IMG/VR virus record: IMGVR_UViG_3300018018_000017
Location: 1 to 39,947 of that record
Reading direction: 5' to 3' (one strand)
Length of the DNA: 39,947 nucleotides
Source: a virus
The translations under genes were made by a program, and so were the position numbers. The notes under the pieces were generated by a model. The model saw only the letters and a program-made list of their open reading frames with translations. It was not told the DNA's origin and ran no database searches. Within the stretch, counting starts at the first letter, position 1. Each line of letters begins with the position of its first letter. This document shows, in pieces, positions 1-39,947 of this stretch.

Positions 1-134
1 AAGATAAGGGAAAGAAGGGTTTATAAAAAACGAATGAATCAATCAAACAGGGAAAAGAGGTGAAACCGATTAAATCTAAATCGCCAAGTTCAAGGTAATA
101 TTATTGCAACTACATAGATTCCCACATATAATAA

Positions 135-183
135 TGGTCGGGGAGAGGAGATTTGAACTCCCGACTTCTTGGTCCCGAACCAA
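135..183. repeat. attL: 49-bp repeat of the tRNA-Pro 3' part
   Basis: The 49 bp are identical to 39832-39880. They correspond to the 3' part of tRNA-Pro from the anticodon stem through the encoded CCA. The match stops at 184, where the anticodon-stem partner and D-arm would follow, so this copy is a displaced tRNA fragment and not a functional gene. The DNA at 1-134 is host sequence with no gene I can support. Confidence 0.93.
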
Positions 184-185
184 TT

Positions 186-326
186 TCAATCCTTTATGGC
201 ATAAAGGAGGTCCCTAATAACGCCCGCCACAAAATCTTCTAATGTGGCATATTCACTGGAAGTTATATGGTATCCTTCATCCTCATTATATTGAATATCT
301 ACCGTAATGTATTTTTCCTTTTCCAT
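186..326 (-). CDS. Small acidic hypothetical protein (46 aa)
   Basis: A 46-residue frame starting MEKEKYITVDIQYNEDEGYH ends three bases from the attL repeat. It looks like a compact alpha/beta peptide: a strand-like start (YITVDIQY) followed by a helix ending DFVAGVIRDLLYAIKD. A purine-rich GGAGAACGG stretch precedes the ATG, though the spacing is long. It is the last gene of the leftward operon, behind integrase. I do not recognise the family. No function is proposed. Confidence 0.5.
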   Translation of the reverse strand: MEKEKYITVDIQYNEDEGYHITSSEYATLEDFVAGVIRDLLYAIKD

Positions 327-459
327 TGTTTTTCACCGTTCTCCGATCTTTTATCTAATTTTGTCTAACTAAAATTGACGGCCAACGGACGAGTATGGGC
401 TGTTTCCCTGTCGGGCAGGCTCTACTCCATACCTAAAGCTAATCATCCTTGGCCGATAT

Positions 460-681
460 TCATTTTATGATTGCAAACAGGGCTAATCCAGTATCAATAG
501 CCATGAGGACCACCAAAAAATATACCCACCATCCGGCCTTACCTGGAACCACACAGGTTCTTTTTTCTTTACCGATCCGTTCGATCATGCTTTTCAAATG
601 CACAATATCTGATTCCATGTCAACGATTCTTTGTTCCAGTTCCCCGGTCCATTCTTCCTGAGAACCCAACCCCTTGTTCAC
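460..681 (-). CDS. Small coiled-coil protein with one C-terminal membrane segment (73 aa)
   Basis: It starts with GTG, which overlaps the integrase stop by four bases (GTGA), so the two are translationally coupled. Residues 8-42 form a charged, heptad-like helix. Residues about 51-72 (WWVYFLVVLMAIDTGLALFA) form one hydrophobic membrane segment at the C-terminus. This is the layout of a tail-anchored inner-membrane protein. Phage proteins of this shape next to integrase are sometimes expressed in lysogens, but no family is recognised. The topology is seen; any role in superinfection exclusion would be a guess. Confidence 0.65.
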   Translation of the reverse strand: MNKGLGSQEEWTGELEQRIVDMESDIVHLKSMIERIGKEKRTCVVPGKAGWWVYFLVVLMAIDTGLALFAIIK

Positions 682-1679
682 AACATCTCAATAGCCTTTC
701 TTTTAGATTCTGTCAAGGATTGAAGATAAATATTTGTGGTATCGAGCGTGGTATGACCAAGAAGTTCCTGGATGGTCTTGAGATCAACCCCGGAATTAGC
801 AAGTTGAGAAGCCCCGTAATGTCTAAACTGGTGGAAACCAGAGATCGAGTAGACCCCTGCTCGGCTGGCGCACCTTTTTAATTTTTTCCGCAAGTCCCGG
901 TAGGGTTGACCGTCTACACTGGATTTCAAAACGTACCCTTCCTTCGGGTCCATCAAAGTCAAAGTTTCCAACAGGAACCCATTGATCGGAATCTCCCGGA
1001 TCATTTCGTTTCCGTCTCTTGTCTTTCTGGTTCTTAGGTACAATACTCTTTTTTCCAAGTCTACGTCTTTCCATTGCAACCCCCTGATTTCCGAAATTCG
1101 TCCCATTGTATAGACCAGTAGGAGAATAAGCAATCTATTCGTTCCCTCATTAGCAGCGACCAGAGTTTCAATATCCGCCTTAGTAGGAATAACTTTCTGT
1201 TTTTTTGAGAGAGGAAATTTCCGCAAAGGACCCATTGGCGATCTGTCAATAAACCCCATGTCCACACACCATCTAAAAAAATTTCGCAATATTTCAAAAT
1301 CCAGATTTGCGGAACGAGCAGACAGATTCTTCCTCTCCACCAAATGAGTTTCAATATCAGCAGGCATAATTTGGGTAATATCTTCATGGAACCATTTTGG
1401 GAAATACCTTGAACCGATATATCTTTTTGCATCAAACCATGCCTTGCTATTGTAGGCTTCACAATGTTTGAGATATTGATTCCATAGTAGACCGAACAAG
1501 TTGTCTTGAATAATTGCGGGGGTTCTCGATAATCGTCTTGTTAATTTTAGCTTGTATTTGATCTGCGCTTGGGCCTCCATAGCCTCTTCTTTTTTGTCGT
1601 ATCCCCGTTCTCCCCGGTAGTATTGCCCCAGGTGCATTACCTTGACATACCAGTGATCTTTGTATTTCCATATAGCCAT
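678..1679 (-). CDS. int: Tyrosine recombinase / phage integrase
   Basis: This 333-residue protein is a site-specific tyrosine recombinase that integrates the phage into the tRNA-Pro gene. Residues 1-45 form the arm-DNA-binding domain (YYRGERGYDKKEEAM), about 60-155 the SAM-like core-binding domain, and about 165-333 the catalytic domain. Visible catalytic residues are R194 (MGRISEIRG), K219, H283 and R286 (HQFRH), H309 (LLGHT) and the nucleophile Y318 (NIYLQSL). Length is normal for the lambda-integrase family. The ATG is preceded by AGGA and, directly in frame, by a TAG stop, which fixes the start. The gene starts inside the upstream Xis-like frame and lies about 0.5 kb from attL, as expected. 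Confidence 0.97.
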   Translation of the reverse strand: MAIWKYKDHWYVKVMHLGQYYRGERGYDKKEEAMEAQAQIKYKLKLTRRLSRTPAIIQDNLFGLLWNQYLKHCEAYNSKAWFDAKRYIGSRYFPKWFHEDITQIMPADIETHLVERKNLSARSANLDFEILRNFFRWCVDMGFIDRSPMGPLRKFPLSKKQKVIPTKADIETLVAANEGTNRLLILLLVYTMGRISEIRGLQWKDVDLEKRVLYLRTRKTRDGNEMIREIPINGFLLETLTLMDPKEGYVLKSSVDGQPYRDLRKKLKRCASRAGVYSISGFHQFRHYGASQLANSGVDLKTIQELLGHTTLDTTNIYLQSLTESKRKAIEML

Positions 1680-1812
1680 CTAACCATTCCTGCGAAGTGG
1701 TCCAACGGCGACCAATCTTTACACCCAATTCCTTGGCACGTTTATAAATCCAGGACTTAGGTTTCTTGAGATATTGTGCAGCTTCATCTAAGGTTAAATA
1801 TAACATATTCAT
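1459..1812 (-). CDS. Excisionase-like HTH protein overlapping int
   Basis: The first ~50 residues (LYLTLDEAAQYLKKPKSWIY, then GRRWTTSQEWLDGYM) are a winged helix-turn-helix of the MerR/excisionase class (HTH_17 type), as in phage Xis proteins that bend attR/attL DNA and steer integrase to excision. The frame continues ~67 residues beyond the domain, overlapping int by 221 bases in another reading frame. That tail is basic and low in recognisable structure, so it may simply be tolerated sequence. Position just upstream of int in the same operon supports the Xis role. A methionine at 1806 is an alternative start. Confidence 0.8.
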   Translation of the reverse strand: MNMLYLTLDEAAQYLKKPKSWIYKRAKELGVKIGRRWTTSQEWLDGYMEIQRSLVCQGNAPGAILPGRTGIRQKRRGYGGPSADQIQAKINKTIIENPRNYSRQLVRSTMESISQTL

Positions 1813-1821
1813 ATAAAAAAA

Positions 1822-2022
1822 TCAACCCTCCTCCAACTCCTTGATTCTTGCTTCCAACTCAAATCTTTTCATCGTCTGACCATGAATTATTTCCCCTAAT
1901 TTGTCAGCGTGAGATTGAAGGTTCTCGATGTGGGAAAGGAGATATTCAATAGAATTATCTAACCATGTTATAGAATGTTCTTCCCTATAACTCTTCTCAA
2001 TCTCTTTTACCTTCTCATCCAT
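1822..2022 (-). CDS. Small coiled-coil hypothetical protein (66 aa)
   Basis: The start at MDEKVKEIEKSYREE is chosen because GGAGGGGAAAG lies directly before it; upstream in-frame methionines lack such a site. The protein is mostly helical and highly charged, with hydrophobic heptads at about residues 24-65 (IEYLLSHIENLQSHADKLGE). It overlaps the end of the preceding zinc-finger gene by eight bases, so the two are coupled in the leftward operon. No family is recognised. Confidence 0.65.
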   Translation of the reverse strand: MDEKVKEIEKSYREEHSITWLDNSIEYLLSHIENLQSHADKLGEIIHGQTMKRFELEARIKELEEG

Positions 2023-2215
2023 CTTTCCCCTCCTTCTCCAACTTAGTTCCATCTGATTCCGTATAAATGTCCTCCTTTTCGTCATCAAGGAAATCGAGAC
2101 TCTTATTTTGGTTCTTCAGACCTTCTTGTGTAAAGCATGCTCCGTCCGGACAGTCAATAAAATGCCCAATCTCACACCCACACTTAGAACATTTCTCATC
2201 CGTCTCTTGGGTCAT
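2015..2215 (-). CDS. Small zinc-finger-like protein (66 aa)
   Basis: The start at MTQETDEKCSKCGC follows a clear GGGAGGGAAAG site. Four or more cysteines and a histidine (CSKCGCEIGHFIDCPDGAC, residues 8-26) suggest a small zinc-binding knuckle. The C-terminal half is acidic and probably disordered. It lies between the nuclease and the coiled-coil gene in the leftward operon. Function unknown. Confidence 0.65.
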   Translation of the reverse strand: MTQETDEKCSKCGCEIGHFIDCPDGACFTQEGLKNQNKSLDFLDDEKEDIYTESDGTKLEKEGKDG

Positions 2216-2297
2216 CTTTCCCTCCCGACGGCCAATGGGGTAGGCGAGGTCGTGTTTTGATATTATCTCAAGTCGCAAGCCTAAACCATTGGCCGCA

Positions 2298-3185
2298 TTA
2301 TTTATTCATCATTGGACAAACTGGTTTACAAATACAAAATCGTTCACACCGTACCGCCTGACCGGGACGTTCCACAACATGAAATTCCTTATCGGTCTTT
2401 CCATTGTCAATCATCCATTGGTTCGCTTCGCTGAAACTATCGAGGACCCTGGTTGCCTTCACGTTCTTACCCTTCATCACGGCATAGGTGGTGGGGCGCA
2501 ACCAACGATCAGCATCGGTACATTTAATCTGATTCCAGTTTTCCGTTTTTGTAATATTGCTTTCGTCTGCAAGGGGAAGGATGAGAAGCGTATCTGCATA
2601 TTGGTGACATAAAACCCTGGCCTCAATATACTGCCTTGCCCATTCCAACGTCCACAATTCGATCTCTTGTTCAAAAAATGGTATCGGGGGATAATCATCA
2701 TTTCCGTATTGTTTCATCTCGGACCAATCCCGGAGGATACCATATATCTTGGCGTGTTCAACCTTCATACCGTAAAAATAAGCCATGTAGTTATAGACGT
2801 TAAGTTGTTTCACCCATGATTCTTTTTCGCCAAGCAAAAACGAATAAACCGATGTTACCTTGAGATCAATCAGTTCATTGCCGATTATCAGGTCCGATCT
2901 TCCGGTAACATCCATCCCATTGACGGGCATCTTCATATATTGTTCAGCCTTGGCATCGTGGGGCCTTCCACGCTGAACCACGGTATGTGCAGCCATCCCA
3001 AGTAATGCCCATAGGCGATCACTGGCATCTTCGGTAAGCTGATCCCAATGCTTTATTTTTAGATACCGAATCAACGGAGAATCAATGAGTGCCGTAACCG
3101 CTACCCTGCCGATAGCCGGAGGCCATGATTCCCCGATAGACCTAACGATTATTTCTGGTAAGTTAAATTTGTTTGTTAAGATCAT
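2298..3185 (-). CDS. PD-(D/E)XK nuclease, RecB/Cas4-like, with cysteine cluster
   Basis: The 295-residue protein carries the PD-(D/E)XK nuclease core: H67 (AAHTVV), D98 (TGRSDLI), the D107-L-K109 catalytic pair (LIDLKV) and the downstream Q127LNVYNYM helix typical of RecB-family nucleases. Four cysteines at the C-terminus (C280, C284, C286, C290) could hold an iron-sulfur cluster, as in Cas4 and AddB (inference from spacing). Such phage nucleases usually act as DNA exonucleases in recombination or end processing. The ATGA overlap with the preceding gene and a GGAGG site support the start. It probably works with the neighbouring 163-residue protein. Confidence 0.88.
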   Translation of the reverse strand: MILTNKFNLPEIIVRSIGESWPPAIGRVAVTALIDSPLIRYLKIKHWDQLTEDASDRLWALLGMAAHTVVQRGRPHDAKAEQYMKMPVNGMDVTGRSDLIIGNELIDLKVTSVYSFLLGEKESWVKQLNVYNYMAYFYGMKVEHAKIYGILRDWSEMKQYGNDDYPPIPFFEQEIELWTLEWARQYIEARVLCHQYADTLLILPLADESNITKTENWNQIKCTDADRWLRPTTYAVMKGKNVKATRVLDSFSEANQWMIDNGKTDKEFHVVERPGQAVRCERFCICKPVCPMMNK

Positions 3186-3379
3186 TTATCCTCCCATTGT
3201 GTCCAAGTTCCAAGTGAATCCCATTTCTTTTTGGACATTGTGATAGTGGTAATTTGGATTGAAGAACCAAGGTATTGCAATGGAATCCTTAAATTATCTA
3301 AAATGTTTGCCTTATCCAGTTCCCACATGATTTGTCCTTCCCATGTGATCTGGTAAACCTTTAATAATTTTGATTTCAT
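3182..3379 (-). CDS. Hypothetical protein (65 aa) in recombination operon
   Basis: A small protein starting MKSKLLKVYQITWEGQIM, coupled by four-base overlaps to the genes on both sides (ATGA at 3376-3379 and at 3182-3185). The sequence suggests a small beta-rich fold (YQITWEGQIMWEL, SIQITTITMSKKKW). The tight coupling between a recombination-type protein and a nuclease suggests an accessory part in DNA recombination, but there is no motif to show it. Confidence 0.7.
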   Translation of the reverse strand: MKSKLLKVYQITWEGQIMWELDKANILDNLRIPLQYLGSSIQITTITMSKKKWDSLGTWTQWEDK

Positions 3380-3867
3380 TTTTTTGCTTCCATCTTCATT
3401 AATTTCTCAATTACCGTTGATGCCTGTTTCCGGGTGAGGTCCTTCATGGATTTTAAATCGGATAAATCCAAAATCATTTGAATATTATGTAGATGGTTCT
3501 CGTCTTTATGTCCAAGCCGATGCAGTTCTACCCAAATCTTTTTCGTTTGGGGTTCGGAACACGGGACATCAAATGTCTTTTGAGGTTCAAAAACCTTTTC
3601 GGTTTCTTTTATGGCTTGATCTGCCGTTATACCGGAGAGTTCCGGTTTCACTTCATCCTTGAGGCCCAAAAAGAATTGGACCCACTCCATTATTTCCTGC
3701 GCTGCCCTGGTAGGATCAATACATGGATGCGCCAATAAAGCAATGTAAACAGCCGTTGCATTGTTGTACGCATTGGCAAGTTCCATTCCCAGGCTTTTTG
3801 TAGCAGAGATTTTTTCGATAGAGGTTTGTTTCCGTTCAAACAATTTTGAGGTATCGGGTCCTGACAT
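3376..3867 (-). CDS. Probable recombination accessory protein with SSAP-type C-terminal domain
   Basis: A strong AAGGAG site precedes the ATG. Residues ~105-160 (QTKKIWVELHRLGH ... LSDLKSMKDLTRKQAS) resemble the short helical domain often found at the C-terminus of phage DNA-recombination and single-strand-binding proteins: a helix that begins 'T-x-KQ-x-x-I', then 'L..LT+.+AS.+I+.L'. Residues 1-80 are helical and unrecognised. Next to a RecB-type nuclease, a role in homologous recombination or ssDNA handling is likely. The resemblance is from memory of the family pattern; no annealing fold is directly visible. Confidence 0.6.
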   Translation of the reverse strand: MSGPDTSKLFERKQTSIEKISATKSLGMELANAYNNATAVYIALLAHPCIDPTRAAQEIMEWVQFFLGLKDEVKPELSGITADQAIKETEKVFEPQKTFDVPCSEPQTKKIWVELHRLGHKDENHLHNIQMILDLSDLKSMKDLTRKQASTVIEKLMKMEAKK

Positions 3868-4082
3868 AATGTTTCTCCTTTTTCTTTTATTAGAATATGT
3901 GGAAATTTACCTGTCCATTCCAGGAAGGTTAAAACATGAATATATTTGGGTAATGCCTCATTGGAGGCTTGGTCCACTAATATCTTAATACACTCTTTCA
4001 TTCCAAATAATTTTAGGTTGTTCTGAAGCTGATCGTAAAGGTCTGCTGCCGATTCTTGAAGAATTACTTCCATCGTTTTCAT
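3690..4082 (-). CDS. First gene of the leftward operon, hypothetical (130 aa), probably leaderless
   Basis: The frame is open up to a GTG at 4118, but that segment holds the promoter (-10 TATAAT at 4090-4095). The first usable start is therefore the ATG at 4082, about where transcription should begin, which suggests a leaderless mRNA. Residues 1-70 (MKTMEVILQESAADLYDQL, FGMKECIKILVDQASN) are helical and look like a genuine protein. The last ~60 residues overlap the next gene by 178 bases in another frame and look less constrained. Unknown family. Confidence 0.5.
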   Translation of the reverse strand: MKTMEVILQESAADLYDQLQNNLKLFGMKECIKILVDQASNEALPKYIHVLTFLEWTGKFPHILIKEKGETLCQDPIPQNCLNGNKPLSKKSLLQKAWEWNLPMRTTMQRLFTLLYWRIHVLILPGQRRK

Positions 4083-4083
4083 C

Positions 4084-4125
4084 AAATGAATTATAGCCGA
4101 TTGGATATACTTTTTCACTACTTTT
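4084..4125 (-). promoter_or_regulatory. Leftward operon promoter (copy B of duplicated 42-bp block)
   Basis: Read on the minus strand, the block begins AAAAGTAGTGAAA and ends CAATCGGCTATAATTCATTT, with a perfect -10 TATAAT at 4095-4090. The -35 position holds GTGAAA at 17-bp spacing, a poor TTGACA match, so activation by a bound factor is plausible. The same block occurs on the plus strand at 36451-36492 (34 of 42 identical, no gaps). It should drive recombination genes, xis and int. Confidence 0.75.
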
Positions 4126-4200
4126 ATTTGATTGGGTAATTTAAAGGTAAGGATGGTTTAAAATGATTGGGATTTAAGTACTGTGGGTAATGGAAAGAAG

Positions 4201-4557
4201 TTATTTTTGCCCTTGGAGTTTATCTAAAAGATGCTGAAGGGTTGCTAATTCGTTCGGATCGAGTGGACTTTTTGTCACTTCTATGAATTTGGGTTCTTCG
4301 CTTTTCTTTCCGGTTAGTAGATAACCTATTGTAATTCCTAATACATCAGCGATCTTATCAGCATACTTTCCGGGGGGTTCTCTCCATCCATTATAATAAT
4401 TACCGAATGTCGCTTCGCTGCAACCAAGGGCAGTTGACATATCGTGCCGGGTGATCCCCCGCCGGGACATAAGTGTCTGGATACGTTCAGCAAGTTCAGG
4501 ATGTTTAACGGTATTTCTTACCGATGGACGGCCAACTGAACCCTTCATTCTTCTCAT
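4201..4557 (-). CDS. CI/Cro-type HTH repressor
   Basis: A 118-residue lambda-repressor-like protein. Residues ~20-82 form a five-helix HTH_3 domain (ELAERIQTLMSRRGITRHDM, ALGCSEATFGNYYNGWREPP, ADVLGITIGYLLTG). The N-terminal ~18 residues are basic, and the C-terminal ~30 (SPLDPNELATLQHLLDKLQG) form a helix that probably mediates dimerisation. It lacks the S24 self-cleavage domain, so induction is unlikely to follow LexA-type autoproteolysis. It is transcribed divergently from the early operon and should bind operators at 4578-4618. GGAGGA precedes the start. Confidence 0.9.
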   Translation of the reverse strand: MRRMKGSVGRPSVRNTVKHPELAERIQTLMSRRGITRHDMSTALGCSEATFGNYYNGWREPPGKYADKIADVLGITIGYLLTGKKSEEPKFIEVTKSPLDPNELATLQHLLDKLQGQK

Positions 4558-4577
4558 AAAAATCCTCCAAATTTAAA

Positions 4578-4623
4578 ACATTTGTATAAATGTGTTGAAA
4601 TAAGTTTACGAATGTGTTATCCT
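4578..4623 (+). promoter_or_regulatory. Lysogeny switch: operators and early rightward promoter
   Basis: A 16-bp inverted repeat ACATTTGTATAAATGT lies at 4578-4593. The octamer AATGTGTT occurs at 4589-4596 and again at 4611-4618, 22 bp apart, so two sites lie on one DNA face. A promoter TTGAAA (4595-4600), 17-bp spacer, TATCCT (4618-4623) points right and is covered by both sites. On the other strand TATACA (4588-4583) could be the repressor's own -10. This is the expected layout for repressor control of early genes and autoregulation (inference). Confidence 0.65.
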
Positions 4624-4675
4624 CTAATCACTGACCAACCAACAACCGGGTCTTGTTTTTTAAAGGGAATCTTAC

Positions 4676-5227
4676 ATGAAATCTAACACAAACGATTTAG
4701 TTTGTCAAGGCGAAAGTGTATATTCGGATAAAATAAATATATATTCAACCCCGTCTGCTGTAAAGAACAGAGAAAGATCCCGACAATATTATTACGATCA
4801 TTTAGAAGAAGTCAAGGCTAAAAACAAAATATACCGCACCAAAAATCTAAGCAATAGGAAGGCTTGCTTAGAAGTTTTGAATGCTAAATATCTCTCTGCT
4901 TGGACGAAATACTTTAAATCAATCTACGGCAACCAACCTATATGTGAGGTTTGCGGTAAAAAATTATTATGGTCAGTTGATAACCCAAATATAAAGTCCA
5001 AAGATCGTATATGTTTCGATCATAGGTATAATCAAACTCCTATCAATTGTATACCAGCTATATGGTATCGTAGTCGTCCCTGTATTGATAAATATCAAAA
5101 AATATGGGTCCAATGTCATTTCGGATTATTATGTGGTCAATGTAATGTATGTCTTCCTACGAAAAACAGAAAAACGTGGTTAGAAAACATTAACCGATAT
5201 GTGGGGAAAACCAATGAAACCATGTAA
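4676..5227 (+). CDS. HNH / endonuclease VII-like protein
   Basis: This 183-residue protein has the zinc and catalytic pattern of the HNH-EndoVII group: C90-x2-C93 (CEVCGKK), D115-H116 (ICFDHRYNQ) and C153-x2-C156-N157 (GLLCGQCNVC). The N-terminus (NRERSRQYYYDHLEEVKAKN) is the helical arm common before such domains in phage HNH proteins. T4 EndoVII resolves branched DNA; phage relatives may also be homing-type or packaging-associated nucleases. It is the first gene after the repressor, in the early rightward operon. An unusual insert (residues ~120-148) separates DH from the second CxxC. Family call is firm; exact role is not. Confidence 0.78.
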   Translation: MKSNTNDLVCQGESVYSDKINIYSTPSAVKNRERSRQYYYDHLEEVKAKNKIYRTKNLSNRKACLEVLNAKYLSAWTKYFKSIYGNQPICEVCGKKLLWSVDNPNIKSKDRICFDHRYNQTPINCIPAIWYRSRPCIDKYQKIWVQCHFGLLCGQCNVCLPTKNRKTWLENINRYVGKTNETM

Positions 5228-5522
5228 ACCCAGGGAACCTTGTCGTAAATTCACCTGTTGTCACAATATGTTTTATGAAAAGATTTTCGATGCCAACGGA
5301 ACCGACCTGAAGGGCCAAGAAAATCATCTTATACCACACGAAAATGAATTGTCAAAATCATTTTTTAATTGCATGAACGAGTTAGATCGTCCGCTTACCC
5401 TGGAAGAGATCGGAGAAATATATTGTGTATCTGGCCGTATGACAATATGGCGGATTGCAAATAACGCATTAAAACACCTTAAAAATAAAGCCAAACCATT
5501 ACGAGAGTATTATGTTAAATAA
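5214..5522 (+). CDS. Sigma-70 region 4-like HTH protein with cysteine-rich N-terminus
   Basis: The ATG at 5214 follows GGGG at a good distance and overlaps the end of the HNH gene. Residues ~58-91 (DRPLTLEEIGEIYCVSGRMT, then IWRIANNALKHLKNK) match sigma-70 region 4, the -35-binding HTH. Residues 1-16 contain four cysteines (C4, C10, C15, C16) that may bind zinc. Small region-4-only proteins occur in phages as transcription regulators. It could be the factor recognising the shared promoter blocks, but nothing shows this directly. Its end overlaps the primase-helicase start by 11 bases. Confidence 0.8.
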   Translation: MKPCKPREPCRKFTCCHNMFYEKIFDANGTDLKGQENHLIPHENELSKSFFNCMNELDRPLTLEEIGEIYCVSGRMTIWRIANNALKHLKNKAKPLREYYVK

Positions 5523-7068
5523 GGCCCTCCAATATCTCGAACATGGGTTTTCGATCATTCCGGTAAAACCGGATGGTTCAAAAAAACCATATATTAAATG
5601 GGAACCATACCAGTCGAAAAAGCCGACTAAATATGAAGTAGAAACCTGGTTTACTCATTGGCCGGATGCTCAAATCGGGATCATAACCGGGAAAATCTCC
5701 GGTATCTGTGTGGTTGATATTGATGACCCGGATGCGCAAGAAATTTGGGGATTGCTCCCCGATCCTGCAATTATCCCTACATCTCATACCCCCAAGGGCC
5801 TGCATTTGTACTTTAAGTGCCCTGCGGACCCTCCCGGCAACAATACGAGGGTTGTTCCGGGATGTGACTTCCGGGGCGAAGGTGGGTACGTTGTAGCCTA
5901 CGGGTGGCTTCCCGGTCAGAGTATCTTCGAGATCGAACCGCCGGAACTGCCGTCAAATTACATGACATTTGTAGCCCGTAGGGTTGACATTCGTTTCCCG
6001 GTTTCACCAATCGTTGAACCCCCCGTTTTGGTTGAGGGACGCAGAGACGAAGATATTTTTAGTTTCGTCAATGCCCTGGCTAAGTCGGGTTGGAACAAGG
6101 AAAGAATACTACAATATGCCCTGGCTTTTGGAAGGGCCTGTACCCCACCATTCCCGCCCAAAGAGGTCGAAAAATGCGTTGAATCTGCCTTGAAGCGGGA
6201 TGTGGCCCGGAAGATGCCCTTGGCCCAGGAGGTCGAGTCTTACATCTCCTTACAAGAAGGCTACTTTTCCCTGACAGATATTAGACAGAACTTACATATC
6301 CTGACAAAACCTGACAAGGACAATCTGGATCAGATAGTCCGTAGACTCAAACTGGCCAAAATTATTGAGAAATATGGAAAAAGGGCCGGTATTTATCGCA
6401 GGGTTGAGACAGATTATGAGGTCATAGACCTGACTACGCCTGACGATGCCTACGTTGACGTAAGATACCCCTTCGAGCTTGAAAGGCTGATCCTGACCAT
6501 GCCCAAGAACATTATCATCTGCGCCGGGGAACCCGATAGTGGAAAAACCTCTTTTCTTCTCAATTTCGCTGAAATGAATATGCACAAGCATACGATCCGG
6601 TATCTGACCTCTGAAATGGGTAAACCGGAACTCAGGGTCCGTATATCCAAATTTAATACGATGCCGAAAAACTGGAAGGTAGAATTTATTCCCAGGGCCT
6701 CCAATTTTGCCGATCTGATTCTGCCCAATGATATTACCCTGGTTGATTACCTTGAGATCAGCGAGGATTTTTTCAGGGTTGCCGGAATGATAAAGGAAAT
6801 CTTCGATAAGTTGGATCGGGGAATCGCAATGATCGCATTACAGAAGAATAGGGGAACCGACCTGGGCCTGGGCGGGGGGCGTAGTCTTGAAAAGGCTCGA
6901 TTGTATTTAAGCATGAGTCCAGGACGTATAAAAATCACAAAAGGCAAAAATTGGGCAAGCGAACAGAATCCGAATGGATTAGTCCAAGGTTTTAAATTGG
7001 TCCAGGGGGCACATTTCATAAGATTGGGTGAATGGCATAAGGAGGAATCAGATGCAACCATACGCTAA
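5512..7068 (+). CDS. Primase-polymerase / RecA-fold helicase fusion
   Basis: The 518-residue replication protein has three parts. Residues ~1-155 are a bifunctional primase-polymerase (Prim-Pol) domain: GFSIIPVKP, the catalytic VVDIDD (D69, D71), H98 (SHTPKGLHLYF) and the RGEGGYVV strand. Residues ~180-300 contain a PriCT-like helical segment and a winged-helix linker. Residues ~325-518 form a RecA/DnaB-type ATPase with Walker A GEPDSGKT (339-346) and downstream SEMG and MIALQKNRG strands. It should prime and unwind DNA at the phage fork; no phage DNA polymerase is seen, so the host replisome is presumably used. Confidence 0.9.
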   Translation: MLNKALQYLEHGFSIIPVKPDGSKKPYIKWEPYQSKKPTKYEVETWFTHWPDAQIGIITGKISGICVVDIDDPDAQEIWGLLPDPAIIPTSHTPKGLHLYFKCPADPPGNNTRVVPGCDFRGEGGYVVAYGWLPGQSIFEIEPPELPSNYMTFVARRVDIRFPVSPIVEPPVLVEGRRDEDIFSFVNALAKSGWNKERILQYALAFGRACTPPFPPKEVEKCVESALKRDVARKMPLAQEVESYISLQEGYFSLTDIRQNLHILTKPDKDNLDQIVRRLKLAKIIEKYGKRAGIYRRVETDYEVIDLTTPDDAYVDVRYPFELERLILTMPKNIIICAGEPDSGKTSFLLNFAEMNMHKHTIRYLTSEMGKPELRVRISKFNTMPKNWKVEFIPRASNFADLILPNDITLVDYLEISEDFFRVAGMIKEIFDKLDRGIAMIALQKNRGTDLGLGGGRSLEKARLYLSMSPGRIKITKGKNWASEQNPNGLVQGFKLVQGAHFIRLGEWHKEESDATIR

Positions 7069-7228
7069 CATGAATTTACGCCTTGTCGGAACCAGGGGTA
7101 TCGAACATAAGTTTGAAAAGACTATAGTTCGCAGCTATGAGTTGAAAATGAGAATCAAAAAAATGAAACAACTATGGGCGAGGTTAGGGAAAATAAGCAA
7201 GGCGGGTGAAACCAATGAAAACCAATAA
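7052..7228 (+). CDS. Basic hypothetical protein (58 aa)
   Basis: The start MQPYANMNLRLVG follows AAGGAGGAATCAG, an excellent ribosome site, and overlaps the end of the helicase gene. The protein is strongly basic (KMRIKKMKQLWARLGKISK), consistent with a small nucleic-acid-binding protein, but no family is recognised. Confidence 0.65.
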   Translation: MQPYANMNLRLVGTRGIEHKFEKTIVRSYELKMRIKKMKQLWARLGKISKAGETNENQ

Positions 7229-7523
7229 ATACCTTGAAATCGAACGGAAGAATCATATTAATTTGTTTCCCATAGAACCCAAACCCCGGAAGCGAGCCAA
7301 GAAGAAGGTTTCCCCAAGGGTGGATTTCAAGAATCAGCCAAGACGATGTGAGATGTGGGGGTGTGATGAATGGGCAACCAAGGTAATTGGCAACGTCACA
7401 GAACAACATTTTTATTGTGATAAAGATTGGAGACGAATCATTGAAAAAAACCAAGAAGGTGATCTGGCAGAAACATCACCTGTCGTACATACCGGAAGTG
7501 ATATTGAAGGTGCGGAAATCTGA
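7215..7523 (+). CDS. Hypothetical protein with zinc-knuckle-like pair (102 aa)
   Basis: Starts MKTNKYLEIERKNHINLFPI with AAGGCGGG upstream, overlapping the previous gene. Residues ~22-40 are basic (PKPRKRAKKKVSPRVDF). A segment with C46-x4-C51 (CEMWGCDEWATKV), H66 and C69 (EQHFYCDKDWRR) resembles a small metal-binding module. A GTG at 7206 is an alternative start, but its ribosome site is too close. Function unknown. Confidence 0.65.
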   Translation: MKTNKYLEIERKNHINLFPIEPKPRKRAKKKVSPRVDFKNQPRRCEMWGCDEWATKVIGNVTEQHFYCDKDWRRIIEKNQEGDLAETSPVVHTGSDIEGAEI

Positions 7524-7629
7524 GCACTGGCCGATCACGCAACTTCAAAGATTTGCTGCATTAAGTAGGGGGGCTAAACGAGCGATCCGATTTATTGCCC
7601 GGACCAAACCGGATTTTACCGAGAATTGA
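7441..7629 (+). CDS. Small basic protein, probable TTG start (62 aa)
   Basis: The frame is open from 7387, but that start lies deep inside the previous gene. A TTG at 7441, seven bases after GGAGA (7429-7433), gives M-KKTKKVIWQKHHLSYIP. The rest (EHWPITQLQRFAALSRGAKR, AIRFIARTKPDF) is basic and helical. It could bind nucleic acid. The overlap of 83 bases and the rare start make the call moderate. Confidence 0.5.
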   Translation: MKKTKKVIWQKHHLSYIPEVILKVRKSEHWPITQLQRFAALSRGAKRAIRFIARTKPDFTEN

Positions 7630-7746
7630 CGCAAAAAATCCAAATTCCATTCAGAATAAATTCCACCATGTTACGCTTGTTTCCCGCAAAAACCGTGATG
7701 CGATAAATTTCTTCGCACCATTTTCCCCACTAATCCCATAGGAATA

Positions 7747-7866
7747 CTATTCCCTACCTATCCGATGGGATTTCTTCCTGATTTTTCTGATAGGTATAAT
7801 AACCCCGTAGAATAAACCAACTAAATACCATAGACCCGTTAAAATTATAATTCCTACTTCAAGCAT
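7747..7866 (-). CDS. 39-residue membrane peptide gene, antisense to the early operon
   Basis: A short minus-strand frame encodes MLEVGIIILTGLWYLVGLFY plus a basic tail (PIRKIRKKSHRIGRE): one membrane helix with a positive C-terminus. A near-consensus promoter, TTGACA - 17 bp - TATACT, ends five bases before the ATG, so the mRNA should be leaderless. It runs against the surrounding genes, which suggests expression in the lysogen independent of the early promoter. Small phage membrane peptides of this kind include superinfection-exclusion and toxin-like proteins; which, if any, applies here is unknown. Confidence 0.6.
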   Translation of the reverse strand: MLEVGIIILTGLWYLVGLFYGVIIPIRKIRKKSHRIGRE

Positions 7867-7871
7867 GATGC

Positions 7872-7917
7872 AGTATAAAACATCCGGTTTGACTTGTCAA
7901 TAGGTTTGGCATAAAAA
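7872..7917. promoter_or_regulatory. Back-to-back promoters sharing a TTGACTTGTCAA core
   Basis: The palindrome TTGACTTGTCAA (7889-7900) supplies two -35 boxes. Leftward: TTGACA (7900-7895), 17-bp spacer, TATACT (7877-7872), close to consensus. Rightward: TTGACT (7889-7894), 17-bp spacer, TAAAAA (7912-7917), weaker. A dimeric regulator binding the palindrome would shut both (inference). Confidence 0.65.
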
Positions 7918-8079
7918 TTGAATACAGATTTGATTAGAATTTTTTAATCTGATTGTGAAATCAAAAAGTATGCCATATATATTTTACTCAATCATTTTAT
8001 ACGATTGAATAAACTTTTAGATTGTGAATAAAAATCTGGCATGATTCTTTCGTGCTTATTAATAGTATAGGCATAAAAA
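7901..8079. repeat. AT-rich, repeat-dense intergenic region
   Basis: No gene is visible here. The DNA is very AT-rich and contains: GATTGTGAA twice (7951-7959, 8020-8028); GGCATAAAAA twice (around 7908 and 8070); a TCAATC - 9 bp - GATTGA inverted repeat (7988-8008); and GATTA/TAATC arms near 7932-7950. The CAATC/GATTG half-sites resemble those at 36435-36484. It may be a regulatory region or a replication origin next to the primase-helicase genes; neither is shown. Confidence 0.5.
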
Positions 8080-8223
8080 ATGAAATGCAAATTCCAAAAA
8101 ACCTGTAAACATTATAGATCATTTGGATATGATAAATCAAGAAAATGGCTTTGCATTTATAGTGATTATAACATTGATAGGGTAAACAAGGTTAAAATTT
8201 GGAAATGTATTTACAAGAAGTAA
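8080..8223 (+). CDS. Small cysteine-containing protein (47 aa)
   Basis: Frame MKCKFQKTCKHYRSFGYDKS ... KIWKCIYKK. Cysteines at 3, 9, 25 and 43 with a histidine at 11 suggest metal binding or a disulfide-type knot, like the small Cys4 'gift-shop' peptides common in early phage operons. The ribosome site is weak. No homolog recognised. Confidence 0.45.
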   Translation: MKCKFQKTCKHYRSFGYDKSRKWLCIYSDYNIDRVNKVKIWKCIYKK

Positions 8224-8257
8224 TTTTTTTTAACCTTAATATATCCGGGTGAATAAA

Positions 8258-8410
8258 ATGAATGAAACACAATATCTAATTTGCAAAAAGAGAAAAAATC
8301 AACCCAAGATTGATATTAGAATTTGTCTTTTTGCAAAATGCAAAAATCTGATACAGGTTAACCCTGTTTCACCGTCTACGACTGATAGTTATAGGTGCAA
8401 ATTAAAATGA
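8258..8410 (+). CDS. Small cysteine-containing protein (50 aa)
   Basis: Frame MNETQYLICKKRKNQPKIDI, with cysteines at 9, 23, 28 and 47 (ICLFAKCKN, YRCKLK), again a possible zinc-binding peptide. GGGTG precedes the ATG and its stop overlaps the next start (ATGA), which supports translation. It resembles the preceding 47-residue gene only in its cysteine pattern. Confidence 0.5.
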   Translation: MNETQYLICKKRKNQPKIDIRICLFAKCKNLIQVNPVSPSTTDSYRCKLK

Positions 8411-8613
8411 TAAACCTGACTAAAATTATGCTTTACGAAAATGGGGAATTGACGGAAGAAGAAACTGTTATTTTTTTTCAAGAGTTAATTGACAATGGAA
8501 TGGCATGGACCCTTCAAGGTTGTTATGGCCGTATGGCCGTAGCATTAATCGAAAGCGAATTATGTCATTCCAAGGAGGTTAGCTATGCTAAACCTACAAA
8601 AAGAAATCGCTAA
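8407..8613 (+). CDS. Conserved phage early protein, DUF7417-like (68 aa)
   Basis: The ATG at 8407 overlaps the previous stop; a GTG at 8395 is possible but less likely. The core (MLYENGELTEEETVIFFQEL, then IDNGMAWTLQGCYGRMAVAL) is a widely shared small phage protein pattern: '(Y/F)E.GEL...E...FFQ.LI..G.AW.LQG.YGR.A..LI..G.c'. It is found in early operons of many unrelated phages. Its function is not known; it may be a host-takeover protein. Confidence 0.75.
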   Translation: MINLTKIMLYENGELTEEETVIFFQELIDNGMAWTLQGCYGRMAVALIESELCHSKEVSYAKPTKRNR

Positions 8614-8857
8614 ATATGGCGGTGTTGAAGCGGATGATTGGGATTTATTGGGAAAAGAGATTGAATCAATATTTCATGGAAATCAATGGATAGAATTTAA
8701 TTTAGAAAAACCTATCATTATTAAAAATTGGGAAGAGATCGTCAACCGGATGGATGAAGAGATCATGGCATCTTGTAAGACTAAAATTTGGATTAACCCT
8801 AAACTCTATACGCCAAGCGATAGGGAAAAACCGTATGTGGTAGGGGAAATAGAATGA
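8585..8857 (+). CDS. Hypothetical early protein (90 aa)
   Basis: Preceded by AAGGAGGTTAGCT, the best ribosome site in the region, and overlapping the previous gene by 29 bases. Acidic protein beginning MLNLQKEIAKYGGVEADDWD, with helical N-terminus and mixed C-terminus (KTKIWINPKLYTPSDREKPY). No family recognised. Confidence 0.68.
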   Translation: MLNLQKEIAKYGGVEADDWDLLGKEIESIFHGNQWIEFNLEKPIIIKNWEEIVNRMDEEIMASCKTKIWINPKLYTPSDREKPYVVGEIE

Positions 8858-9036
8858 AAATCATTAACGCCACTCAAATAACAAGTCTTGAAACCATGAA
8901 ACCATATTCCATTCTTATGTTCGGAAGATGGATAAAGATTGAATCGAACCATGATGTAACAAAATGGTTACGAATTAGAGATAAACAATTAAACAAAAGG
9001 GAGGTCAAAAACCATGAACCAAACAAACTTGATTAA
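8854..9036 (+). CDS. Hypothetical early protein (60 aa)
   Basis: Coupled to the previous gene by ATGA. Sequence MKIINATQITSLETMKPYSI, then LMFGRWIKIESNHDVTKWLR, suggests a small beta-containing fold. It overlaps the next gene start by 22 bases. Unknown function. Confidence 0.6.
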   Translation: MKIINATQITSLETMKPYSILMFGRWIKIESNHDVTKWLRIRDKQLNKREVKNHEPNKLD

Positions 9037-9988
9037 AAGCTTTGTAGAAAAAAATGAAACAGGGGGTACTTCAAGCAATATGTTTATTGATGGGAATATT
9101 CTTTATTCTTATGGGCATCATTTTCCGTTACTGGTAAGGCGGCAAGATGGTTTTTTGATGAACGCTGACCATTACAGCGTTACAACATCACACCATCAAG
9201 CAAGGTGTGCAAAACATGCCGATTTTCTCATCCCATTTAGCATCTTGTCAAGATTGCATCTTGACTACATGACAGTCAAGATCATAGACCAGTCAAAAGA
9301 GAGATGGGATTTAACGGGGTATAAAAAAGAAGAGTGGAATGATGGACAAAACGGATACCACATAGAACATATTTCTGTTTCAAAATATGAATCTTTATCC
9401 AATGAAAAAAAAATTGGATGGGAAGAAGTCGAAGAGCGTAGACCTGTATCCCTTGTCATGGCCAACCCCGACAATGATAAATGTTATCTTGCGTCAATGG
9501 ATAACAACAACTATTTCGCAAGCGAATTGCCATGTCCGGTTGATACAGTAGAATTGGCATTTCATATATTAAGACCAGTTGAGGTAAGGGGTCTTATTGA
9601 GGGAACTGACTATTTGAGACAGGGTGAGTGGTTTTTCATTCCTTGCGGTGGGGCTAAACCATTAAAAAGTTCTATTCAAAAGGGGATGGAAAAAGATTGG
9701 TTTGAACGCAAGGTATATAATTACAATGGTATTGAACCAGCGATTGTAACACAAAAATATAATAAGATTGTTCCGATTGAATTTCTTCACAATCGAAACC
9801 AGGACCTTGAACCTCATCATTACGCCACTGAATACGGGTTTAATTTAGGATGTCCGCATATGGTTCGGGGTACCGTTCATCATACGAATCACGATCACAA
9901 AATGCTTAAATTAGGTAATGGCCGTCAATGGTATATGGCAATCGAATCGAACCATGTATTGAGTGTTGGAGTAGGGATGGTAGACTAA
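9014..9988 (+). CDS. Conserved phage hypothetical protein, His-rich (324 aa)
   Basis: A GGGAGG site precedes MNQTNLIKSFVEKNETGG. The protein looks globular and beta-rich. Its C-terminal part (HHYATEYGFNLGCPHMVRGT, then HHTNHDHKMLKLGNGRQWYM) matches a pattern I know from uncharacterised phage proteins: 'HxATE...G....V+G.+.H..HDH..LxLG...W+.' Clusters of histidines (9 in the last ~60 residues) might bind metal. It is the largest gene of the distal early operon and is probably a non-structural protein. No activity can be assigned. Confidence 0.7.
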   Translation: MNQTNLIKSFVEKNETGGTSSNMFIDGNILYSYGHHFPLLVRRQDGFLMNADHYSVTTSHHQARCAKHADFLIPFSILSRLHLDYMTVKIIDQSKERWDLTGYKKEEWNDGQNGYHIEHISVSKYESLSNEKKIGWEEVEERRPVSLVMANPDNDKCYLASMDNNNYFASELPCPVDTVELAFHILRPVEVRGLIEGTDYLRQGEWFFIPCGGAKPLKSSIQKGMEKDWFERKVYNYNGIEPAIVTQKYNKIVPIEFLHNRNQDLEPHHYATEYGFNLGCPHMVRGTVHHTNHDHKMLKLGNGRQWYMAIESNHVLSVGVGMVD

Positions 9989-10024
9989 AATGGAAGAAAA
10001 CTAAGAAGAAGGGGGTGATGAAGA

Positions 10025-10180
10025 ATGATAATTTATCACATATTTGATAGTGACGGAGAAAACTTTATTTTAAGTACGAAGGATATTGAAACAGCTATGG
10101 AATACGCTGATAGGGGTTTTCAAGTAACCAGTGTTAGTCCTAAAGACAACAATGAAATGTGGAGCGATTATCAGATATAG
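10025..10180 (+). CDS. Small hypothetical protein (51 aa)
   Basis: Preceded by AGGGGGTGATGAAGA. MIIYHIFDSDGENFILSTKD, then IETAMEYADRGFQVTSVSPK, reads as beta-beta-helix-beta, a compact fold seen in small phage proteins. Last gene before the control region. Function unknown. Confidence 0.6.
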   Translation: MIIYHIFDSDGENFILSTKDIETAMEYADRGFQVTSVSPKDNNEMWSDYQI

Positions 10181-10199
10181 GATAGCTGGTCCCTTCTCT

Positions 10200-10237
10200 A
10201 ATGGGGTTTAAATCGCTTCCAATGGGGTTTAAACCCC
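10200..10237. repeat. Direct repeat plus palindrome behind the early operon
   Basis: AATGGGGTTTAAA occurs at 10200-10212 and 10221-10233, exactly 21 bp apart (two helical turns). The second copy extends into the perfect palindrome GGGGTTTAAACCCC (10224-10237), followed by TTTTCTTT. It may be a double operator, a short terminator, or both; the hairpin stem is only 5 bp with a TTAA loop, so as a terminator it is weak. Confidence 0.5.
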
Positions 10238-10324
10238 TTTTCTTTGCCTGTCCATGTCCTAACCCCTACCCATTTGATTAAATTAACCGGTTTTATCGTT
10301 TAGATCGAATAAATCAATCAAATT

Positions 10325-10334
10325 GTGTTATAAT
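10325..10334 (+). promoter_or_regulatory. Promoter -10 for the winged-helix gene, leaderless
   Basis: TATAAT at 10329-10334 ends five bases before the ATG at 10340, and there is no ribosome site in between. Transcription should begin at or near the A of the ATG. No good -35 box is visible, so activation is possible. Confidence 0.55.
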
Positions 10335-10339
10335 TGGGC

Positions 10340-10621
10340 ATGAATGACCATTGGGAATACCTCAAAATCCCTAAACAAGTAATTAAAAACAAGCATTTAC
10401 GGGCTACCGCTAAACTCCTTTACGGATATCTCATATTTAGGCAAGGCGGGAACTCTTACAGCTATTGGACGATAAATCACATGGCAGAAGATACGGGCAC
10501 TCCATACGGGACCATTCGAAAGGATATAAGGCAATTGGGTGCTTGCGGATATATCGAGATCAAACGAACCATTCGACATAAAAAAAGACATAATCAGTAT
10601 CGAGTTATTGGTCCAAGGTGA
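10340..10621 (+). CDS. Winged-helix DNA-binding protein (93 aa)
   Basis: Residues ~15-90 (LRATAKLLYGYLIFRQGGNS, YWTINHMAEDTGTPYGTIRK, LGACGYIEIKRTIRHKKRHN) form a replication-initiator/regulator type winged helix: 'L...AKLLYGYL....' helix, then recognition helix TPYGTIRKDIRQL and a wing. This is the HTH_36-like domain found in phage and plasmid replication or regulatory proteins. It has its own promoter, separated from the early operon, and stands just before the late control region, so a regulatory role is a reasonable inference. The TTG at 10334 overlaps the -10 box and is unlikely to be the start. Confidence 0.72.
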   Translation: MNDHWEYLKIPKQVIKNKHLRATAKLLYGYLIFRQGGNSYSYWTINHMAEDTGTPYGTIRKDIRQLGACGYIEIKRTIRHKKRHNQYRVIGPR

Positions 10622-10670
10622 GCGTTCGCTGGGGACGTTAAAAACTAAAATGAAAGAAATAAAGACTAAA

Positions 10671-10726
10671 ACCAACCAAACCCAAACCCAAACCCAATAC
10701 AATATAACCCAAACTAACCCAAGTCT
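10671..10726. repeat. CCCAAA hexamer tract; G-quadruplex-capable minus strand
   Basis: The plus strand repeats ACCCAA-type hexamers (AACCCAAACCCAAACCCAAT at its core) followed by two more ACCCAA units. The minus strand therefore has three closely spaced GGGTTT units with two further GGG tracts within ~30 bases, a telomere-like pattern able to form a G-quadruplex. The translation in any frame is low complexity, so I treat it as non-coding. Confidence 0.6.
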
Positions 10727-10732
10727 TTTATC

Positions 10733-10763
10733 GGGTCCTTGCGTGGGTTCTCCAGGACCCTTT
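10733..10763 (+). terminator. Hairpin behind the winged-helix gene, possible weak terminator
   Basis: GGGTCC (10733-10738) pairs with GGACCC (10755-10760), loop 16 bases, followed only by TTTAAG. The stem is perfect but the U-tract is short. Confidence 0.35.
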
Positions 10764-10778
10764 AAGTCTATACTGAAT

Positions 10779-10823
10779 GTATCAAACCAAAACATAAATG
10801 CTGGTATTTTGTATCAAACCAAA
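10779..10823 (+). promoter_or_regulatory. Two direct repeats upstream of candidate late promoter
   Basis: GTATCAAACCAAA occurs at 10779-10791 and 10811-10823, 32 bp apart (about three helical turns). The second copy ends 22 bp before the -10 box at 10846, so it covers the -35 zone. This geometry fits activator sites compensating for a missing -35 element (inference). Confidence 0.5.
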
Positions 10824-10840
10824 CTAACCCTTGCTATGCT

Positions 10841-10851
10841 TGTGATATAAT
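10841..10851 (+). promoter_or_regulatory. Extended -10 promoter, candidate late promoter
   Basis: TGATATAAT at 10843-10851 is an extended -10 (TGnTATAAT) with a perfect hexamer at 10846-10851. No standard -35 is present at 17 bp; direct repeats occupy that place. Transcription would start near 10858 and lead through a ~460-base untranslated stretch into the lysis, packaging, head and tail genes. Confidence 0.6.
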
Positions 10852-11044
10852 GCACAATGTATCTGTAAAGAGATAGCATAAGACAGAAGATATGACCCAA
10901 TCATACAATTCCTATGGGAATAGTAGGGATTATTGTGAAATGATGATACAAGCTATACGATTGTCTAACTATTTATCTAACTGTCAATGTAAGTGCTTGA
11001 TTTCATTGGATAGGTCACTTGGTTCACAATCAAGTGATCGTGTC

Positions 11045-11102
11045 AACCGGAAAGAATTCTTCCGGTTTTCGAGGCCGGCACCCCAAAGTTTTGGAAAGCC
11101 GG
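11045..11102 (+). ncRNA. Two stem-loops in the presumed late leader RNA
   Basis: Hairpin 1: AACCGGAA (11045-11052) with TTCCGGTT (11060-11067), 7-base loop, followed by TTC. Hairpin 2: CCGGC (11075-11079) with GCCGG (11098-11102), enclosing CCAAA/TTTGG. The 10859-11320 stretch otherwise lacks a convincing gene. Hairpin 1 could be a terminator and hairpin 2 an antitermination or processing element, by analogy with lambdoid late leaders and HK022 put sites; this is inference. Confidence 0.4.
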
Positions 11103-11263
11103 TCAAGCCGAGGTCATGGTCAGCAAATTTTTTAATTTCAGTCCGTTATGAGGATTCCCGTAGTGGACAAAATGTCACAGAAATTAATGGTTGACCTAAT
11201 TAATGGTATCTTGGTGGATGTTCAATCAATTCAATGGGTTGGTTCAATTATGTACAGAATTAG

Positions 11264-11290
11264 AAATAGGGGGGTATCCTATTTTTTATC
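11264..11290 (+). terminator. Short hairpin with T-run in front of the first late gene
   Basis: AAATAGG (11264-11270) pairs with CCTATTT (11278-11284), 7-base loop, followed by TTTATCCTCATTTT. It looks like a weak intrinsic terminator 30 bases before the next start codon, possibly a conditional one. Confidence 0.45.
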
Positions 11291-11320
11291 CTCATTTTAA
11301 ACGATTGGAGAAATTAAACA

Positions 11321-11647
11321 ATGCTATGCAATGAATGTTTAAAGAGAAATTCGTGCGAGGAGTTGTGTGAAGAAGCGGAAGAATATGCCTCACAGGATTG
11401 GGGATACCTACAGGAACTCACAATTGGGGACCCTACGTACGGGAAACCCTGGCCGACTATCCTCAAGACGGATGAAGCAAGGGAACGGCTAAAGAAGTCA
11501 TATTCGGTGTTAAGTCCCGGAGAAATCGCAGTAGGGGCATTGTTATCCTCTGGTTTTTCCCGCCATGAAATCTGCCAACATCTTAAAATCACAGATAAAG
11601 CCCTCAAAAGACGCATAGAGAAAATTCGCAAGAAAATAAAAAAATAG
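11321..11647 (+). CDS. Zinc-binding HTH transcription regulator (108 aa)
   Basis: Residues 3-16 hold C3, C6, C12, C16 (CNECLKRNSCEELC), a likely zinc site. Residues ~64-104 (LSPGEIAVGALLSSGFSRHE, then ICQHLKITDKALKRRIEKIR) form a LuxR/sigma-region-4-type HTH with a basic tail. It is the first gene behind the candidate late promoter and structured leader, so it may control late transcription, but it could equally be an early-late switch protein. GGAG precedes the ATG. Its HTH architecture parallels the sigma-like protein at 5214, including an N-terminal cysteine cluster. Confidence 0.72.
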   Translation: MLCNECLKRNSCEELCEEAEEYASQDWGYLQELTIGDPTYGKPWPTILKTDEARERLKKSYSVLSPGEIAVGALLSSGFSRHEICQHLKITDKALKRRIEKIRKKIKK

Positions 11648-11666
11648 GGGAATTTCTCCTAAAGGT

Positions 11667-11861
11667 GTGAAGACAGTATGCGGATATGGTGTCCTTTCGG
11701 TCAAGAAGGCCATTGAGCGTGGCTATATTGACGAGGAAACCACTAAATGCGGTATCTGCGACCTTCCTGGTCGTAGGGTAATGTTGGACCAGAATATCGT
11801 AGATACGGTTCTTTGTAAGGAATGTTACAAAGAGTTTGTGGACGCAGACCTATCCTTATGA
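11667..11861 (+). CDS. Small zinc-ribbon protein, GTG start (64 aa)
   Basis: C-x2-C (CGICDLPGRRV, residues 28-31) and C-x2-C (LCKECYKEF, residues 50-53) form a zinc ribbon. The start is GTG at 11667; no ATG is available in frame early enough. Its stop overlaps the next start as ATGA. Probably a small DNA- or protein-binding partner in the packaging operon; function unknown. Confidence 0.6.
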   Translation: MKTVCGYGVLSVKKAIERGYIDEETTKCGICDLPGRRVMLDQNIVDTVLCKECYKEFVDADLSL

Positions 11862-12292
11862 CAATGGAACCAGAAACTCCATTAATTCAGATAGTTACCC
11901 CCATTGCGGATGCAGAGAACCTATTACGGGTCCCGGAGGCTAAAAAGGATAAACTGGCTAAGGTTAGGACCGACAAAGACGGGAAACTGGTTTCGAAGTC
12001 TGCGGACGTAAAGGAATCTTACTTCAGGGCGTTCCTGATGTCCGGGGGCATAAAAAGACTCGTTCAGTTGATCGAGCAGAAGAAACAGGGCAAAACTAAG
12101 GATTCTCGTTCAAAGGCGGCTCTTGCCGACAAGAGATTCCTTGAATATTGCTACAGGGTCCTTCCGGGGTTATTCCCGAAAAAGACCGAACTTGAGGTCG
12201 AACGCCGATCCGTGATCTTCGTATTCGGGGATGGGAAGAAAGAAACCTTTGAGGCGATAGAAACCGTTGTGGATGCGGAGGTTGGAGGGTGA
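11858..12292 (+). CDS. Candidate small terminase subunit (144 aa)
   Basis: The ATG at 11858 overlaps the previous stop. The protein begins MTMEPETPLIQIVTPIADAE, has a basic helical middle (KESYFRAFLMSGGIKRLVQL, KQGKTKDSRSKAALADKRFL) and ends in LPGLFPKKTELEVERRSV plus FVFGDGKKETFEAIE, a tail similar to that of small terminase proteins that carry a helical DNA-binding core and a short C-terminal strand. It lies 1.1 kb before the large subunit, with lysis-type genes between. No other gene here fits the role, which is the main argument. No classic HTH is obvious. Confidence 0.45.
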   Translation: MTMEPETPLIQIVTPIADAENLLRVPEAKKDKLAKVRTDKDGKLVSKSADVKESYFRAFLMSGGIKRLVQLIEQKKQGKTKDSRSKAALADKRFLEYCYRVLPGLFPKKTELEVERRSVIFVFGDGKKETFEAIETVVDAEVGG

Positions 12293-12795
12293 CCATTAAA
12301 CCTGGAGATTTATTTTTCACAACGTCTCGGTCTTTCGTGTCTGATGTGATTCGTTTTGTCACCCACTCCAAATGGAGTCATGTGCAGATCATAAGCAGAA
12401 TAGATACCAACAGGCATCTGTATCAGACCGGAGGGATCGAAGTAATTACTGCCGATACTCCCATCGTCATTTGTCGGGACGTCTCTCCCGATGAGTGGGC
12501 TAAATATGCGATTCTTTCTCTCAAGGGGGATCATGCCTTTTTTAGTGCGGAGGTTAAGCGTGTTCTCGATTTTTGCTTTTCATGTATTGGTAAAGGATAT
12601 GACTATTGGGGGCTTGCTGATTTTCTTTTTAACGAGGAATTGCAGACCGTTGAAAAATGGTTCTGTTCGGAGTTGGCTTATACAGCATATCTTAAAGCAC
12701 CAAGGCAACTTCAGGAAAGAATCAAGGGGGCCTATGTAAGTCCAGAGTTACTTTATGTTTCACCATTACTGCGGGTGGAAGAGGAGGTCAGTTAA
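12289..12795 (+). CDS. Permuted papain-like hydrolase, YiiX/NlpC-P60 type
   Basis: The 168-residue protein starts with GTG in a GTGA overlap. Catalytic residues occur in permuted order: H31 (SKWSHVQI) near the N-terminus and C126 (KWFCSELAYTAY) near the C-terminus, as in the YiiX/YaeF (Peptidase_C92) branch of NlpC/P60. Opening IKPGDLFFTTS is typical too. The family cleaves amide bonds in peptidoglycan or lipid substrates. It is directly followed by membrane-protein genes, so it may be a cell-wall hydrolase used in lysis or in virion entry. No signal peptide is present. Confidence 0.82.
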   Translation: MTIKPGDLFFTTSRSFVSDVIRFVTHSKWSHVQIISRIDTNRHLYQTGGIEVITADTPIVICRDVSPDEWAKYAILSLKGDHAFFSAEVKRVLDFCFSCIGKGYDYWGLADFLFNEELQTVEKWFCSELAYTAYLKAPRQLQERIKGAYVSPELLYVSPLLRVEEEVS

Positions 12796-13032
12796 ATGAA
12801 TTGGAGAGGATGGTTATTGGGATTCGTCATTATGCTTTTACAAACTTCGATGACGGCTTTCAATATTGTTGGTCAGTTTCCCAATACAACCGAATATCAA
12901 ATGGTTATAATTCTTTACCCTGTGGTTGTGGGTATGATTGTAACATTTCTTGTGAAGTCTCCTATCCCGGGAGCCGTATTACCTCCCGGGATAGTTAATG
13001 GAGTTCAAAACCCTTTACCTTTAACGAAATAG
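12796..13032 (+). CDS. Two-helix membrane protein, holin candidate (78 aa)
   Basis: GAGGAGGT precedes the ATG, which is directly adjacent to the previous stop. Two hydrophobic segments, residues ~4-24 (WRGWLLGFVIMLLQTSMTAF) and ~35-54 (YQMVIILYPVVVGMIVTFLV), are separated by a short loop; the tail is Pro-rich. Size, topology and position behind a hydrolase gene fit a class II-type holin. Holins have no universal motif, so this rests on context. Confidence 0.6.
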   Translation: MNWRGWLLGFVIMLLQTSMTAFNIVGQFPNTTEYQMVIILYPVVVGMIVTFLVKSPIPGAVLPPGIVNGVQNPLPLTK

Positions 13033-13046
13033 AGGAGGAAATTAAA

Positions 13047-13316
13047 ATGGCAGAGTCAACTACTACGGGACTTAATACCCTGGAAGCGGCAGTTGAAACA
13101 GCAGTTGGAGCAGCAACGGCTTCTTCTCCGTACGGGGCAATTGCAGTAGCAGCCACTCCACTTGTGGAGGCCCTGGTTGAGAAATTCTTTGATAAAATTT
13201 TTGGTAGTTCCACTACTCCGGCAGCAACTCCGACCGTACCCACTCAGGATACGGTTTCGGTGTTATTGAGAATTGCTGCGGCCCTTGAGGCAATTGAGGC
13301 GAATACCAAGAAATAG
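13047..13316 (+). CDS. Ala-rich small protein (89 aa)
   Basis: Excellent GAGGAGGAAATT site. Ala/Thr-rich sequence (LEAAVETAVGAATASSPYGA, IAVAATPLVEALVEKFFDKI) with a Pro/Thr hinge (TTPAATPTVPTQ) and a C-terminal helix (VSVLLRIAAALEAIEANTKK). Hydrophobicity is moderate, so a membrane or pore role is possible but not clear. Unrecognised. Confidence 0.6.
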   Translation: MAESTTTGLNTLEAAVETAVGAATASSPYGAIAVAATPLVEALVEKFFDKIFGSSTTPAATPTVPTQDTVSVLLRIAAALEAIEANTKK

Positions 13317-13323
13317 GTGACTT

Positions 13324-13455
13324 ATGACGAAAAGTGATCTTTTAAAGTTGGAGAGACAAATTAAATTATTAAAGGAACTTGTGTTTTTACTGGAAAAAAT
13401 GAAAAGGTTATCCGGTGTCCTTGGTGTTGTGAAGAAATGTCCGAACGAAGAATAG
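13324..13455 (+). CDS. Short coiled-coil peptide (43 aa)
   Basis: MTKSDLLKLERQIKLLKELV, then FLLEKMKRLSGVLGVVKK: an amphipathic leucine-rich helix. AGGTGA precedes the ATG, and its end overlaps the large terminase start by 19 bases. Too short for a family assignment; the dense packing between two clear genes supports it being real. Confidence 0.45.
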   Translation: MTKSDLLKLERQIKLLKELVFLLEKMKRLSGVLGVVKKCPNEE

Positions 13456-14846
13456 TTTTAAGTCCAAGTCAGGAGAAAATGGTTCGGAGCGATAAGACCG
13501 TAGTGGTACTTATTGGTCCGAAGGGCGAAGGTAAAACCTATGGTGCGATTGGTGCGATCTTGCATCATGCTACCAGGTTTCCATACAAGATTCGTGGGGC
13601 GGTAATCCGAGATCGTTTTACGAATATCCAAAGGCATACCATTCCTTCTATTATGAAGGCGGTTGGAGACGTAGTTACGTTTCACCGTGATGGGGCGTTA
13701 ATGAAAGGCCCCAACTTTGAAGCCGACCTGTTCGGTGTTGACGATCTTGCTGATCTGTCAAATTTACAAGGATCGGAGTATTACTTCGTATGGATCGAGG
13801 AACCCGCCCCCGTTTTTGAAGTTGGTTCTGCCGGATTAAGGGAAGATGTTTTTGATATTTGCTATGCTCGTGGTGGTCGAGAAGAGGGTGCGATAGACAG
13901 GGTATTTGTGACCATGAACCCGGCCAGTAAAGCGCATTGGACTTATAAGCGATTCGTTCTTAAACCGGAAACTGATTTTGAGGTTATTCGTATCCCATAC
14001 GGGGAGAATCCACATCTCCCATCCAAGGAACGAGAGAAAACAAAACGTGCATATATAAATCGTCCAGAGATGTATATGCGGTATGTAAGTGGCGAGTTCT
14101 CAAGCGTGAACCTGGGAGAAGCCGTGGTTCCTGAGTTTTCTGAACTTAGAAACCGATCTTATTACCCATTGGTTCCGTTTGAGACACTTACCTTTAGACT
14201 TTGGGATGGATGGATGAACCCAACTTGCGTGTTTGTTCAGATCACCCCAAGGGGCCAGATTGAGATTTTGGCAACTCTTTGTGGTGAAAACATTGGCGTG
14301 AAACAGTTGATTAATGATTCTGTAAAACCATTGATTGCTACAAAATTTTACAAGATTAAGGAATGGAGAGATATTGGTGATCTTCATTTGAGAGACAAGG
14401 ATCAGTCTGATTCAACCAAGAGTGCTGCCGAGATTATTGAAAATGAATTTCATACATATTTTGAAGATGGTGAAATGTCATGGGAGAGACGAAGGGAAAC
14501 ATTAAAGGAAGGATTTAACATGACCGTTGACGGTGATCCCAAGATCGTTGTTTCCTGTGATGATGATGTAATGCTTGAGGCCCTGGGTGGGGGTTGGCAT
14601 TACCATAAAAATTCATCCGGTCTTGTTTTGACCGATAAACCCGTGAAGGATAAATATTCACACCCCGGCGATGCCTTGTCTCATGGGTTGGCCGCCATTC
14701 TTCATCCCGGAGAAAGTGCATCAAAACCAAGGGTGGAAAAATACGAAACACTGTACGATCCATTTGTGGAAGATAGACCAAGACTTTATGCACCAGAACC
14801 TAAACTGACCGAATGGAATCCATTTGACGAAGAAAGGGTAAGGTAA
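13437..14846 (+). CDS. Large terminase subunit
   Basis: The 469-residue packaging motor has an N-terminal ATPase with Walker A GPKGEGKT (27-34), Walker B with catalytic acid YYFVWIEE (115-122) and coupling motif VFVTMNP (156-162). The C-terminal RNase H-like nuclease begins at FRLWDGW (D257), with further acids at D314 (WRDIGDL) and D412 (SHPGDALSHGL). Length is normal. It docks on the portal, translocates DNA into the capsid and cuts concatemers. The small 43-residue gene overlaps its start; GAAG is the ribosome site. Confidence 0.95.
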   Translation: MSERRIVLSPSQEKMVRSDKTVVVLIGPKGEGKTYGAIGAILHHATRFPYKIRGAVIRDRFTNIQRHTIPSIMKAVGDVVTFHRDGALMKGPNFEADLFGVDDLADLSNLQGSEYYFVWIEEPAPVFEVGSAGLREDVFDICYARGGREEGAIDRVFVTMNPASKAHWTYKRFVLKPETDFEVIRIPYGENPHLPSKEREKTKRAYINRPEMYMRYVSGEFSSVNLGEAVVPEFSELRNRSYYPLVPFETLTFRLWDGWMNPTCVFVQITPRGQIEILATLCGENIGVKQLINDSVKPLIATKFYKIKEWRDIGDLHLRDKDQSDSTKSAAEIIENEFHTYFEDGEMSWERRRETLKEGFNMTVDGDPKIVVSCDDDVMLEALGGGWHYHKNSSGLVLTDKPVKDKYSHPGDALSHGLAAILHPGESASKPRVEKYETLYDPFVEDRPRLYAPEPKLTEWNPFDEERVR

Positions 14847-15031
14847 TGCCAGTTAAAAAAGGACAGGCTGGAGTTAAACAGGAAATGGATAAATTTGAAG
14901 CGGGAACATTACATTCTGGTTCCAGCAAGGGACCTATTGTTAGGAACCCTAAACAGGCAATAGCCATATCATTAAATGAAGCGGGGTTGAGTAAGAAAAA
15001 TAAGAAACGTCATAGCATTTTAGGGGGATAA
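14846..15031 (+). CDS. Small basic phage protein, DUF6496-like (61 aa)
   Basis: Overlaps the terminase stop (TAATG). MPVKKGQAGVKQEMDKFEAG, then LHSGSSKGPIVRNPKQAIAI and SLNEAGLSKK, matches the recurrent phage pattern '...V.EM.KF..G.LHSGS..GP.V....QAIAIALSEAG.SK'. Proteins of this type recur in phage head regions and in some bacteria; function unknown, perhaps nucleic-acid-binding. Confidence 0.75.
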   Translation: MPVKKGQAGVKQEMDKFEAGTLHSGSSKGPIVRNPKQAIAISLNEAGLSKKNKKRHSILGG

Positions 15032-15035
15032 TATT

Positions 15036-15542
15036 ATGGCAAGGGTAATTTTTGTAGACGAAATCTTGGCATGGATCAATGTAAATCAGAGGGATGAAAC
15101 GGTTCCGGTCACTCCGGTAGTTCCGGTCACTCCGGTTACTCCGATAATTCCATTGGGGCCATTGGGTTCCATGACCAATCCCATTAAACTTAATCAAATA
15201 ACAACGAAAGTATATAACGGATATATCCCCTCAACTTCTCCCAATGGTAGTAGGGGGAATATTTCCATACCTGCAACCTCGAAGGTTTATTATGAAGTTG
15301 ATCCCATTGGGGCTTTTAAAATGTCTGTTACGTTCGGTTCTGGTGCTGGTGCAGTATGTAAACTCATACGGGATAAGATAACCGGGGAGTTTTCATCGGA
15401 GGTATGTGTAGGATCGGATTCATTCATAGACATCATTTTGGCTCCCCTGGCAAATAAAACGTATCTATATGCAATTGATAATTCATTCTCCGTTGGTGTT
15501 GCCAACGATGAGATGTGGATACAAATGCCGTTCGTCCCGTAA
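15036..15542 (+). CDS. Hypothetical protein with PVTP repeat linker (168 aa)
   Basis: An N-terminal ~20 residues precede a Pro-Val-Thr linker (VPVTPVVPVTPVTPIIP), encoded by near-identical short DNA repeats at about 15100-15145. The remainder (IKLNQITTKVYNGYIPSTSP, YYEVDPIGAFKMSVTFGSGA) is beta-rich, as in a small virion decoration or fibre domain. Neighbours are head genes, so a minor structural protein is likely. Repeat length could vary by slippage. Confidence 0.55.
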   Translation: MARVIFVDEILAWINVNQRDETVPVTPVVPVTPVTPIIPLGPLGSMTNPIKLNQITTKVYNGYIPSTSPNGSRGNISIPATSKVYYEVDPIGAFKMSVTFGSGAGAVCKLIRDKITGEFSSEVCVGSDSFIDIILAPLANKTYLYAIDNSFSVGVANDEMWIQMPFVP

Positions 15543-15560
15543 TCGGGAAAAGGAGATAAC

Positions 15561-15764
15561 ATGGCAAAGAAATGGATTCAGGGAGCGATTAAACATCCGG
15601 GTGGATTACACAAAGCGTTAGGTGTTCCAGAGGGACAGACCATTCCAGCCTCTAAGGTTTCAGCAGCAGTAAAGAAAGGCGGACACCTTGGACGTATGGC
15701 ACAGTTGGCGCAAACCCTTGGGAAAATGAGTCACGGTAAACATTCCGTGATGGGGAAGAAATGA
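15561..15764 (+). CDS. Small basic conserved phage protein (67 aa)
   Basis: MAKKWIQGAIKHPGGLHKAL, then GVPEGQTIPASKVSAAVKKG, is a sequence pattern often found in podovirus and siphovirus head regions beside DUF6496-like proteins. Basic, Gly-rich, with a second half of helical SHGK-type residues. The gene has a GGAGAT site. Function unknown; perhaps a DNA-associated virion protein. Confidence 0.72.
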   Translation: MAKKWIQGAIKHPGGLHKALGVPEGQTIPASKVSAAVKKGGHLGRMAQLAQTLGKMSHGKHSVMGKK

Positions 15765-16087
15765 ACGGACAAACATTGGGTTTGTTAAATACACTCGTAT
15801 CGAACGAAAGGGCGAAGGACCCGGAACATAGAATTACTTCAATTCACATGGGGAATGTCTTTGTTGGATTGCAGAATGAATTTGTAATGAGTCGTGATAC
15901 GAGAACGGCTTTTCCACTTTGCGAGATTGGTGGTATTTCGATCATTATTGATGCCCGGTGTGAAAACGAATATGTTGTGTTGAGGGATAAAGAAGTATTT
16001 AAACCGAAAGAACCATCGAAAGAAATTATCATTGATGGTGTTAAGCCGAGCAAGAGTTGGCTTAAAAAGTATGGGTATGGAAAATGA
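15761..16087 (+). CDS. Hypothetical protein (108 aa)
   Basis: Coupled to the previous gene by ATGA. Residues 1-75 (ITSIHMGNVFVGLQNEFVMS, ISIIIDARCENEYVVLRD) suggest an alpha/beta or all-beta fold; the tail is basic (KPSKSWLKKYGYGK). Lies between head-region genes, so possibly structural. Not recognised. Confidence 0.62.
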   Translation: MNGQTLGLLNTLVSNERAKDPEHRITSIHMGNVFVGLQNEFVMSRDTRTAFPLCEIGGISIIIDARCENEYVVLRDKEVFKPKEPSKEIIIDGVKPSKSWLKKYGYGK

Positions 16088-16101
16088 CGGAGGAAAACCA
16101 G

Positions 16102-16335
16102 ATGTCAGAAATATCAAATATTTTTCAACAAGACAAACAAAACAGTGAAGAGAAAAAGAAACAACAGATAGCACAGACGTTGGCGGCTGCCAAGAAAAAA
16201 CAGGAAGATGAGGCTGCACAGGCTATTATGGACGAACAAAAGAAAAAGGCCCGTTATGGTTCTGGTGCTGTTCCAATGACGGAGTATCTTGGTACGAGTC
16301 AATCGGGTGTTCGCAAGACCCTGTTGGGGGGTTAA
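16102..16335 (+). CDS. Helical protein directly before the portal gene (77 aa)
   Basis: Start MSEISNIFQQDKQNSEEKKK is chosen because GGAGG lies eight bases upstream; an earlier ATG at 16084 overlaps the previous gene and is possible. A long charged helix with coiled-coil character (EKKKQQIAQTLAAAKKKQED) is followed by RYGSGAVPMTEYLGTSQSGV and ends TLLGG. Small proteins of this composition often precede podovirus portal genes; function unknown. Confidence 0.65.
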   Translation: MSEISNIFQQDKQNSEEKKKQQIAQTLAAAKKKQEDEAAQAIMDEQKKKARYGSGAVPMTEYLGTSQSGVRKTLLGG

Positions 16336-16338
16336 TTA

Positions 16339-18039
16339 ATGGCAACAAAATGGGATGCAGACGGAATCATAAAAAAGTATGACCGCCTTTATAACAGGGA
16401 TGCTAACTGGCGGTTACTCTGGCAAGACGTAGCAGATTATATTATTCCGAAACGATCTAATATATTGGTCAAGAGAACTCCCGGCATGAAACAGACTACA
16501 AAGTTATACGATTCAACCGCCATTCATGCAAATGAACTTTTGGCCGCTTCCATGAAACAGGCCATAACTCCGGCAAACGTTCAATGGTTTTCGTTGAGAA
16601 TAAGAAATGAAGAATTAATGAAGAATGATGACATAGTCAAATGGCTTGACGATTGCGCCAAAAAGATATTTTTAGGTTTTCATCAAAGTAATTTTGATTC
16701 AGAGGTACACGAACTTGATCTTGATCTTGGTGGTTTTGGAATGGGGGCTATGTATTCGGAAGAGACTATTCCGTTTACTGGTTTTAGGTTCCATACTGTT
16801 GCCATAGGCGAATATGTCATTGAAGAAAATGCCGATGAGGTTGTTGATACACTTATTCGCAAAATACAACTTACGGCAAGGGCAGCATTTCAGCGTTGGG
16901 GAAAGGATGCCGGTGATCGAATTGTTAGGGCCATGGATAAAAATCCAGAACAATATTTCAACTTTCTACACATGGTTACTCCATTAAATAAGTCATTCTA
17001 TCAGGGTTATTACGTTGTACTTGAGGGAAAGACTATCCCGGAAAAACCAAAGATGTATCGTGAATTTCCATATTTTGTTCCACGTTGGGGAAAAACTTCT
17101 GGAGAAGAAAATGGTCGTGGTCCCGGTTTTGTGGCAATGCCCGATGTTAAGACGTTGAACAAGGCGGTTCAACTTGAACTCAAGGCTCTCGCCAAGATGA
17201 TTGATCCTCCAATAAAACAAAGTGACGGTGGTGTTATCGGTGTAGCCAGATTACAACCGGGTGGAATGACTACCGTACGTCCAAATGCAGTATTTGAAGC
17301 CATGCAATTTAAGGTTGATTTTGCTACAACCCAAATTAAATCCGAGAGTCTTAAGAAATCCATCAGACAAGTTTTTTATAGCGACCAACTGCAATTGCAG
17401 GAAGGTCCACAAATGACGGCTGCCGAATCTTATATCCGTTATGAGTTGATGCAGAGAATATTGGGACCTACCCTTGGAAGGGAAGAACGAGAATTTTTAA
17501 ATCCCCTGATTAGACGACAATTCGGGATCATGTTTCGGGCTGGTTTTTTTGAACCGCCCCCCGGAGAACTTGCTGGACATGAACATGAGATAGACATTGA
17601 ATATGAAGGTACAATGGCAAAGGCCCAACGGAGTTCGGAGGTCAATGCACTAACAGATGTTTTACAAATTTCCGCTTCTGTTGCTCAATTACATCCCGAA
17701 GTTTTCGATTGGTTCGATTTGGATGAAATGATTCATTGGCTCTGCGATGTTCGTGGTATTCCCAAGGGGTTACTTAAGGAGTTAGATGCCGTTAAAAAGA
17801 TTCGGGATGATCGTGAGAAAGAGGGACAGGTTCAACAGAGCAAACAGGAACAGATGATGATTGCTGAAGTTATCAGAAAATTAACTCCGGCATTAAAGGC
17901 TCATGTTATTCGTCCGGGTGTGGTTCCGGGTGGAATGGGTACATCTGGGACTGGTCCGCAGGCTATGGGACCACCTTCCGCCGGAGCAACGGGAGCAGGA
18001 GCAGGAGGTATTGAAAGTGCGCCACAAGTCGGTCCCTGA
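16339..18039 (+). CDS. Portal / head-tail connector protein
   Basis: The 566-residue protein matches the T7-type head-tail connector family (Head-tail_con): opening YDRLYNRDANWRLLWQDVAD and YIIPKR, then LYDSTAIHANELLAASMKQA, and W-F-S-L-R of the clip/wing region. Twelve copies should form the ring through which DNA is packaged and ejected. Length is typical (about 510-570). The C-terminus is Gly/Ala/Pro-rich (GTSGTGPQAMGPPSAGATGA), a disordered tail. It overlaps the next gene and precedes the scaffold, the normal podovirus order. Confidence 0.95.
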   Translation: MATKWDADGIIKKYDRLYNRDANWRLLWQDVADYIIPKRSNILVKRTPGMKQTTKLYDSTAIHANELLAASMKQAITPANVQWFSLRIRNEELMKNDDIVKWLDDCAKKIFLGFHQSNFDSEVHELDLDLGGFGMGAMYSEETIPFTGFRFHTVAIGEYVIEENADEVVDTLIRKIQLTARAAFQRWGKDAGDRIVRAMDKNPEQYFNFLHMVTPLNKSFYQGYYVVLEGKTIPEKPKMYREFPYFVPRWGKTSGEENGRGPGFVAMPDVKTLNKAVQLELKALAKMIDPPIKQSDGGVIGVARLQPGGMTTVRPNAVFEAMQFKVDFATTQIKSESLKKSIRQVFYSDQLQLQEGPQMTAAESYIRYELMQRILGPTLGREEREFLNPLIRRQFGIMFRAGFFEPPPGELAGHEHEIDIEYEGTMAKAQRSSEVNALTDVLQISASVAQLHPEVFDWFDLDEMIHWLCDVRGIPKGLLKELDAVKKIRDDREKEGQVQQSKQEQMMIAEVIRKLTPALKAHVIRPGVVPGGMGTSGTGPQAMGPPSAGATGAGAGGIESAPQVGP

Positions 18040-18280
18040 TAATAAGGAATATAAGCGTGTCCTGCCTTATTTTGAAACTTTTTCATCTGAGTCGGGCAAG
18101 GCCGTCTTAAAAGATATGCGTAAAATGTATTTTGATCGTCAATCTTATGTTCCCGGCGATCAGTACGCAACCGCTTTCTTGGAGGGTCAACGATCCGTGG
18201 TTGCTGATATTTTATCGTTTTTGTCTCAATCTAAGCACCCGGAGATTTTCGAGGAATCTCCTGATGACTACAACGAATAA
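18017..18280 (+). CDS. Bbp19-like small phage protein, GTG start (87 aa)
   Basis: The start is GTG at 18017, eight bases after GGAGG, so the gene begins inside the portal gene. Core pattern FETFSSESGKAVLKDMRKMY ... YATAFLEGQRSVVADILSFL fits the Bbp19 family known from Bordetella phage BPP-1: 'F....G..VL.DL+..+ ... EGQR.vv..I...L'. Its place between portal and scaffold is the same as in BPP-1-like phages. Function unknown. Confidence 0.78.
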   Translation: MRHKSVPDNKEYKRVLPYFETFSSESGKAVLKDMRKMYFDRQSYVPGDQYATAFLEGQRSVVADILSFLSQSKHPEIFEESPDDYNE

Positions 18281-18295
18281 AGGAGAAAACAGTTT

Positions 18296-19081
18296 ATGGC
18301 ATTTCAAGACGTAGCGACAAATTTGGGGCTGTCGGAAGAAGTGGTTAAAGCGATCCCAGAGGAACTACGGAATGATAAGTCTTTTGAACCCATCAAAGAT
18401 TTTACAGGTTTAATGACTTCATTTCGTGATGGGCAGAAGATGATCGGAGGTTCGGTTCGTATCCCCAAGGAAGATGCCAAACCGGAAGAGATCGAAGCGT
18501 TTTACAACAAATTGGGTAGACCGGAAAAATCTGATGGATACAAATATTCACTTCCGTATCCAGAATATATTGCATGGGATCAGGACCGTATTAAGGATTT
18601 TGTTGCCAATGCTCATAAGTCTGGATTTACCCCAAAACAGGTTCAGACCGCATTGGATTGGTATGGAAAGACAGTGGCCGAGGATTATCAGGCAAAAAAG
18701 ACAGCATTTGAATCTGCCACGGCTACACTCAAGACAGAGTGGGGCGGGGCGTTTGACAGAAATTTGGCTTTGGCAAAAAGAGCCAGGGACTTGTACGGCG
18801 GTGAAGAGGCCAAGGCGTTTTTTGCAGATGATCCATCTGGAAATGATCCTATCCTTATTAAGATGTTGGCTAAAATGGCATCCGATCTTGAAGAGGGAGA
18901 TTATCTTGGTGGACCAGGAGAACCTACTGGTTTAACGACAGAAGATGCCAAGTCGAAGATTGCAGAAGTTTTAAAGAATCCCGAAGATTTATACCATGCT
19001 AAATTCGCAGGTAAACCGGGTCACGAAGAACGAGTTAAGGAAGTTCAGACCTGGTACGATCAGGCTTATCGGGCAATTTAA
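18296..19081 (+). CDS. Capsid scaffolding protein
   Basis: A 261-residue acidic, mostly helical protein directly upstream of the capsid module. It contains the scaffold-type segment FYNKLGRPEKSDGYKYSLPY, followed by helical repeats (QVQTALDWYGKTVAEDYQAK, KTEWGGAFDRNLALAKRARD). T7-like and related podoviruses use such a protein to nucleate the procapsid and then lose it. GGAG site and spacing are good. Strong context and sequence pattern; no protease motif is seen. Confidence 0.85.
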   Translation: MAFQDVATNLGLSEEVVKAIPEELRNDKSFEPIKDFTGLMTSFRDGQKMIGGSVRIPKEDAKPEEIEAFYNKLGRPEKSDGYKYSLPYPEYIAWDQDRIKDFVANAHKSGFTPKQVQTALDWYGKTVAEDYQAKKTAFESATATLKTEWGGAFDRNLALAKRARDLYGGEEAKAFFADDPSGNDPILIKMLAKMASDLEEGDYLGGPGEPTGLTTEDAKSKIAEVLKNPEDLYHAKFAGKPGHEERVKEVQTWYDQAYRAI

Positions 19082-19091
19082 CGGAGTGTTT

Positions 19092-19286
19092 ATGCCAGGA
19101 ATGATTCATTTGTTTCCCATTAAGCATAAGGGGGAACTTAGATCAGCATGGATGTGTGATAAATGCAGAAACGTTTTTGCATTTGATAACAATGAAAAAC
19201 TTTATTGTCCAAAATGCAAGACAGATGGGTATCCAATGAATCTCGATCCCGGTGAGGGAGAGTCGAGTTTAATTGTGACACCTTAA
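19092..19286 (+). CDS. Small zinc-ribbon protein (64 aa)
   Basis: MPGMIHLFPIKHKGELRSAW, with C-x2-C (MCDKCRNVF) and C-x2-C (LYCPKCKTDGYP) forming a zinc ribbon. The ATG follows GGAG. It sits between scaffold and capsid and is followed by a structured untranslated region. Function unknown. Confidence 0.65.
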   Translation: MPGMIHLFPIKHKGELRSAWMCDKCRNVFAFDNNEKLYCPKCKTDGYPMNLDPGEGESSLIVTP

Positions 19287-19289
19287 TAT

Positions 19290-19396
19290 GTCGGGTAGCT
19301 GAAAGGTCCGACTGATACGCAAAGCGCAGGGGAATCCGGTAAGCGGGTAGTTCTCCGAAAGGTTCAGTTTAAACTTCTGTTCATTTTAAATGAACA
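19290..19396 (+). ncRNA. Hairpin-rich leader in front of the capsid gene
   Basis: Four possible stem-loops: GTCGG/CCGAC (19290-19312); CGC-AAA-GCG (19318-19326); GGGGAA/TTCTCC enclosing CCG-GTAAG-CGG (19329-19356); and TGTTCAT/ATGAACA (19378-19396) just before the ribosome site at 19401. Translation of the stretch is not convincing, and surrounding genes are otherwise packed tightly. A structured RNA controlling capsid translation, stability or processing is inferred. Confidence 0.5.
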
Positions 19397-19411
19397 ATTT
19401 GGAGGATTACC

Positions 19412-20290
19412 ATGTCTCAACAGATTACCGTTGCCTTCGTGCAACAGTACACAGATAATGTGCTGATTTTATCTCAGCAAAGGGGTTCCCGTCTTAGGGG
19501 TTCAGTTTACGAAAAACCGTTCAATGCCGGTACGAATGTTTACTTTGAAAGGGTAGGGGCTACCTCTGCCGTTAAAAGAACATCACGTCATGCCGATACT
19601 CCACTGGTTGATACCCCTCATTCCAGACGTAGGGTTTCTCCCGTTCCTTACGATTGGGCGGATTTGATTGACGAACCCGATAAGGTTCGGACTCTTATCA
19701 ATCCAGAAAATGCGTATGCCCAAAATGCGGGATTTGCAATGGGAAGAGCTATGGATGATGAAATCATAGCGGCTCTATGGGGTACTGCTTATACGGGCGT
19801 GGATGGAACCACCACGGTTGCCCTTCCTTCCGGTCAGAAAGTGGCACAGGATGGCACACCTTCCAGTCTAACCGTGGATAAACTTCTGAAGGCCAAGAAG
19901 GTTCTTGATACTAATGAAACCGATCCAGCCGATCCCCGGTCTATTGTTTGTTCGGCGGCAGCAATTCAGGCATTGCTGGGTACTACGGAAGTTAAATCTT
20001 CTGATTACAATACCGTTAAGGCATTGGTTCAGGGAGAGATTAATACCTTCGTGGGATTCGATTTTAAAATGTCTGCAAGACTTCCGTTGGTAACAACTGG
20101 AACGTATCGGGCGGCCTATGCTTATTGCAAGGCGGGTATGGGTTTAGCAATTGGTACGGATATTAAAACCAGGATTACCGAACGACCCGACAAATCCTAC
20201 AGTGTTCAGGTTTATGTCAATATGGATTTGGGTGCAACTCGCATAGAGGACGAAAAAGTCGTAGAAATTCCGTGCCTTGCGGGCGATTAA
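19412..20290 (+). CDS. Major capsid protein
   Basis: A 292-residue protein opening MSQQITVAFVQQYTDNVLIL, with FERVGATSAVKRTSRHADTP, VSPVPYDWADLIDEPDKVRT and GFAMGRAMDDEIIAALWGTA, matching the small HK97-fold capsid family of BPP-1/podovirus relatives (the 'R.....DW.DLID..D......P....A...G.AMGRA.D..I' pattern). It forms the icosahedral shell. It follows the scaffold, has a strong GGAGG site, and is flanked by structured untranslated regions on both sides. Confidence 0.9.
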   Translation: MSQQITVAFVQQYTDNVLILSQQRGSRLRGSVYEKPFNAGTNVYFERVGATSAVKRTSRHADTPLVDTPHSRRRVSPVPYDWADLIDEPDKVRTLINPENAYAQNAGFAMGRAMDDEIIAALWGTAYTGVDGTTTVALPSGQKVAQDGTPSSLTVDKLLKAKKVLDTNETDPADPRSIVCSAAAIQALLGTTEVKSSDYNTVKALVQGEINTFVGFDFKMSARLPLVTTGTYRAAYAYCKAGMGLAIGTDIKTRITERPDKSYSVQVYVNMDLGATRIEDEKVVEIPCLAGD

Positions 20291-20297
20291 TAGTTCG

Positions 20298-20385
20298 CCT
20301 ACCATGAGTAGGAGGAATAACGGGGCCGTCCGATAAGGACGGTTCCAGCAACAATTAAAGTCCTACCGACCCCTGATGGGTAGGA
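20298..20385 (+). ncRNA. Hairpin-rich RNA between capsid and decoration genes
   Basis: Three stem-loops: CCTAC/GTAGG (20298-20312); a 10-bp stem GGGGCCGTCC/GGACGGTTCC with a GATAA loop (20322-20346); and TCCTACC/GGTAGGA (20361-20385). GTAGGA of the first could pair instead with TCCTAC of the third, so two exclusive folds exist. The 132-base gap contains no credible gene. A role in expression balance or mRNA processing is inferred. Confidence 0.5.
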
Positions 20386-20422
20386 TGCCTCTGGGCTACA
20401 AAAATATAGAAGGAGAAATCAG

Positions 20423-20860
20423 ATGGCTACAATTAATGCAAGTTCGATTGAAAAAGTAAAACAGGATGCGATCCCCATTCAGATGTTAGCACCATTTGAA
20501 CAAAAGGGCCGCATTAGGGTGTCAAAGACACAATACACATGGCTTACCGGCTTTCTTGATATTGGTTCTACGGTAACGGGTGCAAGACTTCCCGCAAACG
20601 CCAAGGTTGTTGGTGGATACCTCATGTCAGATGCTATGGCTGCATCTGGAACTCTTCAGGTATCTATTAACAGTGTAAACCTGGCGGCTGCTCTTGCGGT
20701 TGGTGCTGCTACGGCAACCCAACAGCTTCCAGACAAAGACAACTACAAGAACGTTGAAGGAGTTGACTTTGGTGGATTTGCACCAGTTATTACAACTGCT
20801 GGTGCTGTGGCTGTGGCTGGTAGTCAGTTGGCGTTGATCCTGTTTTATGTGGTTGATTAA
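20423..20860 (+). CDS. Probable head decoration/stabilisation protein (145 aa)
   Basis: Follows the capsid gene and has an AGAAGGAGAAATC site. The N-terminus (FEQKGRIRVSKTQYTWLTGF) leads into a beta-rich, Ala/Val-rich body (GARLPANAKVVGGYLMSDAM, VAVAGSQLALILFYVVD). This resembles small virion proteins placed directly behind capsid genes in BPP-1-like phages. The gene is followed by a strong terminator, suggesting a head-gene transcript of its own. Function inferred from position. Confidence 0.65.
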   Translation: MATINASSIEKVKQDAIPIQMLAPFEQKGRIRVSKTQYTWLTGFLDIGSTVTGARLPANAKVVGGYLMSDAMAASGTLQVSINSVNLAAALAVGAATATQQLPDKDNYKNVEGVDFGGFAPVITTAGAVAVAGSQLALILFYVVD

Positions 20861-20872
20861 TTAACAATTAAC

Positions 20873-20902
20873 GGTGGGGGCTTCGGCCTCCACCAGTTTT
20901 TT
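20873..20902 (+). terminator. Intrinsic terminator after the head genes
   Basis: GGTGGGGGC - TTCG - GCCTCCACC forms a 9-bp stem (one G-T pair) closed by a UUCG tetraloop, followed by AGTTTTTT. This is the best intrinsic terminator in the window and should lower tail-gene transcription relative to capsid. Confidence 0.9.
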
Positions 20903-20934
20903 CGGGTTTTTCATATTCATATGGAGGTTTTAAA

Positions 20935-21207
20935 ATGGCAATATCAGGTAGGGATTATTTATTGGGGATTGTGAATCAGATTAATAAAGCCGTTGGGGAA
21001 TTGCCTGATTCTATTTTTATCAAGAATACTGGACACCCTTATTTTTCGGGAAAGGTAGACGGATTTATCGAAGAAGTTGCGGGGGTAAAATGTTTTATCA
21101 AGGATGCGGTGACGGTTGGAACCCCACAGTACATAAGGTATCCCATGATAACAACTTTTGATACCACAACGTACGCACAGGATACAACTGGCCCGGCTCA
21201 GTGGTAA
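20935..21207 (+). CDS. Hypothetical virion-region protein (90 aa)
   Basis: First gene after the terminator, with a GGAGG site. MAISGRDYLLGIVNQINKAV, then FIKNTGHPYFSGKVDGFIEE; probably beta-rich in the second half. No family recognised. Position between head and tail genes suggests a minor structural protein. Confidence 0.65.
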   Translation: MAISGRDYLLGIVNQINKAVGELPDSIFIKNTGHPYFSGKVDGFIEEVAGVKCFIKDAVTVGTPQYIRYPMITTFDTTTYAQDTTGPAQW

Positions 21208-21230
21208 GAATTAAATAATAGGAGGTTACA

Positions 21231-21587
21231 ATGGCAATCGTAGCGTGTGTAGAGGTGAGGGTAGAAGGTAGTCCCAGGGTCAGAATGTTTAAATGGCTTG
21301 CAATGGCCCTGGCTGACACCGGCCAACCGGTTTATCTCCCTGTAGATGCAGATAAAAGTATTCAGGTCGTTGGGACGCTCGGTGCGGCAGGGGCTTGTAC
21401 TATTGAGGGAAGTAATATGGATGGGACTCCCACGTATGCGGCCCTAAATAATCCACAAGGTACTGCCCTGACATTTACCGCATTGGGCATCAAAGAAATT
21501 TTAGAGAATACCTATTTGGTTCGTCCAAACATTACTGCGGGTGATGGCACTACCAACTTGAATGTCTATATGGTGGTGAAGGAATAA
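21231..21587 (+). CDS. Putative beta-rich virion protein (118 aa)
   Basis: Ribosome site AGGAGG. MAIVACVEVRVEGSPRVRMF, with IQVVGTLGAAGACTIEGSNM and YLVRPNITAGDGTTNLNVYM: alternating strands and Gly/Thr turns, similar to small phage decoration proteins with an immunoglobulin- or jelly-roll-like fold. Coupled closely to the next gene. Confidence 0.62.
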   Translation: MAIVACVEVRVEGSPRVRMFKWLAMALADTGQPVYLPVDADKSIQVVGTLGAAGACTIEGSNMDGTPTYAALNNPQGTALTFTALGIKEILENTYLVRPNITAGDGTTNLNVYMVVKE

Positions 21588-21589
21588 CA

Positions 21590-22588
21590 TTGACCATAGC
21601 TTACATTAATAAGAACTCTGCGGCAGCAGCATCGGTCCAGTTAACGGGTGTCACCGCAGGGCATTTAATCGTCCTTTTACTTCATTGGGATACTGTTGGC
21701 GGAAATGCAACGGTAAGCGATGGGAGTAGTACGTTTGCCTATGCGAATACGGTATCAGATGGTACTCATAACCTTTATTCAAGATTGGTATACTGTCTTA
21801 GTTCGGTTGCCAGTGGGACAGTTACATACACTGGCACATTTCCCGGTGGGTCGGGCCATCAGGGAATGGACGTGATGGAATATAGTTATAGTGCTGGTTC
21901 TATTGTTCTGGACAACATCAATCTTGGAGTAGTTGGAACAGGCACTACCGTCGCAAGCCAAAACTTTTCAACCACCGGAACATCAGAAGTTGTTTTTGGA
22001 GGAACCGGAGTTTATACCGGTGGATATGCAAATTTCAGTAATCCATTGATAGGGGGGGCTTCGGCAGATCAGAGCGTTACGGATTATGAACAGTATTATA
22101 ACGGTGGTGCATTATGGTCTAAAATTGCAACGGTAAGCAGTTCAAATGCTGCAATTACTATTGAAAGTGGTAATAACTGGACAGCAGATGCTATTTCGTT
22201 TAAGGAATCGGGTGGTGGTGGAGAAACTATCGTTCTTTACAAGATGACCAATTCTTATACGTGTAAAAATATAAATCTTAATATTCACGAAACCTTCCAA
22301 CTCGTCAAAGAAAGTCTTGCGTGGACCGGCAAATCAGTGAATGTGCATGAAACGATTCAATTAACCAAACAGGTCCTTCAGTGGGTTGGAAAAAGTGTAA
22401 CCATCTCGGCGGGACAAATTATTCAACTTCTTGTAATGCCCTTGTCATGGGTAGGAAAGGGAATCTTTTTAAAAGAGGTATTGCACCTAACCAAAATGAC
22501 TATGAGTTGGGTGGGCAAACAAGTAACGTTTTTTGGTGAAGCCATTGGTGGGTTAATGCCAATATTTAGAAGGAGAAGGAGAAAGTAA
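21590..22588 (+). CDS. Surface protein: beta-sandwich plus four W-[TV]-G-K repeats (332 aa)
   Basis: TTG start, seven bases after AAGGA. Residues 1-205 form a jelly-roll-like domain (VQLTGVTAGHLIVLLLHWDT, TVSDGSSTFAYA, YCLSSVASGTVTYTG), a common carbohydrate-binding-like fold in secreted and phage proteins. After a GGGGE linker, residues ~226-312 contain four 20-22-residue repeats, each ending W-[TV]-G-K (at 245, 265, 287, 307) with preceding HETxQLxK-type strands. The tail is basic (FRRRRRK). A virion surface or head-fibre protein is likely; the repeats are unusual. Confidence 0.65.
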   Translation: MTIAYINKNSAAAASVQLTGVTAGHLIVLLLHWDTVGGNATVSDGSSTFAYANTVSDGTHNLYSRLVYCLSSVASGTVTYTGTFPGGSGHQGMDVMEYSYSAGSIVLDNINLGVVGTGTTVASQNFSTTGTSEVVFGGTGVYTGGYANFSNPLIGGASADQSVTDYEQYYNGGALWSKIATVSSSNAAITIESGNNWTADAISFKESGGGGETIVLYKMTNSYTCKNINLNIHETFQLVKESLAWTGKSVNVHETIQLTKQVLQWVGKSVTISAGQIIQLLVMPLSWVGKGIFLKEVLHLTKMTMSWVGKQVTFFGEAIGGLMPIFRRRRRK

Positions 22589-22589
22589 T

Positions 22590-22841
22590 ATGTGGTCGTT
22601 TATCAAGAAAATAAAAGAATCGTTTGGTCCGGGTCCGGTAAAGACTTCCTTTGTTGGACACGAATTGATTGTAAATCCCAATGCTCCCGAAAGGCACAAA
22701 CGTCATATTTCAAGGATTAATACAATCAATGAGGCATTGAAATTTGTTCATCCAGCCAGCGCAGAAGCCATATCCCTTCAGAAAGAATTGAAGCGAAGAA
22801 ACCTGGAAATGCAACTGGAAGAACTAAAAGGGGGTAACTAA
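22590..22841 (+). CDS. Hypothetical protein (83 aa)
   Basis: Begins one base after the previous stop. MWSFIKKIKESFGPGPVKTS, with a basic middle (NAPERHKRHISRINTINEAL) and a C-terminal charged helix (KELKRRNLEMQLEELKGGN). Possibly a small connector or assembly protein; unrecognised. Confidence 0.62.
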   Translation: MWSFIKKIKESFGPGPVKTSFVGHELIVNPNAPERHKRHISRINTINEALKFVHPASAEAISLQKELKRRNLEMQLEELKGGN

Positions 22842-22843
22842 AA

Positions 22844-23290
22844 ATGGCATGGGTTCCGTTTGATTATTATTTGAAGAAACTATTGACCCAGGACGATGCA
22901 ATTGACCATGATGCGGCTGGCACAACCATCAAGATTATGATGTCTACCGTTACTTATTCGCCAGATCGTGCCGCAAATGCTTTTAAGAGTGACGTAACTA
23001 ACGAAGTTACCGGTACGAACTATACGGCTGGTGGAAATGCCATTGCCAATAAAACCGTTACAGTTGCCTCCAATGTCATAAAGTTTGATGCCGATGATCC
23101 GGCTACGTGGACGCAAAGCGGTACTGGTTTTAGTAACGCCAGGATCGCCATTTTATATAAGGATACCGGAACAGCGTCAACATCTCCATTGATTGCCTAT
23201 TATAATTTTGGGTCAGACAAGGGCAACGTGGCCGGTGACTTAACGCTTCAACTGGATTCGGCTGGTATTGCTACATTAGCCGGTGCATAA
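22844..23290 (+). CDS. Conserved phage structural protein (148 aa)
   Basis: MAWVPFDYYLKKLLTQDDAI, then GTTIKIMMSTVTYSPDRAAN and NEVTGTNYTAGGNAIANKTV, matches a widespread virion protein pattern: 'dt.k+.L....Y.pd.....f..dv..EV.GtgYtaGG..L.n.tv'. These small beta proteins lie between capsid and tail genes in many podo- and siphophages and are thought to decorate the virion. The 'LIAYYNFGSDK' end fits. Confidence 0.75.
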   Translation: MAWVPFDYYLKKLLTQDDAIDHDAAGTTIKIMMSTVTYSPDRAANAFKSDVTNEVTGTNYTAGGNAIANKTVTVASNVIKFDADDPATWTQSGTGFSNARIAILYKDTGTASTSPLIAYYNFGSDKGNVAGDLTLQLDSAGIATLAGA

Positions 23291-23310
23291 AATAAAATAG
23301 GAGGAGTTCG

Positions 23311-23883
23311 ATGCCATCCGAAGTAGAGATTTGCAGCGATGCGTTATTACTTTTAGGTGAAGAACCAATTTTATCTTTTGACGACCTCACAAAAAAGGCT
23401 CGTCTTTGTAGTCGGTTTTACCCTCAAGTGAGAGATGCTGTTTTAAGGGCATATCCGTGGAGATGTGCCATTGTACTTGGGGTTTTGAATCAATTGGCTG
23501 GTTCCGATGTTCTCGTTGGAACGGGTTATTCTTATACTTACCAACTTCCGGTAGACCCTTATTGTCTTAGGGCATTACTTCTTAATGATGATAAGGCGAT
23601 TCCCTGGGAAGTTATTGGTAGAAAGTTGGTTACGGATGAATCGGTGGTTACTTTAAAATATATTGCAAAGATCACCGATCCAGGTCTTTTTGATAGTTTA
23701 TTGATAGACGTCATTGCCACAAGATTAGCTCAACAGATTGCATATCCCGTTACCGGAAATCCGGCAATGACCAAGGCTCTGATTGATATATATCAAATGA
23801 AACTTATGGAAGCACGCAGTATTGATTCCATGGAGGGTTCTATTGAAGATTATGAATCTTCAGGTTTGTTGGATGTAAGATAA
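23311..23883 (+). CDS. Tail tubular protein A (T7 gp11-like)
   Basis: The 190-residue protein opens MPSEVEICSDALLLLGEEPI, then RLCSRFYPQVRDAVLRAYPW and YSYTYQLPVDPYCLRALLLN, the signature of T7 gp11-type adaptor (gatekeeper) proteins: 'icn.AL..lG...I......+a..c...Y...rd..L...pW.fA'. Twelve copies connect portal to nozzle. It directly precedes tubular protein B. RBS is AGGAGG. Confidence 0.92.
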   Translation: MPSEVEICSDALLLLGEEPILSFDDLTKKARLCSRFYPQVRDAVLRAYPWRCAIVLGVLNQLAGSDVLVGTGYSYTYQLPVDPYCLRALLLNDDKAIPWEVIGRKLVTDESVVTLKYIAKITDPGLFDSLLIDVIATRLAQQIAYPVTGNPAMTKALIDIYQMKLMEARSIDSMEGSIEDYESSGLLDVR

Positions 23884-23887
23884 AACT

Positions 23888-26281
23888 ATGCCAACCATAA
23901 AATACATTCAGTGTAATTTTACAAGTGGTATCTTCTCCAAGAAAGTGCATGGTCGTGTTGACCAGGAAAGGTATTATAATGCCGTTGATAGTCTTATAAA
24001 CTGGATACCATTAATACAGGGGGGGGTAACAAGAAGGCCAGGTTTTCATTTCGTAGACTATCCAAGGTATAACGACAAGGTTTGTCGTCTCATTCCATTT
24101 GAATATGGTGTTACCCAGGCGTATGTGATCGAAGTTGGCGATCAGTATATGCGGTTCATAAAAGATGGGGCATTGATTCGCCTGGAATCTGGTTCCAATC
24201 TTGTAACGAACGGAGATTTTCCATCTGCCTTGACCGGATGGACAAATTATTCCGTAAGTCCCGGAACGGCTGTTTGGGATGGTGTTGGTACTGCACAATT
24301 GGATGGCGGGGCAACTGGAATTGGTTCTATCGGTCAATCAATCACCACCATCAGTGGAAAAACATATCTTTTACGATTCGATGTTATAACAGATAATATT
24401 CATTTAAGGGTTGGAACATCGGCCCAGGGAACACAGATTTTAAATGATGTGATCGTTGCACCCGGAACACAAAGACAGGCAACCCTTATTGCAAGGGGAA
24501 CCACGACATATATTCAATTCTTACGCAAATCAAATGGTCCGGTAAAAATTGATAATGTGGTTTGTAAATTATATGATCCCTATGAACTTACTACTTCTCC
24601 ATATCTTGAAACCGAACTCCCAGACCTTAAGTGGGCGCAGGATTCCAACGATCTTTATATTACCCATCCTAACTATTGGCCACGCAAAGTAACCCGATCT
24701 TCAGATACTTCCTGGACCATAACAACCATTGACAACACATATTTCATTGATGGTCCGTACTTTGCGGAACAAAAAACTCCAACACTTGTTGCATCTGCGG
24801 CAACCGGAGACATTACACTTGTGGCTTCTGCCGCCCTATGGAATACGGATAGTCCATCAAAGCATATCGGGGCATTGTGGAGACTTGGTTGGTATTATTG
24901 GAAGGATAGTACAACGGGTTTTACATGGGGATGTGGATGTGTTCGCATTACATCGGTTGAGGATTCTACCCATTGTCATGCTACCGTTTTAGCGGATTGG
25001 CCGTTGATAACAACTTATTTTTATCTACCCACGACCTTTCAGCGTGAAGGAAGATGGTCGGTATTAAGGGGATACCCGATAACTGTTGTTTTCCACGAAG
25101 GAAGATTAATATTTGGTGGTTCCATGACTTCTCCGCAAACATTTTGCGGTTCGGTAGTGGATGATCCATTGAATATGTCTCCGAGTGATAATAAATGCGT
25201 GATAACAGATAGCAAGGCCATTTCGTTTACCATAGGTTCTAACCGGGTAAACCTCATTAGATGGCTTCTGTCTGCCAAGGGTTTAGCACTTGGGACTAAC
25301 GGTGGAATGTTTGTGGCTACCTCATCTCCCATAACACCAACCGATGTTAATTTGGTAAACCAAGGAACGGAAGGTGCATCTTCCATTCAGGGTATTCGCA
25401 TTGGTGCTTCAATGATTTTTATTGAACGGTCTGGTTCTCAGGTTTTGGAATTAACATACAATTATATGTCCGATAATTTTGATTCAGTTGATTTGTCTGT
25501 ATTGGCAGATGCGTTGGTTGAAGATGGGATTACGGATATGGTTTTTCAACATGGGGTAAGTCCTACCCTTTGGTTTACTAAAACGAATGGGAATTTTCTG
25601 GGATTGGTTTACAAACGAAATGAAAAGGTTGCATCGTGGAGTGAACATAATACACCCGGAATCATAGAAAGTTTTGCCGTTATTCCAAGTCCAAGTACAA
25701 AGAATGAAATTATTTATATGGTGGTAAAACGCATCATTAATAGTATCTCAACAAGAACCATCGAATACCTCGATTCATATTTAAATGTTGATTGTGGATT
25801 GTCTGCAAATTTTAGCACACCAGTTTCCACCTTGTCCGGTCTGGACCATCTTGTCGGTGAAATCGTGGATATAGTTGGAGATGCGGCGGTCTATCCGCAG
25901 GTGGTGGTTGACGAAAACGGTCAGGTTGAAATTGATCCACCCGCCAAAGATATTGAAGTTGGTTTACATTATGATTGTTATTTAAAAACACTCAAACCAG
26001 AAATTCAATCAACTCAAAATACCATACAACCATGCAAGAAAAGATGGTCGCAACTTTGGGTAAAGCTTGTAGATACGGTTGGTATCACCTTGAACGGAGA
26101 GGTTATTCCATTCCGATCTTCACTAGACCCGATGGATGAGGGAATTACTCCATTTACGGGAGATAAGGAGATGTTTAACCTCGGTTGGGAAGATGATGGG
26201 GTTGTCACCATAGAACAAAAACTTCCGTTACCGGCTACGGTTCTTAGCATTTTTGGAAGGTTGGAGATTAATGAAAGTTAA
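23888..26281 (+). CDS. Tail tubular protein B (T7 gp12-like nozzle)
   Basis: The 797-residue protein begins with FTSGIFSKKVHGRVDQERYY, followed by NWIPLIQGGVTRRPGFHFVD and RLIPFEYGVTQAYVIEVGDQ, the hallmark of T7 gp12-like nozzle proteins. Residues ~100-220 look like an inserted carbohydrate-binding-like domain (LVTNGDFPSALTGWTNYS, FVRKSNG-type strands). Later segments (WSVLRGYPITVVFHEGRLIF, GG) fit the beta-propeller. Hexamer forming the short tail. Length matches the family (~790). Confidence 0.93.
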   Translation: MPTIKYIQCNFTSGIFSKKVHGRVDQERYYNAVDSLINWIPLIQGGVTRRPGFHFVDYPRYNDKVCRLIPFEYGVTQAYVIEVGDQYMRFIKDGALIRLESGSNLVTNGDFPSALTGWTNYSVSPGTAVWDGVGTAQLDGGATGIGSIGQSITTISGKTYLLRFDVITDNIHLRVGTSAQGTQILNDVIVAPGTQRQATLIARGTTTYIQFLRKSNGPVKIDNVVCKLYDPYELTTSPYLETELPDLKWAQDSNDLYITHPNYWPRKVTRSSDTSWTITTIDNTYFIDGPYFAEQKTPTLVASAATGDITLVASAALWNTDSPSKHIGALWRLGWYYWKDSTTGFTWGCGCVRITSVEDSTHCHATVLADWPLITTYFYLPTTFQREGRWSVLRGYPITVVFHEGRLIFGGSMTSPQTFCGSVVDDPLNMSPSDNKCVITDSKAISFTIGSNRVNLIRWLLSAKGLALGTNGGMFVATSSPITPTDVNLVNQGTEGASSIQGIRIGASMIFIERSGSQVLELTYNYMSDNFDSVDLSVLADALVEDGITDMVFQHGVSPTLWFTKTNGNFLGLVYKRNEKVASWSEHNTPGIIESFAVIPSPSTKNEIIYMVVKRIINSISTRTIEYLDSYLNVDCGLSANFSTPVSTLSGLDHLVGEIVDIVGDAAVYPQVVVDENGQVEIDPPAKDIEVGLHYDCYLKTLKPEIQSTQNTIQPCKKRWSQLWVKLVDTVGITLNGEVIPFRSSLDPMDEGITPFTGDKEMFNLGWEDDGVVTIEQKLPLPATVLSIFGRLEINES

Positions 26282-26717
26282 TGTAGTCCCGTTTAAGACA
26301 GAACATTGGTGGAGAATGGAAGTAAGACCTGAAATTAGCGAGGCAGAAATATTATGGTCAAAACAGGTTAAACCAGAATTTTTATATGAGAAATTTCCGT
26401 CATTAACCATCATGGATGGACCCCGCATTATTGCCTGCTTTGGTGGTGTTTATTTGTGGCCCAATACGGCAGAGGGTTGGGTAAGGACCGTACCAGATGT
26501 CTATAAATATAAAGATATTTTGTTTGAACAGGTTAATCGGTTGAGTGATTTTTTATTTGATATATGGAACCTAAACAGGATGCAAGCCACGGTTCAAAAG
26601 GATTGGACGGTTGCCTGTAAGTTCGCTGAACGCCTTGGGTACATTTCGGAAGGTGAACTTCCATATTACATAGGCAATTATACCTATATTATGTATGCCA
26701 AATTGAGGAGTAATTAA
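26271..26717 (+). CDS. Internal virion protein A (T7 gp13-like), GNAT-type fold
   Basis: Start at 26271 chosen for the GGAG site; it overlaps tubular protein B by 11 bases. Pattern MKVNVVPFKTEHWWRMEVRP ... DGPRIIACFGGVYLWPNTAE ... YKYKDILFEQVNRLSDFLFD resembles the T7 gp13 / phage acetyltransferase-like internal protein: 'D.....I.AcgG....w.g...aW....' with the 'h.+i...v...l' helix. It may adopt a GNAT fold without enzymatic role. Place in the ejection gene block matches T7 order. Confidence 0.75.
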   Translation: MKVNVVPFKTEHWWRMEVRPEISEAEILWSKQVKPEFLYEKFPSLTIMDGPRIIACFGGVYLWPNTAEGWVRTVPDVYKYKDILFEQVNRLSDFLFDIWNLNRMQATVQKDWTVACKFAERLGYISEGELPYYIGNYTYIMYAKLRSN

Positions 26718-26718
26718 A

Positions 26719-27186
26719 ATGTCAATGGTAGGTACTATGGCAAGTGGAATGACAAGTTATGAACAGGGTAAACAGACCTGGCATAATACTGTCCGACAGA
26801 TGGCCGAACAGGAAATAGTAGATGCCGAAACAACTCGTCGGATGGAAAATCAATTGTCCGGCCTTGAGGGAACACAGGCGGCAAGATATGGCGCATCGGG
26901 CGTGGAGATGGAGGGTTCCCCTGCCGATGTGATGCTTGCCACGGAACGTGAAGGCCGCCAGGGAATCGCATATAAAGAAATGATGGATCAAACTAAGTTA
27001 TTGGAGATGCGTAAAGCTGGCCGTCAGGCAAAGAAGGCTGGGCAGATGGCCCTATGGGGAAGTATTGCAGGAACGGTTGGAAATACTATCAGTGGTCTTT
27101 TGGGTGGGATTTTCGGTAGTTCAAGTGGTTCAGACTTTGGAACAAGAATGGAACAGGGTGGACTGTCATTATTGGGTAACAGATAA
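26719..27186 (+). CDS. Internal virion protein B (T7 gp14-like)
   Basis: 155 residues, mostly one long helix: EQGKQTWHNTVRQMAEQEIV, RRMENQLSGLEGTQAARYGA, GVEMEGSPADVMLATEREGR, then a Gly/Ala-rich hydrophobic stretch (ALWGSIAGTVGNTISGLLGG). The 'R...GAsGV...GS..dVl..t...g' signature is typical of gp14-type ejection proteins, which insert into the outer membrane as a channel. Position between gp13- and gp15-like genes agrees. Confidence 0.85.
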   Translation: MSMVGTMASGMTSYEQGKQTWHNTVRQMAEQEIVDAETTRRMENQLSGLEGTQAARYGASGVEMEGSPADVMLATEREGRQGIAYKEMMDQTKLLEMRKAGRQAKKAGQMALWGSIAGTVGNTISGLLGGIFGSSSGSDFGTRMEQGGLSLLGNR

Positions 27187-27198
27187 TAAGGGGAAACA

Positions 27199-28860
27199 AT
27201 GAATATACCTAAATTTCAACCTGGAAATGTGGAACAGGCTCCCAATCCGAACGAGGCTTATTGGGGTTTACAACAGGCTGCCGCAGGTATGAACCGTATG
27301 GGTGAGGGGATCAGTAAGGGCCTGAGTGATGTTGGCCAAGCCATTGCGAAGGTTGTAGAAACAAAACAAAAAATTAGTCAGGCAACCCAATTGGGTGAAA
27401 ACAGGGTTAATTTTGAAAATGATTGGATAAACGCCAAGACAGAATTTGACCAAAGTAATCCCAATCCAGATACTTATTATCAGGACACCTCCAAACTATA
27501 CGATAAGACCGTAGAAACAACCCTGGGACAAATCAAGGACCCCGAAGTTCAACAACACTTTAAGATGATGATGAATGAACACAAGGTAACGGTTTTGGAT
27601 TCTCTTAGCCGTGAAGCCAGCCAAAAATGGTTAGATACAAATATCGCAAGTAAAATGGCCCAGGTTGATATGTTTGTTGACCTGGCTGGTAAGGCAACCG
27701 ACCCAGAATATGCCAATTCGTATAAAGAAGCGGCAAGGGGCGTGATTCGATCTATGGGTGGTAATTTGATTCATAAGACGCAAGCCCTGGACCTGGAACA
27801 AAAGAAAATGCAGGAATTGGATGAGGCCGGTGTTAAGAATCAGATTTTAATTGACCCGACTGGTGCTGCAAAGGCTCTTGCTGGAGATGGCTTCCCCGAT
27901 CTCAGCCCGAAGGATAGACCGTACTACAAGGCACAAGCCAAGACAGCCATTAAGGTTATGGAAAACGATAACGAAAATAAACAGGTTGACCTGGTAATAA
28001 ACAGGATGCAGACCAAATTTGGCCAAGACTATACGACAATGGAAAAGTCTATAAATGATCTTAATTATATGCAGGATACCTTTGGCAAGGATATAGCAAC
28101 AAATCATAAGGTCATAGAAAAAAGCAGAGACCTTATCAGGTCTATGCGACTATCGTCTGAACAGGCTCAAAAAGATCAATCAGATGCAATAGCCAAGGAT
28201 ACATCCCTTAATCTTGGAAAAATGACCATCAAGGAAATAAATCAAAGGGTGGTGAATGGAATGGATTGGAGGTTGGGTGAACATTTTAAACAGGAACTTT
28301 TAAATCCTCCCGATATTCCCCATAATCCAGTCGAATTTAATCGGTTATTGGGCGTAGCGTACAATGATGGATTAACGAGACAGGATAAGGCGCAACAAAT
28401 CTTGGCCGGTAGAATCCCAAAACCCGAAAAAGAATCCTTACTGTCAATGGCCTATCGTGATGAGGATAAGGCAACCGATAATGCCACAAGAGAAGGTGAT
28501 AAGTATTTGCGTGGTTATTTGATTACAAGGGGTCCGTTGGAGGCTGCATTACCGCCGGAAGAGGAATCCCTATACAATGCTTCCCAGGTTTTTCATCAAC
28601 GTATTAAACAACAATCGGAAACAGCGAAAAGATCATTAACACCGCCGGAGATTAGTCAAATAGCCAAAGAAACTGCTCCCGAATTTAGACGTGGATTGGC
28701 GGCAAGAATAGAAACATGGAGACAGTCTACCCTAAAGGAAGGGGCCATGATTCAGAAATATAATAAGTACAAGACACCGGAATCAGTGAGGGCCGCAAAG
28801 GATTTAACTGAAATGGAAAAGGTAGATATTCTAAAAAATAAGTTTAACTATACGGATTAA
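27199..28860 (+). CDS. Internal virion / DNA ejection protein (T7 gp15-like)
   Basis: 553 residues, almost all helical and charged, with no membrane segment. Opening MNIPKFQPGNVEQAPNPNEA and helices such as MGEGISKGLSDVGQAIAKVV and VETTLGQIKDPEVQQHFKMM fit the gp15-type periplasmic tunnel protein. It lies between the gp14-like and the giant gp16-like genes. Function from family: part of the ejectosome guiding DNA across the periplasm. Confidence 0.82.
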   Translation: MNIPKFQPGNVEQAPNPNEAYWGLQQAAAGMNRMGEGISKGLSDVGQAIAKVVETKQKISQATQLGENRVNFENDWINAKTEFDQSNPNPDTYYQDTSKLYDKTVETTLGQIKDPEVQQHFKMMMNEHKVTVLDSLSREASQKWLDTNIASKMAQVDMFVDLAGKATDPEYANSYKEAARGVIRSMGGNLIHKTQALDLEQKKMQELDEAGVKNQILIDPTGAAKALAGDGFPDLSPKDRPYYKAQAKTAIKVMENDNENKQVDLVINRMQTKFGQDYTTMEKSINDLNYMQDTFGKDIATNHKVIEKSRDLIRSMRLSSEQAQKDQSDAIAKDTSLNLGKMTIKEINQRVVNGMDWRLGEHFKQELLNPPDIPHNPVEFNRLLGVAYNDGLTRQDKAQQILAGRIPKPEKESLLSMAYRDEDKATDNATREGDKYLRGYLITRGPLEAALPPEEESLYNASQVFHQRIKQQSETAKRSLTPPEISQIAKETAPEFRRGLAARIETWRQSTLKEGAMIQKYNKYKTPESVRAAKDLTEMEKVDILKNKFNYTD

Positions 28861-28863
28861 CCA

Positions 28864-31800
28864 ATGCCAAGTGCAAGAGAATTTTTAGGATTGCCAGCGA
28901 TACAACCAAGTGCAAGGGGGTTTTTGGGTCTGTCCACCAGTCCTACTCCGATTGAACCGGCTCCATTTAATATGGATGATGTTCTTAATAAGTGGCTTAC
29001 GGCACAACCGGATGATGAGTTGGCCCAAAAACAAAATGGTATTACTGAAACATTATACAACATGGCCCGGCCATGGTTAGCTACCGGATACAACGCTGCG
29101 GCTGCTCTTAATCGTGGATTGGGTGTTTTTTCTACCCACATGGATGCTATGTCAGAATTGGTAGGAAATAAGACCGGAACACAACCAGGTAATTTATTTA
29201 AACAGATAGCCGAAACATACGATCAAAATACTGAGTATTGGAAAAATAGGGCCAACACGGTTGGATCAAAATTCCTGGATGAATTGGTTGGTGAGGCTGT
29301 TGGTGGTGCTGTTCCCGGAATAGCCGAGTTTTTATTAAATATTCCCTATGCTGGTATTCTCGGTGCTGCCGAGGCCAAACAAAAAGGAGAGAATAAGATT
29401 CTTGGGGCTTTAGTTTCTGCTGGAAAACGTGGGGTTTTGGGCGGAATTTTTAAGGCCCTTGATCCCCTTAAACAATACTTGCGTGCGCCCGCCATGGGAA
29501 GTGTTTTTGCTGTTGACACAGCCGCCCAGGGTGGAAAACCGGAAGAAATTGCTAAAGCCTTCGGTACGGGGGCATTGTACAGTATGAGTTCTCCCGGCGG
29601 CGAGATGGGATTAAATGATCTGGTCCGTGGTACGAACCGTCAGATAGCACAGGAGAAAGCTCAAGATACCATTAAACAAGAAGTACCGCCAGAAAAAATA
29701 GCGGAAAATGTAGAAGCGAAACCCGGTGAAACATGGGAAGAATTTAGGGCAAATAATGGATTTACTGTGGCCCTTAAAGACAAGGAAGGCAATACCTACG
29801 AAGGTAATCCGGGAGAAATTCATGCGTCATTGGCCGATAGGTTGGGTTTGGATACAAACAATATTTCTGAAGATGGTTTTATTGACAAGAAGGGAAATTA
29901 TTACAACGAAAAAGATGTTCTCGCTTTACATAAAGACGTTTCAGAACCTTCTATTGGTGTTGGTGCTACTGCACATCCGGCGGTTGAAGAATATCAACCG
30001 GATGGTGGTGTGGCCGGTGGGAAGGTAACACCGGGTGAACCACAAGAGGCTGACCGTGGATTCATTCAAACCGCACTTAAAGAGAAAAGCCAAACCTCCG
30101 AACGGGCCAAGGAAGAAATCAGGACTATGGCAGAAACGGACCCGTTCGTTTACAACGTTGAACATAATCCCGATTCCGTTTCCAAGGCAGATGCAAGAAT
30201 AGCAGCCGATCCCGTGGAGGCCGAAAAGTATGTTTTAAGTGATACTCCATTTAGTGCCGAGAAAGGGGCTACGTTTATTCGTTTGGCAGAGAAGGCTCAA
30301 AGGGAAGGTGATTTTCAAAAAGAAGTTACCTTGCTTGATAACTATGCTACTCAATTGACCAGGGCTGGTCAGTTTGTCCAGAGTGCAAGTATCTGGACCA
30401 AGGCCACTCCACAGGGATTTTTATTGTGGGCAGAAAAACAGATCGAAAGAGTAAATGCAAATAAAAATTGGATTGATAACTTCTTGGGCGGTAAAAAGGC
30501 CGAACTCACAAATGAAGATAAAACATATATTGTACAGGAGATGGAAAGAATTAATCAACTTCCTCCCGGTACGGAAAAACTAAATGCCACTATGAAATTG
30601 ATAGATGATGTGGCAAAATCTGTCCCTCCAACCGTTTCAGAAATTATTGATGCCTATCGTTATCAAAATATGCTTTCCGGTCTTAGGACCCAGGAAAGAC
30701 ACCTTGGCGAACGTGCAATGAATATTTTTATGACAAGGCCATTAATGTTGACAACAAGAGGAGCCATGGATTTTATGGGTGCTACATTGTTTGGCAAGGA
30801 AAGAGAAGCATACATGGCTGATGTACCGGAATATTATAAGGCTGTTTTTAATGCTTTTCCGAACGCCTGGATGGCTTTTAAATCTGGATGGAAATCAGAG
30901 ATGGGTCTTGAATCACCGGAGTTGGGCAAGGAATTTCAAGGTGCATTTCAAAAGGCCAGATTCGAACAGATGCCAAAATATTTAACTATCGTACAAAGGT
31001 TCTTTGACGCATCACAGAGATTTTATCAAACCCTCATGTCAACGGGCGAATATGCTTCTAACATGAGAAATGGTATGAGTGAATCAGAAGCCTTTGATGC
31101 AGCACAATCAACGGCAGAACAATACCTATACAAGACACGCCCATTTGCGGAATTATCGTATCCGTCTAAAATGCTGGAAGGTGTCGGTAAGATGATTGAA
31201 TTTGGTCGCAGGTTACCGGCTATCGGTAAACCCTTCGGATGGTTTGTTCCGTTTGTCAGGGTCCCGATTAATAAGGGTATCATGTTGACAGAGTTCTCTC
31301 CGCTTGGTGCTATCCGAACCGGTGGATGGGATGCGGAAGTTGCCTCAAGGGTAATCGTTGGAAGTATGGTATCGGCGGTGGGGGCCTATTTCGCATTAAA
31401 TGGAGATACTACCTGGACCCCGCCAACAGAAGAAAAAGACAAGGAATGGTATTATGCTACTGGACGTAAACCATTCTCTGTAAAGATTGGAGAAAATTGG
31501 GTTCCTCTTTGGTATTTGGGTCCCTTTGCCCTGGCCTTCGGCCTTCCAGCCGCAGCCAAGCATTATTATCAAGAGAGAAAGGAATCCCTGTCGGATGATG
31601 CTATTGATAGTTTAGGGAAAATCACTGGTGGGGTAATACGTTTCCTTGCAAGCCAATCTTCGGTTCAGTCCCTTGGAAACCTTATGGCAATGCTTGACGG
31701 TGATCTTCAATATAACCAATGGGGAAAACAGGGGGCCTTGGTATTGGGTCAGACAATCCCGGCTAATTCTTTAGTTAAACAGATCAGTAATTTGCTTGAT

Positions 31801-32151
31801 CCCGTTTATAGGCAACCAAAGGGATTCGTAGAATCTCTTATGCAAAACTATCCAATGTTAAGCCAGCAATTGCCAGCACGCAAAGAACCATTCGGCGAAT
31901 TATCTGAAAGACAATGGTATAACACATTTCTACCTTATGATTGGGGTAAGGTTAAAGAAGAATATCAATCTATGTATCCAATGATGCAGACCCAACAACG
32001 AGCAGAATTTTTGAAAAACAAAATGGAATCCATTATGAAAGATGTTAGTAAGGGAGAAATAGAATACAGCGATGGTGTAGATCAGGTTATGAAACTTATG
32101 GAATCTACACCACGTATTACCGAACCATTATTAAATCAAAGGGAGAAATAA
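28864..32151 (+). CDS. Large internal virion / ejection protein (gp16-like position)
   Basis: The largest gene (1095 residues). The N-terminus carries a duplicated motif PSAREFLGL ... PSARGFLGL (residues 2-25). A mid-region (residues ~290-360) holds KPGETWEEFRANNGFTVALK and GKNGEIHASL-type segments. The C-terminal third (ATGRKPFSVKIGENWVPLWY, LGPFALAFGLPAAAKHYYQE) resembles the LPD38 domain of phage polyvalent proteins. Hydrophobic helices near 830-850 and 875-895 may enter the inner membrane. No lysozyme motif of T7 gp16 is seen, so it resembles gp16 in position and size only. Confidence 0.8.
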   Translation: MPSAREFLGLPAIQPSARGFLGLSTSPTPIEPAPFNMDDVLNKWLTAQPDDELAQKQNGITETLYNMARPWLATGYNAAAALNRGLGVFSTHMDAMSELVGNKTGTQPGNLFKQIAETYDQNTEYWKNRANTVGSKFLDELVGEAVGGAVPGIAEFLLNIPYAGILGAAEAKQKGENKILGALVSAGKRGVLGGIFKALDPLKQYLRAPAMGSVFAVDTAAQGGKPEEIAKAFGTGALYSMSSPGGEMGLNDLVRGTNRQIAQEKAQDTIKQEVPPEKIAENVEAKPGETWEEFRANNGFTVALKDKEGNTYEGNPGEIHASLADRLGLDTNNISEDGFIDKKGNYYNEKDVLALHKDVSEPSIGVGATAHPAVEEYQPDGGVAGGKVTPGEPQEADRGFIQTALKEKSQTSERAKEEIRTMAETDPFVYNVEHNPDSVSKADARIAADPVEAEKYVLSDTPFSAEKGATFIRLAEKAQREGDFQKEVTLLDNYATQLTRAGQFVQSASIWTKATPQGFLLWAEKQIERVNANKNWIDNFLGGKKAELTNEDKTYIVQEMERINQLPPGTEKLNATMKLIDDVAKSVPPTVSEIIDAYRYQNMLSGLRTQERHLGERAMNIFMTRPLMLTTRGAMDFMGATLFGKEREAYMADVPEYYKAVFNAFPNAWMAFKSGWKSEMGLESPELGKEFQGAFQKARFEQMPKYLTIVQRFFDASQRFYQTLMSTGEYASNMRNGMSESEAFDAAQSTAEQYLYKTRPFAELSYPSKMLEGVGKMIEFGRRLPAIGKPFGWFVPFVRVPINKGIMLTEFSPLGAIRTGGWDAEVASRVIVGSMVSAVGAYFALNGDTTWTPPTEEKDKEWYYATGRKPFSVKIGENWVPLWYLGPFALAFGLPAAAKHYYQERKESLSDDAIDSLGKITGGVIRFLASQSSVQSLGNLMAMLDGDLQYNQWGKQGALVLGQTIPANSLVKQISNLLDPVYRQPKGFVESLMQNYPMLSQQLPARKEPFGELSERQWYNTFLPYDWGKVKEEYQSMYPMMQTQQRAEFLKNKMESIMKDVSKGEIEYSDGVDQVMKLMESTPRITEPLLNQREK

Positions 32152-32152
32152 A

Positions 32153-33916
32153 ATGACCGTTTCATCTACCGTAAGCCAAATGAATTATACCGGAAACGGA
32201 GTCAATACGATCTTTGCATTTACATTTAAGATTTTTGCCGAAACGGATTTATGCGTTTACGTTGGAGGAGTATTAAAAACCCTGAATGTGGACTATACGA
32301 TTGGCGGAGAAATGCCGTTATCGGGCGGTAATATTACATTTGTGGTTGCACCGGCAGCCGGAGATTTAATAATCATCGTTCGCATACTACCACTAACACA
32401 ACTCACCGACTATACAGAAGGTGATTCGTTTCCGGCAGAAACCCATGAGGCTGCCTTGGATCGTCTTGTAATGATTGCCCAACAGATAAATGAAAAGATT
32501 GGGGCTGTTGGTCCGGGTAGTGGAGGAAGTAGTTCGGGCATAAACTATATTTATACCCAGGGTGGCGCAAGTACCACCTGGGTTATTACCCATAATTTAG
32601 GACATAAGGAAGTTCTTATTCAGGTTTTCGATACAAATTACAATCAAATCATACCCCTTTCGATTGTATTGGATTCAACAACGCAATGTACGGTAACTTT
32701 TTCAGTGGCCCAGGCTGGTTATGCAATAATAAGTTCCGGTGTTAGTGGTCAACAGGGTCCCCAGGGACCGCAGGGACCACCCGGAGGCGATCTTCCCTGG
32801 GTTAATGCAAAAATAGATTCCGGTGCAAAGGGTGATGGATCAACAAATGATTCAGTAGCATTACAGGGTTGGATTACAAGTTCGCAATATAAGGGAGGGG
32901 TTCTTCCTATTGGAACATATCTTCATTCAACGGGATTAACGATTACCCAACCCCATACAAGATTGTTTAGTCTTTCTCCCGTCTATGGGGATACACCGGA
33001 TAATGGAAGTGTTCTAAAATATACCGGAACGGGTACTGGAATTTTAATAGGTATTAGTCCATCCATTACGGGAGATTTTATTTATGGAATTGAACTCGAT
33101 CATCTCAGAATAAGGGCTGCCGTAAATACAGCCGTTGCCCTTGATGTCTGGTATCCTGCTTTTTCTAAATTCCACGACTTAACTATTGTTGGAAATTCTG
33201 GTTCCAATATAGGAATGAGAATCACGACAGGTGTAGAAACCATACTCGACAAAATAGACATTCAGGGTGGGTTTGGTGGTGTACCAGAGAATTATCTTCA
33301 GTATGGTTTGGTGATCTCAAGCGGTCTTGGGGGAAGTCCATCAACAACTCTGCGGGTTAAAGATTCATGGATTCACTACTGTTTAACAGGAGCAAGGATC
33401 ATTGGTAGTTATGCTTATTTTGAAAATTCCACATTTGAATCTAATACGGTGGGATTAGAGATTTCTTATAATAGTGGAAACCAAATTGAATTAAATGGAT
33501 GTTGGTTTGAAGCAAATTTAACCCATGATATAGAGATAAGTACAGGTGGTACACTAATTATGAATGGGGGATTAATAAATTCCATTGCCAGACAGACATT
33601 TATGTATGCCCAAAATTCATTACTTGTTTTTAATGGCGTAACCTTCGTTTCAACTCATGCCAACCCAATTTTGTTTGAAGCGGCGGATATGAGTAGTGCA
33701 AGAGTAATTTTTATAGGGTGTACTTTTCCGGCAAATTGTACTCTTGGCGGAAGTAATCTTACAAATGTAACCTTTATAGGTGGGAATTTAAAATCAACCA
33801 GTCGTAATTCTTTTTCGGTTCCGACCTATGCAGATAATACGGCAGCCCTGGCTGGTGGGCTTTTTGCTAAAGATATTTATAAAACGGCGACGGGGACCTT
33901 AATGATTGTTTATTAG
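32153..33916 (+). CDS. Tail fibre/spike with T7-type anchor and beta-helix
   Basis: 587 residues. Residues 1-115 are the T7 gp17-type anchor (YTGNGVNTIFAFTFKIFAET, DYTEGDSFPAETHEAALDRL). A Gly/Ser linker, a small beta domain (WVITHNLGHKEVLIQVFDTN) and a collagen-like GPQGPQGPPGG segment follow. From ~215 (SGAKGDGSTNDSVALQGWIT) a pectate-lyase-superfamily beta-helix begins, as in tailspikes that bind or cut surface polysaccharide. Trimer attached to the nozzle; main host-range determinant. Catalytic residues cannot be identified by eye. Confidence 0.88.
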   Translation: MTVSSTVSQMNYTGNGVNTIFAFTFKIFAETDLCVYVGGVLKTLNVDYTIGGEMPLSGGNITFVVAPAAGDLIIIVRILPLTQLTDYTEGDSFPAETHEAALDRLVMIAQQINEKIGAVGPGSGGSSSGINYIYTQGGASTTWVITHNLGHKEVLIQVFDTNYNQIIPLSIVLDSTTQCTVTFSVAQAGYAIISSGVSGQQGPQGPQGPPGGDLPWVNAKIDSGAKGDGSTNDSVALQGWITSSQYKGGVLPIGTYLHSTGLTITQPHTRLFSLSPVYGDTPDNGSVLKYTGTGTGILIGISPSITGDFIYGIELDHLRIRAAVNTAVALDVWYPAFSKFHDLTIVGNSGSNIGMRITTGVETILDKIDIQGGFGGVPENYLQYGLVISSGLGGSPSTTLRVKDSWIHYCLTGARIIGSYAYFENSTFESNTVGLEISYNSGNQIELNGCWFEANLTHDIEISTGGTLIMNGGLINSIARQTFMYAQNSLLVFNGVTFVSTHANPILFEAADMSSARVIFIGCTFPANCTLGGSNLTNVTFIGGNLKSTSRNSFSVPTYADNTAALAGGLFAKDIYKTATGTLMIVY

Positions 33917-33925
33917 GAGATAAAA

Positions 33926-36157
33926 ATGAAAATAGATGAAGCCAATATTGCGGATTTAACGAATATCCAACACGATCATCTTTCGGTCGCAAAGGGTGGG
34001 ATTCTCTCTACCTATGCCCCCCTTGATGCTGGCTCTAAGGTTCCTACGGTTAATTTGGGTGGGAGTGGTGCAAACAACACCAAATATCTAAGGGGGGATC
34101 AGACCTGGGCGATTCCTGCCGGGGGTAGTGGTTCTCCGGGTGGTTCAGATACCCAGGTCCAATTCAATGATGCAGGGGTATTCGGGGGAAGTGATAAGTT
34201 TGTCTTTAATAAAACCACTGGTCAGTTAGATTTAGTCCTTTTATATGGTGGCGGCCCTTATGCTATCTCCCTTTATCCCGCTCCTTATGGGGGTGCTCCT
34301 TACGCTGTCTTGACAGGGTTTATTGATTCTGTCGCTGGGCCTTATCTTAATTTTCTCAAGGCAAGAGCGTCATCTCCTTACTTTCCGCAGTCAGGGGATG
34401 CATTGGGAACTATTTCTTTTAGCGGTTTCGGTGGTGGTGGTTATAATACATCATCTCAAATTATAAGTCAGGCATCTGCAACATTCAGCAGTACATCAAC
34501 TCCGAGCGATATTATATTCAAAACGGTTCCATCAGGTTCTTTAAATCCTGTCGAGAGGATGCGTATAACCAATGATGGTTATGTGAATGTTGCCGGTTTA
34601 ACCGCTTCAAAACCTGTTTTTACGGATGCTAATAAGAATTTGGTTTCCGGTGAAAGTGGTGGTGGAACGAGTCATAATCTTCTAAGTGCAACCCATCTCG
34701 ATACCCTGGCTGATTCTGTGGTTGCGGGTGATTTACTTATTGGTAATTCTACCCCCAAATGGGCAAGGCTCCCCAAGAGTACAGATGGACTATACCTAAA
34801 ATTGGTGGGTGGTTATCCCGCCTGGACCGCCGGTGGAGGCAGTATAGGCGGTTCTGGTGTTGCGTTCCAACCTGCCTATTTTACAGATGCCACTACTCTT
34901 TCAAGCGAAACGGGAACCATCATTGTGGTTTGTACTGGTACGAATGACCATACGGCCATTCAAACCGCCCTCGATGCTCTTCCGGCCTCTGGGAAGATAG
35001 TAAAATTGATCGGTCCAGTAGCCGGGATCGGGGCAATGCTTACGATGGGGAATGGTAATGGAACTGGACCATCCACAAGAAATGGGATAATCCTTCAGGG
35101 GGTTGGTATCGGAGCCACCAATTATTTCATGGGTAGTTATGGTGGAGCAACCGTCCTCAAGTGGACCGGGGCATCGGGTGGAACCCTACTGAAAGTCAAT
35201 GGAGCAGTAGATGGATGTGGAATAAAAGACTTAGTATTAGATGGTAATAATTTAGCCTCCATCCTCATAGATGATAATTATGGTTTTCATTTAAAGGTTG
35301 ATAATGTAATAGGTTATCGTTGGCAGGGAGATTATGCCGTAAAAATTCATCATACTGGTAGTTGGGGAGCCGGAGAAGATGGAGGAATATGGACTCACGT
35401 GAAAATGTTAGACCCCTACGGAAGTTCTGCCAATGGAATTGATATAGCTTCTGATGGTGGAAGCGTCTGGGGACTCACTTTTATTGGATGCCAATTTAGA
35501 AGAAGTTCTAATGATACCTCAATCGGTCTGCGTCTTGGGAATACCGGGGGAAATACATTTATAACCCTTGTACTTGATAGGGCAGATGGAGCATGGACTG
35601 GGAAGGGTATTCAAGTTAAACCCGTTTCCGGTTATTCTGTTTATCCACAAGACAACCAGTTTATTAGCAGTTTTATTTCTGGGGGTGTTGATTATGATTC
35701 AACCGTTCCCTGGACAGGTGTTACATATCCAGCACTTAATTTTTATCCATATTATACGGCAGATAGTGGATATACACCACCAGCTAATTATAATAATACT
35801 GCTACCCTACCCTTACAAATGGTAAGGGGATTTACAGATCAAGGATTGGAAATTGGTTTTGGTTTAAGAGATGAAGCAACTGTAACTGCTGCCTCATCAA
35901 TTGCCATATCAAGACCAATCATTTTTTTAAGTCTCACAAGCGGGACCATAACGGTTGATACTATCAATCTTAGTAGTACAATAACACCTCTTCTTCAATC
36001 AACATTTGAACTTACGATAATCCCCACCATTTCAGGTGGGGCATCAATTACATTGGGAACCGGAGGCAATATTTTCTCTTCCAAGTCTTTGGTTAATTAC
36101 CGGCCAGTGAAATTGTTTAAATCTACAAGTGAAGCCAAATGGTTGGTGGGAGATTAA
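33926..36157 (+). CDS. Second tail fibre / spike protein (743 aa)
   Basis: GGAGAT site. The N-terminus (DLTNIQHDHLSVAKGGILST, YAPLDAGSKVPTVNLGGSGA, NNTKYLRGDQTWAIPAGGSG) is the fibre-neck pattern seen in many phage tail fibres. The middle is Gly/Ser-rich with repeated strand segments. Residues ~330 onward (TGTNDHTAIQTALDALPASG, GNGTGPSTRNGIILQGVGIG) form a second beta-helix. Lacks the T7 anchor, so it probably attaches to the first fibre or baseplate-like hub. Second receptor specificity is inferred. Confidence 0.8.
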   Translation: MKIDEANIADLTNIQHDHLSVAKGGILSTYAPLDAGSKVPTVNLGGSGANNTKYLRGDQTWAIPAGGSGSPGGSDTQVQFNDAGVFGGSDKFVFNKTTGQLDLVLLYGGGPYAISLYPAPYGGAPYAVLTGFIDSVAGPYLNFLKARASSPYFPQSGDALGTISFSGFGGGGYNTSSQIISQASATFSSTSTPSDIIFKTVPSGSLNPVERMRITNDGYVNVAGLTASKPVFTDANKNLVSGESGGGTSHNLLSATHLDTLADSVVAGDLLIGNSTPKWARLPKSTDGLYLKLVGGYPAWTAGGGSIGGSGVAFQPAYFTDATTLSSETGTIIVVCTGTNDHTAIQTALDALPASGKIVKLIGPVAGIGAMLTMGNGNGTGPSTRNGIILQGVGIGATNYFMGSYGGATVLKWTGASGGTLLKVNGAVDGCGIKDLVLDGNNLASILIDDNYGFHLKVDNVIGYRWQGDYAVKIHHTGSWGAGEDGGIWTHVKMLDPYGSSANGIDIASDGGSVWGLTFIGCQFRRSSNDTSIGLRLGNTGGNTFITLVLDRADGAWTGKGIQVKPVSGYSVYPQDNQFISSFISGGVDYDSTVPWTGVTYPALNFYPYYTADSGYTPPANYNNTATLPLQMVRGFTDQGLEIGFGLRDEATVTAASSIAISRPIIFLSLTSGTITVDTINLSSTITPLLQSTFELTIIPTISGGASITLGTGGNIFSSKSLVNYRPVKLFKSTSEAKWLVGD

Positions 36158-36167
36158 GGAGATCATC

Positions 36168-36410
36168 ATGGATGATATAACAAGGGACACTTTTGGCATA
36201 TCAAAAGAAACCTTTCACCAAATGGATGTCAATACCAAACTGGATGTTTTATTTGATTATGCTACTGCTGCTAATATGGCCACCCTTAAATTGATGGTAA
36301 AGGTTGACAAACTTAGGGATACATCCCTGAAGTGGGGAGGGGTTGGGGGTTTGATCGTTGGTATCATGGCTTATCTTGGAACGTTATTTGTGGCCCATAT
36401 CTCCAAGTAA
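36168..36410 (+). CDS. Small single-span membrane protein, holin candidate (80 aa)
   Basis: ATG at 36168 follows AAGGAG. The first ~50 residues are helical and soluble (FHQMDVNTKLDVLFDYATAA), then one membrane span (WGGVGGLIVGIMAYLGTLFV) near the C-terminus. This is the layout of class III-like or haemolysin XhlA-type phage proteins, found after tail fibres and before endolysins. Together with the M15 endolysin it may form the lysis set; an alternative is a virion membrane protein. Confidence 0.65.
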   Translation: MDDITRDTFGISKETFHQMDVNTKLDVLFDYATAANMATLKLMVKVDKLRDTSLKWGGVGGLIVGIMAYLGTLFVAHISK

Positions 36411-36434
36411 CCGAAATTATTATTTTAAATATTT

Positions 36435-36492
36435 TATACCCGATTGGATAAAAAGTAGTGAAATTTATTACTCAATCGGGTATAATTCATTT
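36435..36492 (+). promoter_or_regulatory. Right-end operon promoter with 12-bp inverted repeat (copy A of 42-bp block)
   Basis: TATACCCGATTG (36435-36446) and CAATCGGGTATA (36473-36484) are perfect inverted arms with 26 bp between. The right arm runs into the -10 TATAAT at 36481-36486. The block 36451-36492 (AAAAGTAGTGAAA ... CAATCGGGTATAATTCATTT) is the plus-strand twin of 4084-4125. No U-run follows, so this is not a terminator. A regulator binding both arms could loop over the -35 region (inference). Confidence 0.8.
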
Positions 36493-36509
36493 AACTCAAG
36501 GAGGAAAAT

Positions 36510-36998
36510 ATGAAAATTAAACGATTTAAATTATTTAAGGTTCGGGAAGTTATTCAGGCAATGGGAAAAGCAAATACGTTTAAGTTCAGTTATGCCTGCG
36601 CCAAGAATCTGCGTCTTGTGAACAGGGAGATCGAAGATATGCAGAAAACTCTTGAACCCGATGAGGGGATGAAGGGGTTTGAGGCGGATCGCATAGCACT
36701 TTGTCAGGAGTTTTCCAAGAAAGAAGGCGGAAATCCAATTATTACCGGAAATAGATTCGAAATTGATGAGACAAAAATGTATGAGTTCAATACCGCAATG
36801 GAGACTCTCAGGGAAGTATATAAAGACGTCCTGGAACTCAATGATAAAAAATCCAAAACCTACGGTGAAGCATTGCAAGAAGAAGTGGACTTAAATTTTC
36901 ATATTGTAAGACTTGAGGACCTGCCCCCGGAAACAAAACCGGATGAGTTGGAGACTATCCTGGATTGGATCACTGCAGACGAAAGATTACCAAGTTAG
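36510..36998 (+). CDS. DUF1617-like phage protein (162 aa)
   Basis: AAGGAGGAAAAT site, behind its own promoter. A helical N-terminus (VREVIQAMGKANTFKFSYAC, AKNLRLVNREIEDMQKTLEP) is followed by FEADRIALCQEFSKKEGGNP, an acidic middle and LNFHIVRLEDLPPETKPDEL. This order (helix, 'R..l...y.+kd', 'e.el.......d..ihki+.edlP') resembles the DUF1617 family of phage proteins, which lie near lysis genes. Function unknown. Confidence 0.65.
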   Translation: MKIKRFKLFKVREVIQAMGKANTFKFSYACAKNLRLVNREIEDMQKTLEPDEGMKGFEADRIALCQEFSKKEGGNPIITGNRFEIDETKMYEFNTAMETLREVYKDVLELNDKKSKTYGEALQEEVDLNFHIVRLEDLPPETKPDELETILDWITADERLPS

Positions 36999-37020
36999 GG
37001 GAGACTGAAAGGAAATTAAA

Positions 37021-37434
37021 ATGAATAGAAAGATTTTTATTATTATGGCAAGCATCCTTTTTGCGGCAGCCATTGTTTTTGTTGCCGCTTTTGAGATATT
37101 GGCCCAACCAAATCCCCTTAACGAAATTAAGGCAATTGCCCTGAGGGTTGTTCCCGATGAAAACGGAAACTATTTTTTAAAGAAATACATAAAGGAAGGC
37201 GGTAAGAATTTTCGATTAACCGTGGGATACGTTCCTTCCGAACATAACATCGGAATCATTATTTCTGACGGAGAGAAATCCATAATCATAATCTACAATG
37301 AGGACGACAAAACTTATATTGAGGGACTTGTGATAAATCGGGTTGTTATAAGTTCTGGACCCATATCGGAAGAAGAAGCCTGGGCCGATGCCAGATTGGT
37401 TCTAAGGTATTTTAAGGCTGGCGTGGAGATATAA
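37021..37434 (+). CDS. Secreted or membrane-anchored protein (137 aa)
   Basis: Residues 1-27 (MNRKIFIIMASILFAAAIVF) are a signal peptide or anchor, with a possible cleavage after ILA-Q. The remainder is a small soluble domain with beta strands (IALRVVPDENGNYFLKKYIK, NIGIIISDGEKSIIIIYNED). No lipobox. A periplasmic or membrane-facing protein in the lysis-side operon; it might be a spanin-like or lysis-control protein, but no motif shows this. Confidence 0.65.
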   Translation: MNRKIFIIMASILFAAAIVFVAAFEILAQPNPLNEIKAIALRVVPDENGNYFLKKYIKEGGKNFRLTVGYVPSEHNIGIIISDGEKSIIIIYNEDDKTYIEGLVINRVVISSGPISEEEAWADARLVLRYFKAGVEI

Positions 37435-37435
37435 T

Positions 37436-37648
37436 ATGGACCTATCAAAAGAAGAAACCGAAAAGATTAAATCCAGATGTTTATTTGAATTAAATAAGAT
37501 TGGCACAGTACCCGATGATAACCTGTTGTTTATTTATAGCGGATCATTGGGCATCAAAAAACTTGGTTGTGTAGATTTTTTAAGTCAATGTGGATACCAG
37601 ATCGTATGGAGACATGGTTATGATAATAAGAGACGCAGAACAACTTAA
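37436..37648 (+). CDS. Hypothetical protein (70 aa)
   Basis: GTGGAG ribosome site; sequence MDLSKEETEKIKSRCLFELN, then YSGSLGIKKLGCVDFLSQCG. It ends inside the endolysin gene (29-base overlap) with a basic tail (DNKRRRTT). No family recognised. Confidence 0.55.
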   Translation: MDLSKEETEKIKSRCLFELNKIGTVPDDNLLFIYSGSLGIKKLGCVDFLSQCGYQIVWRHGYDNKRRRTT

Positions 37649-38012
37649 TCCAGAAACCCGTTCCTTATGGACCAAGCAGGAAGGTTTGATTAAAATTTAC
37701 AATCTTCCTTTCAGAACCTTTGAAACCCTGAGAACCAAAGAGAGACAGAAAATATTATTCGATCAGGGAATGAGTAAAACAATGGCATCCAACCACCTTA
37801 TGAACAAAGAAGGAACTGGTGCAGATGCTTGGGATGTGGCCGTGTGGATTATGGGGGATTGGAGCTGGAAAGATATTTTTTGGTTCCAGGTTCTCGGAAT
37901 CCTAACCGTAAGTTTAATAGCGGGAGTACGTTGGGGAGCCGACTGGAACGGAAAGAACTTTTGGTTTGACGAGAGTTTTAGGGATTATGGACATTGGGAA
38001 AGAATAATGTGA
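37620..38012 (+). CDS. M15-family peptidoglycan endopeptidase (endolysin)
   Basis: Start 37620 (MIIRDAEQLNPETRSLWTKQ) is chosen because GGAG lies eight bases upstream. The 130-residue protein follows the L-alanyl-D-glutamate peptidase plan: FRTFETLRTKERQKILFDQG, then SNH (H59), G67-ADAWD (D69/D72), and the C-terminal WGADW ... DYGHWE with D108 and H125 as metal/catalytic residues. Length equals other phage M15 endolysins such as that of T5. It cuts the peptide stem of the cell wall at lysis. A four-residue insertion after H59 is unusual. No signal peptide, so a holin is needed. Confidence 0.9.
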   Translation: MIIRDAEQLNPETRSLWTKQEGLIKIYNLPFRTFETLRTKERQKILFDQGMSKTMASNHLMNKEGTGADAWDVAVWIMGDWSWKDIFWFQVLGILTVSLIAGVRWGADWNGKNFWFDESFRDYGHWERIM

Positions 38013-38131
38013 TGGTTGCCGGTACACTCAATGCGGTAGGAACCGGACCCCAAACCTTGCGGTGTATGGAGACTAAAGTAGGTGGACGGGAATCCCCGCC
38101 TAAACCGCCCAAATTTGAAAGGATAGAATGA
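38012..38131 (+). CDS. Very small Pro-rich protein (39 aa)
   Basis: Frame MVAGTLNAVGTGPQTLRCME ... GRESPPKPPKFERIE. It overlaps the endolysin stop (TGATG) and the next start (ATGA), the tight coupling typical of real genes in this operon. The underlying RNA could also form hairpins, so a purely structural role is the alternative. A Pro-rich end is reminiscent of Rz1-type spanins, but there is no lipobox and no signal, so that is not claimed. Confidence 0.4.
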   Translation: MVAGTLNAVGTGPQTLRCMETKVGGRESPPKPPKFERIE

Positions 38132-38856
38132 TAAAGAAAATCCTGGCATTATTTGATACCCACATTCCATTTAATATTGAACTCGATCCAGTCTTTGAAT
38201 TTGCCCACGATTTTAAACCGGACATCGTTGTTTTAGGCGGGGATATGCACGACTGGACGGCAGTATGCCAATGGATTGCGGATCAAAGTAGGGCCTTGGA
38301 TGGTGGAACGGTGGAAGAGAACTATGACGAACTCCGAAAATTTCTTCTTAACCCATTATCATGGGCTGTTCCCAGAGCCAAACTTATTTACATCGTAGGT
38401 AATCACGAAGATTGGCTTAGAAAAGCAAGCGAAATAAATCCCAATGGACGAGGATATTGGGAACTTGAAAATAATCTTCCCAAAAACATTCAGATCGTTC
38501 CACAAAATCAAGCCTATCATATTAACGAACATCTCTGTTACTTGCATGGACTTTATACAACGAAATATCATGCCTTCCAAACCGTACACGCTGTCCATAA
38601 AACGGTCCTATACGGACACACACATGACGTACAGAGATATACGGATATTTCCCCCGTTGATGTGGGACAATTTTTTACGGGTGCTTCCTGCGGATGTCTA
38701 TGCACATTAAATCCAAGTTACATGAAAAATAAGCCTAACCGTTGGGTGAATGGTTTTAATTATTGTTATGTAGACACACAAACCAAGGCATTTTCAGAAA
38801 CACAAGTCTATATTATTAACGGAAGATTTCGGGCAAATGGGAGGCTATACAAATGA
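38128..38856 (+). CDS. Calcineurin-like metallophosphoesterase (242 aa)
   Basis: All five motifs are visible: D10-T-H12 (LFDTHIP), GGDMHD (37-42), GNHED (91-95), H140 (YLHGLY) and GHTHD (163-167). The di-metal phosphoesterase could act on nucleotides, cyclic nucleotides, RNA 5' ends or DNA. The gene is coupled by ATGA overlaps on both sides and lies beside a nucleotide-modification-type protein, which hints at nucleotide metabolism or counter-defence. Substrate unknown. Confidence 0.92.
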   Translation: MIKKILALFDTHIPFNIELDPVFEFAHDFKPDIVVLGGDMHDWTAVCQWIADQSRALDGGTVEENYDELRKFLLNPLSWAVPRAKLIYIVGNHEDWLRKASEINPNGRGYWELENNLPKNIQIVPQNQAYHINEHLCYLHGLYTTKYHAFQTVHAVHKTVLYGHTHDVQRYTDISPVDVGQFFTGASCGCLCTLNPSYMKNKPNRWVNGFNYCYVDTQTKAFSETQVYIINGRFRANGRLYK

Positions 38857-39242
38857 GTTGCAATGCACCAATTTATTATAATTGTTTTGGAATAAAGTGT
38901 TTAGAATGTAAATATTGTCCCGGAAAATCGGTTCCAATAAAAATATTTTACGGCCATCCTGAATTTTACAAGATTCTCGATGAGCTCAAAGACCTTCATT
39001 CAAGAAAGAACCAGGATTATGCCAACGAGAACCCCTTATCGAATCTCAAAATGTGTGAACGTGGAGGGATTCCAGCGTGGAAGGGGGTCGTTGTAAGGCT
39101 AACCGATAAAATTTCGAGACTCTTATCATTTACATCTAAAGAATCCTATGCGGTTAAGGATGAATCCGTAGAAGATACCTTCCGGGATGCAGCCATTTAT
39201 GCGATCCTTGGTCTAATTTTATACAGAGAAACCAAGAAATGA
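38853..39242 (+). CDS. DUF1599 / Nmad1-like protein (129 aa)
   Basis: A cysteine-rich start (CFGIKCLECKYCPGK, four cysteines) precedes the DUF1599-type core: LHSRKNQDYANENPLSNLKM, then RLTDKISRLLSFTSKESYAV, and DESVEDTFRDAAIYAILGLI. This helical core is shared with the 'nucleotide modification associated domain 1' and is distantly related to MazG-like nucleotide pyrophosphohydrolases. Known phage relatives are thought to be involved in nucleotide pool or base modification. The cysteine knuckle is an extra feature. Coupled by ATGA to the phosphoesterase gene. Confidence 0.82.
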   Translation: MSCNAPIYYNCFGIKCLECKYCPGKSVPIKIFYGHPEFYKILDELKDLHSRKNQDYANENPLSNLKMCERGGIPAWKGVVVRLTDKISRLLSFTSKESYAVKDESVEDTFRDAAIYAILGLILYRETKK

Positions 39243-39251
39243 TCTCGGCCA

Positions 39252-39551
39252 ATGATGATTCCCTACATCATTCTAATATATCTGGCAGAAGCAATTTGGA
39301 GTTGGTTGGCCGATCTCTCGACCCTCCTGATGCTTCGGAAAAAGAAATGGAAGGCTTTTCTGACGGACCTCTGTGTAGGCTTCCTTGCGTGGTTTGTCCT
39401 TTATGCCGTGGCGAAATTGGGGGATTGGAATGTATGGTTGATTTGTACGTCCGTGGTCGGCGTTGCTACTGGCCGATTCATCATAGCGTCAAGAAAGAAA
39501 ACTAAAAAGAGGTCAATCTATAGGAAGAAATTTCCAGCAAGTACCGCTTAA
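39252..39551 (+). CDS. Small polytopic membrane protein (99 aa)
   Basis: About three membrane segments: YIILIYLAEAIWSWLADLST (5-24), FLTDLCVGFLAWFVLYAVAK (36-55) and VWLICTSVVGVATGRFIIAS (61-80), with a basic C-terminal tail (RKKTKKRSIYRKKF). Starts four codons inside a second possible start at 39239; this frame is chosen for its clear membrane pattern. Its stop overlaps the stop of the convergent lipoprotein gene. Could be a third holin-like or immunity protein. Confidence 0.65.
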   Translation: MMIPYIILIYLAEAIWSWLADLSTLLMLRKKKWKAFLTDLCVGFLAWFVLYAVAKLGDWNVWLICTSVVGVATGRFIIASRKKTKKRSIYRKKFPASTA

Positions 39552-39790
39552 TTTTTAATCCATTTGTAACCCTTTGACCCCATACACTGTTCAAACATAC
39601 CAATGGTATGAACCCAATAACCACCGGATTGGGCAAATATAACATCTCGTTGACATTCGTAATGATCTCGTTTAAACTGTTCTTCTGTCATGTCCGGTTT
39701 GTACCAATGTTTTGATCCGCATCCCATAACCGAAAAGATTACAATCGTAACCAAAATGAGTAACATCAGGATTTTATCTAATTTCTTCAT
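39548..39790 (-). CDS. Small lipoprotein, probable lysogenic-conversion 'moron'
   Basis: An 80-residue protein with signal peptide (MKKLDKILMLLILVTIVIFS) and lipobox V-M-G-C24. The mature part (WYKPDMTEEQFKRDHYECQR, then FEQCMGSKGYKW) is a common bacterial lipoprotein pattern: 'W.kpg.t...f..d..eC......f..CM...Gy'. Two cysteines could form a disulfide. GAGGAGGT precedes the start. The gene points away from the tRNA and is on its strand, so tRNA readthrough could express it in the lysogen. A host-surface role (outer-membrane lipoprotein) is inferred. Confidence 0.82.
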   Translation of the reverse strand: MKKLDKILMLLILVTIVIFSVMGCGSKHWYKPDMTEEQFKRDHYECQRDVIFAQSGGYWVHTIGMFEQCMGSKGYKWIKN

Positions 39791-39831
39791 TTTTTATCTA
39801 CCTCCTCACTTTTGTAACTGGTTGATTTCTT

Positions 39832-39880
39832 TGGTCGGGGAGAGGAGATTTGAACTCCCGACTTCTTGGTCCCGAACCAA
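39832..39880. repeat. attR: 49-bp repeat within tRNA-Pro
   Basis: Identical to 135-183. It covers the tRNA from the anticodon stem to the 3' CCA. Crossover lies somewhere inside the 49 bp. Downstream (39909-39947) is host DNA without a supported feature. Confidence 0.93.
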
Positions 39881-39908
39881 GCGCGCTACCAGGCTGCGCT
39901 ACTCCCCG
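39832..39908 (-). tRNA. tRNA-Pro (CGG anticodon), integration site
   Basis: 77 nt with encoded CCA. Acceptor stem CGGGGAG/CTCCCCG, discriminator A, anticodon stem CTTGG/CCAAG with loop TTCGGGA; anticodon CGG at 39874-39872. The T-arm TTCAAAT is present. Intact after integration because the prophage supplies the 3' part. Host gene. Confidence 0.95.
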
Positions 39909-39947
39909 AATTATTGAATGCCGCTAAGCGCCTGCCTGTGGCAAGAA

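Follow-up and report, generated by a model that had tools for sequence, protein, structure and literature searches.

The leader of the major capsid gene in the phage sequence studied here is apparently a member of an undescribed RNA family. In this sequence and its nearest relatives, the repeated bulged hairpins of the leader look like an on/off switch for capsid translation. The sequence, called the window below, is an IMG/VR virus record of 39,947 bases, and all features described lie on its plus strand unless noted. The leader is conserved by structure across podophages with PF19821 capsids, and the family is also present in phages that infect marine SAR11, Alteromonas and Vibrio.

The capsid leader and its relatives

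The major capsid gene (19412-20290) belongs to PF19821 and PHROG 3437. A sequence-only reading of the window had described a tightly packed head operon in which this gene is flanked by a hairpin-rich leader of 125 nt (19287-19411) and a hairpin-rich gap of 132 nt (20291-20422). Both pairs of coordinates proved exact. Intergenic distances in the operon are mostly 0-25 nt, and the sole other long spacer, of 74 nt, contains a terminator. This intrinsic terminator, GGTGGGGGCTTCGGCCTCCACC followed by AGTTTTTT (20873-20894), is the UUCG terminator that had been placed one gene past the capsid; it is the top-listed and strongest match of the terminator scan. The gene in between (20423-20860) encodes a virion structural protein with a weak match to PHROG 486, and its Shine-Dalgarno sequence (SD) is freely accessible. 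In the relative L082 a different terminator-like hairpin was seen by eye at the same location, where the scan, with loops of at most 8 bases, did not flag it. The very high ratio of capsid to other proteins that these elements were proposed to set is an assumption. A megablast of 18500-21500 against named phages gave nothing useful.

The leader is indeed hairpin-rich. It folds at -37.3 kcal/mol (z -2.46), and 3 of 200 dinucleotide shuffles, the controls for both leader and gap, folded equally well. Three consecutive hairpins can form. HP1 (19290-19312), GUCGG-GUAG-CUGAAAGG-U-CCGAC, has an internal loop in which GUAG lies opposite U, the mirror form of the module described below. HP2 (19312-19329), CUG-AUA-CGC-AAA-GCG-CAG, touches HP1 and HP3 with its end bases. 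HP3 (19329-19356), GGGGAA-U-CCG-GUAAG-CGG-GUAG-UUCUCC, is the module itself, and its 3' arm (19351-19356) doubles as an anti-SD strand. The best fold of the full leader is a long closed helix that excludes HP3. Its 5' arm, GGUAGUUCUCCGAA (19346-19359), pairs with the 3' arm, UUUGGAGGAUUACC (19398-19411), which contains the SD GGAGG at 19401-19405.

The best relative of the leader is found in L118, whose scaffold gene is 48% identical. L118 and L082 derive from a single metagenome, possibly from one and the same phage. The window and L118 have in common the three hairpins and the long helix over the SD. Between their leaders 26 of 26 pairs are kept, with 5 compensated double changes; control alignments slid out of register gave none. 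The stem of HP1 appears as GUUGG..CCAAC in L118, GUUGA..UCAAC in L289 and GUAAG..CUUAC in L295. HP2 in L118 is CUA..CCG-GAA-CGG..UAG, which amounts to three double changes, and HP3 is GGAGAA-U-CGG-AUUGG-CCG-GUAG-UUCUCC.

Covariation extends beyond this pair. With stem arms picked by eye, the HP1 stem is 93.8% paired across 8 leaders against 74% when shuffled, with 10 double-changed cells, and the outer stem of HP3 is 97.5% paired across 10 leaders against 83%, with 9 such cells. A covariance model, R1, was built from two leaders only (window and L118), and its E-values are rough. In a search of 616 kb it found L121 (E 0.0016) and, more weakly, L120 (E 0.36), each placed precisely at the start of the capsid gene. 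It also matched L289 at E 7e-7, with the match ending exactly at the capsid ATG; this locus had been fetched by a pattern covering HP3 only. Fold score, the homologues found or scored by R1 and covariation together define the element as a whole. The proposal of a functional structured RNA in the leader has gained in strength since it was made: the helices of the leader covary and its structure recurs in most relatives.

The sequence-only reading knew of no described RNA family matching the leader or the gap. A search of Rfam 15 with the window region and 28 related loci gave no match above the gathering score or with E<=1. A distant blastn search with the leader among named phages gave nothing useful, and searches of open-access journal literature found no account of such a leader. 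Inspected by eye, the leader does not have the defining features of a hammerhead, and a leader peptide, MSGS* from 19288, was rejected, as L118 has nothing corresponding to it. Immediately before the leader, 19092-19286 encodes a 64-aa Zn-ribbon-like protein with two CxxC pairs. A clear relative lies in the same place in L118, and the protein is absent from most other relatives; as a universal regulator the gene was rejected on these grounds.

The bulged-hairpin module

The module is a hairpin whose internal loop is of the 1x4 type, one pyrimidine facing the sequence RYAR. In full, it consists of an outer stem, one pyrimidine, an inner stem of at least 2 bp, a loop, RYAR and the outer stem again, or of the mirror image of this order. 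The two sides of the loop are matched: AYAA stands opposite C, and GYAG opposite U. This choice would fit isosteric C.A and U.G wobbles.

The motif emerges from a survey in which it was not preset. When all bulged hairpins were collected from 81 non-redundant capsid leaders, the 3' bulge AUAA occurred in 22 (0.27 expected) and ACAA in 10 (0.2 expected), and pieces of GUAG were also obtained. With 3-bp outer stems allowed, the full module is present in 55 of the 81 leaders, against 0.6 in shuffles, and was not found in the other 26; here the module was defined from these leaders and then counted in the same leaders. Independent support comes from the bulge survey, an IMG/VR-wide pattern, the loci L289 and L295, the phages ZP6 and K300, and sites in scaffold genes.

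The module is also specific in its placement. In its strict form it has a single match on both strands of the window, namely HP3, at 19347. Strict matches number 65 in the capsid leaders of 80 relatives, which make up at most about 18 kb; in about 464 kb of relatives, 14 lie elsewhere on the plus strand and 5 on the minus strand. A relaxed form occurs elsewhere in whole genomes at about chance frequency. Across IMG/VR, the pelagiphage form was sought with the pattern GGTTTCCCN{3,7}GGAYAAAAACC. At 73 of the 76 places analysed it precedes the ATG of a PF19821 capsid gene, by 28-75 nt; two of the others are chance matches in unrelated sequence and one lies too close to a contig end.

Examples among distant cultured phages are ZP6 of Alteromonas (capsid 30% identical), with two mirror-form hairpins in its leader, and K300 of Vibrio (27% identical), with one hairpin of each form. 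The K300 leader is identical in the Vibrio crassostreae phages 23E28.1 and 69E27.1. Cultured phages with the element thus include ZP6, 23E28.1 and 69E27.1, and also the pelagiphage Baldr. The module was not seen in the leaders of Vibrio 1.182, MEP301, YeP5, 1.257, Piluca, Skadi-4, Lederberg and SI2, nor found in the capsid leader of the cultured HTVC010P.

Three further observations concern individual leaders. In K300 (L304 196-288; OZ195699.1 4658-4750) an annotated "hypothetical protein" on the scale of 31 aa covers the conserved leader RNA; the gene call is probably false. In the Manatee Spring phage MW202510.1 (L206 36331, minus strand) a relaxed module, GTAGA-C-CCG..TGG-ATAA-TCTAT, lies inside the capsid leader. 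By eye, the leaders of L001, L007, L066, L086, L125 and L295 have another hairpin in common, with a loop like AGCGURAxA and often an A.A mismatch between two short stems; it occurs in pelagiphage and window-clade leaders.

A second site for the module is the start of the scaffold gene, which lies one or two genes upstream of the capsid gene. In many relatives the mirror form occurs within about its first 15 codons. A module of either form was counted at 24 of 70 scaffold-gene starts, against 1.4 in shuffles; deeper within the same genes one was counted in 24 of 344 windows. The stems at the scaffold start change together as the encoded residues change (UCCUG..CAGGA, CUCCG..CGGAG, CCCAA..UUGGG). 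HTVC010P has the module at this position, and the window's own scaffold gene is without it. It is mainly this recurrence at the scaffold-gene start that suggests a putative trans-acting factor. Since the same internal loop is found in HP1 and HP3, in capsid leaders generally and at scaffold starts, the loop would be what the factor binds.

The gap behind the capsid gene

The gap (20291-20422) is hairpin-rich, as had been claimed, folding at -43.8 kcal/mol (z -3.23), with 1 of 200 shuffles equally good. Three hairpins can be recognised. Hairpin I (20298-20312) has the stem CCUAC/GUAGG. Hairpin II (20322-20346), the 10-bp stem-loop of the sequence-only reading, has the loop GAUAA. Hairpin III (20361-20385) is UCCUACC-GACCCCUGAUG-GGUAGGA. 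The first and third stems had been proposed to swap partners. Both exist, and the swap was rejected: the swapped pairs, when forced, carry penalties of 5.5 and 7.9 kcal/mol, and L082 is without the first stem.

In L082, where the next gene is 68% identical, hairpin III alone of the three is kept. Its 11-nt loop is identical, and loop and closing pairs together, CCGACCCCUGAUGGG, are unchanged. The flanking stem is compensated, from UCCUA/UAGGA to CCCCG/CGGGG. A search of IMG/VR with the conserved loop found 22 stretches, among which only the L082 contig (there L114) has a window-like stem; the others look like chance. The length of the gap is not conserved, and in most relatives it is 10-22 nt. 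As a functional structured RNA the gap is weakly supported: a hairpin common to one relative speaks for it, and the variable length and the failed swap speak against it. It is read as an intercistronic element particular to this lineage, which may serve as a 3' stabiliser or a protein site.

Hairpins follow the capsid gene in other relatives too, with unrelated sequences. In L086, L123 and L122 the gap resembles an H-type pseudoknot, with the hairpin CCCCCG-CUGAUAUGC-CGGGGG and a loop that could pair with the downstream GCAUAUCGG. The pseudoknot-like pairs change together in L122 (GGUAUGC/GCAUACC).

A predicted translation switch

Folding predicts two mutually exclusive structures for the leaders of the window and L118, one exposing the SD and one hiding it. 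The analysis is computational throughout, and the energies involved are thermodynamic predictions. When the RNA is truncated after the 3' arm of HP3, it folds without constraint into HP1, HP2 and HP3 in both phages. When the SD is present, the closed fold is ahead, by 12.8 kcal/mol in the window (-51.8 vs -39.0) and by 7.4 in L118 (-60.0 vs -52.6).

The predicted cost of opening the SD sets the capsid gene apart. It is 12.8 kcal/mol in the window, a value reached by 0 of 50 shuffles, against a mean of 2.6 and a maximum of 7.5 for 33 other genes of the window, whose mean equals the shuffled mean. At the level of at most 2 of 50 shuffles, 28 of 81 leaders hide their SD, where about 6% would be expected. 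Strong hiding is found in 8 of 8 tested leaders of the window clade (window, L118, L079, L086, L120, L122, L124 and L125). Most AT-rich pelagiphage leaders have the module and hide the SD no more than shuffled sequence does, so an SD switch is not the readout of the whole family. The module is general; the SD readout is limited to part of the family.

Of the roles once listed for these elements, translation control is the best supported for the leader in the window clade, judging from the modelled SD pairing and competing folds. The leader is rather probably a two-state translation switch of the capsid mRNA, held open by a factor bound to HP3. During its synthesis the leader would fold into HP1-HP2-HP3, with the ribosome site open. 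As the SD emerges, the 3' arm of HP3 (UUCUCC) would leave its hairpin, pair with GGAGG and hide the SD. A factor, most probably a protein of phage or host origin, would bind the internal loop repeated in HP1 and HP3. With the factor on HP3, the leader would be held open and capsid translated; without it, the leader would close. The binding, the identity of the factor and the direction of control are what we infer. A more specific proposal, to be taken as tentative, is that a dedicated phage RNA-binding protein (or a hijacked host one) reads the C/AYAA or U/GYAG loop and co-controls the translation of scaffold and capsid, matching both for head assembly.

The same folds could also operate as a ligand-free kinetic device, open under coupled transcription-translation and closed on released or old mRNA, so that capsid would be made from fresh transcripts while the repeated loops aid folding or RNase protection. 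That the nascent leader has the open fold as its optimum and the full leader the closed one, in the window and L118 alike, would suit such a device. It leaves unexplained why one internal loop is repeated within leaders and why it is kept in leaders without SD pairing and at scaffold-gene starts, and we consider it unlikely. Less likely again is a role in mRNA processing or stabilisation, with the hairpins as RNase III sites or 5' protective stems and those of the gap shielding the 3' end. Strong hairpins do flank the capsid gene on both sides, and the unrelated hairpins behind the capsid in other relatives point the same way; however, a generic stem needs neither a conserved RYAR/pyrimidine loop nor competition between HP3 and the SD, and in most relatives the gap behind the capsid measures only 10-22 nt.

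In 10 of 79 relatives scanned (0.3 expected) the leader is immediately preceded by a perfect extended -10, TGNTATAAT; carriers include L004, L020, L042, L077 and L304, and the sequence suggests a dedicated capsid promoter in those relatives. No window-clade member among the 79 has it, and a sigma-70 promoter directly upstream of the window leader was not found. Hairpins just downstream of a promoter-like sequence in some relatives, together with a terminator one gene past the capsid, would be in keeping with antitermination, in which a put- or nut-like RNA would modify RNA polymerase shortly downstream of a capsid promoter, letting it pass terminators such as the one at 20873-20894. This is quite improbable: no promoter was recognised in the window clade, HP3 shares bases with the anti-SD strand, which points to translation, and the module also lies inside scaffold coding sequence. 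Least credible of all is chance folding or coding constraint with no RNA function. GC-rich intergenic DNA always folds somewhat and the inner stem of the module is short, but the module is enriched over shuffles and over the rest of the genomes, its stems covary, and the IMG/VR-wide pattern stands before this capsid gene at 73 of 76 places.

The proposed switch resembles translational riboswitches and ribosomal-protein leaders, in which exclusive folds share one strand, one exposing and one hiding the SD, and a conserved structured domain (here the covarying HP1 and HP3) precedes the switch. It differs from them in having no Rfam match, in belonging to a phage capsid gene and in repeating a small bulged hairpin instead of having a single compact aptamer. 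The coat-protein operator of MS2/R17 is characterised by a single bulged A and a conserved ANYA loop. The module is like it in its outer stem, bulge, 2-bp inner stem and small loop, and in belonging to phage translational control. Unlike that operator, it has a pyrimidine facing RYAR and a free apical loop, and it occurs in dsDNA phages before the capsid gene itself. An operator of the MS2 type, with a single bulged purine and an ANYA tetraloop, was rejected for the leader, which has a 1x4 internal loop and a variable apical loop.

Lambda boxB, an unbulged 5-bp stem capped by a GNRA-like pentaloop, stands next to a boxA. Like boxB/nut and HK022 put, which recruit a factor or act on RNA polymerase, the leader carries small hairpins in a phage transcript; here, by contrast, conservation lies in the internal loop, and the last hairpin is in competition with the SD. 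On its conserved internal loop and variable apical loops, boxB was rejected for the leader. A kink-turn, with its 3-nt bulge and tandem G.A pairs, does not fit, since GUAG or AYAA faces one pyrimidine and the inner stem starts with C-G pairs. Nor does a fourU thermometer, with four U's on the SD, as the pairing strand here is UUCUCC. In T7, the capsid gene 10, which relies on promoter and ribosome-site strength, likewise has an upstream control region of its own; similarity in sequence or structure was neither found nor expected.

The proportion of capsid to scaffold and other proteins in tailed phages is mostly credited to promoter and ribosome-site strength. A capsid RNA switch with a matching loop at the scaffold start would make capsid dosage a directly testable question of RNA regulation, and the element occurs both in widespread marine phages and in cultured ones. 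The module would extend the catalogue of RNA modules by a small recognition motif. If the proposed co-control of scaffold and capsid is true, it would be a morphogenesis regulon common to podophages of SAR11, Alteromonas and Vibrio, some of them among the most abundant viruses in the sea.
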